Shown: piece after piece, positions 1 to 64,000 of the stretch
Position numbering within the stretch: the first letter of the stretch is position 1
Layout of the letters: each line of letters starts with the position of its first letter
Origin: Paenibacillus alvei
GTDB taxonomy: Bacteria; Bacillota; Bacilli; Paenibacillales; NBRC-103111
DNA length: 64,000 nt
Direction: 5' to 3'
Assembly (NCBI GenBank): GCA_945881905.1
Contig: CAMCVV010000003.1
Span: 1-64,000, forward strand
Notes under the pieces: generated by a model
Told to the model about the DNA's origin: nothing
The model's database searches: none
Seen by the model: only the letters and a program-made list of their open reading frames with translations
Translations under genes and position numbers: made by a program

Positions 1-1688
1 TGATTCTTGATAATCGCTTTACGCATATCTTCGCTGACCATAGCGATAAGTGTGTCACCTACATGGAGAATTCCTGATTCTACGAAAACAACATGGATGT
101 GTTGGCCATGAGGAGCTTTGGTCACTTCTTCTACACTGAGAATCGTGGCGTCTTGTCGGATTAATCCTCTATCGCTGACTTGACCTCCGCTTTGTGCATA
201 GAACGGTGTCCGATCTAGCACGACTTGGCAGCGTTCTCCTTGACCCACCACATCAACGAACTGTTGCTCATGGACGATTGCCATGATTTTCGCACGAACT
301 ATCCATTCATTATATCCAACGAATTCACTTTTAGTCGTATAATCGAAGAATAGACCTCCTTGCACATGCATACCTGCTCCTTCTTGTCGAGCTGCTCTTG
401 CACGTTCTTTTTGCTCTTTCATGGCTTGATCAAATCCTAGGCGATCAACAGTTAAGGCTTTCTCTGCAGCATAATCCTCTGTCAAATCAAGAGGGAAGCC
501 ATATGTGTCATATAATTTGAATGCTTCATGTCCACTGATGGTGGAGTGTCCAGATTGCAGCGCACGATCACTGATTTCTGCGAGTATCACTAATCCATCA
601 CTGAGGGTTTCATGAAATCGTTCTTCTTCAGTACGAATCACTTTCTCAATGAAAGCTTGCTTGTCTCGTATTTCCGTATAATACCCACCCATGACATCAC
701 CGACAACAGCAACCAACTCGTATAAGAAAGGACGTTCAAGTCCAATCACTTTGCCATAGCGAACCGCGCGACGCAGCAATCGCCGAATGATATACCCTCT
801 GCCTTCATTAGAAGGCAACACGCCATCACCTACTGAGAAACATACTGTACGAATATGATCCGCAATCACTTTCAACGCAATATCATAATCATCTTGGGTG
901 TGATAAGTGATTTGAGCGATTTCACAGGTTTGCTGGATAATCGGTTGAAATAAATCAGTGTCAAAATTGGAATCTACATTTTGCAAAATAGAAGCAAATC
1001 GTTCGAGTCCAGCACCTGTATCAATATTTTTGTTCGGCAATGGCGTGTAACTGCCATCTTTGTTGTGATTAAATTGAGAGAACACCAAGTTCCACACTTC
1101 AAGAAACCGCTCATTCTCTCCACCTGGCCAGCACTCGGGGTCATTGAGGTCGCCATACGCATCACCACGATCATAGAAAATTTCAGTACAAGGTCCGCAC
1201 GGTCCTTCACCAATGTCCCAGAAATTAGCTTCTTTCAATTTATAAATGCGTGCTGCAGGAATCCCAATCTTCTGATGCCACAAGTCAAATGCTTCTTCAT
1301 CTTCTTCGTACACCGTAACAGAAATCAATTGCGGGTCAAAACCGATCCATTTCGGATCCGTCAGAAATTCCCATGCCCACGTAATGGTTTCTTCTTTGAA
1401 GTAGTCCCCGATGGAGAAGTTCCCAAGCATTTCAAAAAATGTGTGATGTCGCCGTGTTTTCCCGACATTTTCAATATCATTCGTACGTATACACTTTTGT
1501 GCATTGGCTATTCGTGGATTCGTAGGTACGACTCTCCCGTCAAAATAAGCTTTCAAAGGAGCCATCCCTGCGTTGATCCACAGCAAAGAAGGATCATTGT
1601 GCGGCACAAGCGATGCACTAGGTTCGATCATATGCGCTTTACTTGCAAAAAACTGTAGCCACTTCGAACGAATTTCACTTGCTTTCAT
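1..1688 (-). CDS. alaS: Alanine--tRNA ligase, N-terminal part (cut by window edge)
   Basis: AlaRS charges tRNA-Ala with alanine in the cytoplasm. The reading frame is open from an ATG at 1688 to base 1, giving about 562 residues of a protein that is usually near 880. The class II catalytic core is present: the start [14 protein letters not shown], then [17 protein letters not shown], the WNLVFSQF and DTGAGLERF motifs, followed by the tRNA-recognition helices and the beginning of the editing domain ([12 protein letters not shown]). The rest of the editing domain and the C-Ala domain lie outside the window. A strong ribosome binding site (TGGAGGTC) precedes the ATG. A T-box leader with a GCT specifier candidate and a consensus promoter lie upstream, so expression should respond to uncharged tRNA-Ala. 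Confidence 0.97.
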
Positions 1689-1739
1689 GTGCGGTTGACC
1701 TCCATGGACTCATACTGACTACTTGTCGCAAAAAATAGA

Positions 1740-2028
1740 AATCGCCCCTATTTACAGGGACGAATCATCGCGGTACCACCCTAGTTATCACATCAGATAC
1801 AAGAATGTGATCTCTTTCTACAGACGATAACGGGTCAAGCCGATGTGTTTACCCTACTCCAAAGCTAGCATTCAGTCACCCTATCATCGAAAGCTCTTCC
1901 ACTCTGTGCTTCATGTGTATTCCTATATCTGATACACCGCACAGGAGCTTATTCTCTGGCCATGGGTATGACTTACTTCAGCTTCATCTTCGATTTGATT
2001 TCATTGTGTTCATCCGATAACTAACTTA
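1740..2028 (-). promoter_or_regulatory. T-box leader of alaS, with terminator/antiterminator
   Basis: Read on the minus strand, the conserved T-box sequence AGGGTGGTACCGCG lies at 1769-1782. It is followed by a hairpin (CGTCCCTGTAAATAGGGGCG, 1743-1762) and a T-rich tail, the standard terminator. Upstream, the Stem I region shows an AGAGA element and a bulge containing TGAATGCTAG. The GCT at 1867-1869 is my candidate alanine specifier codon. The gene it controls (alaS) agrees with that reading. The exact leader limits are inferred from the promoter. Confidence 0.9.
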
Positions 2029-2033
2029 AGCAA

Positions 2034-2062
2034 ATTATACCGATTGCTTAAAATGATGTCAA
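2034..2062 (-). promoter_or_regulatory. Consensus sigma-A promoter of alaS
   Basis: On the minus strand the -35 box TTGACA (2057-2062) and the -10 box TATAAT (2034-2039) both match consensus perfectly with a 17-base spacer. Transcription would begin near 2027 and run through the T-box leader into alaS. The promoter lies just beyond the decayed permease. Confidence 0.85.
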
Positions 2063-2395
2063 TATTCATGTAGGGAATATCATGCGTGCGAGTAAAATCA
2101 CAAATGAAACTGTAAGCGAGCTGAAGCAATCCATATCGCTTGTGCCAACACCTCATCAAGATCTGAGTGGATCCTGCATAAGGATCACTGCGAAACACCA
2201 ATTCATTCACGGGCATGCCATATTACCTGAATTATAAAACAATGTCGAATACAAGATGAAAAATATTAAACAATATACGAATGTATTTACTTGAAATGGT
2301 GTCCGATACATTTTGAATTTCCAATGAATCGCCATACCGATGCCCATAATGATAAATACAGGTAAGATGATTTCAGTCACGAATGCTGCTATCAC
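2063..2395 (-). pseudogene. Decayed AEC-family (auxin efflux carrier-like) permease
   Basis: Two fragments of one membrane protein can be seen. The first frame (2395-2207) begins with a hydrophobic segment (EIILPVFIIMGIG) and a short KFKM stretch typical of the N-terminus of AEC-family transporters, then runs to FYNSGN. The family motif N-S-G-N-Y-G-x-P-V-N should follow. Here one base is missing (AAT-ATGGC-ATGCCC instead of AAT-TATGGC-ATGCCC), so the continuation MPVNELVFRSDPYA lies in the next frame (from 2216). Roughly 35-50 residues between the N-terminal part and FYNSGN also seem to be deleted, and nothing recognisable follows. The normal protein is about 300 residues, so this is a non-functional remnant. 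It directly follows the AI-2E-family gene. Confidence 0.65.
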
Positions 2396-3465
2396 TCCTT
2401 TGAGATATTATTATATTGCATATAGACATGCTGTACAATCACTTTGATCACAGCGAAGAAAGGTACCGCAAGAATCAATCCGACGATTCCAGCGATCTCT
2501 CCTCCCACCAATAAAGCGAAAATAATAACGAGTGGATGTAGATGAAGTTTCTTACCGACCACTTGAGGTGAAATTATATTTCCTTCTAGAACTTGAATCG
2601 ACACATTAACGACCACGACACATAACACCATTTTCAGTGAAATCGTTGACGCCATCAGCAATGCAGGTGCCGCTCCAAAAAAAGGGCCTAAATACGGAAT
2701 GATATTAAATATCGCAACCAAGCTAGCCAGAAGTAAAGGATACGGCATATCGATCCACCAGTAACCCAAGTAAGCCATTATTCCCACGATGGTGCATACG
2801 ATCAATTGTCCTCGTATATAGTTGCCTAAAGCTGTATCCACATCGATCAGTAATTTCACGGTTTGATGCCGATATGTTGGAGGGACGACTCTTAGCGCTG
2901 TCTTCTCTAATAATTGGAAATCTTTCAGTATGTAAAAAGCAAGAAAAGGAATAATGCAAGCAACCAAAAGCGTATTGATGGTGCTTCCAATCTGATTGAC
3001 ATATTCAGATACAGAGAACGATACCCAGTTTTCCAACTTTTCTAAGGAATGATTAAATCCTTGACGAATGCTATCAGGTAACCATGATTTCCGGTTGATG
3101 TTCTCAACGAATATCTGCACTTTTTTGTTCACATCAGGTAAATGTTCTTTCATTTCGCCAAATTGAGTAACAAAGAGAGGGATCAGATTCATGAGCATGA
3201 TCACTACAGAAAGGATAAATATGCTGTAAATCAGTAACACGGCTATCGTGCGAGGAACTTTACGGTTACTGAGTAAGTTTACGATAGGGTTAAGGATATA
3301 AGAAATCATCAGTGCAACGAGAAATGGCATCATCACTGCTTTCAAAAAGATAAACATACCATAAATCATAGGCTTGGTTAATATCAGTAAATATAAGATG
3401 CTTAGTCCAAGTAAGCTGTACACCAGGATAAGTAATGCTTTGCTTTTTCGAAAATAACGGATCAC
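2392..3465 (-). CDS. AI-2E/PerM family membrane transporter (YrrI-like)
   Basis: This multi-pass protein of about 357 residues belongs to the AI-2E transporter (PerM/UPF0118) family. It has two N-terminal hydrophobic helices, a long hydrophilic stretch (about residues 90-150), then four to five more helices with the family's C-terminal pattern (FNIIPYLGPFFGA, then EGNIISPQVVGKKLHLHPL). Members export small solutes or ions; the substrate here is unknown. An in-frame GTG lies at 3471, but the GTG at 3465 is better spaced from the GAGGT ribosome binding site. In Bacillus subtilis a relative (yrrI) is also close to alaS. The decayed AEC permease follows directly. Confidence 0.85.
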   Translation of the reverse strand: MIRYFRKSKALLILVYSLLGLSILYLLILTKPMIYGMFIFLKAVMMPFLVALMISYILNPIVNLLSNRKVPRTIAVLLIYSIFILSVVIMLMNLIPLFVTQFGEMKEHLPDVNKKVQIFVENINRKSWLPDSIRQGFNHSLEKLENWVSFSVSEYVNQIGSTINTLLVACIIPFLAFYILKDFQLLEKTALRVVPPTYRHQTVKLLIDVDTALGNYIRGQLIVCTIVGIMAYLGYWWIDMPYPLLLASLVAIFNIIPYLGPFFGAAPALLMASTISLKMVLCVVVVNVSIQVLEGNIISPQVVGKKLHLHPLVIIFALLVGGEIAGIVGLILAVPFFAVIKVIVQHVYMQYNNISKE

Positions 3466-3547
3466 TCTCACCTCAATTTGACCTAATCCTTATTCATCGT
3501 TCAGTATATGTACAACCCGCGTGTTTAATCCGTCTTGATGAACACAA

Positions 3548-3595
3548 ATAAAGAGCTTTCTGCTAGAGACGAATCTCTAGCAGAAAGCTCTTTAT
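3548..3595 (-). terminator. Perfect 22-bp stem terminator
   Basis: A perfect 22-bp inverted repeat (3548-3569 and 3574-3595) surrounds a four-base loop. On the minus strand it follows the zinc-ribbon gene and precedes the AI-2E-family gene. The T-rich tail is short (TTTATTTGTGTT). It probably ends the zinc-ribbon transcript. Confidence 0.8.
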
Positions 3596-3677
3596 TGAGA
3601 ATTAGCATTTTCACTCAGCTACATGACTCAACTCTGAGTGAGTGAGAACCGCTGTTGCTGGTCCCGAGTTGAATGGG

Positions 3678-3872
3678 TTATTGAACTTGCATCGGTGCTC
3701 TCGCTTCGTCGTCAAACAGATCGTCTAATGAGCTGAGCGTGCCGTCTTCTTCGACTTGGAAAACACATACCTTCTCTCCATTAACAGTTAACTCGATACA
3801 ACAGCTCCAACAATAAAACTGGTTATTCCCTATTTTCCCGATATCTTTCGAATTGCAATTTGGACAACGCAT
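3678..3872 (-). CDS. Small zinc-ribbon protein of unknown function
   Basis: This 64-residue protein has a clear zinc-ribbon: C3-x2-C6 and C21-x2-C24, with a third cysteine at 25. The pattern resembles short transcription-associated or PRC-neighbour proteins that occur near alaS in other Bacilli. The C-terminal half is acidic (SSLDDLFDDEA) and could bind a partner. An AAGGTG ribosome binding site lies about ten bases before the ATG. The gene stands alone between the strong terminator and the IS607-type recombinase. I do not know its function. Confidence 0.75.
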   Translation of the reverse strand: MRCPNCNSKDIGKIGNNQFYCWSCCIELTVNGEKVCVFQVEEDGTLSSLDDLFDDEARAPMQVQ

Positions 3873-4126
3873 GATATGTCACACCTTATTTTTGTTTGTT
3901 AACCGAACTACGATGATATTTGGATCCTGATACAAATTCGCTTGATACTTGTCTTCCCTGATTTCAATACAAGTAAACATTTTCCATTGTATTACACATG
4001 TTATCTATGTATACATTTTTGATTGTAAAAAATAACATATAGAGAGTAAACAATATCTCTTCGTCAGAATCGTTACCGCATCTTCTTTAAAAGCAAGTAT
4101 GTATCACTTCCTCCGACCAGGATTTC
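3873..4126. other. AT-rich gap downstream of the IS607 recombinase
   Basis: This 254-base stretch lies where the TnpB gene of an IS607 element should start. I translated the minus strand here and found only short frames with early stops and no TnpB-like motif. It probably contains the promoter of the zinc-ribbon gene (AT-rich, with runs such as TTGTTTACTC), but no clear consensus. Confidence 0.5.
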
Positions 4127-4759
4127 TTAAGGCATCATTTGTTCGCAAATATCCACAGCTAATAGCTCTTTGATCATTTTCTTTGCTTTATTGGAGCGTT
4201 TACCTTGTTGCTTAAAACTGAAATCTGAAACAATTTGAATCAGATCTTCAACAAATTCTTGTTCACCCATTTTCGGGGTTTGATCGATCACTTCGATGAC
4301 AACTCCATGATTCTGACAAATACTTTCAATTAACTCAAAACCAAATCGAATGAGGCGGTCTTTATAGAGAATAACAACACGCTCTACTTGGTTACTTAGA
4401 ATCAATTCAACCAAAGCAGATAGTCCTTTTTTGCTATAATTGATACCACTGCCTATATCTTCAATGATTTCAAAAGTATACCCTTTTGCAATCATGAACA
4501 TTTTCACTTGATCAACTTGTCGTGCGAGATCTTCTTTTTGCTTAATTGATGATACTCGGCAATAACCAATCGTTTTGCGTTTAGGCTGTAAATCTTCTCT
4601 AATTCCCCAAAAATGATTTAGTTGATGTTGTGAATAATATCGGTGACCTCCATCAGAAACATGATGCGGTTTAAGTTTTCCCGATTTATCCCAATTTCTT
4701 AAAGTCTGTTCCGTTCTGCTAATTAATTCTGCAAATTCTCCTATCGGATACAGTTTCAT
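4127..4759 (-). mobile_element. tnpA: IS607-family transposase TnpA (serine recombinase), no TnpB
   Basis: This 210-residue protein has the two parts of IS607 TnpA: a MerR-like helix-turn-helix at the N-terminus (about 1-50, with TEQTLRNWDKSGKL and GGHRYY), then a small serine-recombinase domain. The catalytic serine is S70 in YCRVSS, and the second active-site cluster YKDRLIRFG is at 132-140. The C-terminal segment (EDLIQIVSDFSFKQQGKRS) is complete, so the gene looks intact. The ribosome binding site AGGTGG is good. IS607 elements normally carry tnpB just downstream, overlapping tnpA; none is present here. Such enzymes move a circular intermediate with little target specificity. It lies between a zinc-ribbon gene and iscS. 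Confidence 0.9.
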
Positions 4760-4769
4760 ACAATCACCA

Positions 4770-4788
4770 CCTGTATGTAGTATACAGG
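4770..4788. repeat. Short inverted repeat upstream of tnpA
   Basis: A 7-bp perfect inverted repeat (CCTGTAT, five-base loop, ATACAGG) lies immediately upstream of the tnpA ribosome binding site. It could be an operator or a TnpA-binding end site, because the protein has a MerR-like DNA-binding domain. The link is inference from position only. Confidence 0.35.
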
Positions 4789-4867
4789 AATATATCGAAA
4801 AAAAATACTATTTTTTCCTTTTTTTATAAAATGTGTATTTTTATGCTTATGATTGAACACATATCTG

Positions 4868-6040
4868 CTACAATTTTGAATATATGCGCTGACTTCGTAT
4901 TCTTTCGACAATCTGAGATGTTTTTTGTACGGCTTCTATGATTTCCTCACGTGTGTTCTGAAAACCAAAACTGAATCGAACTGCGGAATTCATCACTTCC
5001 TGAGGGATATGCATAGCTTGCAAAACGTGTGATGCTTCTACGGATCCCGAAGAGCACGCAGACCCACTTGATATAGCAACACCTGCTAAATCCAAGTTCA
5101 TCAGTAGAGTCTCTGAGCTGATACCTGGGAAACTGATGTTCACAATATGGGGTAGTCGCTTAGTTGGATGACCATTGAACACGTAATCTGTTGGAGCCAT
5201 GTGACGATGGAGTTCTTCAAAAAAGCATTCCCTGAGTTGATTCATGTGATCGATATATGCCGATAATTGTGTCATAGAAAGTTCTACAGCTTTGGCAAAT
5301 CCAATAATTCCTGCGACGTGTTCAGTACCTGCTCGACGCTTTTTCTCTTGAGAACCACCTACGAATAGCGGAGAAATGGATGTTTGTTGGGAGATGTAGA
5401 GCGCTCCCATACCTTTGGGTCCGTTAATTTTATGAGCTGAGAAACTCATCATGTCCACACAGAGTTGGGTCAAGTCAATCGAGCACTTACCCAATGCTTG
5501 TACAGCATCTACATGGAATAATATCCCTCGTTCTTTGGCTAGTTGACTGACTTCAACAAGCGGTTGAAGCGTCCCCACTTCATTATTCCCATACATCACA
5601 CTAATCAAAACGGTGTCTGGACGAATCGCTCTTTGTATTTCTTCAACATCTACAAGCCCATATGAATCCACAGAAACAAAAGTAACTTCTATACCGTCTT
5701 GACGTAATTGCTTCATCGGCATCAAAATGGCATGGTGTTCAATTTCTGTAGTGATCACATGTAGGCTTGATGTGTGTACACGCGTCGCTTGTAAGCTACC
5801 TTTGATCGCGATATGATTGCTTTCTGTTCCTCCGCTCGTGAAAACAATTTCATGAGGTGCACATTTCAGTCGAGCAGCGATCAGTTCTCTTGCTTGTCCG
5901 ATAGCGAATTGTGCTTGTCGACCCCATGCATGGATACTCGATGGATTTCCGAACTGTTCAGTGAAATATGGGAGCATAGCTTGCAAAACTTCAGGATGCA
6001 TCGGTGTCGTTGCAGCATGGTCAAGATAGATGTGGTTCAT
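4868..6040 (-). CDS. iscS: Cysteine desulfurase (IscS/YrvO type)
   Basis: This PLP enzyme takes sulfur from cysteine and passes it as a persulfide. The protein of about 390 residues starts MNHIYLDHAATTP. It shows the PLP lysine in SFSAHKINGPKG and the catalytic cysteine in SSGSACSSGS near residue 325. A GTG lies three codons upstream, but the GGCGGAG ribosome binding site is correctly spaced only for the ATG at 6040. It follows cymR by about 20 bases and lies close to mnmA. In B. subtilis the same trio (cymR, yrvO, mnmA) is clustered, and YrvO is the sulfur donor for MnmA in tRNA 2-thiolation. That role is the best inference here. Confidence 0.95.
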   Translation of the reverse strand: MNHIYLDHAATTPMHPEVLQAMLPYFTEQFGNPSSIHAWGRQAQFAIGQARELIAARLKCAPHEIVFTSGGTESNHIAIKGSLQATRVHTSSLHVITTEIEHHAILMPMKQLRQDGIEVTFVSVDSYGLVDVEEIQRAIRPDTVLISVMYGNNEVGTLQPLVEVSQLAKERGILFHVDAVQALGKCSIDLTQLCVDMMSFSAHKINGPKGMGALYISQQTSISPLFVGGSQEKKRRAGTEHVAGIIGFAKAVELSMTQLSAYIDHMNQLRECFFEELHRHMAPTDYVFNGHPTKRLPHIVNISFPGISSETLLMNLDLAGVAISSGSACSSGSVEASHVLQAMHIPQEVMNSAVRFSFGFQNTREEIIEAVQKTSQIVERIRSQRIYSKL

Positions 6041-6060
6041 GCAAGTCACTCCGCCTTTAG

Positions 6061-6480
6061 TTAAATATAAAACATGAAATGATCGCGTTGGCCATCATCT
6101 TTGAAATAGATCAGATTGGCAAGTGTCGTGGAGTCAAGCACATCTGCAATGCTATTACGAATACGTATCCATAAGTCGCGTTTTGCTGGATCATCTTCAT
6201 CAGCGAAATCAACGACACTGATGGGGCCCTCTAGTACGCGAATCACATCACCAGCTGAAATATGCTCCGGAGCTTTCGATAATTTATATCCTCCGTATGC
6301 ACCTCTTACACTTTTCACGAACCCTGCATTTCGTAATGGGCCAATTAATTGTTCTAAGTAATGTTCAGAGAGATTATGCTTTTCTGCAATACTTTTTAAT
6401 GATGTTGGTCCTTCGCCATTGCGATACGATAGCTCCATCATGATTGTTAGTCCATATCGACCTTTGGTTGAAATTTTCAA
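6061..6480 (-). CDS. cymR: Rrf2-family regulator of cysteine metabolism (CymR-like)
   Basis: This 139-residue winged-helix Rrf2-family repressor starts LKISTKGRYG, the family signature, and continues with the recognition-helix region (SLKSIAEKHNLSEHYLEQLI) and the wing (VRGAYGGYKL). There are no iron-sulfur cysteines, as expected for CymR rather than IscR. In B. subtilis CymR represses sulfur-uptake genes together with CysK. An ATG five codons upstream is in frame, but the GAGGTG ribosome binding site overlaps that ATG and is spaced for the TTG at 6480, which matches the family start. It is the first gene of a cymR-iscS operon, divergent from mnmA. Confidence 0.9.
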   Translation of the reverse strand: MKISTKGRYGLTIMMELSYRNGEGPTSLKSIAEKHNLSEHYLEQLIGPLRNAGFVKSVRGAYGGYKLSKAPEHISAGDVIRVLEGPISVVDFADEDDPAKRDLWIRIRNSIADVLDSTTLANLIYFKDDGQRDHFMFYI

Positions 6481-6545
6481 AAAAAAACACCTCATTTAAT
6501 TATGTTTTCTATGTATTGCTTGCATTCTATTGAGCATGTGAGTAG

Positions 6546-9081
<2,536 letters not shown>

Positions 9082-9111
9082 ATCGGTTCGCTCTCCCCTT
9101 ATGGTCAACCA

Positions 9112-10050
9112 TTATTCACTTTTGTATGAATGCTCCAAGCATTTTTGAATTAATGCCATTCGAATGTATAAGCCGTTTTGTGCTTGACGAAAATAAGCTG
9201 CTCTGGAGTCCTTATCTACTTCTGTATGAATTTCACCAGCTCGTGGCAAAGGGTGTAGAATGATGGCGTTGGTTTTTAATTCGTCTAGCACACTTTGATC
9301 AATCATATAATGACCTGAAGCTTTTTGGAATTCCTCAATACTCGGAAATCGCTCTTTTTGGATCCGTGTTTGATATAGCACATCAACTTTACGCACGACT
9401 TGATTCAAATCGGCTATTTCATCAAATACAATCCGTTTTTGCTGCAAATAGTGCTTGACTGAATCCGGGATTCGTACATTTGGAGGGGAAACAAACGTGA
9501 TATGTACCTCTTGATAGTTCGCTAGCAAATAGCTTAAAGAGTGAACCGTTCGACCATACGTCAAGTCACCTACCATAGCAATATGTATGCCATCGATCCG
9601 TTTACATTCTTTTTGAATCGTATACAGATCTAGTAACGCTTGAGTCGGGTGCTCACCTGCACCATCTCCTGCATTAATCACAGGTACGGTTGCTACAAGA
9701 GCTGCACGCTCGGCTGAACCAATATCTGTGTGGCGCATGACGATCACATCACAATATCCGGATACGATCCGAATCATGTCTTCTAGTGTTTCACCTTTGA
9801 CTGCAGATGAGAATTGCGAAGCATTCTCTGTGCCGATGACTCTACCGCCCAAACGATGCATTGCCGATTCAAAAGAAAGCCGCGTGCGTGTGCTTGCTTC
9901 AAAAAAAAGTGTAGTCATGATTTTATGACTGAACCTTTGGTTGCCTCCACGCTTCGCAACGGATTCCATACGTTGAGACGAAATAAACAATTGTTCTAAA
10001 TCCTCGCGACTGAATTGCTTAGCCCCAATGATATGTTGTAGAGTGCTCAT
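9112..10050 (-). CDS. pyrB: Aspartate carbamoyltransferase, catalytic chain (enterobacterial-type)
   Basis: This enzyme joins carbamoyl phosphate and aspartate, the first committed step of pyrimidine synthesis. The 312-residue protein has the carbamoyl-phosphate motif STRTRLSF (53-60), the loop lysine in AVKGET (K85), RHTD, HPTQALLDLYT (from 134) and HPLPRAGEI near the C-terminus. FFEASTRTRLSF, GDLTYGRTVHSL and HPLPR match the Escherichia coli/archaeal type. B. subtilis PyrB has FFEPSTRTRFSF and HPAPVNR instead. There is no pyrI, pyrC or other pyr gene beside it. The ribosome binding site AGGAGG is strong. Its place between tcdA and rarA is unusual and suggests acquisition. Confidence 0.93.
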   Translation of the reverse strand: MSTLQHIIGAKQFSREDLEQLFISSQRMESVAKRGGNQRFSHKIMTTLFFEASTRTRLSFESAMHRLGGRVIGTENASQFSSAVKGETLEDMIRIVSGYCDVIVMRHTDIGSAERAALVATVPVINAGDGAGEHPTQALLDLYTIQKECKRIDGIHIAMVGDLTYGRTVHSLSYLLANYQEVHITFVSPPNVRIPDSVKHYLQQKRIVFDEIADLNQVVRKVDVLYQTRIQKERFPSIEEFQKASGHYMIDQSVLDELKTNAIILHPLPRAGEIHTEVDKDSRAAYFRQAQNGLYIRMALIQKCLEHSYKSE

Positions 10051-10128
10051 GAATCAAACCTTCCTCCTGCAAACAATTTCAACGAAAGATATGTTAACTT
10101 GCTCCGCTTCATCAACGCTAATTCGCTC

Positions 10129-10899
10129 TTATGTTGTTTCGTAACCCATCGTGATCCCTGACTTCTCGATTAATTCCTTAAAGACGACACTGACCATAAT
10201 CAAGCCCGCTACAGGAGGCACAAAAGAATTACTCGCTGGTGGCATCTGCACTTTACGTCGATCCGGTGCATGCTCAGGTACAATGCGCTGTGTCACATCA
10301 TCTCTAGGTTTCATAGGTTTCTCTGTTGAATATACGACTTTAACTCCGCGTTTAATCCCTTCTTCACGCAACTTCTGGCGAATAATGCGCGCTAACGGAT
10401 CCATCGTAGTTTGCGATATATCCGCAACTTGAAATTTTGTCGGATCCATTTTATTGGCAGCACCCATACACGAAATAATCGGAATCTGTCTTGTTAAGCA
10501 TTGCTTGATCAAATGAATTTTATAACTAATCGTATCACTTGCATCGATGACATAATCCAATGGATAAGCAAATAATGTTTCGTACGTATCTTCATTGTAG
10601 AACATCTTCAGCGAAATGGCATCACAGGCAGGATGGATATCAGCAATTCGTGCTTTCATCAAATCTGCTTTCGGTTGGCCTACAGTCGAAGTGAGCGCAT
10701 GGATTTGGCGGTTGATGTTCGTGATGTCAACGACATCTTTGTCAATCATAATGATTCGACCCACCCCGCTTCGTGCCAATGCTTCTGCAGCGATCGAGCC
10801 AACTCCTCCAATACCAAGCACAGCTACTGTACTATTTCTCAATACGTCTATTCCTTCAGGACCAATCGTCAATTCGGTTCGTGAAAATGAATGAAGCAT
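10129..10899 (-). CDS. tcdA: tRNA threonylcarbamoyladenosine dehydratase (TcdA/YrvM)
   Basis: TcdA is an E1-like ATP-dependent enzyme that cyclises t6A at position 37 of tRNAs to ct6A. The 256-residue protein has the nucleotide-binding GIGGVG (29-34), the DITNINRQIHA motif that follows it in this ThiF/MoeB-like family, and the late VPPVAGLIM segment. TcdA depends on a cysteine desulfurase in E. coli; iscS is nearby here. It lies 82 bases after aspS and about 78 bases before pyrB, in a minus-strand operon. The same aspS-yrvM order occurs in B. subtilis. Confidence 0.93.
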   Translation of the reverse strand: MLHSFSRTELTIGPEGIDVLRNSTVAVLGIGGVGSIAAEALARSGVGRIIMIDKDVVDITNINRQIHALTSTVGQPKADLMKARIADIHPACDAISLKMFYNEDTYETLFAYPLDYVIDASDTISYKIHLIKQCLTRQIPIISCMGAANKMDPTKFQVADISQTTMDPLARIIRQKLREEGIKRGVKVVYSTEKPMKPRDDVTQRIVPEHAPDRRKVQMPPASNSFVPPVAGLIMVSVVFKELIEKSGITMGYETT

Positions 10900-10981
10900 A
10901 CGAGCTCATCGGCCTCCTTGAGATATGGATTAGGTTACATCGGTGTAGCCAACATTTCTAGAACTGCGATATGTGCAGACA

Positions 10982-12757
10982 TTACTTCGTCTGTGTGGGT
11001 AACACATGGACACGAATCGACAATGGTTCAAGCTGATGGTCTTCTACTGCACTTGGAGCGTTCATCAACAAATCTGTAGCATTTACTGTTTTGGGGAAAG
11101 CAATGGTTTCGCGTATGTTAGCTCTGTGAGCAATCAACATCAGCAGTCGGTCAAAACCAAATGCAATGCCTCCATGTGGAGGTGTGCCATATTCAAATGC
11201 GTCTAATAAGAATCCAAACTTGTCTAGCGCTTCTTCTTTAGATAATCCAATGGCAGTGAACATTTTTTCTTGAATATCTCGTTTGTATATCCGCATAGAG
11301 CCACCACCTACTTCATAGCCATTGAGTACAAGATCATAGGCTTGAGCACGTATTCGACTCGGGTCTTGATCGAACCATTCGAGATCTTCATCTATCGGGC
11401 GTGTGAATGGATGATGTTCAGCAACATATCTTTTCGCTTCTTCGTCATAACCGAGTAGCGGGAAATCAACAATCCAAGCGAACTTGAATGCTTTCTCATC
11501 AATCAACCCTAGATCACGCCCGATTTTTGATCGGAGAGCACCTAGCACATTTTCAACAACTTTTTTCTGATCTGCAGAAAACAGTAATAAGTCGCCTTCT
11601 TGCGCATCTAATTTCATTGTTAATGCGTGCAACTCTGCTTCTGTAAAAAACTTCACGATCGGCCCTTTGCATTCGCCATCTTTCATTTGAATCCAAGCGA
11701 GTCCTTTCGCTCCATAGCGCGATGCAAATGGACCGAGGTCATCGATCTCTTTACGACTCCATGTACCGCATCCTTTTGCATTCAGTGCACGTACAGTGCC
11801 TCCATCTGCAATGACAGAAGCGAATACTTTCACAGATGACGAAGCAACAATCTCAGATACTTCAACGATTTCTAATCCGAATCGTAAATCAGGTTTGTCT
11901 GAACCGTATTTACTCATCGCATCTGCATACGTAAGTCGTTGGAAAGGTAAAGCGATCTCGGTGCCTGCCGTTTCTTTCATCAATCGAGCAGCAAGCTGCT
12001 CCATAAGACTCATCAGTTGGTCTTGAGTCATGAACGATGTTTCAATATCGATTTGTGTGAATTCCGGTTGACGGTCTGAACGCAAGTCTTCATCTCGGAA
12101 ACATCGAGCAATCTGATAATAACGCTCCAAACCTGCTACCATTAATAATTGTTTGAAGATCTGTGGAGATTGCGGTAATGCAAAAAATTCTCCTGGGTGA
12201 ACACGGCTTGGCACTAAATAGTCCCTCGCGCCTTCAGGTGAGCTTTTCGTTAGTATCGGTGTTTCGATTTCAATGAACCCTTCTTGATCTAAGAAATCGC
12301 GAAACACCTTGGCTGCTTTCGAGCGTAGCATAAGCGTTTGTTGCATTTCGGGACGACGTAAGTCTAAGTAGCGGTATTTCAAGCGAATTGCTTCATCAAC
12401 TTCAATTCCATCCTCAATGAAAAAAGGAGGTGTTTTAGCTGTATTTAGAATCTCGATATGTGTTACTTGGATTTCGATTTCACCTGTTGCGAGATGCGGG
12501 TTTTTCGTAGCCCCATCACGTTCAACGACTTTACCTTGCACGGTAAGTACATATTCAGACCGCGCACGGTCTCCTACAGATAATGCTTCCCCTGAGAAAT
12601 CAGGATTGCAGACGATTTGTATCATTCCACTACGATCTCGCAAATCAATAAATAAGACTCCGCCTAAATCTCTTCTTCGTTGTACCCAACCGTTCAGTGT
12701 GACGTTTTGCCCTACATGAGATTGATCTAATTGCCCGCAATGATGTGTTCTAAACAT
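10982..12757 (-). CDS. aspS: Aspartate--tRNA ligase
   Basis: AspRS charges tRNA-Asp. The 591-residue protein has an N-terminal OB-fold anticodon-binding domain (about 1-110; [20 protein letters not shown]), the class II motif 2 [16 protein letters not shown], the bacterial GAD insertion domain and motif 3 [12 protein letters not shown]. The length matches bacterial AspRS. A strong AGGAGG ribosome binding site precedes the ATG. It follows hisS by 95 bases with no visible terminator, so both are probably transcribed from the hisS T-box promoter, as in B. subtilis. Confidence 0.97.
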
Positions 12758-12852
12758 GGTCCGTTACTCCTCCTAGGTAATTCAATAAATGGTATTTCAT
12801 TCTATTCGTTTCATGAATACGTATGATGATGAATCATTAACTTCATTGATCT

Positions 12853-14121
12853 TCAGCTTTGAGGACTTCTAGCCATGCGCACAAATTGATCAGCAAATCC
12901 ATTGAGTTTGAGTAAGGATTGCTCGCCAGTAGACATATGTTTGAGTGAAATTTCTCCTCGAGCTAACTCTTCATCTCCTAGAATCGCTACATACGAGGCA
13001 TGAAATCGATCTGCTGATTTCATTTGCGCTTTCATCTTACGACCTAGATAATCTTTCTCTGCGATGATCCCTAAGACCCGAAGTTCATACAATAAAGCGA
13101 CGATCTGATGCTCAGCTGCTTCGCCGAGTCCAATCAGGTATAGATCAAGCGGCTTTGGTTGTGGGAGCGCTACTCCCTGTTGCTCTAAGACAAGCAAAAT
13201 TCTTTCGAGTCCAATACCGAATCCTATCCCTGGTTGGTCATGGCCTCCGATGTGAGCAACTAATCCATTATATCTCCCGCCACCACCAATCGTATCAATC
13301 GCTCCAATACCACTGGCTTTGTATTCAAATGCTGTGTGCGTGTAATAGTCTAAACCTCGTACCATGCGAGGATTAACAGTATAAGGTATATGCATCGCTT
13401 GTAAGTGTTGTTGCACAGCTTGGAAATGCGTATGACAGTCTTCATCTAAATGATCTAAGATGGAAGGTGCCCCGGTTCCATAGAGCTGGTCGATTTTACA
13501 ATCAAGAATACGCATCGGATTCCGTTCATACCGAGATTGACAATCTTTGCACAGTAGATGCTTACTAGGAGCCAGAAATTGCTGAAGCTCTTGACGATAT
13601 AGCGCGCGTACAGGAATCGTCCCTACGGAGTTGATTTCTATCGAAACATCCGTTAAACCGATTTCTTGAAAGTATCGATAGCCAAAAGCAATGACTTCTG
13701 CATCGATACTAGGATCAGATGAACCCAAGGCTTCTACTCCGAATTGATGGAACTGGCGATAACGTCCTGCTTGCGGTTGCTCATACCGAAACATAGGACC
13801 CATATAATACAGTTTGGTCACATCGGGTTCACCAAACAGCTTGTTTTCGATATAGGCGCGAACGACACCTGCAGTACCCTCAGGTCTTAAGGATATACTG
13901 CGGTCACCTTTGTCGATAAACGTATACATCTCTTTCTCAACAATATCTGTGGTTTCACCTACACCTCGTTGATACAACTCTGTATGTTCGAAGATCGCTG
14001 TGCGAATTTCTCGATAATTGAATCGTTGACTTAATGTTCGAGCTACTGATTCAAGATATTGCCATTTCTCGACGACACCCGGTAGCAGGTCTTGCGTTCC
14101 TTTGGGTTTTTGAATATTCAA
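12853..14121 (-). CDS. hisS: Histidine--tRNA ligase
   Basis: HisRS charges tRNA-His. The protein of 422 residues has the motif 2 region (GPMFRYEQPQAGRYRQFHQFG), the histidine-A motif (RGLDYYTHTAFE), motif 3 GIGFGIGLERILL and a C-terminal anticodon-binding domain. An in-frame ATG lies five codons upstream (14136). However, the GGGAG ribosome binding site is correctly spaced for a TTG at 14121, giving a start close to the family's short lead before PKGTQDLLPG. A T-box leader with a CAC specifier candidate lies upstream. aspS follows in the same operon. Confidence 0.95.
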   Translation of the reverse strand: MNIQKPKGTQDLLPGVVEKWQYLESVARTLSQRFNYREIRTAIFEHTELYQRGVGETTDIVEKEMYTFIDKGDRSISLRPEGTAGVVRAYIENKLFGEPDVTKLYYMGPMFRYEQPQAGRYRQFHQFGVEALGSSDPSIDAEVIAFGYRYFQEIGLTDVSIEINSVGTIPVRALYRQELQQFLAPSKHLLCKDCQSRYERNPMRILDCKIDQLYGTGAPSILDHLDEDCHTHFQAVQQHLQAMHIPYTVNPRMVRGLDYYTHTAFEYKASGIGAIDTIGGGGRYNGLVAHIGGHDQPGIGFGIGLERILLVLEQQGVALPQPKPLDLYLIGLGEAAEHQIVALLYELRVLGIIAEKDYLGRKMKAQMKSADRFHASYVAILGDEELARGEISLKHMSTGEQSLLKLNGFADQFVRMARSPQS

Positions 14122-14185
14122 AAATCTCGCTCCCATCTCATGAAAGACTCTGAATTCAAGTCAAAAAGTCTTATGTAATATAAAA

Positions 14186-14526
14186 ATCTCTCATCGCTGA
14201 CAGAAACGTCAGGGACGAGAGATATGAATTCATATTCACCCGTGGTACCACCCACATTCAAGACGACTTAAGGCATCCCCTCTACTGTAGTAGATTCATG
14301 CGCATTCTCTCATCTTCTTCATCGGTTAACGCCCGCTACACGCACATCAGCTACTTGTATATTGCAGACGATTGAACGAATGCAATCATGTTCGCTGTGT
14401 GATCTCCAGGAGGTCTTTCTATCGTCCAACATTAGAAAGCTTTCAGCCTAGGCTCTCTTCTCTATGTATGTGGATGAGATATACTTATTCCCTTCATCGA
14501 TTCCAATAACAACATTTAACATCTTA
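14186..14526 (-). promoter_or_regulatory. T-box leader of hisS-aspS
   Basis: Minus strand: the T-box sequence GGGTGGTACCACGG is at 14240-14253. It is followed by a terminator hairpin with stem arms ATCTCTC..GAGAGAT and an inner GTC..GAC at 14186-14223, ending in a T run. The upstream Stem I region includes AGAGAAGAGAG and a bulge GGAGATCACACAG. CAC at 14399-14401 is the candidate histidine specifier. It fits the T-XYZ-A context that I also see in the alaS leader. Confidence 0.88.
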
Positions 14527-14527
14527 A

Positions 14528-14556
14528 ATCTTAATCTCTACACCACACAAAGTCAA
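14528..14556 (-). promoter_or_regulatory. Sigma-A promoter of hisS operon
   Basis: Minus strand: -35 TTGACT (14551-14556), 17-base spacer, -10 TAAGAT (14528-14533). It stands immediately upstream of the T-box leader and fits its expected transcription start. Confidence 0.65.
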
Positions 14557-14771
14557 GGTGATTTCATAAAAAGAACAGCTCATTCTCCTTTTTGGTGATC
14601 ACTTGGACTCATACAAAAAATACCCACAAGACTTCTTGTAGGTTTCAGTCTTTATATATTAAAAAAGGGGGGTGTCTTTATTGTATCAACTCTATGTTAA
14701 ATTCAGATGAAGAGAAGATTACAATTTGAATACATTTTACAACCGATGAATACCGTGTGAAGCAATGAATT
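14557..14771. other. Intergenic stretch between hisS leader and the FAD oxidoreductase
   Basis: This is the rest of a 650-base gene-free gap whose lower part is the hisS leader. It holds the terminator of the FAD gene (14615-14643) and a purine-rich G6 stretch near 14667. I see no gene I can support. Confidence 0.5.
14615..14643 (-). terminator. Terminator after the FAD oxidoreductase gene
   Basis: Minus strand: ACCTACAAG, a four-base loop, CTTGTGGGT, then a run of T. The 9-bp stem has one G-T pair. It separates the dtd/FAD transcript from the hisS promoter. Confidence 0.75.
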
Positions 14772-16733
14772 TCATTTCACATGATAAAATGATACATAGT
14801 TGTTCACATCTCGAAAAAGCAGGAATGTATCCGCATTGGTTAACGCATCCTGTCGAAGGATATATCGTAAGGTTTCTTCTTTAATGACGCCTCGTTCTAT
14901 TAATAGCGATAGCGCATGTTCAGGTTCGGCATTGACGCCGACGGCTTGTGCAAGCATGTGACTTGCTCGTTCGAGTGTCAGCAATATGTTCACTTCAGAG
15001 GATAATTCTGCAATATTGGTAAGTCTATTGCTCTTGTTCAGCGTCGGTTGTGTGTTTAGGAAGCGTTGAGTCAGAATTTGCATGCGTTGCACATGCGAAA
15101 GCTGATCCAAATCAAATTCATTCTGGTATGAACCCGTCACCATACCCAGTGAAACAACTGTTTTGAGTCCATCATACGCTTGATGATCCATAAATGCGTA
15201 TCGTTTCGGCGTGTATGGCTTTAATTCCATTCCTTGTTGGTTCAACATCAACTGCATTTCATTGACGTGTTCTCGTATCGTGCTCATTTCTCGAAATGTT
15301 ATCTTGTACTTGTGAGTGATCCATGCAGCAACACCTGCAGCTTGACCCTTTGCCATTCCATTAGGTATTATTCTTGCACTTCCATGAGGCAATGAGTCAT
15401 AACTTGCTGCTCGTCCCACGACCAAGAGCCCATCTACTTTCAGAGGTACGAGACTTCTGAAAGGGATCGCATATTGATCTGGTGCACATACGATATACCC
15501 GGTGTCAGTATGAGAAATTCGTTGGATATCTACAGGATAAGAACCGAATGCTACACGGTCCCATTGATCCCGATTTTCTAAAATATCTAAGATGTGAAGT
15601 CGATACTCGCCTACCATGTGCCTCGTTTCGCGCACATAGAGTTCTTGGGCGACCTCCCCTAGCTCCACGCTAGCAAATTCAGGGAAGTTCACTTTCAAAT
15701 AATCCACGATTAGAGGTAATTCATGTTTGGCAATTGCCAAGGCTTCATCCACAGACTGTGAATCAAAGATATCAACACCGAACAATTGCAGTGAATTGAT
15801 AAGAACCGTGTCATTGAGTTGTCTACCTATATTTAGCCCACGCATTTTTAACCTTTCCACATGCTGAGCAGGGTATTTACCCATGTCGATATAGCCCCAT
15901 GCACTCATGTCATTGGAACCTGAATACGGATCTCCATCATGGGAAAGTCGATACTGAATATTGCTCCATACCTCAGGTGTTACTTGTTTCAAGCTAAATA
16001 CCAGCGTCACGGCCATTTGAGATAATGGATCACCCAAATCTTCGCGTCCCATCGTAAAAGGCACCCCTGCTGCTGCTGCAATATCTGCATCTTGCGTCGC
16101 ATCAATAACAGAGGATGCTTTAATCGAGAGCTGATCCCCTTGAGATGTCGTCAAGTGGATTCCGATTATTCTGTGATGTTCAGTCTTTGATGATGCGTCC
16201 TTGTTAGCCATCATCGGTTCGATTCGCTCCGCTTGTAACCAGATATCGATGAGTGGTTCGTTACGCACTAGCGCATAGAATGAATTCGCGGCTGTATGAA
16301 TTTCAAAGGAGTCCCCTTCTAATGTGTGATACCATTCAGTAAACAACCCCTTATTTAATATTTCTTTTTGCTTTGCCAAGCTACTTCGATCGTAATTCAT
16401 ATCGAGGGAGTTCAACCAACCGATCGTCATTAATCCACCTAAAATCTCTCGATCCCTGCCATCTACAAGAAGTGTGGATAATCCGTTGCGTGCCGCAGAA
16501 ATAGCTGCCGTGATCCCTTCAGGATCCGTGCCAATGACAATTACATCGTATTTTTCTTTGAGAACTTGTGTGTTGATTACTTTATCTAACAAGGGGTTTT
16601 GCATAGGACTCATATTGATTAATCGTTGTTTGTCAGTATATAGGTATGCAAAATAAGCCGTAACCACTGCGATTGCGATCAGCGAAGTCATAATGAACAT
16701 CCAGGTTCTTGATGGTTGAACTTTGGGGTACAC
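14772..16733 (-). CDS. Membrane-anchored FAD-dependent oxidoreductase
   Basis: This 653-residue protein has an N-terminal membrane anchor (about 11-31) followed by a Rossmann FAD-binding region (VIVIGTDPEG, 63-73) of the FAD-dependent oxidoreductase type (Pfam FAD_oxidored). The usual G-x-G-x-x-G is replaced by GTDPEG, a variant I believe occurs in this family. Later family features are VIDATQDADIAAAAG, a second glycine-rich segment (VDGLLVVGRAASYD) and SARIIPNGMAKGQAAG near residue 460. Most of the protein probably lies outside the membrane. Its substrate is unknown. As far as I know, related genes sit between hisS and dtd in Paenibacillaceae. It follows dtd by 68 bases. Confidence 0.8.
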   Translation of the reverse strand: MYPKVQPSRTWMFIMTSLIAIAVVTAYFAYLYTDKQRLINMSPMQNPLLDKVINTQVLKEKYDVIVIGTDPEGITAAISAARNGLSTLLVDGRDREILGGLMTIGWLNSLDMNYDRSSLAKQKEILNKGLFTEWYHTLEGDSFEIHTAANSFYALVRNEPLIDIWLQAERIEPMMANKDASSKTEHHRIIGIHLTTSQGDQLSIKASSVIDATQDADIAAAAGVPFTMGREDLGDPLSQMAVTLVFSLKQVTPEVWSNIQYRLSHDGDPYSGSNDMSAWGYIDMGKYPAQHVERLKMRGLNIGRQLNDTVLINSLQLFGVDIFDSQSVDEALAIAKHELPLIVDYLKVNFPEFASVELGEVAQELYVRETRHMVGEYRLHILDILENRDQWDRVAFGSYPVDIQRISHTDTGYIVCAPDQYAIPFRSLVPLKVDGLLVVGRAASYDSLPHGSARIIPNGMAKGQAAGVAAWITHKYKITFREMSTIREHVNEMQLMLNQQGMELKPYTPKRYAFMDHQAYDGLKTVVSLGMVTGSYQNEFDLDQLSHVQRMQILTQRFLNTQPTLNKSNRLTNIAELSSEVNILLTLERASHMLAQAVGVNAEPEHALSLLIERGVIKEETLRYILRQDALTNADTFLLFRDVNNYVSFYHVK

Positions 16734-16801
16734 GGCATGAACTCCTCATCTTGTATGATTTACTTCATTTCGTTCAATGGAGATATGTAAGTCGATCCTT
16801 C

Positions 16802-17272
16802 TTATCGAGCTGAGCGATCCTTAATTCGAAGGGGGCTATCGAGAATTATGGTTACAGGTCCCCAATTCGTAAATGTAACGTCCATCATCTTACCAAAAAT
16901 TCCTGTTTCGACATGTATGCCATATTCTCCAACTAAGATATCATTAAAACTTATGTACCATTTCTCTGCTTCTTCTGGTCGAGCAGCTTGCATGAAATTC
17001 GGTCTTTTGCCTTTGCGACAGTCGCCATATAACGTGAATTGAGAAATAGATAAGATTTGACCTTGAACATCTTGAACTGATCGATTCATTTTGTGATCTT
17101 CATCTTCAAAAATACGTAACCCAGCGACTTTGTGAGCTAGATACCGCACATCTTCGATTGTATCATCATGTGTAATGCCGACGAGAAGAAGTAAGCCCGA
17201 GTTGATGTGACCGACAATGTGATTGTCTACGGTTACTTGTGCGAATTTCGTTCGTTGCACAACAATTTTCAT
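16802..17272 (-). CDS. dtd: D-aminoacyl-tRNA deacylase
   Basis: Dtd hydrolyses D-amino acids from mischarged tRNA. The 156-residue protein carries the two conserved motifs SQFTLYGD and NWGPVT, which form the cross-subunit active site of the dimer. The TTG at 17281 is too close to the AGGAG ribosome binding site; the ATG at 17272 (MKIVVQR) is properly spaced and fits the family. It follows relA by about 12 bases, as in B. subtilis, so the two are co-transcribed. Confidence 0.96.
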
Positions 17273-17284
17273 GATCGACAACTC

Positions 17285-19471
17285 CTATGTTTGCATGATA
17301 CGTTGCACAGAATACACATCTTTTACACGCTTTATTTTTTCGATTACGGTTTGGAGATGGTCGAGGTTTTTGATGAGGATGGTCATATGAATCAGTGCCA
17401 TTTTATTTTTGTCAGAACGCCCAGAAACAGCTGACATGATCGTTTTAGATTCAGATACCGCATGTAATACTTCATTTAACAGCGCGCGACGATCATAACC
17501 CGTGATTTCTATTTCTACATGGAAGCTTGAGTCTACTTGATGTGCCCAAGATACTTCAATAATTCTTTGTTGTTCTGCATACACAACCGGTACATTGATG
17601 CAATCTTGACGATGAACCGTTACCCCACGTCCTCTTGTGATGTAACCCACAATTTCGTCGCCAGGTACAGGGTTACAACATCTCGCGAAACGAACCAGTA
17701 AATGTTCTACGCCTTTGACTTTTACACTGTTCGAAGGATGGGTCTTCACTTTCGATAGAGGACTCAGTGATTTAAGTTCTTTCGTTTCCGAAGTTAACTT
17801 CATGAGGGAAGATTCTTCTGCATCTTTTCGTAATTTTTCAGTAAGTTTCGTACAGATCTGTGCAGCTGTGATGCCTCCGTATCCGATGGCCACATACATA
17901 TCTTCTGTATCACTGAAATTGAATTTCTTGGATGCTTCACTTAATTTATCTTCTGTCAGAAGGTCGGCACTATCATATCCTAAGCGCTTGAGCTCTTTCT
18001 CTAGAAGCTCTCTACCTTTTTCAATATTTTCTTCACGTCTTTCTTTCTTAAACCATTGTCGTATTTTACTTCGAGCATGGGACGACTGAGCAATTTTCAC
18101 CCAATCTTGACTCGGCCCATAGGAATGTTTGGATGTAAGAATCTCGATAATATCTCCGGTATTTAACTTGTGGTCAAGTGGTACAATTCGACCGTTAATT
18201 TTGGCGCCAATGGTTCGATTTCCCACTTCAGTGTGAATGCGATACGCAAAGTCAAGCGGGACTGACCCAGCAGGTAGTTCGATGACTTCCCCTTTTGGTG
18301 TAAACACATAAACAAGATCAGAGAAGAAATCCATCTTCATTGATTCCATAAACTCCGAAGCGTTATTGGTTTCTTCTTGTAACTCAAGAATTTCCCTGAA
18401 CCAGCTCTTCTTTTCTTCGAATGTACCTGCAGGAACGACGGATTCTTCTTTATAAGCCCAATGAGCTGCAATTCCGTATTCAGAGGTTTTGTGCATGTCA
18501 AATGTACGTATTTGGACTTCTAATGGTTCTCCTTTGGGTCCAATCACTGTGGTATGTAAAGATTGATACATGTTGGGTTTAGGCATCGCGATATAGTCTT
18601 TGAATCTTCCAGGCATGGGTTTCCACAACGTATGAATTATGCCTAATGTGGCATAACAATCTTTCATGTTTTCCACGATGACTCTGACTGCGAACAAATC
18701 ATAGATTTCACTGAATTGTTTACCGCGTGTTGTCATTTTTTTGAAAATACTATATATGTGTTTGGGTCTCCCCGATAGGTCGCAATGGATACCCATTTCG
18801 TCAAGTTTCTTTGAAATATCATGAATCACGATTACGAGGTATTCTTCACGTTCTTTCCGTTTTTTTTGCATTAAGTTCACAATGCGATAATATTCTTGTG
18901 GATTCAGATATCTCAGTGCGATATCTTCCATTTCCCATTTGATCGTCGAAATTCCTAGACGATGTGCAATCGGACAAAAAATCTCTAAAGTCTCTTCTGA
19001 TATTCGCCGCTGGCTTTCTTCAGACTGAAATTTCAGTGTGCGCATATTGTGCAAGCGATCAGCTAATTTAATAAGAATTACGCGAATATCTTGAGCCATC
19101 GCTACAAACATTTTACGATAATTTTCATTTTGTTGCTCTTCTTTAGATTTGAATTGGATCCGTTCTAGCTTGGTGAGGCCGTCTACTAACATCGCGCATG
19201 TTGCTCCGAATTTCTCATGCACAGATTGCAATGAAACCGTAGTATCTTCGACAACATCATGAAGCAAGGCAGCCATGATCGAAGTGCCATCCATTTGCAT
19301 GTACACCAATATTTCTGCAACAGCTAACGGGTGTAAAATATATGGTTCTCCTGATTTGCGCAACTGTCCTTGATGAGCTTTATTCGCAAATTCATAAGAT
19401 TCACGAATTTGGGTCATATCGTGATCTTTTAAATACGTCTCGGCTTTTTCAATCAGATGATCAATACCCAT
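17285..19471 (-). CDS. relA: Bifunctional (p)ppGpp synthetase/hydrolase RelA
   Basis: This long Rel protein makes and degrades the alarmone (p)ppGpp in the stringent response. It has about 728 residues. In order they form the HD hydrolase domain (HPLAVAEILV, LLHDVVEDT), the synthetase domain (YQSLHTTVIGPKG), a TGS domain (VFTPKGEVIELPAGS), a helical/zinc-finger segment (RFARCCNPVPGDEIVGYITRGRGVT) and a C-terminal ACT domain. The HD motif is intact, so hydrolase activity is expected. The ATG at 19483 overlaps the AAGGA ribosome binding site, so I chose the ATG at 19471. It lies between apt and dtd. Confidence 0.95.
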   Translation of the reverse strand: MGIDHLIEKAETYLKDHDMTQIRESYEFANKAHQGQLRKSGEPYILHPLAVAEILVYMQMDGTSIMAALLHDVVEDTTVSLQSVHEKFGATCAMLVDGLTKLERIQFKSKEEQQNENYRKMFVAMAQDIRVILIKLADRLHNMRTLKFQSEESQRRISEETLEIFCPIAHRLGISTIKWEMEDIALRYLNPQEYYRIVNLMQKKRKEREEYLVIVIHDISKKLDEMGIHCDLSGRPKHIYSIFKKMTTRGKQFSEIYDLFAVRVIVENMKDCYATLGIIHTLWKPMPGRFKDYIAMPKPNMYQSLHTTVIGPKGEPLEVQIRTFDMHKTSEYGIAAHWAYKEESVVPAGTFEEKKSWFREILELQEETNNASEFMESMKMDFFSDLVYVFTPKGEVIELPAGSVPLDFAYRIHTEVGNRTIGAKINGRIVPLDHKLNTGDIIEILTSKHSYGPSQDWVKIAQSSHARSKIRQWFKKERREENIEKGRELLEKELKRLGYDSADLLTEDKLSEASKKFNFSDTEDMYVAIGYGGITAAQICTKLTEKLRKDAEESSLMKLTSETKELKSLSPLSKVKTHPSNSVKVKGVEHLLVRFARCCNPVPGDEIVGYITRGRGVTVHRQDCINVPVVYAEQQRIIEVSWAHQVDSSFHVEIEITGYDRRALLNEVLHAVSESKTIMSAVSGRSDKNKMALIHMTILIKNLDHLQTVIEKIKRVKDVYSVQRIMQT

Positions 19472-19600
19472 GATCTTATCCATTCCTTCATTCTGATTTT
19501 TTATTCATTATGGATGATCGGATGACCTTGCGTCAACATCTCAAGAGCATGGTATAGCAATAATACAATCCTACCTTCAAAAAACATCATGAATAGCGAA

Positions 19601-20116
19601 CTACGAATAAGTGACGAGTGAACATACTTCGATACCCTGTAGTTTACTTCTTCCCTGTAAATATTCGAGTTCTATGAAGAAAGCTGCGCCAATGACTTCC
19701 CCTTTTAATTGATGAATTAAGTGAATCGAAGTCTCGATCGTTCCGCCTGTCGCTAATAAATCATCTGCAATCAAGATTCGCTGACCAGGGAGAATACTAT
19801 CTTGATGAATGGCAAGCTTGTCTTTGCCATATTCGAGCGCATAGTCTGCTTCGATCGTTTCTGCAGGTAATTTGCCACTTTTTCGAATGGGGATAAAACC
19901 AACACCCAGTGCATACGCTAGCGGTGCTCCTACAACAAATCCTCGAGCTTCCGGTCCTGCAATCAGATCGATTTGAAGATGTTGAATGCGCTGCTTTAAT
20001 TGTTCGATCGCTTGTTGGTATACAGGGCCGTTTTTCAATAAAGTGGTAATATCTTTGAAGCGAATACCTGGCTTTGGATAATCTGTAATTACACGAATGT
20101 GTTCTTTGAAATTCAT
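19601..20116 (-). CDS. apt: Adenine phosphoribosyltransferase
   Basis: Apt salvages adenine to AMP using PRPP. The 171-residue protein shows the typical start FKEHIRVITDYPKPGI, the adenine-binding region (GPEARGF) and the PRPP-binding motif IADDLLATGGT (about 116-126). An AGGAGG ribosome binding site precedes the ATG. It is 10 bases downstream of recJ. The order recJ-apt-relA is shared with B. subtilis. Confidence 0.97.
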   Translation of the reverse strand: MNFKEHIRVITDYPKPGIRFKDITTLLKNGPVYQQAIEQLKQRIQHLQIDLIAGPEARGFVVGAPLAYALGVGFIPIRKSGKLPAETIEADYALEYGKDKLAIHQDSILPGQRILIADDLLATGGTIETSIHLIHQLKGEVIGAAFFIELEYLQGRSKLQGIEVCSLVTYS

Positions 20117-20126
20117 ACTTGTCCTC

Positions 20127-22565
20127 CTATTTATGATTTACGTTTCCCTGCTTCAGGATCCATGTCTTTAATTCGTTAGGATGTGCATGTGTGACGGTTT
20201 GCTGTAATTCATAACGCTTTACGTGTTGTTGGTACGCCATAGATGACTCCAATGTTTTCTTTTCGTTACTTGAGCAAATCGTGATTTGCTGCGAGGTACA
20301 TTCAATCAATGCCAGTTCAACAAATACTTGAATCATTTTCTGAACCGTTTGTAGCGTAACTTGATGATGTCTCATGAATTCATCAAAAGGAGCTTCCTGC
20401 GCGAGATTACATCCCCCATGTTGTTGAAGCCAGACATATAATCGTTTAAACAATTCTCTTGAAGGAATATCTTCCATGGGCTCAGTAAGTTCTAAGTTCT
20501 TACGAAACACAACATAACATCGTTGCATCCCTTGAGCCTGTTGTAACACTTCTTGCACAGCTTCGATCGAAGCAGGACTTGAATATAAGATCACATCACT
20601 CATGTGTTCGATGTGAGATGACTTCGCTACCTCATTATAAGGAAGGAGTTGTTGTGTAGAAGTCAGGACCCAGATGGGACAAGTTAGTTGCCAAGAATGA
20701 AGAGTCACTTGTTCAAGATTGGTTGACGAAAGCATGATGATGGCTGGAGGAATATGTGTAATTGGGTGCGACCATTGAGTTAAGTCCAATAGAAGCTGGT
20801 CGATTCGCGAATCCACTTCTCGAATATCTCTCCAATCAAATATTTGCACATGCGTAATCGATATATCATGAATAATGATTTGTGGTTTTTGATTTCCATT
20901 CCACTCGTTCATTGATAACTCGGCAAGAAGATCTATGCGGGCGCCCGGACTCATGAATGTAGCCAAATGTGCTTTACCAAATCCTAAGGCATCCATCTGA
21001 TATCGTTTTCCATTTCGAGTATATGAGCACACGATCTTTACATGCAGTTTATCTTTTCCAATCATATGGATCTGATCTATGAGCACGTTACGAAGAATGG
21101 CTTTGGGTGTGGGATGTCCTGCTCCAAAAGGTGCCAGGAGTTGTAATTGTTCGATCAATGGTAACGTAACTTCATGTAAATCGCAAATGAAATCTGCTTC
21201 TGTCGTAGGCATTAAATCATTCACAGTTAACCAAGCTTGAGCTAATTCATTTAACTTGTGTGTGAACACTTCGAGATGTTCTGTTTTCATAGTGATCCCT
21301 GCAGCGGCTTGGTGACCACCGTAATGAATTAGCCATTGTTGGCAATGAGTCAAAGCTTGGTACAAGTCGAATCCTTTGATGGACCGAGCAGAACCTTTTG
21401 TGAGGCCTGTAGTTGTGTCGATGTGCAATACGAACGCAGGCCGATAATATCGTTCTACGAGCTTAGCGGCAACAATGCCTACAACGCCTATGTTCCAACC
21501 TTCTTGAGCTACCACAATGACTCCTGCAGTATGTGTATGTTTCGCTCTTTGGTATTCTGCTTGTGCGGCGGCTTCTATTGTTATATCCACAACCAACTGT
21601 TGTCTTTCTTTGTTTAGTTCATCGAGATGATATGCAATATCGTCGGCTTCTGTCTGATCAGCTGTGATCAATAATCGAACAGCTTCGTTCGCATGCTCCA
21701 GGCGACCACTTGCATTCATTCGAGGAGCTAGCGAAAACCCGATGTTCCCCGATGTAAGTCGCTTGGGATCAATCCCAGCAACTTGGAATAATGATCTCAA
21801 TCCGATTGGAGCATTATGTTGCATACGTTCGATGCCCCGCTTTGCCAAGAGACGATTCTCTCCAGTAAGTGGCATGATATCCGCAATCGTGCCTATAGCA
21901 GCAAAAACAGTAAGATCGATAGGAACTGTTCCGAGTAAAGCTTGTGCGAGTTTAAAAACAACGCCGACACCAGCTAAATGTTTATATGGATATGAACAAT
22001 TTGTTTTTTTGGGATTAATGATACTCACGGCTTCAGGTAGAACCTGAGGGGGTTCATGGTGATCAGTAATAATGACTTTCATGCCAAGTTCGTTAATCAA
22101 TGCGACTTCTTTCACTGCACTTATTCCGTTATCTACTGTAATGATTAAAGAAACTCCATTGTGCTTAGCCAGATGTATCGCATGTGCATTTAAGCCGTAG
22201 CCTTCTTGAACGCGATGAGGGATATAATAATCGACATGAGCGTGCAGTTGTTTCAAAACTTGAAACAGCAACGCGGTACTCGTGATACCGTCTGCATCAT
22301 AATCGCCATAAATCAGAATTTTTGAATGATTTCTCAAGGCACTTTGAATGCAATCGATAGCTGCATGCATCCCATCTAGCAAGAAAGGATCATGGAACTG
22401 GTCGTCATCTGAGTAGATGAATGTCTCAATCTCTTCTGAAGTGGATACATTTCGCTTCACAAGAAGTTCCACAACGCGCGGGTGGAGTTGGAGCGAATTA
22501 TGAATGTGTTGAACTAAAGCTTGATCTGCTTCATGGATGCGCCAACTCGCTTTGGAAGGGAGCAT
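20127..22565 (-). CDS. recJ: Single-stranded-DNA exonuclease RecJ
   Basis: RecJ degrades single-stranded DNA 5' to 3' in repair and recombination. The 812-residue protein has the DHH-superfamily motifs: YGDYDADGITSTALL near residue 90, TVDNGI, ITDHHEPP and LAPRMNASGRLEHA, then a DHHA1 region with HYGGHQAAAG and an OB-fold. The C-terminal extension of about 250 residues is common to Bacillales RecJ. It is preceded by GAGGAG. It lies between the cation-efflux gene (about 23 bases upstream) and apt. Confidence 0.95.
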   Translation of the reverse strand: MLPSKASWRIHEADQALVQHIHNSLQLHPRVVELLVKRNVSTSEEIETFIYSDDDQFHDPFLLDGMHAAIDCIQSALRNHSKILIYGDYDADGITSTALLFQVLKQLHAHVDYYIPHRVQEGYGLNAHAIHLAKHNGVSLIITVDNGISAVKEVALINELGMKVIITDHHEPPQVLPEAVSIINPKKTNCSYPYKHLAGVGVVFKLAQALLGTVPIDLTVFAAIGTIADIMPLTGENRLLAKRGIERMQHNAPIGLRSLFQVAGIDPKRLTSGNIGFSLAPRMNASGRLEHANEAVRLLITADQTEADDIAYHLDELNKERQQLVVDITIEAAAQAEYQRAKHTHTAGVIVVAQEGWNIGVVGIVAAKLVERYYRPAFVLHIDTTTGLTKGSARSIKGFDLYQALTHCQQWLIHYGGHQAAAGITMKTEHLEVFTHKLNELAQAWLTVNDLMPTTEADFICDLHEVTLPLIEQLQLLAPFGAGHPTPKAILRNVLIDQIHMIGKDKLHVKIVCSYTRNGKRYQMDALGFGKAHLATFMSPGARIDLLAELSMNEWNGNQKPQIIIHDISITHVQIFDWRDIREVDSRIDQLLLDLTQWSHPITHIPPAIIMLSSTNLEQVTLHSWQLTCPIWVLTSTQQLLPYNEVAKSSHIEHMSDVILYSSPASIEAVQEVLQQAQGMQRCYVVFRKNLELTEPMEDIPSRELFKRLYVWLQQHGGCNLAQEAPFDEFMRHHQVTLQTVQKMIQVFVELALIECTSQQITICSSNEKKTLESSMAYQQHVKRYELQQTVTHAHPNELKTWILKQGNVNHK

Positions 22566-22588
22566 GATTCATGTCTCCTCACTTCATA

Positions 22589-23542
22589 TCAATGTATAAT
22601 TGTCGGATAAAGCTCGGATTCACGGTTTGCTTGATTTTTGTCAGCAAAGCCAGGATCGTAGGGGTTCACGTGTATAAAAACATCTAAGACATAGGGAAAC
22701 CGCTTTTTCAACTGAAGTTTGACTAATTTGGCAATATGATGTCCTTCAAACACAGATATCCGAGGGTTTACACTGATTTTCAAATCAATAATGACGTAAT
22801 ATCCATGCTCTCGTGCGCGTAAGTTATCGATGGTCATCACACCTGTAACCTGCTGCACAGTCGTAATGAAGTCCGCTGAATCTTCATTGTGCAATACATG
22901 ATCCATCGTATTATGTATGGCTTCCATCGCTAGTCGATATCCCATCAATAGGACGATGAAAGATACAAATAACCCTGCAATGGGGTCTAGATAATAAGCC
23001 CATGGCCATCCTATTGAATTACCTATAATCGCTCCAACTACGCCTATCAGAACAGCTAGTGAAGCATAGACGTCTGAGCGGTGTTCCCATGCATTAGCGA
23101 CAAGTGCATGCGATGATAATAGCTTGCCCAATCGAAGGTTATATCGAAACAATATTTCTTTGACTACGATCGAGAAGATAATCACGATAATAGCATAATT
23201 TTTGGGGGGAGCTTCGACACCAATCCAAAGCGTTTTTACTGCTGCGATACCCATTTGTACCCCGATAATGCATACAATCACAGAAACAACGATAGAAGCA
23301 ATCATTTCAGCTTTCCCATGACCATACGGATGATCTTCATCTGGAGGGAGTTTTGCAGCACGAATACCGATCAGCACAGCCAATGAACCGGCAACATCTG
23401 AAGCAGAGTTTACTGCATCAGCAATAAGTGCTTTACTGTTGGCCATTACACCTGTGATGCCTTTTAAGATCGCAAGTACGATATTAACCATAATTCCTAG
23501 CCATGCTGCGAATTCTGCTTTTTGAGAACGGTTTTCTATCAT
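22589..23542 (-). CDS. Cation diffusion facilitator (metal efflux) transporter
   Basis: This 317-residue CDF-family protein has six predicted membrane helices followed by a cytoplasmic domain. The metal-binding motifs S-A-S-D (ADAVNSASDVAGS) and H-x-x-x-D (EHRSDVYAS) lie in helices 2 and 5. The C-terminal domain has HNTMDHVL and GHHIA. Members export zinc, manganese, iron or similar ions against protons; the ion here cannot be told. The ATG at 23542 lies after a GAGGAGGG ribosome binding site, so the longer frame is not used. A terminator of secF lies just upstream, and recJ follows. Confidence 0.9.
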   Translation of the reverse strand: MIENRSQKAEFAAWLGIMVNIVLAILKGITGVMANSKALIADAVNSASDVAGSLAVLIGIRAAKLPPDEDHPYGHGKAEMIASIVVSVIVCIIGVQMGIAAVKTLWIGVEAPPKNYAIIVIIFSIVVKEILFRYNLRLGKLLSSHALVANAWEHRSDVYASLAVLIGVVGAIIGNSIGWPWAYYLDPIAGLFVSFIVLLMGYRLAMEAIHNTMDHVLHNEDSADFITTVQQVTGVMTIDNLRAREHGYYVIIDLKISVNPRISVFEGHHIAKLVKLQLKKRFPYVLDVFIHVNPYDPGFADKNQANRESELYPTIIH

Positions 23543-23566
23543 ATGCGGATCCCCTCCTCGTTCAAA

Positions 23567-23597
23567 CAAAAAAACCGCGAGTGTGTGTCACGCGGCT
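23567..23597 (-). terminator. Terminator after secF
   Basis: Minus strand: CCGCG and CGCGG around an eleven-base loop, followed by a run of seven T. It ends the secD-secF transcript just before the cation-efflux gene. Confidence 0.75.
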
Positions 23598-23609
23598 TAA
23601 TGGATGTTG

Positions 23610-24515
23610 TTATGCCGTAACTTTCTTCTTTGCGTTTAATGATTTTTTCTTGAGCAGTAACCACACTTGGCTTGCAATAAAGATCGAAGAATACGCTCCG
23701 CACACTAACCCAAAAATGATCGCAAGTGAAAATAATTGTAAAGCAGGACTACCAAAAATGAAGAGGCAAACAGCTGCAAACAAAACTGTTAACACGGTGT
23801 TGATTGATCTTGAAAGTGTTTGCCATATGCTTTCATTCACAATTCGCGATAAATCTTGGAGATTTTTGATTTTTGCAAATCGCAGATTCTCACGAATGCG
23901 ATCAAAAATAACAATCGTGTCATTGATGGAATAACCAATGATAGTTAAAATCGCTGCGACAAAAGGCAAGTTGACTTCAAATCTGAAAATCGAGAACAAA
24001 CTGATGACAATAAATGCGTCATGTAATAATGCAATGATCGCAGCAATCGCAAATCGCCATTCGAAGCGAATACTCACATAAATAATGATACCTAGACTCG
24101 CCCACAGTACCCCATATATTGCTTTCATCGCAAGCTCTTGAGCAATCGTAGGGTCGACAGTATTCTCTTCTTTAGAGACTTGGTCACCGTACTTTCCTTT
24201 AAAAGCCGCATCGATTTTTTCGATGTCTGTTAATTGCAGTACTTGATCAAATCTAGCACTCACTCTTTCATTGTTCTCTCCACCAACCGTAACTGCATTG
24301 GGGGGGACATATCCTGCACTTTCAAAAACGTCCATAGCTTCAGCTTGCGTAACTGATTTGCCGATGTTCAGATCTAAGGACGTACCTGCTTTAAAATCAA
24401 CGCCATAATTAAAACCTAATGTAAATAAACTAAGTACCCCTATCAAAGTAATGATGCCCGATATTGCAAAAAACTTATTTCGGTTTTCTGCAAAATTAAA
24501 TGTTTTATAACGCAT
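23610..24515 (-). CDS. secF: Protein translocase subunit SecF
   Basis: SecF works with SecD in the membrane to aid late steps of protein export. The 301-residue protein has six membrane helices: one near residue 20, then an external domain with GVDFKAGTSLDL, and a group of five with IGYSINDTIVIFDRIREN, the family hallmark. It overlaps the end of secD by 11 bases. Separate secD and secF genes differ from the fused secDF of B. subtilis. Confidence 0.95.
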   Translation of the reverse strand: MRYKTFNFAENRNKFFAISGIITLIGVLSLFTLGFNYGVDFKAGTSLDLNIGKSVTQAEAMDVFESAGYVPPNAVTVGGENNERVSARFDQVLQLTDIEKIDAAFKGKYGDQVSKEENTVDPTIAQELAMKAIYGVLWASLGIIIYVSIRFEWRFAIAAIIALLHDAFIVISLFSIFRFEVNLPFVAAILTIIGYSINDTIVIFDRIRENLRFAKIKNLQDLSRIVNESIWQTLSRSINTVLTVLFAAVCLFIFGSPALQLFSLAIIFGLVCGAYSSIFIASQVWLLLKKKSLNAKKKVTA

Positions 24516-25737
24516 TGATTTCTGACTCCTTTACTCCAAAATGGCTTGGCTTCTTCAGTAAGTTCCCTCTGACAAGTAAAGAAAGTAGTAAACGCGAGAA
24601 CAATACATTGGTTGTAATGCTTACCAAAATACTGAATATCAAAATCAATGCAAATCCTTGAACAGAACCTGTTCCTACAAAATAAAGCACTAAAGCTGCC
24701 AAAATCGTTGTCACGTTTGCATCGATAATCGTTCTGAATGAGCTTCGAGATCCAGAGCGTAAGGAAGACATAATGCTTTTGCCATTACGTATTTCTTCTC
24801 TAATTCGTTCAAACGTAATGATATTGGCATCTACAGCCATACCCAGACCTAATACAACTGCAGCTATACCGGGTAAAGTTAACGTAGCTTTCAATAAGAA
24901 AATCACACCTAATAGCATCCATACATACATGACGAGGGAGACACCTGATATTGCTCCAGGCCCTCTGTAGAAGATCAGCATAAACACGATAACTAAAAGT
25001 GAACCGATGATCGCTGCTCGAACTGTTTGATCGAGCGATAATTGTCCGAGTGATGCACCTACAGATTGCGTATACAATTCAGATAATTTGAGAGGTAATG
25101 CCCCTAGATTAATGGTATCTTTGATTTGTTTGGCTTCAGTTAATGTATAATTTCCTGTGATAACCGCTACACCATTCGGTATGACATCATTAACCGTTGG
25201 CGCAGATAATATTTCCTCTTCTAAGTAAATCGCTAGCGGCATGCCTTTCAATCTTTCGGTGATTTCTTTGAATTTCTCAGCATCTTTAACACGAACTTCA
25301 ATTTGTGGTCGATTGCTTGAATCATATCCTAAGCTAGCTCCACCAACTTCGAAGTCACTGCCCACCATTTCTTTCGTACCATCAGGTCCTCGAAAACTTA
25401 ACTCCGCTGGTTTCTTTAATAATGCTCTTACTTCTGATTCATTCGTAATTCCTGCTAAACGTATCCGAATACGATTGGAACCTTCAGTTGTAATGTCAGG
25501 TTCAGCTAATCCTTGAGCATTTACCCGCTTTTCCAAACTCCTAGCTGTCTCGACAAGTGTTTCTTTGGTTACTTCTTCACCTTCTGCAATCGGCTCAGCT
25601 AGATAAAGAATTTCGAATCCGCCTTTTAAATCAAGCCCCAATTTGATGTTCTTAACAAGATTCTCACTTGTCAATCCCACTACAACTGCGCATACGATGA
25701 TGACAAGTACGAATATACTTATCCTTTTCCCATTCAT
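24505..25737 (-). CDS. secD: Protein translocase subunit SecD
   Basis: SecD of about 410 residues has one N-terminal helix, a large external P1 domain (KLGLDLKGGFEILY near residue 40) and five C-terminal helices with VLGLGMAVDANIITFERIREE. The TTG at 25758 overlaps the AAAGGGGA ribosome binding site, so the ATG at 25737 is the better start. It is the first gene of the secD-secF operon and is driven by a near-consensus promoter. Confidence 0.95.
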   Translation of the reverse strand: MNGKRISIFVLVIIVCAVVVGLTSENLVKNIKLGLDLKGGFEILYLAEPIAEGEEVTKETLVETARSLEKRVNAQGLAEPDITTEGSNRIRIRLAGITNESEVRALLKKPAELSFRGPDGTKEMVGSDFEVGGASLGYDSSNRPQIEVRVKDAEKFKEITERLKGMPLAIYLEEEILSAPTVNDVIPNGVAVITGNYTLTEAKQIKDTINLGALPLKLSELYTQSVGASLGQLSLDQTVRAAIIGSLLVIVFMLIFYRGPGAISGVSLVMYVWMLLGVIFLLKATLTLPGIAAVVLGLGMAVDANIITFERIREEIRNGKSIMSSLRSGSRSSFRTIIDANVTTILAALVLYFVGTGSVQGFALILIFSILVSITTNVLFSRLLLSLLVRGNLLKKPSHFGVKESEINAL

Positions 25738-25772
25738 AGGTATAAATTCCCCTTTCAAACATCAATATTCCT

Positions 25773-25801
25773 ATTATAACTAGAGGCTGTGGGTGAGTCA
25801 A
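25773..25801 (-). promoter_or_regulatory. Near-consensus promoter of secD-secF
   Basis: Minus strand: -35 TTGACT (25796-25801), 17-base spacer, -10 TATAAT (25773-25778), about 36 bases before the secD ATG. Confidence 0.8.
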
Positions 25802-25867
25802 TTTAATGAGATTAACAAAAAAACATGAAATGACTCCATTTATTTGACACAATGAGTGAACACTTGA

Positions 25868-26521
25868 TCATATGTGATTGATTTCATTACTTTCAATGAT
25901 TGGTTTTGAATATCCGAATCTCGCTACTTTGATCATAGCTCGTCCACATTGCTCTGTTGTTGTCACTGTCGTCAATCGTTTTAACCAAGGATACAGCGGT
26001 TTTAATATATCGTAAATGACTTGATATAACTTTGTTTTGGATTTAATTCCGTTCAGTGGAAGAATGATTCCTGGACGAAACATATACGCTGCTTTGAACG
26101 GTAGACGGAGCAAATCATTTTCGGTTTTGCCCTTGACTCTTGCCCACATTACCCTGCCCTTCTCTGTGCTATCCGTTCCACTGCCTGTTACATACAAGAA
26201 AGTCATCTGGGGATTTAATTTGGATAGCGTTTGCGCTACTGAAATGGTGATGTCATATGTAATTATTCGATATCTTTCCTCAGTCAGACCCGCAGAGGAA
26301 ACTCCCAAACAGAAGAAACAAGCATCATACCCTGACAACACATCTTCTAACCGAGATAAGTCTAAGAGATTCGGTTGAACGATATCCATTAACTTATGAT
26401 GTTGTTGATCTAATTGATTTCGACCTATACTGAGAACATTTTCCACATCATCATCAAGTAAACATTCACGTAATACACTTTGTCCAACCATACCTGTAGC
26501 ACCCAAGATGATGGCTCTCAT
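25868..26521 (-). CDS. NAD(P)-binding Rossmann-fold protein (atypical SDR)
   Basis: This protein of about 217 residues begins with a typical nucleotide-binding motif GATGMVG (8-14). The next strand ends in GRNQ, as in NADP-dependent atypical short-chain dehydrogenases of the YbjT/NmrA kind. Further parts (DACFFCLGVSS, FLYVTGSGTD, KGKTENDLLRLPF, FRPGIILP) match a group often annotated as oxidoreductase or epimerase. The Y-x-x-x-K catalytic pair of classical SDRs is not seen. The start at 26521 follows GGGGG and matches the family; the longer frame adds 11 residues without support. It lies between comN and secD. The substrate is unknown. Confidence 0.75.
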   Translation of the reverse strand: MRAIILGATGMVGQSVLRECLLDDDVENVLSIGRNQLDQQHHKLMDIVQPNLLDLSRLEDVLSGYDACFFCLGVSSAGLTEERYRIITYDITISVAQTLSKLNPQMTFLYVTGSGTDSTEKGRVMWARVKGKTENDLLRLPFKAAYMFRPGIILPLNGIKSKTKLYQVIYDILKPLYPWLKRLTTVTTTEQCGRAMIKVARFGYSKPIIESNEINHI

Positions 26522-26581
26522 TGTACTTACCCCCATCTGTAATTGCGCATGCATATATGCCCTGATGATTTCATCTGCGGT

Positions 26582-26857
26582 TCAATTTCGAGTGTTTTTA
26601 AACGCATGGAGTGTTAACCAATTCATAAATGACGTTGATTTGAGCGTAAGAATATCATTGACGATCCGATGTAACTTCGGTATTTGGTTTTTTCGGTATT
26701 TCTCGCTGATGCATTCCCAAATATCTAAGCCTGATACGTTTTTATATCCAAGAATCTTAAATTCGTCTACTTTGGATAAGCAAAGTTTCTCTATGATTTC
26801 ATTAAGCTCATCTCGAGAAATTTCATCATTTTGATCAAGATTTTTTTTCTTATTCAT
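26582..26857 (-). CDS. comN: ComN-like post-transcriptional regulator (YrzD family)
   Basis: This 91-residue protein matches the small post-transcriptional regulator family of B. subtilis ComN (YrzD), which there controls comE transcripts. The conserved core is K-x-x-E-F-x-x-L-G-Y (VDEFKILGYKNV), then a DIWECI stretch, H-R-I-V-N-D-I-L-T-L-K and the end MNWLTLHAF. The start is the ATG at 26857, spaced correctly from GAGGTGG. In B. subtilis the gene also lies close to spoVB and secDF; here it is divergent from spoVB. Identification rests on motif memory and position. Confidence 0.7.
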   Translation of the reverse strand: MNKKKNLDQNDEISRDELNEIIEKLCLSKVDEFKILGYKNVSGLDIWECISEKYRKNQIPKLHRIVNDILTLKSTSFMNWLTLHAFKNTRN

Positions 26858-27052
26858 CTTTTGCCACCTCAATTAATAGCTCTGTCATGCTATATACTCT
26901 GTCGAATTTTTTATTGCGTGAGTATTCATTTCGTTATACAGCTATACATTTCCTGCATCATACACCGTAGAAACAAATAAATACTTAGCATGAGCTTGGA
27001 CATAAACCGCATATGGATAGAACAATGAACCTCATGGAAGAAGGAAATCATT

Positions 27053-28624
27053 GTGAGCAAGCAATCATTTATCAAAGGCACTCTCATCTTATTAGCTGCA
27101 GGTATCCTTAACCGATTATTAGGTTTCATTCCGCGAATCACCTTACCCCGTATTATAGGTGCAGAAGGTGTTGGCTTATATCACATGGGGTGGCCCTTCC
27201 TCATCGTTTTACTTACGTTAATTACAGGTGGAATCCCTATTGCTGTAGCTAAGCTCGTAGCAGAAGCCGAAGCAACTCACCATCAGAATCGTATTTCACT
27301 CATCTTGAAAATCTGTATGGGGTTTACTTTGCTTATCAGTATCCTATGCATATTCATCTGTTGGATTGCTTCAACTTGGATATCTACTCACTTACTTAAA
27401 GATCCTAGAACTTCCATTATCATTACAACCATGAGCCCTATGATTATCTTTATAGGTGTATCGAGTGTACTTCGCGGTTATTTCCAAGGGAAACTGAACA
27501 TGGTTCCAACTGCAATCTCGCAAATCACAGAAACGATGGTTCGGATTTGCATGGTATTAATCGGTGCTTATGTCATGCTCCCATTTGGAATCGAATATGC
27601 AGCTGCAGGCGCTATGATGGGTGTGACCATCGGAGAAATAGCTGGAATGCTCGTTCTCATTAAGTTATACGTGAAATCTAAACCTCAAGAACTTCACACA
27701 CCTCAGCAATCAACACAATCAGTTGGACATCCCTATCAGAGATTTCGTAAAGAGCTCCTGCGGATTGTGTGCATAGCCGTTCCAGTGACAGGGAGCAAGC
27801 TCATCGGAGCAAGCTCTTACTTGTTTGAATCCATTATGATCTTCCAAAGCTTAGCAATAGCAGGAATATCTGTTCATGTAGCTACTGCTCAATATGGGTC
27901 TCTACAAGGAATGGTCATACCGATCTTACTGCTTCCAAGTGCACTCACTTATTCTTTGTCAGTTTCGCTTGTTCCTTCTTTAAGCGACGCTTTCGCGCGG
28001 AAGGATTACAAGACGATTCAATACCAATTACAACAGTCACTTCGTATTTCACTGATTAGCGGAGCCCCATTTGCCATGATCATGTTCATGCTAGCTGAAC
28101 CGATCTGTACAGTCATGTTTAATGCTCCACACATCTCACCGATGCTCAAAATGATGGCGCCGATTGCAATTTTCATCTATCTACAAGCTCCTTTACAAGC
28201 TGCTTTACAAGCCTTAGACCACTCGAAGATTGCTTTAATTCATACCTTGATCGGTTCATGTATCAAGTTAGTATTGATCTATTGGCTCGCTAGTGATCCT
28301 CGTTTGGGGATCTTAGGAGCAATTATCGCGATGTGTACGAGTATCGTCATCGTCACGTTTTTAAATGGCTTTAGTTTGTTACGAATGATTCAATTACAAT
28401 TCCGATTGATGCAATTTGTGAGACTGGGTGTTGTCATTCTAATCTCTGGAATGTCTACTTATTTCGTGATAAATCTAGATTGGGGGCATCACACGTTGCT
28501 ACCATTGATCCTAGCGTGTTTTGTTGGATTCATTACTTATATTTCTCTTATTTATGTATTCGGGATAATAAATTCAGCTGATGTCCAAAAATTCAAAAAG
28601 ATATTCCATCATATTTTCCATTAA
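27053..28624 (+). CDS. spoVB: Stage V sporulation protein SpoVB (lipid II flippase family)
   Basis: This 523-residue polytopic protein of the MATE/MOP flippase superfamily has about 14 hydrophobic segments. The start (KGTLILLAAGILNRLLGFI) and the LPRIIGAEGVGLYHM motif are typical of SpoVB. SpoVB is needed for spore cortex peptidoglycan synthesis, probably by moving lipid-linked precursors across the forespore membrane. Translation starts at GTG (27053) behind AAGGAA. It is divergent from comN. Confidence 0.92.
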   Translation: MSKQSFIKGTLILLAAGILNRLLGFIPRITLPRIIGAEGVGLYHMGWPFLIVLLTLITGGIPIAVAKLVAEAEATHHQNRISLILKICMGFTLLISILCIFICWIASTWISTHLLKDPRTSIIITTMSPMIIFIGVSSVLRGYFQGKLNMVPTAISQITETMVRICMVLIGAYVMLPFGIEYAAAGAMMGVTIGEIAGMLVLIKLYVKSKPQELHTPQQSTQSVGHPYQRFRKELLRIVCIAVPVTGSKLIGASSYLFESIMIFQSLAIAGISVHVATAQYGSLQGMVIPILLLPSALTYSLSVSLVPSLSDAFARKDYKTIQYQLQQSLRISLISGAPFAMIMFMLAEPICTVMFNAPHISPMLKMMAPIAIFIYLQAPLQAALQALDHSKIALIHTLIGSCIKLVLIYWLASDPRLGILGAIIAMCTSIVIVTFLNGFSLLRMIQLQFRLMQFVRLGVVILISGMSTYFVINLDWGHHTLLPLILACFVGFITYISLIYVFGIINSADVQKFKKIFHHIFH

Positions 28625-28713
28625 AAAAATCAAAAATATGAACTCCATTCTCATATATGTGTTATAATAACCTAGTTATTTATGACAGTTATAAGTGCTC
28701 TCGGAGGAATATA

Positions 28714-29538
28714 ATGATTGTCCTATTTGAAACAATGACTGACATGAACCTTTATATCACTATCACTTTGTTTATCATTATTTTATTCGTTTCACGAATT
28801 AATCCTGTTGCTGCATCCATAAGCGTTATATATCAAGTGATCTTTAACCGTAAATACTTGTTCCATGTGATACTTGTACTGAGCATGCTTTTCATTAATA
28901 AAATGGAATTGAATATTGAAGAAAAGATGGTATTTCAAACTGATTTCACACCGTATATTTACTCTATCGAAGGTGATTTTGTAGCTATTATCCAAAAAAT
29001 ATTTCTTAATCCATTACTGACCTTACTGACGAGTTATTTTTATTTGATTGTTTTCCCTTGTTTAATGATTGCTTCAATACTTATTTACACCTATAAGAAA
29101 GAATATACATTGTTTTATGCATTGTGTTACGCCATTACAATCAATTACTTGGTAGCTATACCTTTTTATTTATTTTTTCCAGTCAATGAAGTGTGGTTTT
29201 TTCATCCACACGTAGATTTATTAATCTTGGACGTATTTCCTTCTTTTGAGCAAGAATATCGCACTTTGTCAGGATTAAATAATTGCTTACCCAGTTTACA
29301 TACTTCGCTTTCTATCTCAGTAACGGTTCTCGCTATGCAAAGTAAATTCAAGATTTGGCGTTTGTTTGTCATTTGCTCAATGATTGTGATCATTTTCTCT
29401 ATTTTTTATCTCGGTATTCATTGGTTCATCGATATGTGTAGTGGCGTAATTCTTGGAGCGAGCTCCGCATACGCAGGCATGCGCTTAACCAACTTTCATT
29501 TTGCTCCATTAATCAATGATAATACAATCAAGTCCTGA
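28714..29538 (+). CDS. PAP2-family membrane phosphatase
   Basis: This 274-residue membrane protein has about seven hydrophobic segments. The active-site motifs of the PAP2 superfamily are near the end: NCLPSLHTS (P-S-x-H) and YLGIHWFIDMCSG (H-x-x-x-D). Members dephosphorylate lipid phosphates such as phosphatidic acid or undecaprenyl pyrophosphate, or transfer head groups. The ATG at 28714 follows GGAGGAA with seven-base spacing, so the upstream part of the open frame is not coding. It follows spoVB on the same strand, 89 bases later, with a possible promoter (TATAAT near 28662). Its substrate is not known. Confidence 0.8.
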   Translation: MIVLFETMTDMNLYITITLFIIILFVSRINPVAASISVIYQVIFNRKYLFHVILVLSMLFINKMELNIEEKMVFQTDFTPYIYSIEGDFVAIIQKIFLNPLLTLLTSYFYLIVFPCLMIASILIYTYKKEYTLFYALCYAITINYLVAIPFYLFFPVNEVWFFHPHVDLLILDVFPSFEQEYRTLSGLNNCLPSLHTSLSISVTVLAMQSKFKIWRLFVICSMIVIIFSIFYLGIHWFIDMCSGVILGASSAYAGMRLTNFHFAPLINDNTIKS

Positions 29539-29557
29539 GATCCATTTACTGAAGAAC

Positions 29558-29615
29558 GAACAAGTCACCTACGCTGTGTAATGAAACTACATTACAAAGC
29601 ATAAGTGACTTGTTC
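29558..29615. terminator. Bidirectional terminator between PAP2 gene and yajC
   Basis: An 11-bp perfect outer stem (GAACAAGTCAC at 29558 with its complement at 29605-29615) contains an inner stem (GCTGTGTAATG with CATTACAAAGC). The two flanking genes converge, so it serves both directions. Confidence 0.8.
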
Positions 29616-29641
29616 ATTTGTTGATTATTCTTGTTCTGGAC

Positions 29642-29953
29642 TTACTTTTCTTCTACAGCAGACGAAGCTTGAGATATGGAATTAATGGCTGAGCGATCAA
29701 ACGTGAGTTTTGTTGAATCACTGACACGAAGGATAATGATATCCTCCATGATTTCCATGATTGTACCATGAAGACCTCCAATGGTCACAACCTTATCTCC
29801 TTTTCTCAAGGAGCCTAACATCAGATTTCTAGTCTTTTGTTTTTTGTTTTGCGGTCGAATCAAAAAGAAATACAGTACAACAAACACCAAAATAATAGGA
29901 ATGAAGCTGATAATCGGGTTGCTGCCAGAACTTGCTTCTGCAATTTCAAACAT
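29642..29953 (-). CDS. yajC: Preprotein translocase subunit YajC
   Basis: This small (103-residue) membrane protein has one N-terminal helix (IISFIPIILVFVVLYFFLI) followed by the family signature RPQNKK, and KGDKVVTIGGLHGTI. YajC associates with SecDF. It is the last gene of the ruvCAB-spoIID-queA-tgt-yajC row and ends at the bidirectional terminator. Confidence 0.96.
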   Translation of the reverse strand: MFEIAEASSGSNPIISFIPIILVFVVLYFFLIRPQNKKQKTRNLMLGSLRKGDKVVTIGGLHGTIMEIMEDIIILRVSDSTKLTFDRSAINSISQASSAVEEK

Positions 29954-29967
29954 ACGATTTCTCCTTT

Positions 29968-31119
<1,152 letters not shown>

Positions 31120-32196
31120 CTAATAGATAAACATTGCATCACCAAAACTAAAGAACCGATAGTTATGACTTACTGCTTCTTGATAAGCGTCCAATAGATG
31201 TTCTCTGCCTGCCAATGCACTTAACATCATCAATAAGGTGGATCTGGGTAGATGGAAGTTCGTAATAATCGCATCCACAACTTGGAATTGATATCCAGGA
31301 TATATGAAAATTCGTGTCCACCCGTGAATGTTTTGGCTATTCAATGGATCGCTTACAGAATTATCTTTATCCCCCTTGATTTCAAAGGCAATGGTTTCTA
31401 ACGTTCGTGCAGCTGTGGTACCAATGGCGATGACTCTTTTTCCCATTGCACGAGTCGACTGGATCAAATGTATAACTTCAGCAGATACTTCATAATACTC
31501 TGCATGCATATCATGGTCTTCGATTCGTTCTACAGAAACAGGTCTAAATGTACCTAAACCTACATGTAAGGTAACGAAAGCGATCTGGATGCCTTTGTTG
31601 CGAAGGAGGTCTAGATATGCTTCATTAAAATGCAACCCCGCTGTAGGCGCAGCCACAGAACCCGGATGTTTAGAGAATACTGTCTGATATCGCTCTTGGT
31701 CCGTTAATCGTTCGCGGATGTAAGGAGGCAAAGGCATCGTTCCTAGAAGTTCGAGTATTTCTAGGAATATTCCTGTGTAGTCGAATTTTAGAACTCTCAG
31801 ACCCATTGCTTTTTCTTCGAGAATTACAGCACTCAACATTGGTAAAGAGTGCTCATTCAGCATGCCAAATTCAATGATTGAACCCACTTTTAAACGCTTT
31901 GCAGGACGAACGAGCGCTTCCCAACAATCGTGGCTGACTTGATGTAACAATAAGATTTCTACTTTTGCTTTTGTATCTTTTTTTGAACCAATGAGTCTTG
32001 CTGGAATAACTCTCGAATCATTACCAATCAGCAAGTCACCCGGTTCTAAGTGATGGATTAAGTCTTCGAATAACTGATGGGACAGTTGCCCTGTCTTCTT
32101 ATTCATCGTCAACATTTTTGATGCTGTACGCTGTTGAAGCGGTGTCTGCGCGATCAATGCATCAGGTAACTCATAATCAAAATCATTTACGTCCAT
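31120..32196 (-). CDS. queA: S-adenosylmethionine:tRNA ribosyltransferase-isomerase
   Basis: QueA transfers the ribosyl group of SAM to preQ1 in tRNA, forming epoxyqueuosine. The 358-residue protein has the start DFDYELPDALIAQTP, the LPPYI motif, KHPGSVAAPTAGLHF and the late NFHLPRSTLLMMLSA. I chose the ATG at 32196 because AGGA is about ten bases upstream. It sits between the SpoIID-like gene and tgt, a standard Firmicute arrangement. Confidence 0.96.
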   Translation of the reverse strand: MDVNDFDYELPDALIAQTPLQQRTASKMLTMNKKTGQLSHQLFEDLIHHLEPGDLLIGNDSRVIPARLIGSKKDTKAKVEILLLHQVSHDCWEALVRPAKRLKVGSIIEFGMLNEHSLPMLSAVILEEKAMGLRVLKFDYTGIFLEILELLGTMPLPPYIRERLTDQERYQTVFSKHPGSVAAPTAGLHFNEAYLDLLRNKGIQIAFVTLHVGLGTFRPVSVERIEDHDMHAEYYEVSAEVIHLIQSTRAMGKRVIAIGTTAARTLETIAFEIKGDKDNSVSDPLNSQNIHGWTRIFIYPGYQFQVVDAIITNFHLPRSTLLMMLSALAGREHLLDAYQEAVSHNYRFFSFGDAMFIY

Positions 32197-32198
32197 GT

Positions 32199-34325
32199 TC
32201 AATCATTCCTAACGATATCTATATCAAAATAATACGATTTCAAGATCGCTTTGTAATCATAACCAAGTTCTGCAAATCCTTTGGCTCCCCACTGAGACAT
32301 CCCGAGTCCGTGTCCATTTCCGTTTCCTTGAAACACGAATTGCTTTTGATCTTCGGACACTGTGCTTGAAGCACTGTTTCTTTGAACATAATCCGCATAA
32401 AAAATGATTCTCTTACCTTGAAGAACTGAGAGTTGCGATGTCTTCATCATTTGGGGCTGTTTTGAATTCGCACTTAACACATACACTTGTTCATCGCTTT
32501 GTTTATTATACGCTTTGAGTTCCTTGATATCAAACCTGGTGCTCGGCAACCCCCCCCATAATGTCCGAAATGCATCGGGGTAAGGTGTATTGATGAATTG
32601 GCCATTTACTTTCATTTCCATCACACGTCCAGAAATACCGCGTTTACTTACTTCAAGTGATTCAATTGGAGATTTTAGGTATATACCTAAGGTTGCCAGT
32701 CTTTCGATAATATACGTTTCGCTATAGGGCCCTCTCTGCCAAGAATAAGAATTAGACTCAGAATTTTCACCTATCATTAACACGCGATCGTTCGTATTCA
32801 ATTGATATATCGCAGGATTGTTGACGTTGTCTACATAAGGAGCAAGTCGAACATTAACACGCATGCCGTTAGAAGCATAGTAAGGAATCCCATTCTCGTT
32901 AAATTCTCCGGTATTCACTAGATAATCTGAATGAACGAAACCTTCTCTCCCATCAGTTAATCGCACATTATACCATACGAATGTGCCGATAGCTGCACCA
33001 TCATCAGGGCTAGGTACACTACGAAGGTAAGGTACCGGATTTCCCCATACTTCAAGAGGGTCTGCAGTACGACCACCTGCGTTAGACGAGTAGAAAGGAG
33101 TGATCAAACGATTTTGATATGAAATGACTTCTCCTTTTGTTTCATCAACAGCTTTTGTTGCAGCATTGAATTCTCTTTGTATGCCATAATAGGCTTGATC
33201 TAAAGTGGTATCACTGATGTGTGCGATTTGATATTTATTTCCTTGTGCGATTGCATAAGTTCTTGCTGCAACAGCTTGTGCTTTAAGTGCTTCAATGGGA
33301 AAGTTCATTGAAAGTTCTGAACCGACAACCGCGTATAAGTAATGTTCGAGTGGCAACACATTAATGACAGCTAAATGCCCATTATATGAACTTACCTCTA
33401 TCGAACCTCGGTACGATCGGCCTGATTTCTCTTTGATTGTGATACCAGGAAGTTTGGAGTAGAAGTTCGTTTTTTGGTTTTTGGTTCCTAAAACTAGATG
33501 CGTCATTGCGGAATTGCCATCCGCGCTAAGTGATACGTCTGAGCTTACGATTACATAAGGTGAATCCACATTTGCTCGTGTGAAGGTTAAACCTTGATAG
33601 CTTGCCGAAACTTGTTGTTGCAATTTCTCTAATTCAACTTCTGTGGTTTGATTGCCTATCCATAATTGATAGGTTAACTTGAACTCATTGTTCTCTTGCA
33701 AAACAATATTCGCGTAGATGCCTGCTGTTGATAAGATATTGGCTTGGTTTTTAGCTTCCTGTTCGGAAAGATAACTTCCGATTCGCCAGTAAAGAGGACC
33801 CGCCAATTGGGTATTACCCAAACTCACTACCGAAGCGATTTGTTGCTGGTTCAGTAATTGAAGTCTTTCACTAGTCACTTCTGCTAAAGTAGGGTAATGT
33901 CCAACAATGACTTGATATATCGGATTCGCTTGACCGACAGATTTACGAATCGTAGAAGTATAGCCCACAAGCGCAACTTTGTTATGTAATGATTTGGCAA
34001 CTGCAAAATCTGAAGTTTGTAACAAGATGATACTGTATAGCTGACTAGAAACTCTAATCGAAGAATTAGATGCGTAAGAAAGCCATATTTGTCGATCTGA
34101 ACTTGAATTGAAACCAACATCAATACCTCCTAAACCTGATAATGTGACCACAGATGGGGGGGTGTTAAATCTGGCATGTTTCATGAATAACGCAACTCTA
34201 ATTTGCTCTAACTTAGGCAAATTCGCATATATAGGTGTATTCCATGTAAATAAACAAATAGACGTCACACAACCTACGATGAAAACAATCAGTAACCTGC
34301 GCATGTAAATCAAATCGTTTGCCAT
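32199..34325 (-). CDS. SpoIID/LytB-domain protein with SPOR-like and SH3-like parts
   Basis: This large protein (about 708 residues) has an N-terminal membrane segment (LLIVFIVGCVTSICLF). SPOR-like repeats follow (YPTLAEVTSERLQLL and EQEAKNQANILSTAG), then a SpoIID domain with SELSMNFPIEALKAQAVAARTYA, the family hallmark, and FYSSNAGGRT. The final part has GNGHGLGMSQWGAKGFAELG. An SH3-like insert (FVWYNVRLTDGREGF and VNVRLAPYVDNVN) interrupts the SpoIID domain. The family degrades denuded glycan strands of peptidoglycan. Such a gene lies between ruvB and queA in Paenibacillus-type genomes. It contains a run of eight G on the coding strand (32550-32557) inside codons for W-G-G-L. The frame is intact. 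The start is uncertain: ATG 34346, 34325 or 34304; I prefer 34325, after AAAGGA. Confidence 0.8.
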   Translation of the reverse strand: MANDLIYMRRLLIVFIVGCVTSICLFTWNTPIYANLPKLEQIRVALFMKHARFNTPPSVVTLSGLGGIDVGFNSSSDRQIWLSYASNSSIRVSSQLYSIILLQTSDFAVAKSLHNKVALVGYTSTIRKSVGQANPIYQVIVGHYPTLAEVTSERLQLLNQQQIASVVSLGNTQLAGPLYWRIGSYLSEQEAKNQANILSTAGIYANIVLQENNEFKLTYQLWIGNQTTEVELEKLQQQVSASYQGLTFTRANVDSPYVIVSSDVSLSADGNSAMTHLVLGTKNQKTNFYSKLPGITIKEKSGRSYRGSIEVSSYNGHLAVINVLPLEHYLYAVVGSELSMNFPIEALKAQAVAARTYAIAQGNKYQIAHISDTTLDQAYYGIQREFNAATKAVDETKGEVISYQNRLITPFYSSNAGGRTADPLEVWGNPVPYLRSVPSPDDGAAIGTFVWYNVRLTDGREGFVHSDYLVNTGEFNENGIPYYASNGMRVNVRLAPYVDNVNNPAIYQLNTNDRVLMIGENSESNSYSWQRGPYSETYIIERLATLGIYLKSPIESLEVSKRGISGRVMEMKVNGQFINTPYPDAFRTLWGGLPSTRFDIKELKAYNKQSDEQVYVLSANSKQPQMMKTSQLSVLQGKRIIFYADYVQRNSASSTVSEDQKQFVFQGNGNGHGLGMSQWGAKGFAELGYDYKAILKSYYFDIDIVRND

Positions 34326-34351
34326 GGGATCTATGCATCCTTTCATTTCTT

Positions 34352-35353
34352 CTATTTATCGGGAATGGGTATCCCTAAATGCTGATAAGCCAGATGCGTC
34401 ACGACTCGACCTCTCGGTGTCCGTTGTAAAAATCCGATTTGCAATAAATAAGGTTCATACACTTCTTCGATTGTTTGACTTTCTTCACCAATAATAGCAG
34501 CGATTGTATCTAATCCTACTGGTCCTCCGCGGAAACTATGAATGATGGCTTGGATCACTTTGTGATCAACTAAATCAAGACCTAAATCATCCACTTGAAT
34601 CATACGCAAAGCCAACTGGGCTGTGTCTAAAGTAATCATGCCATCACTTTTCACTTGAGCAAAATCTCGCACTCGTTTTAATAAGCGATTGGCGATTCGA
34701 GGTGTTCCTCTTGAACGTAAACCAATTTCTCTTGCAGCTTCACCAACAATGTGAACTTGAAAAATATCAGCAGTTCGGTTAACGATGTAAGTTAATTCGT
34801 CTGTCGTATAATATTCTAAGCGACTAATGACTCCAAATCTATCTCTAAGCGGTGAAGATAGTAACCCTACTCTAGTTGTAGCTCCAATAAGCGTAAAATG
34901 CGGTAAATCTAATCGTACAGACCGAGCGCTAGGCCCTTTGCCTATGATGAAATCTAAAGCGAAATCTTCCATAGCCGGATACAACACTTCTTCTACGGTA
35001 CGATGAAGGCGATGAATCTCATCGATAAATAAGACATCCCCTTCTTGCAAATTCGTTAGAATCGCAGCTAAATCACCGGGACGTTCTATAGCCGGGCCAG
35101 AAGTGGTTCGAATCGAAACACCTAACTCATTCGCAATAATATTGGATAATGTTGTTTTGCCAAGACCTGGAGGCCCATATAACAACACATGATCAAGCGC
35201 TTCTTTTCTTTGTTTAGCAGCCTCTATGTATATTTTAAGGTTCTCTTTCACTGAATTTTGTCCAATGTATTCAGCTAAATAACGAGGTCGAAGACTGAAC
35301 TCAACGAGATCGTCATCCATCATCAAATTAGCTGAGATAATCCGTTCATCCAT
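34352..35353 (-). CDS. ruvB: Holliday junction branch-migration ATPase RuvB
   Basis: RuvB is the hexameric motor of the RuvAB complex. The 333-residue protein has Walker [11 protein letters not shown] near residue 60, Walker B DEIHRLH, sensor GATTR and the arginine finger in SSPLRDRFG, then a winged helix with RTPRGRVVT. It follows ruvA by 33 bases and precedes the SpoIID-like gene. Confidence 0.98.
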
Positions 35354-35386
35354 GAAAGCTAACCTCCTGTGTATATGGATATATTC

Positions 35387-36010
35387 CTATGATTTATTAA
35401 GGATTTGCAGTGCGTTTTTCATCCAGACATCAACGGGATCACTTTCTTTGCAATGATCTTTCATTTGTATCCATGTTTTTTGCAATTCAGCTTCCGAGTA
35501 GCCCCAATTCATCAATGCTTCTTTCGCGTCAATCCATGTGGAATTATGCTGAACGTTGTTAGCTTTCACATCAGAAGAATCTGATTTGTGATTCTCTTGT
35601 ATAGATAACAGTGGTCCGAGCTTATCTTTCAAATCAAGTACGATGCGTTGTGCTGTTTTCTTGCCTATACCCGGTAATTTCATAAGATAGAATAAGTTTT
35701 CTTGAACGATTGCCATCTTAACGGTTTGAGGGGAGCCTCCTGCTATAACTCCCAAAGCAACTTTGGGCCCTACCCCAGATACCTCAAGTAACATTTTGAA
35801 TAAAGCTCGTTCTTCTTTGCTCAAAAAACCATATAATACATGAGCATCTTCGCGAATATAATCATGAATATGTAATTGAATGTTTTCTTGCTCGTATTGA
35901 GCTAACATTATGGGTTGCGGACAGAACACGCGATAACCGATTCCGCTTATCTCCATCACCACATATTCGGTTTCTATATTTGTGATTGTACCTTTCAAAT
36001 AGTCGATCAT
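35387..36010 (-). CDS. ruvA: Holliday junction DNA-binding protein RuvA
   Basis: RuvA binds the Holliday junction and loads RuvB. The 207-residue protein has the OB-fold N-terminus (MIDYLKGTI), two helix-hairpin-helix motifs (LLEVSGVGPKVAL and LMKLPGIGKKTAQRIVLDLKDKL) and a C-terminal domain that contacts RuvB. The start overlaps the ruvC stop (ATGA). Confidence 0.97.
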   Translation of the reverse strand: MIDYLKGTITNIETEYVVMEISGIGYRVFCPQPIMLAQYEQENIQLHIHDYIREDAHVLYGFLSKEERALFKMLLEVSGVGPKVALGVIAGGSPQTVKMAIVQENLFYLMKLPGIGKKTAQRIVLDLKDKLGPLLSIQENHKSDSSDVKANNVQHNSTWIDAKEALMNWGYSEAELQKTWIQMKDHCKESDPVDVWMKNALQILNKS

Positions 36011-36507
36011 CTTTTCACCTCTTTTAAGATAGACTTAAGTGTTGAGGAATTAGCATGACAAATAGCCACAGCTAAAGCATCTGCTACGTCATCGGGTTTA
36101 GGAATTACAGATAAATTCAATAAAATCTTCACCATCTGTTGCACTTGATGCTTCTCAGCTTTGCCATATCCAACAACAGCCTGCTTCACTTGTAACGGTG
36201 TATATTCGGATACGGGTATTCCTGATTGAACAGCAGCAAGTATCATAACTCCCCTTGCTTGACTCACGCTCAATGCATTCGTTACATTTCGATTGAAAAA
36301 AATCTGTTCAATGGCTAGTTCGTCCGGTTTATATTTATCAATAAGTGCTATGATAGAATCGTACACTTCTTTAAGTCTCATCGCCATTTCCGAACTTGCT
36401 TCAGTATGTATAGAGCCATATTGCACAGGAATAAGCTTACTACCTGTTTTTTCGATAAAGCCAAAACCAATAATCGATATGCCTGGGTCGATCCCTAGAA
36501 TTCGCAA
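36007..36507 (-). CDS. ruvC: Crossover junction endodeoxyribonuclease RuvC
   Basis: RuvC cuts Holliday junctions. The 166-residue protein has the start ILGIDPGISIIGFG with the first catalytic aspartate (D7), the glutamate in LAIEQIFF and the end DDVADALAVAICH. B. subtilis lacks RuvC and uses RecU, so this gene helps place the organism outside the genus Bacillus. It is the first gene of the ruvCAB operon. Confidence 0.96.
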   Translation of the reverse strand: MRILGIDPGISIIGFGFIEKTGSKLIPVQYGSIHTEASSEMAMRLKEVYDSIIALIDKYKPDELAIEQIFFNRNVTNALSVSQARGVMILAAVQSGIPVSEYTPLQVKQAVVGYGKAEKHQVQQMVKILLNLSVIPKPDDVADALAVAICHANSSTLKSILKEVKR

Positions 36508-36618
36508 AACATTTCTCTCCTAACACAAAAGCGAACATATGTATTTATATTATAACAGATATTTAAAAAAATGATAGGGTTTGCGTGATTGTTCACCTTG
36601 TCATTTCATGAGTAAAAT

Positions 36619-36646
36619 TTGACTGTTTACTTGGAAATGATATATG
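36619..36646 (+). promoter_or_regulatory. Possible promoter of the ECF sigma factor gene
   Basis: A TTGACT box (36619-36624), a 16-base spacer and TATATG (36641-36646) lie about 58 bases before the start of the sigma-factor gene. I see no ECF-type TGAAAC...CGTA autoregulatory promoter. Confidence 0.45.
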
Positions 36647-36703
36647 TTATACATATAAGAAATGGATGTAAGACGTTAATTCAGAAAGTAGGTGTTATTC
36701 ACA

Positions 36704-37315
36704 GTGAATGTTGCAGAACTTCGCCTTATCGAACTTTCACGAACAGGTGATCGAGGGGCTTTTGTAGAGTTAGTTGAACTTTATCGAAGTAAGATTCAAA
36801 AATTGGGATTTCGTATGCTTCTTAATAAACTAGATACTGAGGATATCGTTCAAGAAACGTTTATCCGTGTATATTTGAATTTGAACCATTATGATGAAAG
36901 TCAAAAGTTTTCTACATGGGTGTATCGTATCTGTAGAAATGCGTGTATCGATTTATTGCGTAAAAAAAGACCTACTCATTCTTTGGACGCTGAATTATTC
37001 GAACATGAAGATGGGAATACGTATTATCACAAAATCCCAACCACAGAAAACTCCCCTGAATTCCTTGCCTTGCAATCTGAAACGAAAGAACAAATTCACA
37101 AAACTTTAGATAAATTGTCTGATAAGTACAAAACAATTATTCGACTTTATTACTTAGATGAATTAACTCTGCAAGAAATCAGTCAGCTTTTGAACTTACC
37201 TGTCACAACTATAAAAACTAGACTTCATCGTGGACGCGAATTACTAAAAAACAAATGGAAAATGAAAACCATTCTAACTACGATTATTTTCTTTACTCAT
37301 GGTGCATTTATATAA
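36704..37315 (+). CDS. ECF-type RNA polymerase sigma factor (SigW-like)
   Basis: This sigma factor of about 203 residues has region 2 (DIVQETFIRVYLNLNHYD, KFSTWVYRICRNACIDLLRKKRP) and region 4 (ELTLQEISQLLNLPVTTIKTRLHRGRELL). It resembles B. subtilis SigW. It ends in an odd hydrophobic tail (KTILTTIIFFTHGAFI), where SigW stops soon after the helix. The usual membrane anti-sigma factor gene does not follow; a terminator comes within about 30 bases. Translation probably starts at the GTG at 36704, preceded by AGGTG; the GTG at 36692 is another option. The gene is divergent from ruvC. Confidence 0.8.
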   Translation: MNVAELRLIELSRTGDRGAFVELVELYRSKIQKLGFRMLLNKLDTEDIVQETFIRVYLNLNHYDESQKFSTWVYRICRNACIDLLRKKRPTHSLDAELFEHEDGNTYYHKIPTTENSPEFLALQSETKEQIHKTLDKLSDKYKTIIRLYYLDELTLQEISQLLNLPVTTIKTRLHRGRELLKNKWKMKTILTTIIFFTHGAFI

Positions 37316-37341
37316 AATTTCATTTTCTATATGTGTGATAT

Positions 37342-37382
37342 AAAAAACCAATCAAGTCTGATGATGACTTCATTGGTTTTTT
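37342..37382. terminator. Bidirectional terminator between sigma factor and LysM gene
   Basis: The arms AAAAAACCAATCAAGTC and GACTTCATTGGTTTTTT pair except for one mismatch and surround a seven-base loop. Both flanking genes end here. Confidence 0.75.
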
Positions 37383-37388
37383 GTATTT

Positions 37389-38681
37389 TTAACTACTAAT
37401 CCAAGGCATTGCATTTCTTTGAGAATACTTTGAAATTTTGGATTGTTTTTTAGGGAATGAGATGTGACGTGTTTCATTCATTTTTGATTTTTTTTTATTT
37501 TTAGTTCTGTTATCATTATTTTCTTTTATTTTGACTTCTTTAATGTGTATCGATTGGAAATCCTTAAGTGGTCGTAACGAATCTTCCTTATCTAATTGTT
37601 CTACACCAGGTTGATGTGTACAGTCTAACTTAGGTAAAGCAGGCGTCACATACTCGCTCGGATATGGAATTTCGTTTGTTGTTACAGAGGGAAGCATTGC
37701 ATTAGCGACTTCTGCTACTTGTTGTGATTCGATTTGTGGATTTCCCATTGTTTCTTTGAGATCCATAGCATATAATCGTTCACAACTCGTGTATGGAATA
37801 TGAAGATCAACGGGGTGGTGGCTCTCACCATCACTTACTTTCTCTTCTAATTCAGATGATAGCCCCACATAACTATTTGAACTTATATCCGTCGAATACG
37901 ATTGCAGGGTGCAGGTACATAAGGATGGTGAGGTACTCATCGGAGTTTCCATCATATAGGGCATCGGAGCTGCCATCATACTAGGCATCGGAGCTGCCAT
38001 CATGTAGGGCATCGGAGATGCCATCATATAGGGCATCGGAGCTCCCATCATGTAGGGCATCGGAGATGCCATCATATAGGGCATCGGAGTATCACTTTCA
38101 CTTATACTCAAGTTATCGCAGCCATACGGATATTCCATAGCTTGATGCTTACCCTGTGCCATAGTTAAATTGATATCTGCTTGACTTGCGTGTACGCCAT
38201 GCGATGAATTTGGCACTTCAGTTGAATACGAAGATACGGTTGGAACCGATGAACCTGATAACCCACTTCCTAGTTCACTTATTGATGTCCCTTGGTGTGT
38301 GGATGATGGAAGATTTTCAATATTGTTTTGTGGTTCAGTCCCCTGTGTGATTGAAGGGGTATAAATGATTTCATTTGTCAGGAGCACATTTGGGTTTTTG
38401 ACATGTTGATTTAATTCAATCAAGGATTGAAGCGTAACTCCCCAGTTTTTACTAAGTTTCCACAGTGTATCTCCTTGCTGAACGATATACTTGTGTAATC
38501 CATCTGTTGAAGATGATATGCACATTTTCGTTGTTTTCGCGAGAATGATTTTTGTACCCACTGGAATCTGTTCTGAATCCTTGATTTGCGGATTCATTTC
38601 CCTTAGTTTTTTGACATCGATGCTGTGTTTATTTGCAATCCCTTCACATGTATCGCCTTGTTTCACTAAGTAAATTTTCAT
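37389..38681 (-). CDS. safA: LysM spore coat protein (SafA-like) with PMPYMM repeats
   Basis: This 430-residue protein begins with two LysM domains (about 3-48 and 63-107; KIYLVKQGDTCEGIAN, KYIVQQGDTLWKLSK). A middle part holds six 8-residue repeats (PMPYMM-A/G/E-S/A/T), and the tail is lysine-rich (NKKKSKMNETRH). In B. subtilis SafA binds spore peptidoglycan through LysM and organises the inner coat; safA also lies near ruvA there. Position and domain layout support the same role, but the repeats and tail differ. Methionine, tyrosine and proline-rich repeats suit cross-linked coat assembly. It lies alone between two terminators. Confidence 0.75.
   Translation of the reverse strand: MKIYLVKQGDTCEGIANKHSIDVKKLREMNPQIKDSEQIPVGTKIILAKTTKMCISSSTDGLHKYIVQQGDTLWKLSKNWGVTLQSLIELNQHVKNPNVLLTNEIIYTPSITQGTEPQNNIENLPSSTHQGTSISELGSGLSGSSVPTVSSYSTEVPNSSHGVHASQADINLTMAQGKHQAMEYPYGCDNLSISESDTPMPYMMASPMPYMMGAPMPYMMASPMPYMMAAPMPSMMAAPMPYMMETPMSTSPSLCTCTLQSYSTDISSNSYVGLSSELEEKVSDGESHHPVDLHIPYTSCERLYAMDLKETMGNPQIESQQVAEVANAMLPSVTTNEIPYPSEYVTPALPKLDCTHQPGVEQLDKEDSLRPLKDFQSIHIKEVKIKENNDNRTKNKKKSKMNETRHISFPKKQSKISKYSQRNAMPWISS
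37938..38090 (-). repeat. 24-bp tandem repeats within the LysM coat gene
   Basis: About six in-frame copies of a 24-bp unit (PMPYMM plus two variable residues) lie back to back. Copies differ by only a few bases, chiefly in the last two codons and in one Y/S position. The number of units could change by slippage without breaking the frame. Confidence 0.85.
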
Positions 38682-38757
38682 TTCGAATGCCTCCCCACAT
38701 CATGCACTATGATATATCATATGCATCCGTTGGGCAATTGACCTCCACAGTTCAAAT

Positions 38758-38800
38758 AAAAAAGAATTGACTCAAAAGAGAAACCCTTTTGAGCCAATCC
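38758..38800 (-). terminator. Terminator after ilvE
   Basis: Minus strand: ATTGGCTCAAAAG, a seven-base loop, CTTTTGAGTCAAT, then TCTTTTTT. It closes the amino-acid biosynthesis cluster. Confidence 0.85.
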
Positions 38801-38812
38801 AGACTAGATTTT

Positions 38813-39697
38813 TCAAAGTCTTTCATATACTTTCACACCATCGACATGGACAATGCTTCTGAATTCTTTAAGTAGATCTGTAGTAATGCGACCTGCTTTA
38901 CCTTCTCCAATCGTTCGCCCATCAACTTCTCTTACTGCAATCACTTCAGCAGCCGTTCCTGTAAAAAAGACTTCATCTGCGACATAGACATCATGAAGTG
39001 TAAAGGGTTCTTCTTTTAATGTATAGCCGACTTTCTCACAAATCTCGATGATCGCCGAGCGAGTAATCCCTTCTAATGCTCCACAATAACATGGTGGCGT
39101 ATACACGATTCCTTTCTTCACAATAAATATATTGTCAGAAGAACCTTCCGCTACATATCCCTGTGAGTTCAGCATAATCGCTTCCCCCACTCCAGCAAGA
39201 TTCGCTTGAATCTTAACAAGAATGTTGTTTAAATAGTTCAGCGATTTAATTTTAGGATTTAATGCATCTGGGATATTCCGTCGTGTCGATACTGAAACTG
39301 TTCGAAGGCCATTTGTATACGCTTCTTCCGAATATATCGATAATTGCTCGACAATCACAATCACATTTGCTTTAGGCGAACGTCTAGGGTCTAATCCTAA
39401 ATCACCAGGGCCTCGTGATACGACTAAACGAATGTATCCGTTTTGCAATTCATTTCGTCGGACAGTTTCGATCAAAACTTGATTCATTTCATCAAAAGTC
39501 AAAGGAATCTCAAGCATAATTGATTTCGCCGAATCATATAATCGGTGCAAATGCTCCTTACATTTGAAAATATTTCCTTGATAAATACGAATACCTTCAA
39601 AAATCCCATCACCGTATAGAAAACCATGGTCATATACGGAAACCTTCGCATTTTCCTTACTAACATAATCTCCATTCAAATATATCCATTGTGCCAT
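38813..39697 (-). CDS. ilvE: Branched-chain amino acid aminotransferase
   Basis: This 294-residue class IV PLP aminotransferase transfers amino groups to make leucine, isoleucine and valine. The N-terminus (QWIYLNGDYVSKENAKVSVYDHG), the PLP lysine in KSLNYLNNILVK and the later SSDNIFIVKKG and FTGTAAEV match IlvE. D-amino acid transaminases are relatives and cannot be fully excluded. It is the last gene of the thrR-hom-thrB-pheA-ilvE row, 25 bases after pheA. Confidence 0.9.
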   Translation of the reverse strand: MAQWIYLNGDYVSKENAKVSVYDHGFLYGDGIFEGIRIYQGNIFKCKEHLHRLYDSAKSIMLEIPLTFDEMNQVLIETVRRNELQNGYIRLVVSRGPGDLGLDPRRSPKANVIVIVEQLSIYSEEAYTNGLRTVSVSTRRNIPDALNPKIKSLNYLNNILVKIQANLAGVGEAIMLNSQGYVAEGSSDNIFIVKKGIVYTPPCYCGALEGITRSAIIEICEKVGYTLKEEPFTLHDVYVADEVFFTGTAAEVIAVREVDGRTIGEGKAGRITTDLLKEFRSIVHVDGVKVYERL

Positions 39698-39721
39698 CTT
39701 TCCCCTACACCTCCATAATGA

Positions 39722-40588
39722 TTATGACGAACTATATTGATAACTCGGATAACTACCTAAAACCCTCACTTGACAACCCAATGCTTCTATTTCTTGAATA
39801 GCTGCCTGAAGTAAAACAGATGCCAACGATCCCTCTAGATCTATGTAAAAATAGTAATTGCCAAGTTTCTTTTTCGTCGGTCTAGATTCAATTTTGGAAA
39901 GATTTATTTTCCGCCATGCAAATACAGATAGCATTTGATGAAGTGCGCCTGGGTAATCTTCGGGTAAAAGCACGATGATCGTTGTTTTGATGATATGCGC
40001 TGATTTGAGTTGTGGATCTTGAACTCCAATCATGACAAATCGCGTCAAATTATCTTTATGATTCTGAATATCTTCAGCTAAAATATCCATACCATGGAGT
40101 TTAGCTGCACCTTTACTGGCGATTGCTGCGCATTGTGTGTCATTGAGCGAAGCTACATATCTTACAGCTTCTGATGTGTGACTTACTTGTTCAAATTCAG
40201 CATGTTGTAAATACGTTTTCATGAATTGACTGCACTGTGCAGGAACTACATGATGGGAATACAGTTTTTTGATATGCGCATACGGATTATCAAGCTCAGG
40301 AAGCATAATCTCACGAAATCCAATGAGATGCATATCGATCGGATATACCCATTCTGCTTTGATCATCAATTCGACTTGATTCACAAGTAAATCGACATGC
40401 ACACTAACTGAACCTTCCATTGTGTTTTCAACAGGAATCACACCATAATCAACTTCTTGGCTGATTGTCGCATCAAATACGTCTGAAATGAGTTTGTAAG
40501 ATATGTATGTGAACTCCTCATGACCCAAAAAATATTGAGCTGATTCCTCAGAGAAGGTTCCGGGTCCTAACAACCCCACACGTTTCAT
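39722..40588 (-). CDS. pheA: Prephenate dehydratase
   Basis: PheA turns prephenate into phenylpyruvate for phenylalanine synthesis. The 288-residue protein has the catalytic stretch with GVIPVENTMEGSV and the TRF motif (DNLTRFVMIG), then a C-terminal ACT domain with the regulatory ESRPTKK and the LGSYP ending. No chorismate mutase domain is fused. Its start overlaps the thrB stop by four bases. Confidence 0.95.
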   Translation of the reverse strand: MKRVGLLGPGTFSEESAQYFLGHEEFTYISYKLISDVFDATISQEVDYGVIPVENTMEGSVSVHVDLLVNQVELMIKAEWVYPIDMHLIGFREIMLPELDNPYAHIKKLYSHHVVPAQCSQFMKTYLQHAEFEQVSHTSEAVRYVASLNDTQCAAIASKGAAKLHGMDILAEDIQNHKDNLTRFVMIGVQDPQLKSAHIIKTTIIVLLPEDYPGALHQMLSVFAWRKINLSKIESRPTKKKLGNYYFYIDLEGSLASVLLQAAIQEIEALGCQVRVLGSYPSYQYSSS

Positions 40589-41562
40589 ATCAAAACCTTC
40601 CCTTCCATGTATGAGATGAAGTCAACATCATGTTCATTCACAATATCTACACGGACGCCTTCAGCGCTTGGTTGTAACCATAGCATCTGAGTGTCTATGT
40701 TTTCTTGACGAAATGTTTCTTGAAGAAATGATTCGAGTGCAGCTTTATGCGGACTCGAGCGTTCAACTAAAGCAATCATCGATGGACCTGCTCCACTCAA
40801 AGAAACCCCTAAAGCTCCGAAATCTATAGCTTTTTCTAAAATTTTATCCATACCCGGGATAAGTGTAGCTCGATAGGGTTGATGAATCGTATCTTTCATT
40901 GCGTACTGAATCAAATCCAAGCGACCCGTGCATAAGGCAGCTACAAGTAAAGATGAATGTCCGATGTTAAAAACAGCATCTCGAAGCGGAACTTTCTTCG
41001 GTATAACATCTCGAGCTTTCTCTGTTAATAACTGAAATGAAGGGATTGCCATGAGGACCTCTAAGCGTGCGTCAGGTTCTATACGAATATATTTGGCTTG
41101 AACGCCATCCCAAAATGAAACTACGATTCCACCAAATAAGCTTGCACTCACATTATCCGGATGATTTTCTAATTTACAAGCGATTTGAAAAATTTCATCT
41201 GTGGAAAATGGATGATTGATTAACGCATTAGCACCCATCAATGCTCCAATAATTGCTGATGCACTACTTCCTAAACCTCGTGTTAACGGAATTTCACTGT
41301 ACATGGATATTTCTAGCTCAGGATGAGATATTCCTGCTTCTTGGAACAACAGCTGAGCAACTTCATATATTAAATTAGATTTATCCGTTGGCACATCTTT
41401 CATGTGATGGCCCCATAGTTGAATACGTGTCTCTTGTGCTAGTCCAATCTCGATCCAAGCATGTAATTGGAGAGCCATGCCCAAACAATCAAAACCAGGT
41501 CCTAAATTCGCTGTACTTGCAGGTACTTTAACTCTAACTTTTCTTGTATCCACAGACTCCAT
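40585..41562 (-). CDS. thrB: Homoserine kinase
   Basis: ThrB phosphorylates homoserine on the way to threonine. The 325-residue GHMP kinase has the start VKVPASTANLGPGFDCLG, the ATP-binding motif PLTRGLGSSASA and the third motif LGVSLSGAGPSMIAL. It overlaps pheA by four bases. Threonine synthase (thrC), which lies between hom and thrB in B. subtilis, is missing here. Confidence 0.95.
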   Translation of the reverse strand: MESVDTRKVRVKVPASTANLGPGFDCLGMALQLHAWIEIGLAQETRIQLWGHHMKDVPTDKSNLIYEVAQLLFQEAGISHPELEISMYSEIPLTRGLGSSASAIIGALMGANALINHPFSTDEIFQIACKLENHPDNVSASLFGGIVVSFWDGVQAKYIRIEPDARLEVLMAIPSFQLLTEKARDVIPKKVPLRDAVFNIGHSSLLVAALCTGRLDLIQYAMKDTIHQPYRATLIPGMDKILEKAIDFGALGVSLSGAGPSMIALVERSSPHKAALESFLQETFRQENIDTQMLWLQPSAEGVRVDIVNEHDVDFISYMEGKVLI

Positions 41563-41624
41563 TTCCCTCCAACTTCACTGTAGCTTCTCTAGCACAATTG
41601 AGTTTACATTGCCATTACCTTGAA

Positions 41625-42911
41625 TTAACCTTCGACACGATACACGTTCTTGATCTCACGAATCACAGGTATGTTCTCGAAATCTTTCAATACTCTCTTC
41701 ATACTTGCTTGGTTAGCGTTATGCGTGATGATGATGATTTCTGCATACGGATTTACTGCATTTGGGTGTTGAAATACTGATTCGAGACTTACCTCATGTT
41801 CTGCAAATACTTGTGTAATTCGTGCTAATACACCTGTTTTATCTTCGACACTCAAAATAATGAAATTCTTCGCATGTATTTGATCATCTGTTTTTAACTT
41901 TTTTTCTTTGAAAGATGTGAATACCTGCTGTCCATTCACACCTAAGTTCATATTTCTGATAACAGCTACTAAATCAGCAACTACTGATGTTGCTGTGGGT
42001 AAAGCACCTGCACCTGGTCCGTAGAACATGGTCTCTCCTACGGCTTCCCCATATACATATACAGCATTATATACGCCATTAACTGAAGCCAGCGGATGTG
42101 TGTTTTTCACCATAGTTGGCTGAACACTTACTGAGATGAAATCATCGTTGCGTTCTGCAATTCCAAGAAGTTTCAATTCATAGCCGAGTTTTTTCCCGTA
42201 TGCAATATCTTGCTTACTGACTTGCGTGATACCTGCAGAAACCACATCATGTAAAGATATTTCTGCATGAAAACCAAGTGTAGCCAGAATCGTCATTTTG
42301 CGCGCTGCATCTAGCCCTTCTACATCTGAAGTAGGATCTGTTTCTGCATAACCGAGCTTTTGTGCTTCTGCTAAAGCGTCATCATAAGAAGTGCCTTCTT
42401 GACTCATTTTCGTCAAAATGAAATTGGTTGTTCCATTTACAATGCCCATGATCTTGGTAATGCGATCTGAAGAAAATCCTTCAATCAGTGTGCGGATAAT
42501 CGGAATACCTCCAGCAACACTAGCTTCATAAAAAACATCGCAGCCTTTTTCTTTTGCTTTTGCAAGGATTTGCGGACCATGCAACGCCATTAAATCTTTA
42601 TTTGCTGTTACGATATGTTTTCCATTTTCTAATGCGTCTAAGATATATGGTTTCGTTTCTTCTACTCCACCCATGACTTCTACAATAATATCAATTTCCG
42701 GATGTTCGATGATTTCCATAACGGATTCTGTTAAGATCTGAGGTGATATCGAAACAGTTCTTATTTTATGTTTGTCTTTTACAAGTACCTTCACAATTTC
42801 AATCAAGGAACCCGTTTGTCGAAACAAGTCCTCTTGATGATTCTCCAGAATTTGAACAACACCAGAACCAACCGTACCTAATCCGAGTAGCCCTATTTTA
42901 ATTGGTTTCAT
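41625..42911 (-). CDS. hom: Homoserine dehydrogenase
   Basis: Hom reduces aspartate semialdehyde to homoserine, the branch point for threonine and methionine. The 428-residue protein has an N-terminal Rossmann motif GLGTVGSGV, the catalytic region (GIVNGTTNFILTKM, LGYAETDPTSDVEGLDAARK) and a C-terminal ACT domain for feedback control. The ribosome binding site GGGGGAGG is strong. The ACT-domain regulator lies upstream. Confidence 0.96.
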   Translation of the reverse strand: MKPIKIGLLGLGTVGSGVVQILENHQEDLFRQTGSLIEIVKVLVKDKHKIRTVSISPQILTESVMEIIEHPEIDIIVEVMGGVEETKPYILDALENGKHIVTANKDLMALHGPQILAKAKEKGCDVFYEASVAGGIPIIRTLIEGFSSDRITKIMGIVNGTTNFILTKMSQEGTSYDDALAEAQKLGYAETDPTSDVEGLDAARKMTILATLGFHAEISLHDVVSAGITQVSKQDIAYGKKLGYELKLLGIAERNDDFISVSVQPTMVKNTHPLASVNGVYNAVYVYGEAVGETMFYGPGAGALPTATSVVADLVAVIRNMNLGVNGQQVFTSFKEKKLKTDDQIHAKNFIILSVEDKTGVLARITQVFAEHEVSLESVFQHPNAVNPYAEIIIITHNANQASMKRVLKDFENIPVIREIKNVYRVEG

Positions 42912-42960
42912 TTGAAATTCCTCCCCCTTATCATGGGTATTTACGACTCACGAGGATCGA

Positions 42961-43446
42961 TTACGTCTCACTTTGACCTATGATCACTACGCGACTAACT
43001 CCTTCAATTTGAAGTATGAAATCCACAAGACGATTTTGATTGACGTGCAACATCGAGATTTCTAAAGAAATAACCACATGCGCTTTACCTTGAATCGGTA
43101 TCGTCTGATGAATTGTCAGCACGTTGCCATCATAACTTGCTAATGTGGAAAGCACTTTAGAAAGAATACCTGCGCGATGTTGCAATTGCATAGAAAGCGT
43201 AATGAACCGATCTGTATCTCGTTTTGTGTAGGGGTGTATGCCATCTTTATATTTATAGAAAGCACTTCGACTCAAACCCACTTGTTCTACTGCATCATGA
43301 ATCGTTGATACTTCACCACGAATAAGAAGTTCCTTCACTTGTAGAGTTTTTAACATGGCTTCTGGCAGTACGTCTTCTCGCACAACATAATATCGCGAAT
43401 CAGTTGTTGCACTCATTGAAATGCTCAGGTCTCTGTCATCAGTCAA
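42961..43446 (-). CDS. ACT-domain regulator (PheB/ThrR-like)
   Basis: This 161-residue protein has a helix-turn-helix-like segment (about 38-66; GEVSTIHDAVEQVGLSRSAFYKYKDGI) and a C-terminal ACT domain (RAGILSKVLSTLASYDGNVLTIHQ). It is the family once called PheB or YszB; in B. subtilis ThrR of this family represses hom-thrCB. Its place right before hom fits a regulator of threonine genes. The TTG at 43446 follows AGAGGA with about ten bases' spacing; the ATG ten codons later lacks such a site. Confidence 0.8.
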   Translation of the reverse strand: MTDDRDLSISMSATTDSRYYVVREDVLPEAMLKTLQVKELLIRGEVSTIHDAVEQVGLSRSAFYKYKDGIHPYTKRDTDRFITLSMQLQHRAGILSKVLSTLASYDGNVLTIHQTIPIQGKAHVVISLEISMLHVNQNRLVDFILQIEGVSRVVIIGQSET

Positions 43447-43566
43447 TTTGAATTTCGTCCTCTCCAGGAGTACTCTTGTATACCTATAGTGGACATTATA
43501 TAGGAATGAGCATCAACAATCAATACAGCATAAGCTTGTTTACGAGATGTACCTATAGGTTGTCAA

Positions 43567-44868
43567 TCATTCTTTTTCTAAGAATTCAAATTCAAAATCA
43601 CCAATTCGTATTGTTTGTCCATTCACAGCACCGCGACTCCGAAGCTCCTCATCAATGCCCTTTTTCCTCAAAATTCTAGCAAATCGATCTATAGCATCTT
43701 GTGTACTGAAATTAGTTCTTTTGATGAGTTGATCGATGGATGGGCTCTCAATGATAAACACTTCATTCTCTTGAGTAATCGTGAAATCTGATTGCTCTCG
43801 TTTTTCCCAGCGATATACTTTACGCGATTGCATATTTTCAAGTTCATCAACCATCGGTGTATCCGGAATTGTATCTAGCGATTCTTTAATGGCATACAAT
43901 AATTCTTTGATGCCTTGTCGAGTCATTGCAGAGATTTCATATATTTTCGTCGGATTATGGTCTTGGATGAGATGTTTTTGGAATTCAATCCTATTTTGGT
44001 ATGCATCAGGCATATCCATCTTGTTGGCTACTACAATTTGAGTTTGACGCTCAAGTACTTCACTGTATAGTTTGAGCTCATTATTAATATTCACATAATC
44101 TTCATATGGATCGCGCCCATCTTCCGCTGACATGTCAATTACATGAACGATGATTCTTGTCCGCTCAATATGACGCAAAAACTCATGTCCAAGACCCGTT
44201 CCTTGATGCGCACCTTCAATCAAACCAGGTAAGTCCGCAATGACAAAACTACTTCCTTCACCAAGATCAACTACTCCTAAATTAGGCGAAAGTGTCGTAA
44301 ACGGATAGGCTGCGATTTTAGGTGTTGCTGCAGAGACGACTGAAAGCAATGTGGATTTACCTACACTTGGAAAACCAACTAGTCCCACGTCTGCCATAAC
44401 TTTGAGCTCCAAAATAATCCAACGCGCTTGACCTTCTTGACCGTTTTCGGCAATCTCAGGAGCGGGTACCCTAGGTGTAGCGAATCGTATATTCCCTCGA
44501 CCGCCTTTGCCACCTTTGGCTACAATGACTTCTTGGCCGTGTTTAACTAAATCAACAATGATTTCTTTCGTATCATCATCGATAACTAATGTTCCAGGCG
44601 GGACACGTACAATCATATCTTCTGCATTTCCACCAATCCTACTTTTGTTACGTCCTTTTTCTCCTGGATCGGCTTTAAAATGTTTTTGGTATCGAAAGTC
44701 CATCAGGGTTCTTAACCCTTCATCCACACGAAAGATGACATTTCCACCTCTTCCCCCATCACCACCTGCGGGTCCTCCTTGAGGGACATACTTTTCCCTG
44801 CGAAAAGCGACGATGCCATCTCCTCCATCACCGCCTTTAATATATATCTTAGCTTTATCTATAAACAT
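43567..44868 (-). CDS. obgE: GTPase ObgE (CgtA)
   Basis: Obg is an essential GTPase linked to 50S ribosome maturation and, in Bacillus, to the general stress response and sporulation. The 433-residue protein has the glycine-rich Obg fold (about 1-158, [18 protein letters not shown]), the G-domain with [24 protein letters not shown] and ANKMD, and a C-terminal OCT domain. The ATG at 44868 follows GAGGTG; the TTG one codon upstream is less likely. It follows spo0B by 9 bases, as in B. subtilis. Confidence 0.97.
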
Positions 44869-44877
44869 CAAAGCACC

Positions 44878-45639
44878 TCATTCATAACGATAGGGTAATG
44901 TAATATGCACAATCATTTCTTGAAGAGCATGTACTTGCTCAACTTGAATTAGCTGATTTATGCTTTGGATGAACTTAAATATCCGATCAAGATCTAATGT
45001 AAATGGTTCAAGAGTTCCTTGAAATATACATACGACTTTCAAACCCTGAAGGGTTTTCTCGAAATGAAGTTGCAGTCGACTTGGTTCTAAGCATGTATTT
45101 GCATGCGATTCCCATGATTCCACTACAACTTGGATGAATTCTGAAAAGATTTCTCTATCTATAGACAATCGATCGATGTCGAGTTCTTTTTCGATGTCTA
45201 CATGAATCGACATGTTGGAATGCTCAACGCGATAGTATAGCAAATAGTAGATTAGCGATGGTATGCGTAACTTAGATAATGCTGAGTCTCGATAATTTGT
45301 ATGGCTCAAGCTTTGTACATACGGGATAACCTTCTCTGATTTTTGAAGTTGAATGTACCCCATGATCACTTGGTTATGATTCATCCAATCGTGCCGAATA
45401 TGCTCAACTAACTTTATACTTTGCACATATAGTTGATCTTTATACGCTACGACAGAATTTTCATATTGTAGCTTCATGGTTTTCAACTGCAATCGACTCA
45501 TGACGATAATGATGCAACTCATCACAATCAGTGCGATACCCTTTACTAACCAATGGTTTGCTATGATTGCAACAGTAATCCCCAAGCAAATTGCAATAAG
45601 CATGTAGAGATTCATTGTGTGCCGATTTGTTTTATTCAT
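44878..45639 (-). CDS. spo0B: Sporulation phosphotransferase Spo0B with membrane helices
   Basis: This 253-residue protein has the helical hairpin with the phospho-accepting histidine (IRHDWMNHNQVIMGYIQL, H83). Spo0B passes phosphate from Spo0F to Spo0A at the onset of sporulation. Unlike the soluble B. subtilis protein (192 residues), it begins with two membrane helices (about 10-28 and 31-47). Such anchored forms occur in other Paenibacillaceae-like genomes. The C-terminal domain is weakly ATPase-like. Position (rpmA-spo0B-obg) agrees. Confidence 0.85.
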   Translation of the reverse strand: MNKTNRHTMNLYMLIAICLGITVAIIANHWLVKGIALIVMSCIIIVMSRLQLKTMKLQYENSVVAYKDQLYVQSIKLVEHIRHDWMNHNQVIMGYIQLQKSEKVIPYVQSLSHTNYRDSALSKLRIPSLIYYLLYYRVEHSNMSIHVDIEKELDIDRLSIDREIFSEFIQVVVESWESHANTCLEPSRLQLHFEKTLQGLKVVCIFQGTLEPFTLDLDRIFKFIQSINQLIQVEQVHALQEMIVHITLPYRYE

Positions 45640-45715
45640 CTTTTACATCTCCGTTCATCAACATCTGTGCTTGGGCATGAACTAGATATTGCGTGTACAT
45701 ATGATATGGAATTGA

Positions 45716-45751
45716 AAAAAACCCTAGCAAGCTCTTAGCTCGCCAGGGTAA
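45716..45751 (-). terminator. Terminator after rpmA
   Basis: Minus strand: ACCCTGGCGAGCT, a three-base loop, AGCTTGCTAGGGT, then a run of T. It separates the rplU-prp-rpmA transcript from spo0B-obg. Confidence 0.85.
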
Positions 45752-45757
45752 ACTCTT

Positions 45758-46072
45758 TTAAACTTCTAAAGTGGCTGCAACTGGTGCTTGTAATTCAGGA
45801 TAAACACTTACTTTCTTGCGATCTCGTCCCATACGCTCAAATCTAACGATACCTTCTTTAAGTGCAAATAATGTATCATCTGAACCGATGCCCACATTGT
45901 TACCTGGGTGAATTTTGGTTCCGCGTTGACGAACTAAGATATTTCCTGATCGTACTTTTTGTCCATCTGCACGTTTAGGTCCTAGACGTTTGGAATGACT
46001 ATCTCGTCCGTTTCTTGTAGAACCTACTCCTTTTTTTGAAGCAAATAATTGGAGATCTAATTTCAACATCAT
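45758..46072 (-). CDS. rpmA: 50S ribosomal protein L27, with cleavable N-terminus
   Basis: L27 reaches the peptidyl-transferase centre. The protein (about 104 residues) carries the Firmicute N-terminal extension LDLQLF before [15 protein letters not shown]. The Prp protease, encoded just upstream, should cut between F10 and A11. Two adjacent ATG codons (46072 and 46069) follow AAGGAGG; either could be used. The longer open frame overlaps prp and is not translated. Confidence 0.96.
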
Positions 46073-46073
46073 G

Positions 46074-46427
46074 TTATCCTCCTTTACCATACATAGTTTG
46101 AATCGTGATATACTCGCCATATGATTCTCGGATCGTTTCTAGCATTATAACCATGGATTCGAGCAATAATTGTATCGTTTTCACTTGCTCTTCATGAAGA
46201 TGCAAGGATTCTTGAGAATTTAGAGCAAAATAGCCTTGTTGTACTGTAGGTTTAAGCATAGCATGAGCCAAAGACTCAATAGCATTCGCAGTTCCAATCG
46301 TAATTGCGGAAACTGCAGCACATACAATATCTTTGCCATGGACATCATACTGCGCATGGCCTTTAACTTCAAATGCAATAATGTGAGAATTCTCTGAAGA
46401 AACCCTTACGATCTTTACAAATATCAT
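46074..46427 (-). CDS. prp: Ribosomal-processing cysteine protease Prp
   Basis: Prp (YsxB) removes the N-terminal extension of L27. The 117-residue protein has the catalytic pair in GHA (H24) and DIVCAAVS (C36). It lies between rplU and rpmA, the standard order. It is in the same operon as its substrate. Confidence 0.95.
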
Positions 46428-46437
46428 CGTGCACCTA

Positions 46438-46815
46438 TTAAGCTTCTACTTTTTCAGTAGAGACTTTTGCTTTTTTAGTAGCGGCTTTAGGGCTTTGGTC
46501 AGCCTCTTGATTGATGGTTTCAATGATAACTCTCGTGTACGGTTGACGATGACCTTGTTTCTTACGATAATTCTTTTTAGGCTTGTATTTAAAAACAGTA
46601 ATCTTTTTTAATTTACCATTTTTCTCGACTTTAGCAGATACAGAAGCACCTACAACATATGGTGAACCTATGATCAAGCCTTGATTACCAGAAACCGCTA
46701 AAACGTCACTAAATTGAACAACTTCACCTTCTGGAGCATCTAATTTCTCAATAAGGATAACGTCTCCTGCTTGAACCTTATACTGTTTGCCACCTGTAGC
46801 TATAATTGCATACAT
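46438..46815 (-). CDS. rplU: 50S ribosomal protein L21
   Basis: L21 binds 23S rRNA. The 125-residue protein starts [18 protein letters not shown] and contains the basic [23 protein letters not shown] short lysine- and alanine-rich tail ([16 protein letters not shown]) extends past the usual end of about 103. It is the first gene of the L21-Prp-L27 operon, behind a leader. Confidence 0.97.
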
Positions 46816-46941
46816 GGTTACTACACCTCCTCATGTCTCAGACTCGCCTTAACGTAGGTGACTCTCTGCACGAAATGTGAAATCGCGTACACAGTGTACT
46901 TAAACCCGATTCGAGCGGTTACAGCATGCTTACCACACACT
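46816..46941 (-). promoter_or_regulatory. L21-type leader upstream of rplU
   Basis: The transcribed leader from the promoter to the rplU start is about 125 bases long and contains complementary segments (GTAAGCATGCTG..., GTGTACGCG, AGAGTCACCTACG). It resembles the Firmicute ribosomal L21 leader that L21 is thought to bind for autoregulation. I judge this from position and pattern only. Confidence 0.5.
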
Positions 46942-46947
46942 TTTACT

Positions 46948-46977
46948 ATCATACCATAATAACGAAAATGAATTCAA
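46948..46977 (-). promoter_or_regulatory. Promoter of rplU-prp-rpmA
   Basis: Minus strand: -35 TTGAAT (46972-46977), 18-base spacer, -10 TATGAT (46948-46953). Confidence 0.65.
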
Positions 46978-47056
46978 TATTTTTTTATTGCACATAGATT
47001 TCTTTCTTATATCCAATCATTATATATCGAAGTAGTACAATAGCTATTACCCTTCC

Positions 47057-47938
47057 TTATTTCACGTGAAATAGGTCGGAAATTTTCGAAGTCATTCGAT
47101 TTCCAGCTAGAAATTGGTCGATTAACTTTTGTTCATGAAGAACTGCTCCGATTCGACCGTTTGGCTTTAACACATAGACCAGATGATAGTGTTCTTTTTT
47201 GAATAACTGTAAAGTGTCTTTCAGTGTAACTTCTTCGGTCACAGTAATCGGTATCAAGCATATTCGCTTCGCGTCGGTCGATAACCTTCGCTTGCTGCGA
47301 TTCATCAAAAATCGAAAAAAATATAAAGGTATTTGGCGATAAGTCAACACATTCGTGATAAGCAAAAAAATACCGATGACAAACAAGTTAAGGTGAAAAT
47401 CATACGCATATGCTTGGATTGTAGCATAGCTCATGATCATGAAACTGAACATTAAGCTTGACATCACACTCCAATAAAGCGAATGATAATATCCCATCAC
47501 GTACCCTAGTAATGCTTGAACCATTCTCCCTCCATCTAGAGGCATGATGGGAATCAGATTCAATACTGCAATATACAAATTGGCTTTGATGAAAAAATCA
47601 CACCAAGCAACATCAAATATCCCCCAATTCCTGCCCAAAACGACGAGACCAATCATCCATACATGTTGTAAAGGGCCACAAAGAGCAACCATCATTTCTT
47701 CGAAAAAAGTAACTTGGTCATGCTGTTCTACATGAAGCACACCACCAAAAGGTAGCAATTGAATTTCCGTAACAGTCCATCCGAAATATCTCGCACAAGC
47801 CAAGTGTCCTAATTCGTGAATGAACACAATGCCAAATAAAGTACTCACTTCAAATATGCATCCTGTAAACGCTGATATCACCACAATGATTGCCATCAAG
47901 GGGTGAAAGCGAAGTTTTGTTCTTATGCCACTACTCAA
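47057..47938 (-). CDS. spoIVFB: Intramembrane metalloprotease SpoIVFB
   Basis: SpoIVFB cuts pro-sigma-K in the mother cell during sporulation. The 293-residue membrane protein has the site-2-protease motifs HELGH (41-45) and NLIPIMPLDGGR (D135), about six hydrophobic segments and a C-terminal CBS-like domain that senses ATP in the B. subtilis enzyme. The TTG start overlaps the end of spoIVFA by eight bases, which suggests translational coupling. No strong ribosome binding site decides the start. Confidence 0.93.
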   Translation of the reverse strand: MSSGIRTKLRFHPLMAIIVVISAFTGCIFEVSTLFGIVFIHELGHLACARYFGWTVTEIQLLPFGGVLHVEQHDQVTFFEEMMVALCGPLQHVWMIGLVVLGRNWGIFDVAWCDFFIKANLYIAVLNLIPIMPLDGGRMVQALLGYVMGYYHSLYWSVMSSLMFSFMIMSYATIQAYAYDFHLNLFVIGIFLLITNVLTYRQIPLYFFRFLMNRSKRRLSTDAKRICLIPITVTEEVTLKDTLQLFKKEHYHLVYVLKPNGRIGAVLHEQKLIDQFLAGNRMTSKISDLFHVK

Positions 47939-48542
47939 AGTCTATCACAGCCACTGGGTCAATTGCATGTCCATCTTTATACAATGCAAAATAAAGTGGT
48001 TTCTCTTGAGCTAATCCTATACCTTGTCCTGAAATTACCTTATCACTTACCTGTACTAGGTTATTAGATATGTTGGCATAAATCGATTCGTAACCGTGCT
48101 GGTGGCGAATCACCATGGTCAGTCCGTTATTCTCCTTGATACCTACAAAAGAGACAAGTCCATCTCGAACAGCATAAAGCTGGGCTTTGTCATATGGTTG
48201 AATCATGATACCCGCCAAACTTTGGTCGAAATCACGAATAATCAACCCGTTCACAGGCTTATTAAAATAGATCGGGTATTGATGGAATAATGGTTGCGAC
48301 TTGGAATCATCATAAATCGGAATCATAGCAGGAAATCCTGAGAATCGTCGATCGTACCACATCGCCACTGTAGGAATATCCACTGAGTGAGAAAGTCCTT
48401 TGGTTATCCATTGCTTAATAGGTTCTGTCCAAGGATGGTTACTATGAAATATGGACCATATGATTATACCTAAAGCAAGTGCAAATATAAACTGATATCG
48501 TCTTGTACTGTACATGAAACGATCACCATGGTCATCATTCAT
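47931..48542 (-). CDS. spoIVFA: SpoIVFA, inhibitor and scaffold of SpoIVFB
   Basis: This 203-residue protein has one membrane helix (FIFALALGIIIWSIF) and an M23/LytM-like external domain that lacks catalytic zinc ligands (GLTMVIRHQHGYESIYANIS). In B. subtilis SpoIVFA holds SpoIVFB and BofA in the outer forespore membrane and keeps the protease inactive. An AGGAGG ribosome binding site precedes the ATG. Confidence 0.85.
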   Translation of the reverse strand: MNDDHGDRFMYSTRRYQFIFALALGIIIWSIFHSNHPWTEPIKQWITKGLSHSVDIPTVAMWYDRRFSGFPAMIPIYDDSKSQPLFHQYPIYFNKPVNGLIIRDFDQSLAGIMIQPYDKAQLYAVRDGLVSFVGIKENNGLTMVIRHQHGYESIYANISNNLVQVSDKVISGQGIGLAQEKPLYFALYKDGHAIDPVAVIDFE

Positions 48543-48649
48543 CCAAATCCTCCTGTGTCTGCAAAACGATCACACAGTAAGCATATGAAAGTAAAGATAC
48601 TTATATGAGCGAACACATCGCAACATAGGAATCATCGTTGTTCTCACGC

Positions 48650-49798
48650 TTAATCATCAATCGGATCTTGATGGATTTTAATACTCATTAAAAGTCCAAT
48701 GGACATCATGTTAATCAACAATGAAGTTCCACCATAACTAATAAATGGCAACGTAATACCTGTAAGTGGCATGAGCCCAACCGACATTCCGACATTTTGG
48801 AAAATTTGAAAAACAAACATTGAAACAATGCCAATGACCATATACGAACCACTGATTCTCTCACTTTGGCTAGAAATCAAAATGAGTCTGTATATTAAAA
48901 TGAAATAAAGTAATAGTAAGAAAGCAGAACCTTGAAATCCGAACTCTTCCCCGACAACCACAAAGATGGAATCTGAATACGCGTAAGGAATGAAATTACT
49001 ATGGACAGAAGTCCCTTTCAAGTAACCCTCACCGAATAATCCACCTGATCCTATCGCACGAATAGAATTTTCAACTTGAAATTTTGCATCTTTGGAGGCA
49101 TTAGAAGGATCTAAAAAAGTATCGATCCGAGTAACCCAATGACCATAGTTTCGATCGCTCAAAAATTGTTCTATCCCAACGTGGTATTTTTGAAAAATGA
49201 ACAGGAATATAGCTAAAGAAACAACCAAAATGATAATCCCTATACCGACATGCATATATTTAACGTTGCCTATCCACAGCATACCTAGCAATATAAATAT
49301 ATAGATCACTGCATTTCCCAAATCAGGTTGAATCAAAACGAAAACAAATGGGAGAATAACAATGGCCGTTATCGGAAAAATATCTGCGACGATTTCAAGT
49401 CGCTCCCCTTTTCGACGATGTAACAACGAAGCTATACTGATGATCAGGATTAATTTCATAAGCTCAGCTGGTTGGAAATTAAATCCTCCCGGAAGGATAA
49501 ACCATCCTCGGGCACCATTAATTACAGTGCCAAATAAACTCACTGTAACAATGAGACCAAATCCAAGTAAGTATATATATATACTGATCTTCTGGAGTAA
49601 TCGATAATCAAAAAAAGCCATAAAGAAAAGTCCACAAAAACCAATAATATACATCAGTATGCTTTTTTGAATGCTGATGATGATTCGAGAATCGTCGAGT
49701 GTAGCGCTATATACGACCATCGAACTGATGAGCATGAATATTAAGAGAATGATGATAATAGGAATATCGATTTTTTTGAATTTTGCAAACAATTGCAA
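48650..49798 (-). CDS. rodA: RodA-type SEDS peptidoglycan polymerase
   Basis: This 382-residue polytopic SEDS-family protein belongs with RodA/FtsW/SpoVE. It has about ten membrane helices, the external loop motif (IGSGGLFGEGYLKG) and the ending FISYGGTSLLINMMSIGLLMS. SEDS proteins polymerise lipid II. Being next to minCD and mreBCD supports RodA (cell elongation) over FtsW or SpoVE. The start is a TTG directly after the minD stop. Confidence 0.9.
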   Translation of the reverse strand: MQLFAKFKKIDIPIIIILLIFMLISSMVVYSATLDDSRIIISIQKSILMYIIGFCGLFFMAFFDYRLLQKISIYIYLLGFGLIVTVSLFGTVINGARGWFILPGGFNFQPAELMKLILIISIASLLHRRKGERLEIVADIFPITAIVILPFVFVLIQPDLGNAVIYIFILLGMLWIGNVKYMHVGIGIIILVVSLAIFLFIFQKYHVGIEQFLSDRNYGHWVTRIDTFLDPSNASKDAKFQVENSIRAIGSGGLFGEGYLKGTSVHSNFIPYAYSDSIFVVVGEEFGFQGSAFLLLLYFILIYRLILISSQSERISGSYMVIGIVSMFVFQIFQNVGMSVGLMPLTGITLPFISYGGTSLLINMMSIGLLMSIKIHQDPIDD

Positions 49799-50593
49799 TC
49801 ATCCCATCCCAATAAACTTTTTCATTTTTTTGAAAAATCCTTTATTTTCACTTAAGGACATCAACGGAATGGCATTTCCGAGAATACGTCTAGCAATATT
49901 CCGATAAGCAATAGCGGCATCTAAATGCGGATGGATAACGATAGGCTCACCTGAATTGGCATAACGAATAATATGCTCATCTTCCGGAACAATTCCAATC
50001 AAATCAACGGACAAGACGGAACAAATATCTTCTACATCGAGCATTTCGCCTTTTTTGACTTTACCCATTCGCATGCGATTGATGATCAGTTTGGGTTGTG
50101 GTAAATTGTTCTTCTCTAGAAGTCCAATCACACGATCAGCATCACGAACAGCTGTGTGTTCAGGTGTCGTTATGACAATAGCTTGATCCGCTCCTGCAAT
50201 TGCATTCTTGAAGCCTTGTTCAATACCAGCGGGACAATCAATGATGACAAAATCAAAATCTTTCTTCAGTTCGAGAACAAGTTCCCGAACATGATCTTCA
50301 TGAACTGAATCTTTATCTCTGGTTTGTGCCGCTGGAAGAAGATATAGTTCATCAAACCGCTTATCTTTAATTAAAGCTTGATTTAATCTGCATTTTTGTT
50401 CAATCACATCAATAATATCATAAATAATCCGGTTTTCTAAGCCCATGATCACATCTAAATTCCTCAAACCAATATCAGTATCCACCAAACAAACTTTTTT
50501 ACCTAGAAGTGCTAGCGCTGTACCTAAATTGGCTGATGTTGTTGTTTTACCAACGCCACCTTTTCCTGAAGTCACTACAATTGCTTCTCCCAC
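49799..50593 (-). CDS. minD: Septum site-determining ATPase MinD
   Basis: MinD is a membrane-binding ATPase that, with MinC, keeps division septa away from the poles. The protein of 264 residues has the deviant Walker A GKGGVGKTT and a C-terminal amphipathic helix (FFKKMKKFIG). The GTG at 50602 is too near the GAGGAG site; the GTG at 50593 is well spaced and gives the family start GEAIVVTSGKGGVG. It follows minC. Confidence 0.97.
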   Translation of the reverse strand: MGEAIVVTSGKGGVGKTTTSANLGTALALLGKKVCLVDTDIGLRNLDVIMGLENRIIYDIIDVIEQKCRLNQALIKDKRFDELYLLPAAQTRDKDSVHEDHVRELVLELKKDFDFVIIDCPAGIEQGFKNAIAGADQAIVITTPEHTAVRDADRVIGLLEKNNLPQPKLIINRMRMGKVKKGEMLDVEDICSVLSVDLIGIVPEDEHIIRYANSGEPIVIHPHLDAAIAYRNIARRILGNAIPLMSLSENKGFFKKMKKFIGMG

Positions 50594-50616
50594 AGCTTTC
50601 ACTCCTCAAAAAAATA

Positions 50617-51267
50617 TTATCGTATAATTCGATGAAGTTGATTCAGTTGATCAATTTCCATTTTACCTTCTTTGACATAAGCAAATTCCATCCAATACTC
50701 GCCCATTGACCACTCATCTGGAGGACGACTTATCACATTAGCGATCCGAAGTTGTGTCGGACAAAAAAAAGAAGCTGCAATGATCGCTGTCTCATCACCT
50801 TGCATGCCTGCATGAGCAAGACCTTTTAATGAACCCATAATATAAATATTGCCTGATCCAATGATCGAGCCCCCAGGATTGATATCCCCTAGAAATAGGA
50901 CATCGTTATCGAACTGGCGAACTTGTCCCGAGCGAATAATGCCTTGCTCAATAATCATATGCGGCTTTGCGTTCGTAAGATCATGGAGAAAGGGTGTATC
51001 CGATTGAATGGATTGAATTAATAAATTGCCTTGATGGCCAATAATTGTAATGATTTCTTGCTTCATTTCTTCTGTAATTTCTCTCTTACCTAGCTTTACA
51101 AATACGTGAACAATCGGTCCACTCAAAAAACTGTGATGGGTTTTCTCAAGTTTATGTTCAAGTTCTTTGACAACTGTTTGCCAGTCGCAAGAGTCATCAA
51201 AAATAAAATGTAAACCTTCTTTTACTCCCTTTATACGTACCTTAGGTCTTTGTTCTGAGTTGTTCAC
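50617..51267 (-). CDS. minC: Septum site-determining protein MinC
   Basis: MinC inhibits FtsZ assembly. The 216-residue protein has an N-terminal FtsZ-binding domain and a C-terminal beta-helix (VLFLGDINPGGSIIGSGNIYIMGSLKGLAHAG) that binds MinD. The start is GTG, behind AGGGGG. It sits between mreD and minD. Confidence 0.94.
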   Translation of the reverse strand: MNNSEQRPKVRIKGVKEGLHFIFDDSCDWQTVVKELEHKLEKTHHSFLSGPIVHVFVKLGKREITEEMKQEIITIIGHQGNLLIQSIQSDTPFLHDLTNAKPHMIIEQGIIRSGQVRQFDNDVLFLGDINPGGSIIGSGNIYIMGSLKGLAHAGMQGDETAIIAASFFCPTQLRIANVISRPPDEWSMGEYWMEFAYVKEGKMEIDQLNQLHRIIR

Positions 51268-51332
51268 ACTTGGAACCCCCTAAGTTATATAGTTCGGTTA
51301 GCATTTCTTGAACTCCTGCTTTCAACCAAAAA

Positions 51333-51863
51333 TTAATCATCTATTCGAGCAGACGTGCTGAGTAATCGATCAATGATCTTACGAAGCGGAACATAAAAAA
51401 GTAAAGCAAAAAATAAATTAAACAAAATGGTCGGTAACATGAAGTTGGTAAATGCAAATATAAGGGGAGTATCCATAATTCTAAATAATCGATTTGACGT
51501 GTAGTTGATAAGTTCAAATAGCAGTAAAGACATTCCGATCATACTGAAATTAATAAAAAATATATGTGAATTATACCGATTCAATAGTCCAACTAAATAA
51601 CCAGTTACACCCATACTAAACGTATACACACCTAGCATATTTCCGTAAGATCCGACATCATGCAAGAAACCAAAAACAATTCCATAGATTAGCGCCGTAT
51701 GCCGATGCACAAATATTCCTATAAACAACACAAATATCAATGTGAATAAAGGTGTAACATAGATGCCTGCCGTCACCCACGATATAGGTATGAGCCATTC
51801 CATCAATGTGCCTTGTACGATAAAAAACATAAATCCAATCACCCATAGCAAATGTCGTGACAT
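51333..51863 (-). CDS. mreD: Rod shape-determining protein MreD
   Basis: This small polytopic membrane protein (about 176 residues, five to six helices) is the MreD partner of MreBC in cell-wall elongation. The longer open frame overlaps mreC; the ATG at 51863 lies just behind the mreC stop and gives a normal MreD start (SRHLLWVIGFMFF). The features GIVFGFLHDV and the end with LFYVPLRKIIDRLL fit the family, which is weakly conserved. Confidence 0.85.
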   Translation of the reverse strand: MSRHLLWVIGFMFFIVQGTLMEWLIPISWVTAGIYVTPLFTLIFVLFIGIFVHRHTALIYGIVFGFLHDVGSYGNMLGVYTFSMGVTGYLVGLLNRYNSHIFFINFSMIGMSLLLFELINYTSNRLFRIMDTPLIFAFTNFMLPTILFNLFFALLFYVPLRKIIDRLLSTSARIDD

Positions 51864-51864
51864 A

Positions 51865-52731
51865 TCATGACCCCACTTCAGGCACTTCAATGACAAATAC
51901 TTCTCGCAAATGATATAAAGACACTTTGGGCTTGATGTAAACACGTCGCGTAATGCCGAATTCGCCTGTATCCATCGATATCACATATCCAATTTCAATT
52001 CCAGGTGGAAAAACCTTGCCTAAACCCGATGTAATCACCATATCACCTATATCTAAAGGATCTGCTTGATCTACTTTATTCATCACTAACAAGCCATTTT
52101 CTTTGTCATAGTTTTCGATCATCCCAAAAGATTGTGTTTCTTTAAATTTCACTGTAGCCGCGATTGCTTTCGAACCACTTCCAATATCATGAATATCTGT
52201 TAACAGCTGCACGGTTGAATAAAACCTAGATACCTTACTGATTCGTCCAATTAATCCATCTACTGCAACTACAGCCATATTGGTGCGAATGCCATCGACT
52301 TCCCCTAAATTAATCGATACTGTTTCATTATATGGATCACTATTGGTCGAAACCACTTCAGCAATGTGATAGACATAATTATATGTTTCTTTTTGTCGAT
52401 CCGTAAAATTTAATGCTTCTTTGAAACTTATATTTTGAACCTCTAGCTCATTTAACTTTTGGATATCTATAGCATATCGAGCTAAAGCATTTTTTAACAC
52501 TTTGTTCTCTTCATATATCATACCTAAGTGCTTCAATTCTTCAAATAAACCCGCTACATATGCAGCAGGTTTATAGACCAAACCTTGAGTCCATGAGACA
52601 CTATCTTTAACAATTTTCTCTGCGAAAGTCAATTGAGAACGGTAGCCAATCGTTAGCCCCATTAATGTAAAGAAACATATGATACCCAGCAATAGAATAA
52701 TGAGTCTTATGTTTCCCATAAACTTGATCAA
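51865..52731 (-). CDS. mreC: Rod shape-determining protein MreC
   Basis: MreC is a bitopic protein linking MreB filaments to cell-wall enzymes. It has one N-terminal helix, a coiled-coil (about 60-110), and a C-terminal beta domain with MAVVAVDGLIGRISKV and DMVITSGLGKVFPPGIEIGYV. The GTG at 52740 overlaps the GAAGGTGG site, so the TTG at 52731 looks better; the choice is uncertain. It is downstream of mreB. Confidence 0.93.
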   Translation of the reverse strand: MIKFMGNIRLIILLLGIICFFTLMGLTIGYRSQLTFAEKIVKDSVSWTQGLVYKPAAYVAGLFEELKHLGMIYEENKVLKNALARYAIDIQKLNELEVQNISFKEALNFTDRQKETYNYVYHIAEVVSTNSDPYNETVSINLGEVDGIRTNMAVVAVDGLIGRISKVSRFYSTVQLLTDIHDIGSGSKAIAATVKFKETQSFGMIENYDKENGLLVMNKVDQADPLDIGDMVITSGLGKVFPPGIEIGYVISMDTGEFGITRRVYIKPKVSLYHLREVFVIEVPEVGS

Positions 52732-52756
52732 TTGAACCACCTTCTCACTTTAATCA

Positions 52757-53788
52757 TCACTTATATCTGAAATTCGTGTATGGTTTTGATTTAAATAAGT
52801 GGATATTATCAAGTGCTCTTCCTGTTCCGATCGCAACACAATCCAAAGGGTTTTCAGCAACAAATACAGGCATTCCTGTCTCTTGAGCAATGAATCGATC
52901 TAAATTCCGAAGTAACCCTCCGCCACCTGTAAGCACAATGCCTCGATCCATGATATCGGCTGCTAACTCGGGGGGGCACTTTTCTAATGTTACTTTGACA
53001 GCATCTAAAATCGAATAGATCGTATCTTCCAATGCAACAGCAATTTCCTCAGAGGATACAATAATGGTTTTGGGTAAACCTGTAACTAAATCCCGTCCGC
53101 GAATCTCCGATTCTTCAACGGGGTGCAAAGAAAGTGCTGAACCGATTTTCATTTTGATCAATTCAGAAGTTCTTTCTCCAATCATTAAATTATATGTCCT
53201 CTTGATATATTGTGCAATAGCTTCATCCATCTCATCGCCAGCAATACGGATTGAGCGACTTGTAACGATACCTCCTAATGAGATAACTGCGACTTCAGTT
53301 GTACCTCCACCAATATCAACGACCATACTTCCCGTTGGTTCCCAAACAGGCAGATCTGCTCCAATCGCTGCTGCGAAAGGTTCTTCGATCGTATATGTAT
53401 CTTTGGCACCTGCTTGTTTGGTGGCATCTTCGACTGCTCTTTTCTCTACTGCAGTAATCCCAGAAGGCACGCAAACCATAACATTAGGATGGTGAGCAAA
53501 AAGCCATCTTTCTTTTTGTGCTTGTTTCAAGAAATATCGAATCATTGTTGCTGTTGTCTCGAAATCGGCAATAACTCCATCTTTCATCGGACGAATGGCT
53601 TTAATATTACCTGGAGTGCGACCAATCATGTTTTTCGCTGCATTCCCGACTGCTTCGATCGTGTTCGTATCTGAATTAATAGCAACGACAGAAGGTTCTC
53701 TGACTACGATCCCTTTACCTTTTACATATACCAACGTATTCGCAGTTCCCAAATCAATACCTAGACTTTTCGTGAAACGATTAAACAT
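52757..53788 (-). CDS. mreB: Rod shape-determining actin homologue MreB
   Basis: MreB forms membrane-associated filaments that guide lateral wall synthesis. The 343-residue protein has the actin-type phosphate loops ([28 protein letters not shown]) and the adenosine motif GGGGLLRNL. An AGGAGG site precedes the ATG. It begins the mreBCD-minCD-rodA row. It contains a run of seven C on the coding strand (P-P codons). Confidence 0.97.
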
Positions 53789-53851
53789 TTATAACACCCT
53801 CCTAGATGTCTCTCCCTTAAATGTTTCAACTCTCGGACGAGCATTTCTTAT

Positions 53852-53881
53852 ATTATATTACATATGGCCTTGTTCCTTCAA
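53852..53881 (-). promoter_or_regulatory. Promoter of mreB operon
   Basis: Minus strand: -35 TTGAAG (53876-53881), 18-base spacer, -10 TATAAT (53852-53857). The -35 box lies inside the 3' end of radC. Confidence 0.6.
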
Positions 53882-54568
53882 ACTAATAAATTTGTGGTCT
53901 GCAATCACGATATGATCCAGTAACTCAATACCAATAATTTTACCTGATTCAGATAATCGCTTCGTGATTTGAATATCTTCGGGACTAGGCGTAGGGTCTC
54001 CACTAGGGTGGTTATGTATGCAAATAATAGATGCACTACTTCGCTTGATGGCTGCTTTGAATACTTCGCGAGGGTGTACAATCGATGCATTAAGACTACC
54101 TATGGAGAGGGTTTCTTGCGCGATAACGTGATTTTTTGTGTTAAGAAATAACACAACAAAATGTTCTTTTTGCAAATACCGAAGATCTTCCCTTACTAAT
54201 TTCGCTGCATCTTCGGGTGTTCGTACCGTAACCGTCTGTTCTAATGTGCTACGAGAAATTCTTCGCCCTAGTTCTATACCAGCAAGGATTTGAAGTGCTT
54301 TGGTGACTCCAATTCCTTTGATTTGAGTAAGTTCTTGCACATTCATTTCGACAAGATGGCGTAAACTACCGCACTCTCTAAGAATTCTTTGTGCTAGATG
54401 AACCGCAGATTCAGCGTACGTACCTGTTCGTAACAAGATAGCAAGTAATTCAGCGTGACTAAGTGCATTTGACCCGTATTGAAGCATTCTTTCTCTTGGT
54501 CTTTCCTCGATTGGAACATCTTTCATCATACATACATGTACATCCATGCCTTCTCTTCTTTCTGTCAT
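53858..54568 (-). CDS. radC: DNA repair protein RadC
   Basis: RadC is a JAB/MPN-domain protein whose biochemical role is uncertain. The 236-residue protein has a helix-hairpin-helix region (LTQIKGIGVTKALQI) and the metal-binding H-x-H-x10-D motif (HNHPSGDPTPSPEDI). The start is uncertain between the ATG at 54568 and others within 40 bases. Maf, which usually precedes radC in Bacillales, is missing; the gerA-type operon starts divergently 137 bases away. Confidence 0.92.
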   Translation of the reverse strand: MTERREGMDVHVCMMKDVPIEERPRERMLQYGSNALSHAELLAILLRTGTYAESAVHLAQRILRECGSLRHLVEMNVQELTQIKGIGVTKALQILAGIELGRRISRSTLEQTVTVRTPEDAAKLVREDLRYLQKEHFVVLFLNTKNHVIAQETLSIGSLNASIVHPREVFKAAIKRSSASIICIHNHPSGDPTPSPEDIQITKRLSESGKIIGIELLDHIVIADHKFISLKEQGHM

Positions 54569-54705
54569 TTTTAGTAAATCTAGGGTAATTCTAATTTAGA
54601 TTATATCATGATGTGAAATATAATTCGACTTTATGAATCAGTTCACGAGTAAAATGATTATTTTCTTGTAAATGAGTGAATCATAAGTATTGAGGTGATG
54701 AATAG

Positions 54706-56316
54706 ATGTTTAACTTACCGCCTAATCCTTTTGCGCAGATACGGATTACTTCAGTTCTAGAACACAATAAAATATTTATGAAAACGCATTTGACTAGCTC
54801 GGACATCGTATTTCGAGAACTCATGATCGGAAACCCGCATGCGTTGAATGGACTGATTGTATGCATAGAAGGATTAATAGACAAAAAAATCATACAGCAA
54901 AATGTTATACAACCCTTACAACAATGGGTGACGACATCATCTGATATCAGCGTGTGGCATAAGGTCATCTCATCGAATGTTCTCCAAACTGTATCTGTAA
55001 GCGAAGAAGTACTATTCGAAGTTGCCGTAGACCAATTACTGAGAGGTCAAACCCTTCTATTCGTAGAGGGCATCGCAAGTGTGTTCGTGATTGATACACA
55101 AGAATGGAAAATGCGTAACATTACCGAACCAATCACCGAAACGATCATTCGTGGTCCAAGAGAAGGATTTGTGGAAACCTTACGTGTGAACACTTCACTG
55201 CTTCGAAGGAAAATTAATCATCCTGCGCTTACGATCTATGAAATGGAAATGGGCACCATCACCAAAACCAAAGTCGCAATCGCTTATCTAGAGGGCTATG
55301 CACCACATACCTTAATCAATGAAATCAAACAACGACTGCAAAAAGTACAGTTAACGCAAATTCTTGAATCCAATTATATCGAAGAATGCATTGAAGATTC
55401 TTCATTCAACTTATTTCCAACGATTGGAAATTCCGAAAGACCTGATGTTGTTGCAGCAAAACTATTAGAAGGACGTGTAGCTGTATTTGTCGATGGGTCG
55501 AGTTCGGTTCTCACGGCGCCATTGTTATTCTTTGATTTGTTCAAAATGCCAGAAGACTATTACAGTAGATCGTATTACATCAGCTTCATTCGTATTATTC
55601 GCTTCTTCGGCTTTGTTTTCTCTACGATGGGTCCTGCACTGTATCTTGCATTTATGAGTTTTCAAGAAGAATTAATTCCTACAGCTCTATTTATTAGCTT
55701 CATTATTTCAAGATCTGATGTGCCCTTCACATTGCTATTCGAGTTGTTCGCTCTGCTCATCGTCTTTGAAGTGTTAAAAGAAGTCGGAACGCGTATCCCT
55801 ACTCCAATCGGTCAGACGATTCCATTGATCGGTGGTATTGTCCTCGGTGAAGCTGCGGTTCGCGCAGGCTTCGTTGCGGAGAGTAGTCTCATCGTTGCAG
55901 TCCTGAGTGGTTTCATTGCATATCTCGTACCTGCACTAAGCCAAGTTAACACGCTTCTTCGTTTTGTGTATTTGATTATTGCTGAGTTGTTCGGTATGTA
56001 TGGGGTCTCATTATTGTTCATCTTCTTCTTAATCTATACGGCTAATATACAATCCTGCGGATATTATTATATGTCTCCTTATTACCCTGTGTATTGGAAA
56101 GGTTGGCGGGATTTCCTCATTCGTATTCCCCTAAGGATGTTGAATCGCAAACCTCAAATCCTCACAAAAGTAGATGCGTTACATATAAATGGCTATCCAT
56201 CAGCTACATCGATTGATCTTGATGAGAAAGTGGTGAACACGCATGAACAAGATCATGTACATACTCCTCCTACTATTTTTCAACGTATTGTGCATCACTG
56301 GATGCAAAGAAAATGA
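54706..56316 (+). CDS. Spore germination protein GerA-type A subunit
   Basis: This 536-residue protein has a hydrophilic N-terminal half (about 1-270) and a membrane half with about five to six helices. The family hallmark IPTPIGQTIPLIGGIVLGEAAVRAG lies around residue 365. GerA-type A subunits form germinant-gated channels in the inner spore membrane. The ribosome binding site GAGGTG is good. It starts a four-gene receptor operon A-C-B-B and overlaps gerC by 74 bases. Confidence 0.93.
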   Translation: MFNLPPNPFAQIRITSVLEHNKIFMKTHLTSSDIVFRELMIGNPHALNGLIVCIEGLIDKKIIQQNVIQPLQQWVTTSSDISVWHKVISSNVLQTVSVSEEVLFEVAVDQLLRGQTLLFVEGIASVFVIDTQEWKMRNITEPITETIIRGPREGFVETLRVNTSLLRRKINHPALTIYEMEMGTITKTKVAIAYLEGYAPHTLINEIKQRLQKVQLTQILESNYIEECIEDSSFNLFPTIGNSERPDVVAAKLLEGRVAVFVDGSSSVLTAPLLFFDLFKMPEDYYSRSYYISFIRIIRFFGFVFSTMGPALYLAFMSFQEELIPTALFISFIISRSDVPFTLLFELFALLIVFEVLKEVGTRIPTPIGQTIPLIGGIVLGEAAVRAGFVAESSLIVAVLSGFIAYLVPALSQVNTLLRFVYLIIAELFGMYGVSLLFIFFLIYTANIQSCGYYYMSPYYPVYWKGWRDFLIRIPLRMLNRKPQILTKVDALHINGYPSATSIDLDEKVVNTHEQDHVHTPPTIFQRIVHHWMQRK

Positions 56317-57400
56317 ATCTCGAATTAGAACTTCCAATAGAGCTATTGTTTTTGGACTGGCCATAGAAAAAAAAGAAGACACCTATATCGGTTACACACA
56401 AAACATTTCTTATACCAAAGGAGGAGAGGAAAAAGCTTATTCCTATGAAATCGTAGAAGTGAAAGCAGGCACAATCTATGAACTCCTAGACAACCTATTG
56501 GTATTGAACCAAAAATCAACGTTATGGAAACATCTCCAAGTATTAATCGTTCACGAGAGTATTGCCAATCATGATTTGATTATATTTTCAGAATATTTCG
56601 AACGAAATCCTCAGTTTCCCATTACTTTTGGTGTGGTGTATACCGAGGACAAACTGAATGACCTTCTAGAAACAACAAGTGGGACTTTTCCGATTCCAGC
56701 GATGTCGATCCAGAATTTATTATTCGAACAAACCCTTGGCCAGTATGCCCTCCCGATTCGTTTCTTTGAAATCATGAGAGAAGTCGAGACGCCGTTTCAT
56801 GATTACTACTTGCCTGTTATTGAACTGAAGAACAAGGAACTTAGATTGTCAGGAACCGCTGTGTTCAAAGATCACGAGTTCGCAGGCAAGCTCAATGAAC
56901 AAGATACCCAAAATGTAAAGCGCTTGATCGAGAAGCCGGAAAATACATGGCAAATATTCAGTTATCAACCGACATCTTCACCTGAAGACGTACAATTGGC
57001 TACAAGGATCGAGCATTCACGGGTCAAGATGGTAGTGCACTTAGAATACAATCTACCAAGCATTCATATTGAACTGAATGAGAAATTCAAGATTGAGACA
57101 CATGCACCGATACAAGATCTAACAGCAGAAGATATAACACACATCGAGAAGGCATACAACAAGCAAGTGGAGGAAGAATTACAAGCAACGATTCATCAAG
57201 TTCAGAAGGAATGGAATGCGAATATTTTGGGGTTTGCTGACCTCGTTGCCAGACAACAACCTCAATATTGGAAAGCACACAAACAAGAATGGAATGACAT
57301 CTATCGCGAATTGAAAGTTGAGGTTCGCGTAACATCAGAATTAACGCATACGGGATTAACCAGGAGATTCAGTCCGAAAATAACGGAAGAAGAGAGTTGA
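56243..57400 (+). CDS. Ger(x)C-type spore germination lipoprotein
   Basis: This 385-residue lipoprotein has a signal peptide with lipobox ITGC (C21) and Ger(x)C family features (YEIVEVKAGTIYELLDNL, and late EEELQATIHQVQKEWNANILGFAD). It is the C subunit of the germinant receptor, attached to the outer face of the inner spore membrane. Its start lies 74 bases inside the gene for the A subunit. The GTGGTG site is moderate. Confidence 0.93.
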   Translation: MNKIMYILLLLFFNVLCITGCKENESRIRTSNRAIVFGLAIEKKEDTYIGYTQNISYTKGGEEKAYSYEIVEVKAGTIYELLDNLLVLNQKSTLWKHLQVLIVHESIANHDLIIFSEYFERNPQFPITFGVVYTEDKLNDLLETTSGTFPIPAMSIQNLLFEQTLGQYALPIRFFEIMREVETPFHDYYLPVIELKNKELRLSGTAVFKDHEFAGKLNEQDTQNVKRLIEKPENTWQIFSYQPTSSPEDVQLATRIEHSRVKMVVHLEYNLPSIHIELNEKFKIETHAPIQDLTAEDITHIEKAYNKQVEEELQATIHQVQKEWNANILGFADLVARQQPQYWKAHKQEWNDIYRELKVEVRVTSELTHTGLTRRFSPKITEEES

Positions 57401-57407
57401 CAGCACA

Positions 57408-58526
57408 TTGCAAGCAATATCTTATCGTCAAGTGTTGTTCTTAGGAATCGTTTCTATGCCCATCACTGGTCATTTATTACTCGAGTCGCCGATGATCTCT
57501 CAGTCGGGGAATGATGCTTGGTTCTCTATGCTACTGGCTTTACCGATTGGTCTCATCTATGTAACCATGCTCTGGCGTTTGCATCAGCTCCACCAGGGAG
57601 CTCATTTAGCAGAAATCTTGCTGCGAACTTACGGGAAATGGATTGGATCCATGGCGATATCGCTATTTGTGATTTATGGATTGTATGTGCTTAGCATCAC
57701 GTTATATTGTATCATCGACTTTACCCTTCTGATTTATTTGCAAGATTACAGTGCGCTGTCGATCGTGAGTAGTTTATATGTGGTTATGATGTATGCCCTC
57801 TATGTGGGAATTGAATGTGTGGCTCGAGCAAGCGAACCATTAGCCCTATTATTTGCTATTACAGGATCTTCTACGGGATTCGCCAACTTAACTTATAAAG
57901 ATTACAGCAGAGTCTTACCTATACTCGAGAACGGCTTGGCACCGATTATGCATGGCATTCTCATCATGACAGCATTATTCGGAGAAATCATTATCATGTT
58001 GATGTTCAGACTCCAAAAAAACCGACTTCAAATGAAACATTTGCTTTATCTATTATTAACGCTCGTCCTATTCATTTGTTTGACATCTGTAGGTGCAACA
58101 ATGGGAACGCTTGCTATATTTGGTGTTGAATCTTCGGTATCCAAAATTTACCCCACGTATGATGTACTCAAATTAGTAAGCTATGGTTTTATTAATCGAT
58201 TTGACATCTATGGCATTATCACTGTCGTGACAGGAGGCCTAATTCGATTGGTGTTGTGGCAAATTGCAGTGAATGAGTTGATTCATTCGATAGTTCCCGT
58301 TGTGAGAAAACCCTATATTCACGTGTTTATTTTCCTCATGATCAGTATAGTCGTGTTATGGATGATTCCAGATAGTTTGAGCTTTCATGAGTATTGGGTG
58401 AAGAGCATTTACCCTCTGACGGTGTGGATCACGATAGCTATTCCTGTATTGACATGGGTGATCTCTGAATTCAGATGGAAGTCTACTTCATCCATGACAC
58501 GCACACACATATCAGAGAAGAACTAA
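57408..58526 (+). CDS. Spore germination permease GerB-type, copy 1
   Basis: This 372-residue amino-acid-permease-like protein has about ten membrane helices. GerB-type B subunits (endospore germination permease family) are thought to bind the germinant. It shares motifs with the next gene throughout (RQVLFLG, MPITGH, YVGIECVARASEPLA, YPTYD, FINRFDIY). The likely start is the TTG at 57408. It follows gerC by seven bases. Confidence 0.92.
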   Translation: MQAISYRQVLFLGIVSMPITGHLLLESPMISQSGNDAWFSMLLALPIGLIYVTMLWRLHQLHQGAHLAEILLRTYGKWIGSMAISLFVIYGLYVLSITLYCIIDFTLLIYLQDYSALSIVSSLYVVMMYALYVGIECVARASEPLALLFAITGSSTGFANLTYKDYSRVLPILENGLAPIMHGILIMTALFGEIIIMLMFRLQKNRLQMKHLLYLLLTLVLFICLTSVGATMGTLAIFGVESSVSKIYPTYDVLKLVSYGFINRFDIYGIITVVTGGLIRLVLWQIAVNELIHSIVPVVRKPYIHVFIFLMISIVVLWMIPDSLSFHEYWVKSIYPLTVWITIAIPVLTWVISEFRWKSTSSMTRTHISEKN

Positions 58527-58550
58527 ACGAAGAAGAGAGTTGACGAGGTC

Positions 58551-59663
58551 ATGCACGTGCAAGCTATAACGTATCGTCAAGTGTTGTTCTTAGGCATGAT
58601 GTCCATGCCCATTACGGGTCATTTCTTACTCGTGTCGCCTATGATTGAGCTATCAGGTAGAGATGCGTGGTTATGTGTGTTACTGACTTTGCCTATGGGA
58701 CTTCTGTATGTGACGATGCTTTGGCGCATTCATCAACTTCACCAAAGAGTCCCTTTTGCACGCATATTACTTCGTACATTCGGGAATGGGATTGGGCATG
58801 TTGCAGCAGGGGTATTCGTCTTCTATGGGATATTCATGCTCATCATCACGATCACTTGTATCTACGACTTTACGATTCTCATCTATCTCCAAGATGATTC
58901 AAAATTCACGATCGTGAGTAGTGTGTATGCCGTCATCGGTTATGCGATCTATGTCGGTATCGAATGCGTGGCTCGAGCAAGTGAACCCCTTGCGATGTTA
59001 CTTCCCTTCACCGGTTCATCTGCTGGGATTTCTTCGATGACATACAAAGACTACAGCAGACTTCTGCCATTGTTCGAATATGGACTAGCTCCCGTGATAC
59101 GAGGCATGATCATGTGCGCTGCTTTATTTGGCGAAATCATTATTTTATTCATGTTTAGCTTCCAACAAAATCGCAATTCACATCGAAAGTTATTGTATGT
59201 ATTGATTTTCCTTATTTTATTTGTGAGCTTGACATTTATCGGTGCCATCTCAGGATGCATTTCAATATTTGGTGTCCAATCTTCGATATCCAAGTATTAC
59301 CCTACCTATGATATTCTCAAATTAGTGCATTTTGGATTTATTAATCGGTTTGACATATATGCGATTTTTTCATTAATAACAGGCGGGATCCTTCGCTTAG
59401 CTTTGTGGCACATTGCTGTAGGTGAAATTATTCGCTCCATGTGGAAGTCTGTCAACCCTCTATGGCTTCATATTTCAATAATTGTAATTGTCAGCATCAT
59501 GGCTATGTACGTAATCCAAGATAGCTTACAATTCTTTATGGTTTGGATCAAGAACTATTATCCTTTAACCGTATGGGTATCGATATGTATACCTGTAATC
59601 ACTTGGATCGTGTCTGAATTCCGAAATATGAGAAAGCACAGAGACACTAAGTCTAATACGTAA
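58551..59663 (+). CDS. Spore germination permease GerB-type, copy 2
   Basis: This 370-residue protein is a tandem duplicate of the previous gene; by eye about 60% of residues are the same, with the same ten-helix plan. Its 5' flank repeats 16 bases from the gerC 3' end (GAAGAAGAGAGTTGAC), a footprint of the duplication. Differences cluster in the mid-helical segments (for example LLPFTGSSAGISSM against LLFAITGSSTGFANL), which could change germinant specificity. The ATG at 58551 or the GTG at 58557 may be the start. Confidence 0.92.
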   Translation: MHVQAITYRQVLFLGMMSMPITGHFLLVSPMIELSGRDAWLCVLLTLPMGLLYVTMLWRIHQLHQRVPFARILLRTFGNGIGHVAAGVFVFYGIFMLIITITCIYDFTILIYLQDDSKFTIVSSVYAVIGYAIYVGIECVARASEPLAMLLPFTGSSAGISSMTYKDYSRLLPLFEYGLAPVIRGMIMCAALFGEIIILFMFSFQQNRNSHRKLLYVLIFLILFVSLTFIGAISGCISIFGVQSSISKYYPTYDILKLVHFGFINRFDIYAIFSLITGGILRLALWHIAVGEIIRSMWKSVNPLWLHISIIVIVSIMAMYVIQDSLQFFMVWIKNYYPLTVWVSICIPVITWIVSEFRNMRKHRDTKSNT

Positions 59664-59814
59664 TCATGTTCTGATAACGTATTCCAGCGCGTTAACTGTA
59701 TTCCAATCATTTCTACGACATAAGGACTCAACTCAATAATCTCATGTGACAATTCGCCAATAGCGGATTCAACTGTTACGGTAGCTCCCATGTAGGTATC
59801 TCTGTGATAATCGA

Positions 59815-60057
59815 CTATACCTTTTGGTATAGGAAATATCCTCCGATCACTCCTAATAAACTCATGAGATTTACTCTAATCATCAGATGGAAATCATAAG
59901 TGAACACTTTCAAATCCGCTTTTGGATCCCAACTTAATTCAACAGACTTCGTCAGAAAAGAAAGGTATGTCATAGGTTCTATCAGTATTCCTCCAATTAA
60001 CCCAGCAATCAAACCAATAAACAAAAAAAGCAATAAGGTGAAATTGTTTTTCTTCAT
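59815..60057 (-). CDS. DUF4321 family small membrane protein
   Basis: This 80-residue protein has two membrane helices (LLLFLFIGLIAGLIGGILI and MSLLGVIGGYFLY) separated by about 40 residues. It matches the DUF4321 family common in Firmicutes near maf and the SPOR protein. The function is unknown. The ribosome binding site GAGGAGG is strong. It follows the SpoIIB-like gene. Confidence 0.8.
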   Translation of the reverse strand: MKKNNFTLLLFLFIGLIAGLIGGILIEPMTYLSFLTKSVELSWDPKADLKVFTYDFHLMIRVNLMSLLGVIGGYFLYQKV

Positions 60058-60097
60058 GCTATAGCCTCCTCGTCATATCATCTTATCCATTATATGT

Positions 60098-61132
60098 CTA
60101 AGAAATCATTTCGAGCAATCGTTTTTGTGAAAAGATCATTTTCATGACATGACTCTGGGTTTCCCAAAGCAAATTCGTCACTGGTTGTTCTTGATACGAT
60201 TGAACTGAAGTCACAGATTGCCGCATAGCATCCGTCATGGATTGCAATTCGAACTGTATAGACTCACTTGAGACTTGCATAAGCGGTTGCATCAGATCCA
60301 CCCATCGGTGATGTTCATCTGCAATCATCGTGACCGCTAATGGATTGATACTAGCTCCATCTTTTTGTGCGAGTCGCTCTAAGGTGTAATCGTGCAGCTT
60401 ACGAATCAACACATCTGTTTGTTGGAGGAATGTTCCCCATGACTCACCTTGTTCGACACGAGTCATATGGGAGGAAAATGCAGGAATGTCGATTTGCTTG
60501 ACAAACACGTCGAGGTTCTTCTCACGAAAGCGAGTAATCAGCTCGCTTGCATCTGATTTATGAACAGCAAAACCTACGTATACCGTCTGCTGTTCTCCTT
60601 GAACGATATAAGAAGACAAGCCTAGCTGGTGTAATTGAGATTGCGCAAGCTTCGCACTGTCGAGTGAAGTGAAGACGCCTGATTGAATGAACATGAACGA
60701 CTTCTGATCGAGATCAACTGGATGGGTAGAAGCAGGTTGCGCCACACGATGCTCGGTTCCGATGTGAGGTGATGCACTCTCTTTATACTGAATTAATTGC
60801 AAGATACATATCCCCATTAGTATTCCGGTAATCACAGCGCCTCCAACTGAAGTTATGATTCGAATCCAAGGGAATTTCATGGAACGAGAATCTGCCACAT
60901 GCACTGTGCGATGAACTTCGGCATGATCACTCATCCAAGCGGACCATTCATCGAGATGGGAGGATTCTTGCGTGTGGGTTTCGTTCCATATAGGAATTGG
61001 TGTAAGCGACAGATTCGTCTTTTGCACGAAAGACTCTATCGAATCAAGCGATACAGGCTCTTGGTGTTCGGGTGGGAGAGTTTTTGCTCGATGCCGCTGT
61101 TGGATATGAACAGTAATTGTTGCTTTGTTCAA
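60098..61132 (-). CDS. SPOR-domain protein, SpoIIB-like
   Basis: This protein of 344 residues has a cytoplasmic N-terminus of about 105 residues, one membrane helix (about 100-118), and a SPOR domain (about 140-220; FMFIQSGVFTSLDSAKLAQSQL). A long helical tail follows. SPOR domains bind denuded glycan at division septa. In B. subtilis SpoIIB has the same layout, lies between folC and maf, and helps engulfment. The ATG at 61153 is not supported; AAGGAG is spaced for the TTG at 61132, giving NKATITVHI. Confidence 0.7.
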   Translation of the reverse strand: MNKATITVHIQQRHRAKTLPPEHQEPVSLDSIESFVQKTNLSLTPIPIWNETHTQESSHLDEWSAWMSDHAEVHRTVHVADSRSMKFPWIRIITSVGGAVITGILMGICILQLIQYKESASPHIGTEHRVAQPASTHPVDLDQKSFMFIQSGVFTSLDSAKLAQSQLHQLGLSSYIVQGEQQTVYVGFAVHKSDASELITRFREKNLDVFVKQIDIPAFSSHMTRVEQGESWGTFLQQTDVLIRKLHDYTLERLAQKDGASINPLAVTMIADEHHRWVDLMQPLMQVSSESIQFELQSMTDAMRQSVTSVQSYQEQPVTNLLWETQSHVMKMIFSQKRLLEMIS

Positions 61133-61199
61133 AAAAGCCCACTCCTTGTACATTCATGATGCATTAGCTTATGATCTGTACAAGGAATATATGATCGAA

Positions 61200-61240
61200 C
61201 AACAAACAAGAACTTCCCATGAAGGAAGTCCTCTTTGTTG
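61200..61240 (-). terminator. Hairpin after murC
   Basis: Minus strand: CAACAAAGAGGACTTCC pairs with GGAAGTTCTTGTTTGTTG around a short loop. The trailing T run is weak, so some read-through into the next gene is possible. Confidence 0.6.
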
Positions 61241-61249
61241 CTTCATGCC

Positions 61250-62623
61250 TTACTGACGAAGTAGATGTGCAGCTAACGCTTCCCCTGTTTTCCAGATATC
61301 TCCGGCTCCCATCGTAATTACGAGATCCCCCGGTTTGATGGAAACAATTAATAGAGCTAACGCTTCTTCCCCTGTTGGCACGTATAGCACATGTGGGTTG
61401 CTGTGTTCACGGATAGATTCTACAAGTTTTGCAGCATGTACACCTTCGATCTTCTGCTCACCTGCTGGTGAATAAATATCGGTAATGATGACTTGATCTG
61501 CATCACGAAATGCACGACTAAATTCTTCGAATAAATAAAACGTGCGTGAGTAGCGTTGCGGTTGAAAAACTGCAATAATATTCATCCCTGATGCTTTCGC
61601 TGCTTGTAGCGTAGCTTCGATCTCTGTCGGATGATGTGCATAATCATCAATAACAAGGTGACCTGCAACATCAGCTAACACTTGAAACCTTCTTTTGGCT
61701 CCTTTGAAATGTGCTATTGTTGTAGCCACTTGCTCAAAAGTTAATCCGATCTCCATACATGTGACGATCGTGGCTAAAGCGTTATAAATATTATGCTTAC
61801 CCGGAACTGACAAGTGAACAAGACCCAATTCAATACCCTGATGTTGGACAGTGAACGTCACTTTGCGATCTCCTAATTGAATGTTAACTGCTCTCACATC
61901 AGCCGGATGATCAATTCCATATGTAACAACGTTGCCGTGAATGTGGGGAATTAAAGATTGAATCACAGGGTCATCTATACATACCACAGATCTTCCCTCT
62001 GGTGTAACTTGATTCATAAATTGTGCATACGCTTGTTGTAATTGTTCGAAGCTACCTTGATAATTCTCGAGATGGTCTGCTTCGATGTTATTCACGACAG
62101 CAATATAAGGCATATAGTGTAAGAAACTACCGTCGCTTTCATCTGCTTCTGCAATGAGATATGGGCCTTTGCCTGCTCTTGCATTGCTTCCTAGATCCAT
62201 GACTTCTCCACCGATGATAAATGTAGGGTCATGCTGACAGGTAACCATCACATAAGCGATCATCGACGAAGTTGTCGTCTTGCCATGAGCTCCTGCTACT
62301 GCTATGCCTTTATAATGACTCATTAGTCTAGCTAACATTTGGGAACGATGCAACACCGATATGTTGCGCTCTTTGGCTGCGATAAGCTCTACATTATCAG
62401 GTGCTAATGCTGTAGAATATACTACGAGATCAGCTCCATCAATGTGCTCGGATTTGTGACCGATATCGACTTTTACTCCGTTCTTCTGTAACTTGTGTGA
62501 TAATTCATGCATCGCTACATCAGAACCCGTAATGTGATATCCCATTTCGAACATCACTTTAGCAATAGCACTCATGCCATACCCGCTAATACCAATAAAA
62601 TGAACATGCTCTTTTTTGTTCAA
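61250..62623 (-). CDS. murC: UDP-N-acetylmuramate--L-alanine ligase
   Basis: MurC adds L-alanine to UDP-MurNAc in peptidoglycan synthesis. The 457-residue protein has the start FIGISGYGMSAIAKVM, the ATP-binding loop GAHGKTTTSSM, the middle-domain EADESDGSFL and the motif DDYAHHPTEI. The start is a TTG behind GGTGAG. It follows folC by seven bases. Confidence 0.96.
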   Translation of the reverse strand: MNKKEHVHFIGISGYGMSAIAKVMFEMGYHITGSDVAMHELSHKLQKNGVKVDIGHKSEHIDGADLVVYSTALAPDNVELIAAKERNISVLHRSQMLARLMSHYKGIAVAGAHGKTTTSSMIAYVMVTCQHDPTFIIGGEVMDLGSNARAGKGPYLIAEADESDGSFLHYMPYIAVVNNIEADHLENYQGSFEQLQQAYAQFMNQVTPEGRSVVCIDDPVIQSLIPHIHGNVVTYGIDHPADVRAVNIQLGDRKVTFTVQHQGIELGLVHLSVPGKHNIYNALATIVTCMEIGLTFEQVATTIAHFKGAKRRFQVLADVAGHLVIDDYAHHPTEIEATLQAAKASGMNIIAVFQPQRYSRTFYLFEEFSRAFRDADQVIITDIYSPAGEQKIEGVHAAKLVESIREHSNPHVLYVPTGEEALALLIVSIKPGDLVITMGAGDIWKTGEALAAHLLRQ

Positions 62624-62630
62624 ACCACGC

Positions 62631-64000
62631 TCACCAGCCTTTGTCAGTTAAGGTTTTGTCCAATAACCATGCCCGAACATCAGATACCAAATAAAGAGAA
62701 CCCGTGACGACGAGAAGATCATTCTTATGCTGTAGAGCTTGTAATCGTTGGACAGCTTGTTTCCAGATAGGTTCTATGATCAGCGTCACATCGAGATTCA
62801 TTTCCAGGATTACGCGGTTTGCTACTTCAGCCAAATGATGACTTGTGCTACTTTTGGGGAAATCGACTTCCGTTACGATTAATGTATGGACACAGGGTAG
62901 GATTTGTTTGAAATATTCTTCATGGTTCTTCGTCGACAACATACCCACCATCATATGTACCTGAGTATGAATATAGTCTTCTCGTATGGATTTAGCAAGC
63001 GCTTGTGCTCCTTCGGGGTTATGAGCTCCATCGAGTAAGATGGGATACTCCAAAGAAATCATTTCAAGTCTACCGGGCCATACCGTATGAAAGAAAGCTT
63101 GATACAGGTGTTCATCGTCTACATAAAGTGCATAATATGTCCGAAGAATCTCTATCGTCATCATGGCAAGTGCTGCATTCGAGACTTGGTGTTCCCCGTT
63201 CATAGATATCGATAATTGTTTCAAATCACGAAAGGGTCCACGAAAATCAAAACGTTGTTGATTCATCTCATTAGAAGTTCGTGTGTAACCGAATTGCTCG
63301 CCTAGAACATACATATTTACTTTTTTTTCTTTAGCCATTTGGGTAACCACTTGTTTGGCTTCGCCTTCTTGAATTGCCGTGATCAGCGACACCCCTGATT
63401 TGAGAATTCCTGCTTTCTCATAAGCAATTTGGGATAACGTATCTCCTAAAATATCCATATGATCATAACCGATATTCGTGATAATTGTTACCAAAGGATG
63501 AATGATATTGGTACTATCTAATCTCCCCCCAAGACCCGTTTCCCATACGACGAAATCAGGTTGAGCATATTTAGCAAAATACAACAAAGCGAGAACAGTT
63601 GTTACTTCGAACATCGTAGGAGAACCTAATTCTGTAGCAGCACATTGTTCTACAAATGGCTTCAATCGATTGCAAATGTCGACTAGAGCTGCATCAGTGA
63701 TGGGCTGGCCATTGAATCGAATACGGTCTGCATATGTCTCGATATAAGGTGACGTGAAACAGCCCACATCGTAACCGCATCGGTGTATGGCTTCGGAAAG
63801 AAATGCACACGTTGAACCTTTGCCGTTTGTGCCAGCAACATGAATAAATCGCAATCTCTGCTCAGGATGATCCAGCATCTCCATCAGTGCATGCATACGA
63901 GCTAATCCTGGCTTGATTCCTAATGACTTTAAGTCAATAATCCAAGCTGTGGCTTCAGAACTTGTTTCAAAAAAAATCGGCGATTCTTTGTGAATGTCCA
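62631..64000 (-). CDS. folC: Folylpolyglutamate/dihydrofolate synthase (cut by window edge)
   Basis: FolC adds glutamate residues to folates. The frame is open to the right edge. The residues before the first ATG still fit the family (FETSSEATAWIIDLKSLG), so the true start lies outside the window and the ATG at 63896 is internal. The ATP loop GTNGKGST, the WETGLGGRLDSTN motif, GYDHMDILG and the C-terminal domain (LLDGAHNPEGAQALA) are present. It is followed by murC, an order typical of Paenibacillaceae. Confidence 0.95.
   Translation of the reverse strand, partial: DIHKESPIFFETSSEATAWIIDLKSLGIKPGLARMHALMEMLDHPEQRLRFIHVAGTNGKGSTCAFLSEAIHRCGYDVGCFTSPYIETYADRIRFNGQPITDAALVDICNRLKPFVEQCAATELGSPTMFEVTTVLALLYFAKYAQPDFVVWETGLGGRLDSTNIIHPLVTIITNIGYDHMDILGDTLSQIAYEKAGILKSGVSLITAIQEGEAKQVVTQMAKEKKVNMYVLGEQFGYTRTSNEMNQQRFDFRGPFRDLKQLSISMNGEHQVSNAALAMMTIEILRTYYALYVDDEHLYQAFFHTVWPGRLEMISLEYPILLDGAHNPEGAQALAKSIREDYIHTQVHMMVGMLSTKNHEEYFKQILPCVHTLIVTEVDFPKSSTSHHLAEVANRVILEMNLDVTLIIEPIWKQAVQRLQALQHKNDLLVVTGSLYLVSDVRAWLLDKTLTDKGW

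Follow-up and report, generated by a model that had tools for sequence, protein, structure and literature searches.

An intact IS607-family tnpA gene sits alone between iscS and a small CxxC-type gene in the window, by which we mean the whole stretch of 64,000 nucleotides that was analysed. TnpA belongs to the IS607 family and its frame is intact, the gene is single copy, the genome carries neither tnpB nor a recognisable right end, and the position of tnpA is specific to its lineage. We conclude that the gene is probably a stranded, immobilised relic of a decayed RAGATH-18-type IS607 insertion that lacks tnpB and the right end. The features of the locus are collected below.

Features of the tnpA locus in the window
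Feature	Position	Strand	Remarks
AI-2E family transporter gene, conserved neighbour, host	2392..3471	minus	
64-aa CxxC-type ORF, right neighbour, host	3678..3872	minus	zinc-ribbon-like by eye; in 104/104 family genomes
Gap after tnpA	3873..4126	minus	no tnpB or RAGATH-18/right-end match (alignment, profile, covariance model, Rfam)
Weak candidate degenerate right-end tip	4070..4093	minus	ends AACGA, not AACGG; p about 0.025, may be chance
tnpA, intact 210-aa IS607-family serine transposase	4127..4759	minus	open frame, profile and phmmer matches
Gap from iscS stop to tnpA, expected place of left end	4760..4867	minus	no GG-AACAG terminus
7-bp perfect inverted repeat, 5-nt loop	4770..4788	minus	over tnpA ribosome-binding site; probable RBS-occluding hairpin
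iscS-type cysteine desulfurase gene, left neighbour, host	4868..6049	minus	

TnpA and its close relatives

The preliminary description had recognised a 210-residue IS607 TnpA with both domains and a full active site, and the protein bears this out. The open frame (210 codons, 4759-4127) scores 210.3 bits with the NCBIfam model for IS607 family transposases (NF033518), whose cut-off is 110. It encodes a MerR-type DNA-binding domain (Pfam MerR_1, residues 4-61) followed by a Resolvase domain (residues 64-194); a score above the curated threshold and this order of MerR-type and serine-recombinase domains place TnpA in the family. The motifs GYCRVSS and YKDRLIRFG, which we take to be the active-site serine and conserved-arginine motifs, align with those of 23 relatives. 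Moreover, TnpA aligns with its relatives along its whole length, and phmmer matched it to the solved IS607-type catalytic domains 3lhk, 3lhf, 3ilx, 6dgc, and 6dgb. The product may still be translated.

TnpA deviates from 12 close relatives at two columns that are otherwise invariant (L to F and L to Q), and the other relatives carry 0 to 7 such deviations, so there is no excess. The L to Q change probably falls in the region of helix E, which structural work on IS607 TnpA describes as remodelled while the paired-end complex assembles. The tree branch of TnpA (0.46) is not unusually long, with those of three relatives at 0.49 (L032), 0.44 (L003), and 0.71 (L094), and TnpA nests inside the close clade with support of 100/98. 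The G+C content of tnpA is 35% versus 44% in iscS; an equally low value occurs in 33 of the window's 634 blocks, and low G+C by itself is a weak sign of foreign origin.

The close clade was represented by 27 fetched loci with TnpA about 51 to 66% identical (L002, L003, L031-L041, and L093-L106), two of which (L031 and L038) look like one and the same element. A tnpB match adjoins tnpA in 27/27, in most of them overlapping the tnpA 3' end. Because every one of these loci carries tnpB and our TnpA nests inside the clade, the loss of tnpB is derived. The tnpB gene is near full length in 25 of the 27 and broken in L032 and L096, and tnpA itself is broken in L033 and interrupted by one stop in L002. 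TnpB, whole or in pieces, is also present in most of the more distant or partial loci; these queries did not find it in L051, L052, and L004, and in L051 a 500-residue frame overlaps tnpA. We note that L096 (genome G633) retains an intact tnpA and right end next to a tnpB match of only about 97 residues and is a natural intermediate of tnpB loss.

The borders of complete elements could be fixed for this clade because six copies in one genome (G512) have a common left end, GGGTAATAACAG, and a common right end, GGCAACGG, while their flanks differ. These borders agree with the GG published for IS607 element ends (PMC6188088). RAGATH-18, the guide RNA described for IS607 TnpB (PMC11061315), was found in the right ends of 5/5 relatives given to Rfam, and complete close-clade copies end in the RAGATH-18 guide RNA and a terminal GG. 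A wider search for relatives gave 3 loci from genome contigs and 223 plasmid records, of which two were fetched; there were none among viral contigs. No TnpA relative above 66% identity appeared in the contigs, the viral contigs, the fetched plasmids, or the genome samples (104 from the family, 398 from the class, 296 from the order, and 398 from the phylum). Finally, genome G134 has two further right-end/RAGATH-18-type matches (contigs C5 and C39) with no listed TnpA at E 1e-20, possibly tnpA-less copies or fragments at contig ends.

Partner gene, element ends, and upstream repeat

In IS607 family elements, a tnpB gene downstream of tnpA is usual but not required. The preliminary description had found no tnpB, guide RNA, or remnant in the 254 bases after tnpA, and a targeted search for each agrees. 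The TnpB families PF07282 and PF01385 gave zero matches across the whole 2.4-Mb genome, and the same searches detected them in 6 and 7 of 14 control genomes. Local alignment of the gap 3' of tnpA with tnpB of 13 relatives was likewise negative (p = 0.46 for the first 60 nt, p = 0.62 for all 254); four relatives used as positive controls for the 60-nt test gave z of 9.3 to 11.5. On that result and a negative protein profile, we rejected a TnpB remnant past the tnpA stop. The +1 frame in the last tnpA codons reads IFANK, and the tnpB of relatives begins ILANK or ILAKK. A likeness this good occurs at 0.03% of places in the window, yet 17% of synonymous recodings of the TnpA tail match equally well, and we rejected it as independent evidence of a tnpB start. 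Rfam found no guide RNA in the gap, and RAGATH-18 is absent from the entire window. Thus, the locus has neither the downstream tnpB of a usual IS607 element nor the RAGATH-18-bearing right end of the RAGATH-18 type.

The gene is also alone in its genome (2.40 Mb searched, 87 contigs, 99.6% complete). TnpA has one match there, its own, and the 995-base tnpA interval has no second copy, the remaining DNA matches being 22 to 38 bases long with E of at least 0.02. Other copies sharing the flanking DNA, a prospect raised in the preliminary description, were looked for and not found.

A right end could not be recognised. A profile of 12 right ends found nothing near tnpA and scored four left-out relatives at 75.9 bits or more. 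A covariance model, R1, built from 11 right ends, was tried on 9 further loci and matched 8 of them, at 64.6 to 151.2 bits; the one without a match was L043, a member of a distant clade. R1 also matched in 3/3 control genomes, among them G512 with 6 places, equal to its 6 tnpA copies. R1 had no match in our genome, and its best score over 3500-5000 with filters off was 5.7 bits; a score of 18.9 bits (E 0.027) elsewhere in the window was taken for chance. A matrix of the right-end tip placed its best 24 nt within the gap at 2.7, against self-scores of 19.4 to 34.2 for relatives (p = 0.024 to 0.027), and the test was negative once gaps were allowed (p = 0.66 to 0.77). The stretch bears a weak resemblance to a right-end tip, possibly by chance.

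The left end was no clearer. A left-end profile (nhmmer) had no match in the window. A pairwise test of the upstream gap against 13 related left ends gave p = 0.045, and five left-out relatives gave z of 4.5 to 12.7. The dinucleotide GG is absent from 4819-4900; in the remainder of the upstream gap it occurs once, at 4818, if the ribosome-binding site is left aside. IS607 elements have short directly repeated motifs near their ends to which TnpA binds; the motif TATAAAAAT has 3 matches with at most 2 mismatches in the 88 upstream nt, a number equalled or exceeded in 34% of shuffles. The left-end value and that of the right tip hint at a residue of both ends, and being among several tests on one short region they are treated as weak.

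The preliminary description had also offered an inverted repeat upstream of tnpA as a candidate TnpA-binding site. The repeat exists and is perfect, with arms at 4770-4776 and 4782-4788 that read CCTGTAT-5-ATACAGG on the minus strand; shuffling the 35 bases beside the start codon produces a 7-bp stem in 0.9% of cases, and shuffling the entire gap does so in 11%. In IS10, IS50, and IS200, read-through mRNA folds into hairpins that sequester the ribosome-binding site. When 29 tnpA upstream stretches were folded, our own included, 11 reached a z of at most -2, and in several of these the whole ribosome-binding site was paired. Our own copy gave z of -1.58, or -0.70 in a longer stretch, and the test supports a hairpin for related tnpA genes as a class and not for this copy. 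Known IS607 TnpA sites are short direct repeats (PMC6188088). The repeat here, by contrast, is inverted and lies over the ribosome-binding site, a place where strong hairpins are frequent in related tnpA genes. By analogy, a hairpin masking that site when mRNA reads through from iscS would therefore fit better than a TnpA-binding site.

The host locus in relatives

The minus-strand order is iscS, 108 bases, tnpA, 254 bases, the 64-codon CxxC-type gene, and the AI-2E transporter gene. The 64-aa ORF (3678-3872) has no Pfam or NCBIfam match, and the 104 family genomes that carry it include our own. A comparison of the locus with and without tnpA, as the preliminary description had suggested, found the host order kept: iscS adjoins the small gene in 29/29 relatives' loci, with the AI-2E transporter found in 28, and tnpA lies between iscS and the small gene in none of the 29. 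A tnpA position kept in all relatives is thereby excluded; the insertion is therefore specific to our lineage, with our own genus represented in the comparison by one genome. In the 74 family genomes not read at the locus, no well-scoring TnpA lies near the small gene by coordinates, the nearest being a fragment in G088 about 6.5 kb off.

The interval between iscS and the small gene is occupied differently in relatives. It spans 551 to 768 bases and holds a PRC-barrel-type open frame in 27 of the 29 (Pfam PRC was confirmed for one frame, in L066, and the frame of L091 looks broken), and it measures only 159 (L064) and 110 (L065) bases, with no frame, in the other two. A PRC-barrel remnant after tnpA, matched by eye at EDAVTI, was rejected when a profile search found nothing there, and a search of our genome for a PRC protein, run without a positive control, found none. 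Two RNA features of the window may be recorded here. A perfect 23-bp inverted repeat with a 4-nt loop lies between the 64-aa gene and the AI-2E transporter gene (3547-3596) and is terminator-like on the minus strand, and Rfam microRNA matches to the same bases were below threshold and spurious. On the minus strand at 46830-46930, a ribosomal protein L21 leader (RF00559) scored barely over the gathering score.

Origin of the locus and known systems

Decay is the most probable account of how tnpA came to stand alone. A RAGATH-18-type IS607 element would have landed between iscS and the small CxxC gene and then lost tnpB, together with its guide-RNA-bearing right end, to a deletion; its left end would have decayed or been trimmed, leaving an intact, possibly translated tnpA without recognisable ends on which to act. 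Decay of one IS607 insertion would account for the missing tnpB and right end, the unrecognisable left end, the single copy, and the lineage-specific site. If the candidate tip is real, the deletion would have stopped short of it after taking out tnpB and the guide RNA, and the tip's terminal G would have been lost afterwards. This order of events is our inference, as is the view that the ends no longer work and have not simply diverged. Against a relic, the fully open frame and the ordinary branch length give no visible sign of decay.

The preliminary description had entertained a minimal mobile unit, and the gene might conceivably be a tnpA-only IS607 element that still moves, a minimal form like IS200 with diverged ends at roughly 4070 and about 4868. 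The intact frame, the weak tip, and the weak left-end similarity would suit such an element, and PMC6188088 reports that tnpA by itself is enough for IS607 to transpose in E. coli. The same source reports different IS607 elements with ends unrelated in sequence, so the ends here could be diverged yet working. We consider continued mobility improbable, however, since the candidate right tip ends GA and the left has no GG, whereas complete relatives have GG at both ends; moreover, neither end is recognisable, there is a single copy with no other sharing its flanks, and no tnpA-only relative occurs among the 27 close-clade loci. A specific version, in which a counterpart of IS200 has shed its nuclease and its ends use a non-GG crossover dinucleotide, is very improbable. 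Were the gene still mobile, an IS607 element could persist without TnpB. No tnpA-only IS607 element was announced in the literature searched, which lay mostly outside subscription journals.

The two other origins first proposed fare no better. A recombinase domesticated under selection for a host function would explain an open frame with all domains despite the loss of tnpB, and the gene has a stable context in an 87-kb contig. Its position is not conserved, however, being empty of tnpA in all the family members read; in the rest of the family, the small gene has no full-length TnpA nearby, and two otherwise invariant positions are substituted. Domestication is thus highly doubtful. Perhaps the gene instead provides other IS607-type elements with TnpA in trans, as a protein that looks complete might do, but neither a RAGATH-18-type right end nor TnpB nor another TnpA occurs in the genome, and we find this scarcely credible. 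A relic matters little beyond correct annotation: the gene should be annotated neither as a mobile unit nor as a domesticated recombinase. As a relic, it is one natural case of tnpA outliving tnpB and the guide RNA, and losing partner and ends in this way would be a normal step as such elements decay.

Among known systems, the catalytic domain of our TnpA (about residues 61-197) aligns with those of ISC1926, ISC1904, and IS1535 (6dgc, 3ilx, and 6dgb; phmmer E 1e-30 to 5e-9), which come from known IS elements, whereas our TnpA has no partner gene or recognisable ends. Also comparable are the IS607 elements with a RAGATH-18-derived reRNA, of the ISFba1 TnpB type (PMC11061315), whose TnpA is 51 to 66% identical to ours; unlike them, our locus lacks tnpB, the RAGATH-18 RNA, the right end, and recognised GG-bearing ends. 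The closest relative found is the IS element of G512, with six tnpA copies at 65 to 66% identity and a TnpA of the same clade. Unlike our gene, that element is multicopy and has an intact tnpB, a GG...AACAG left end, and an AACGG right end with RAGATH-18.
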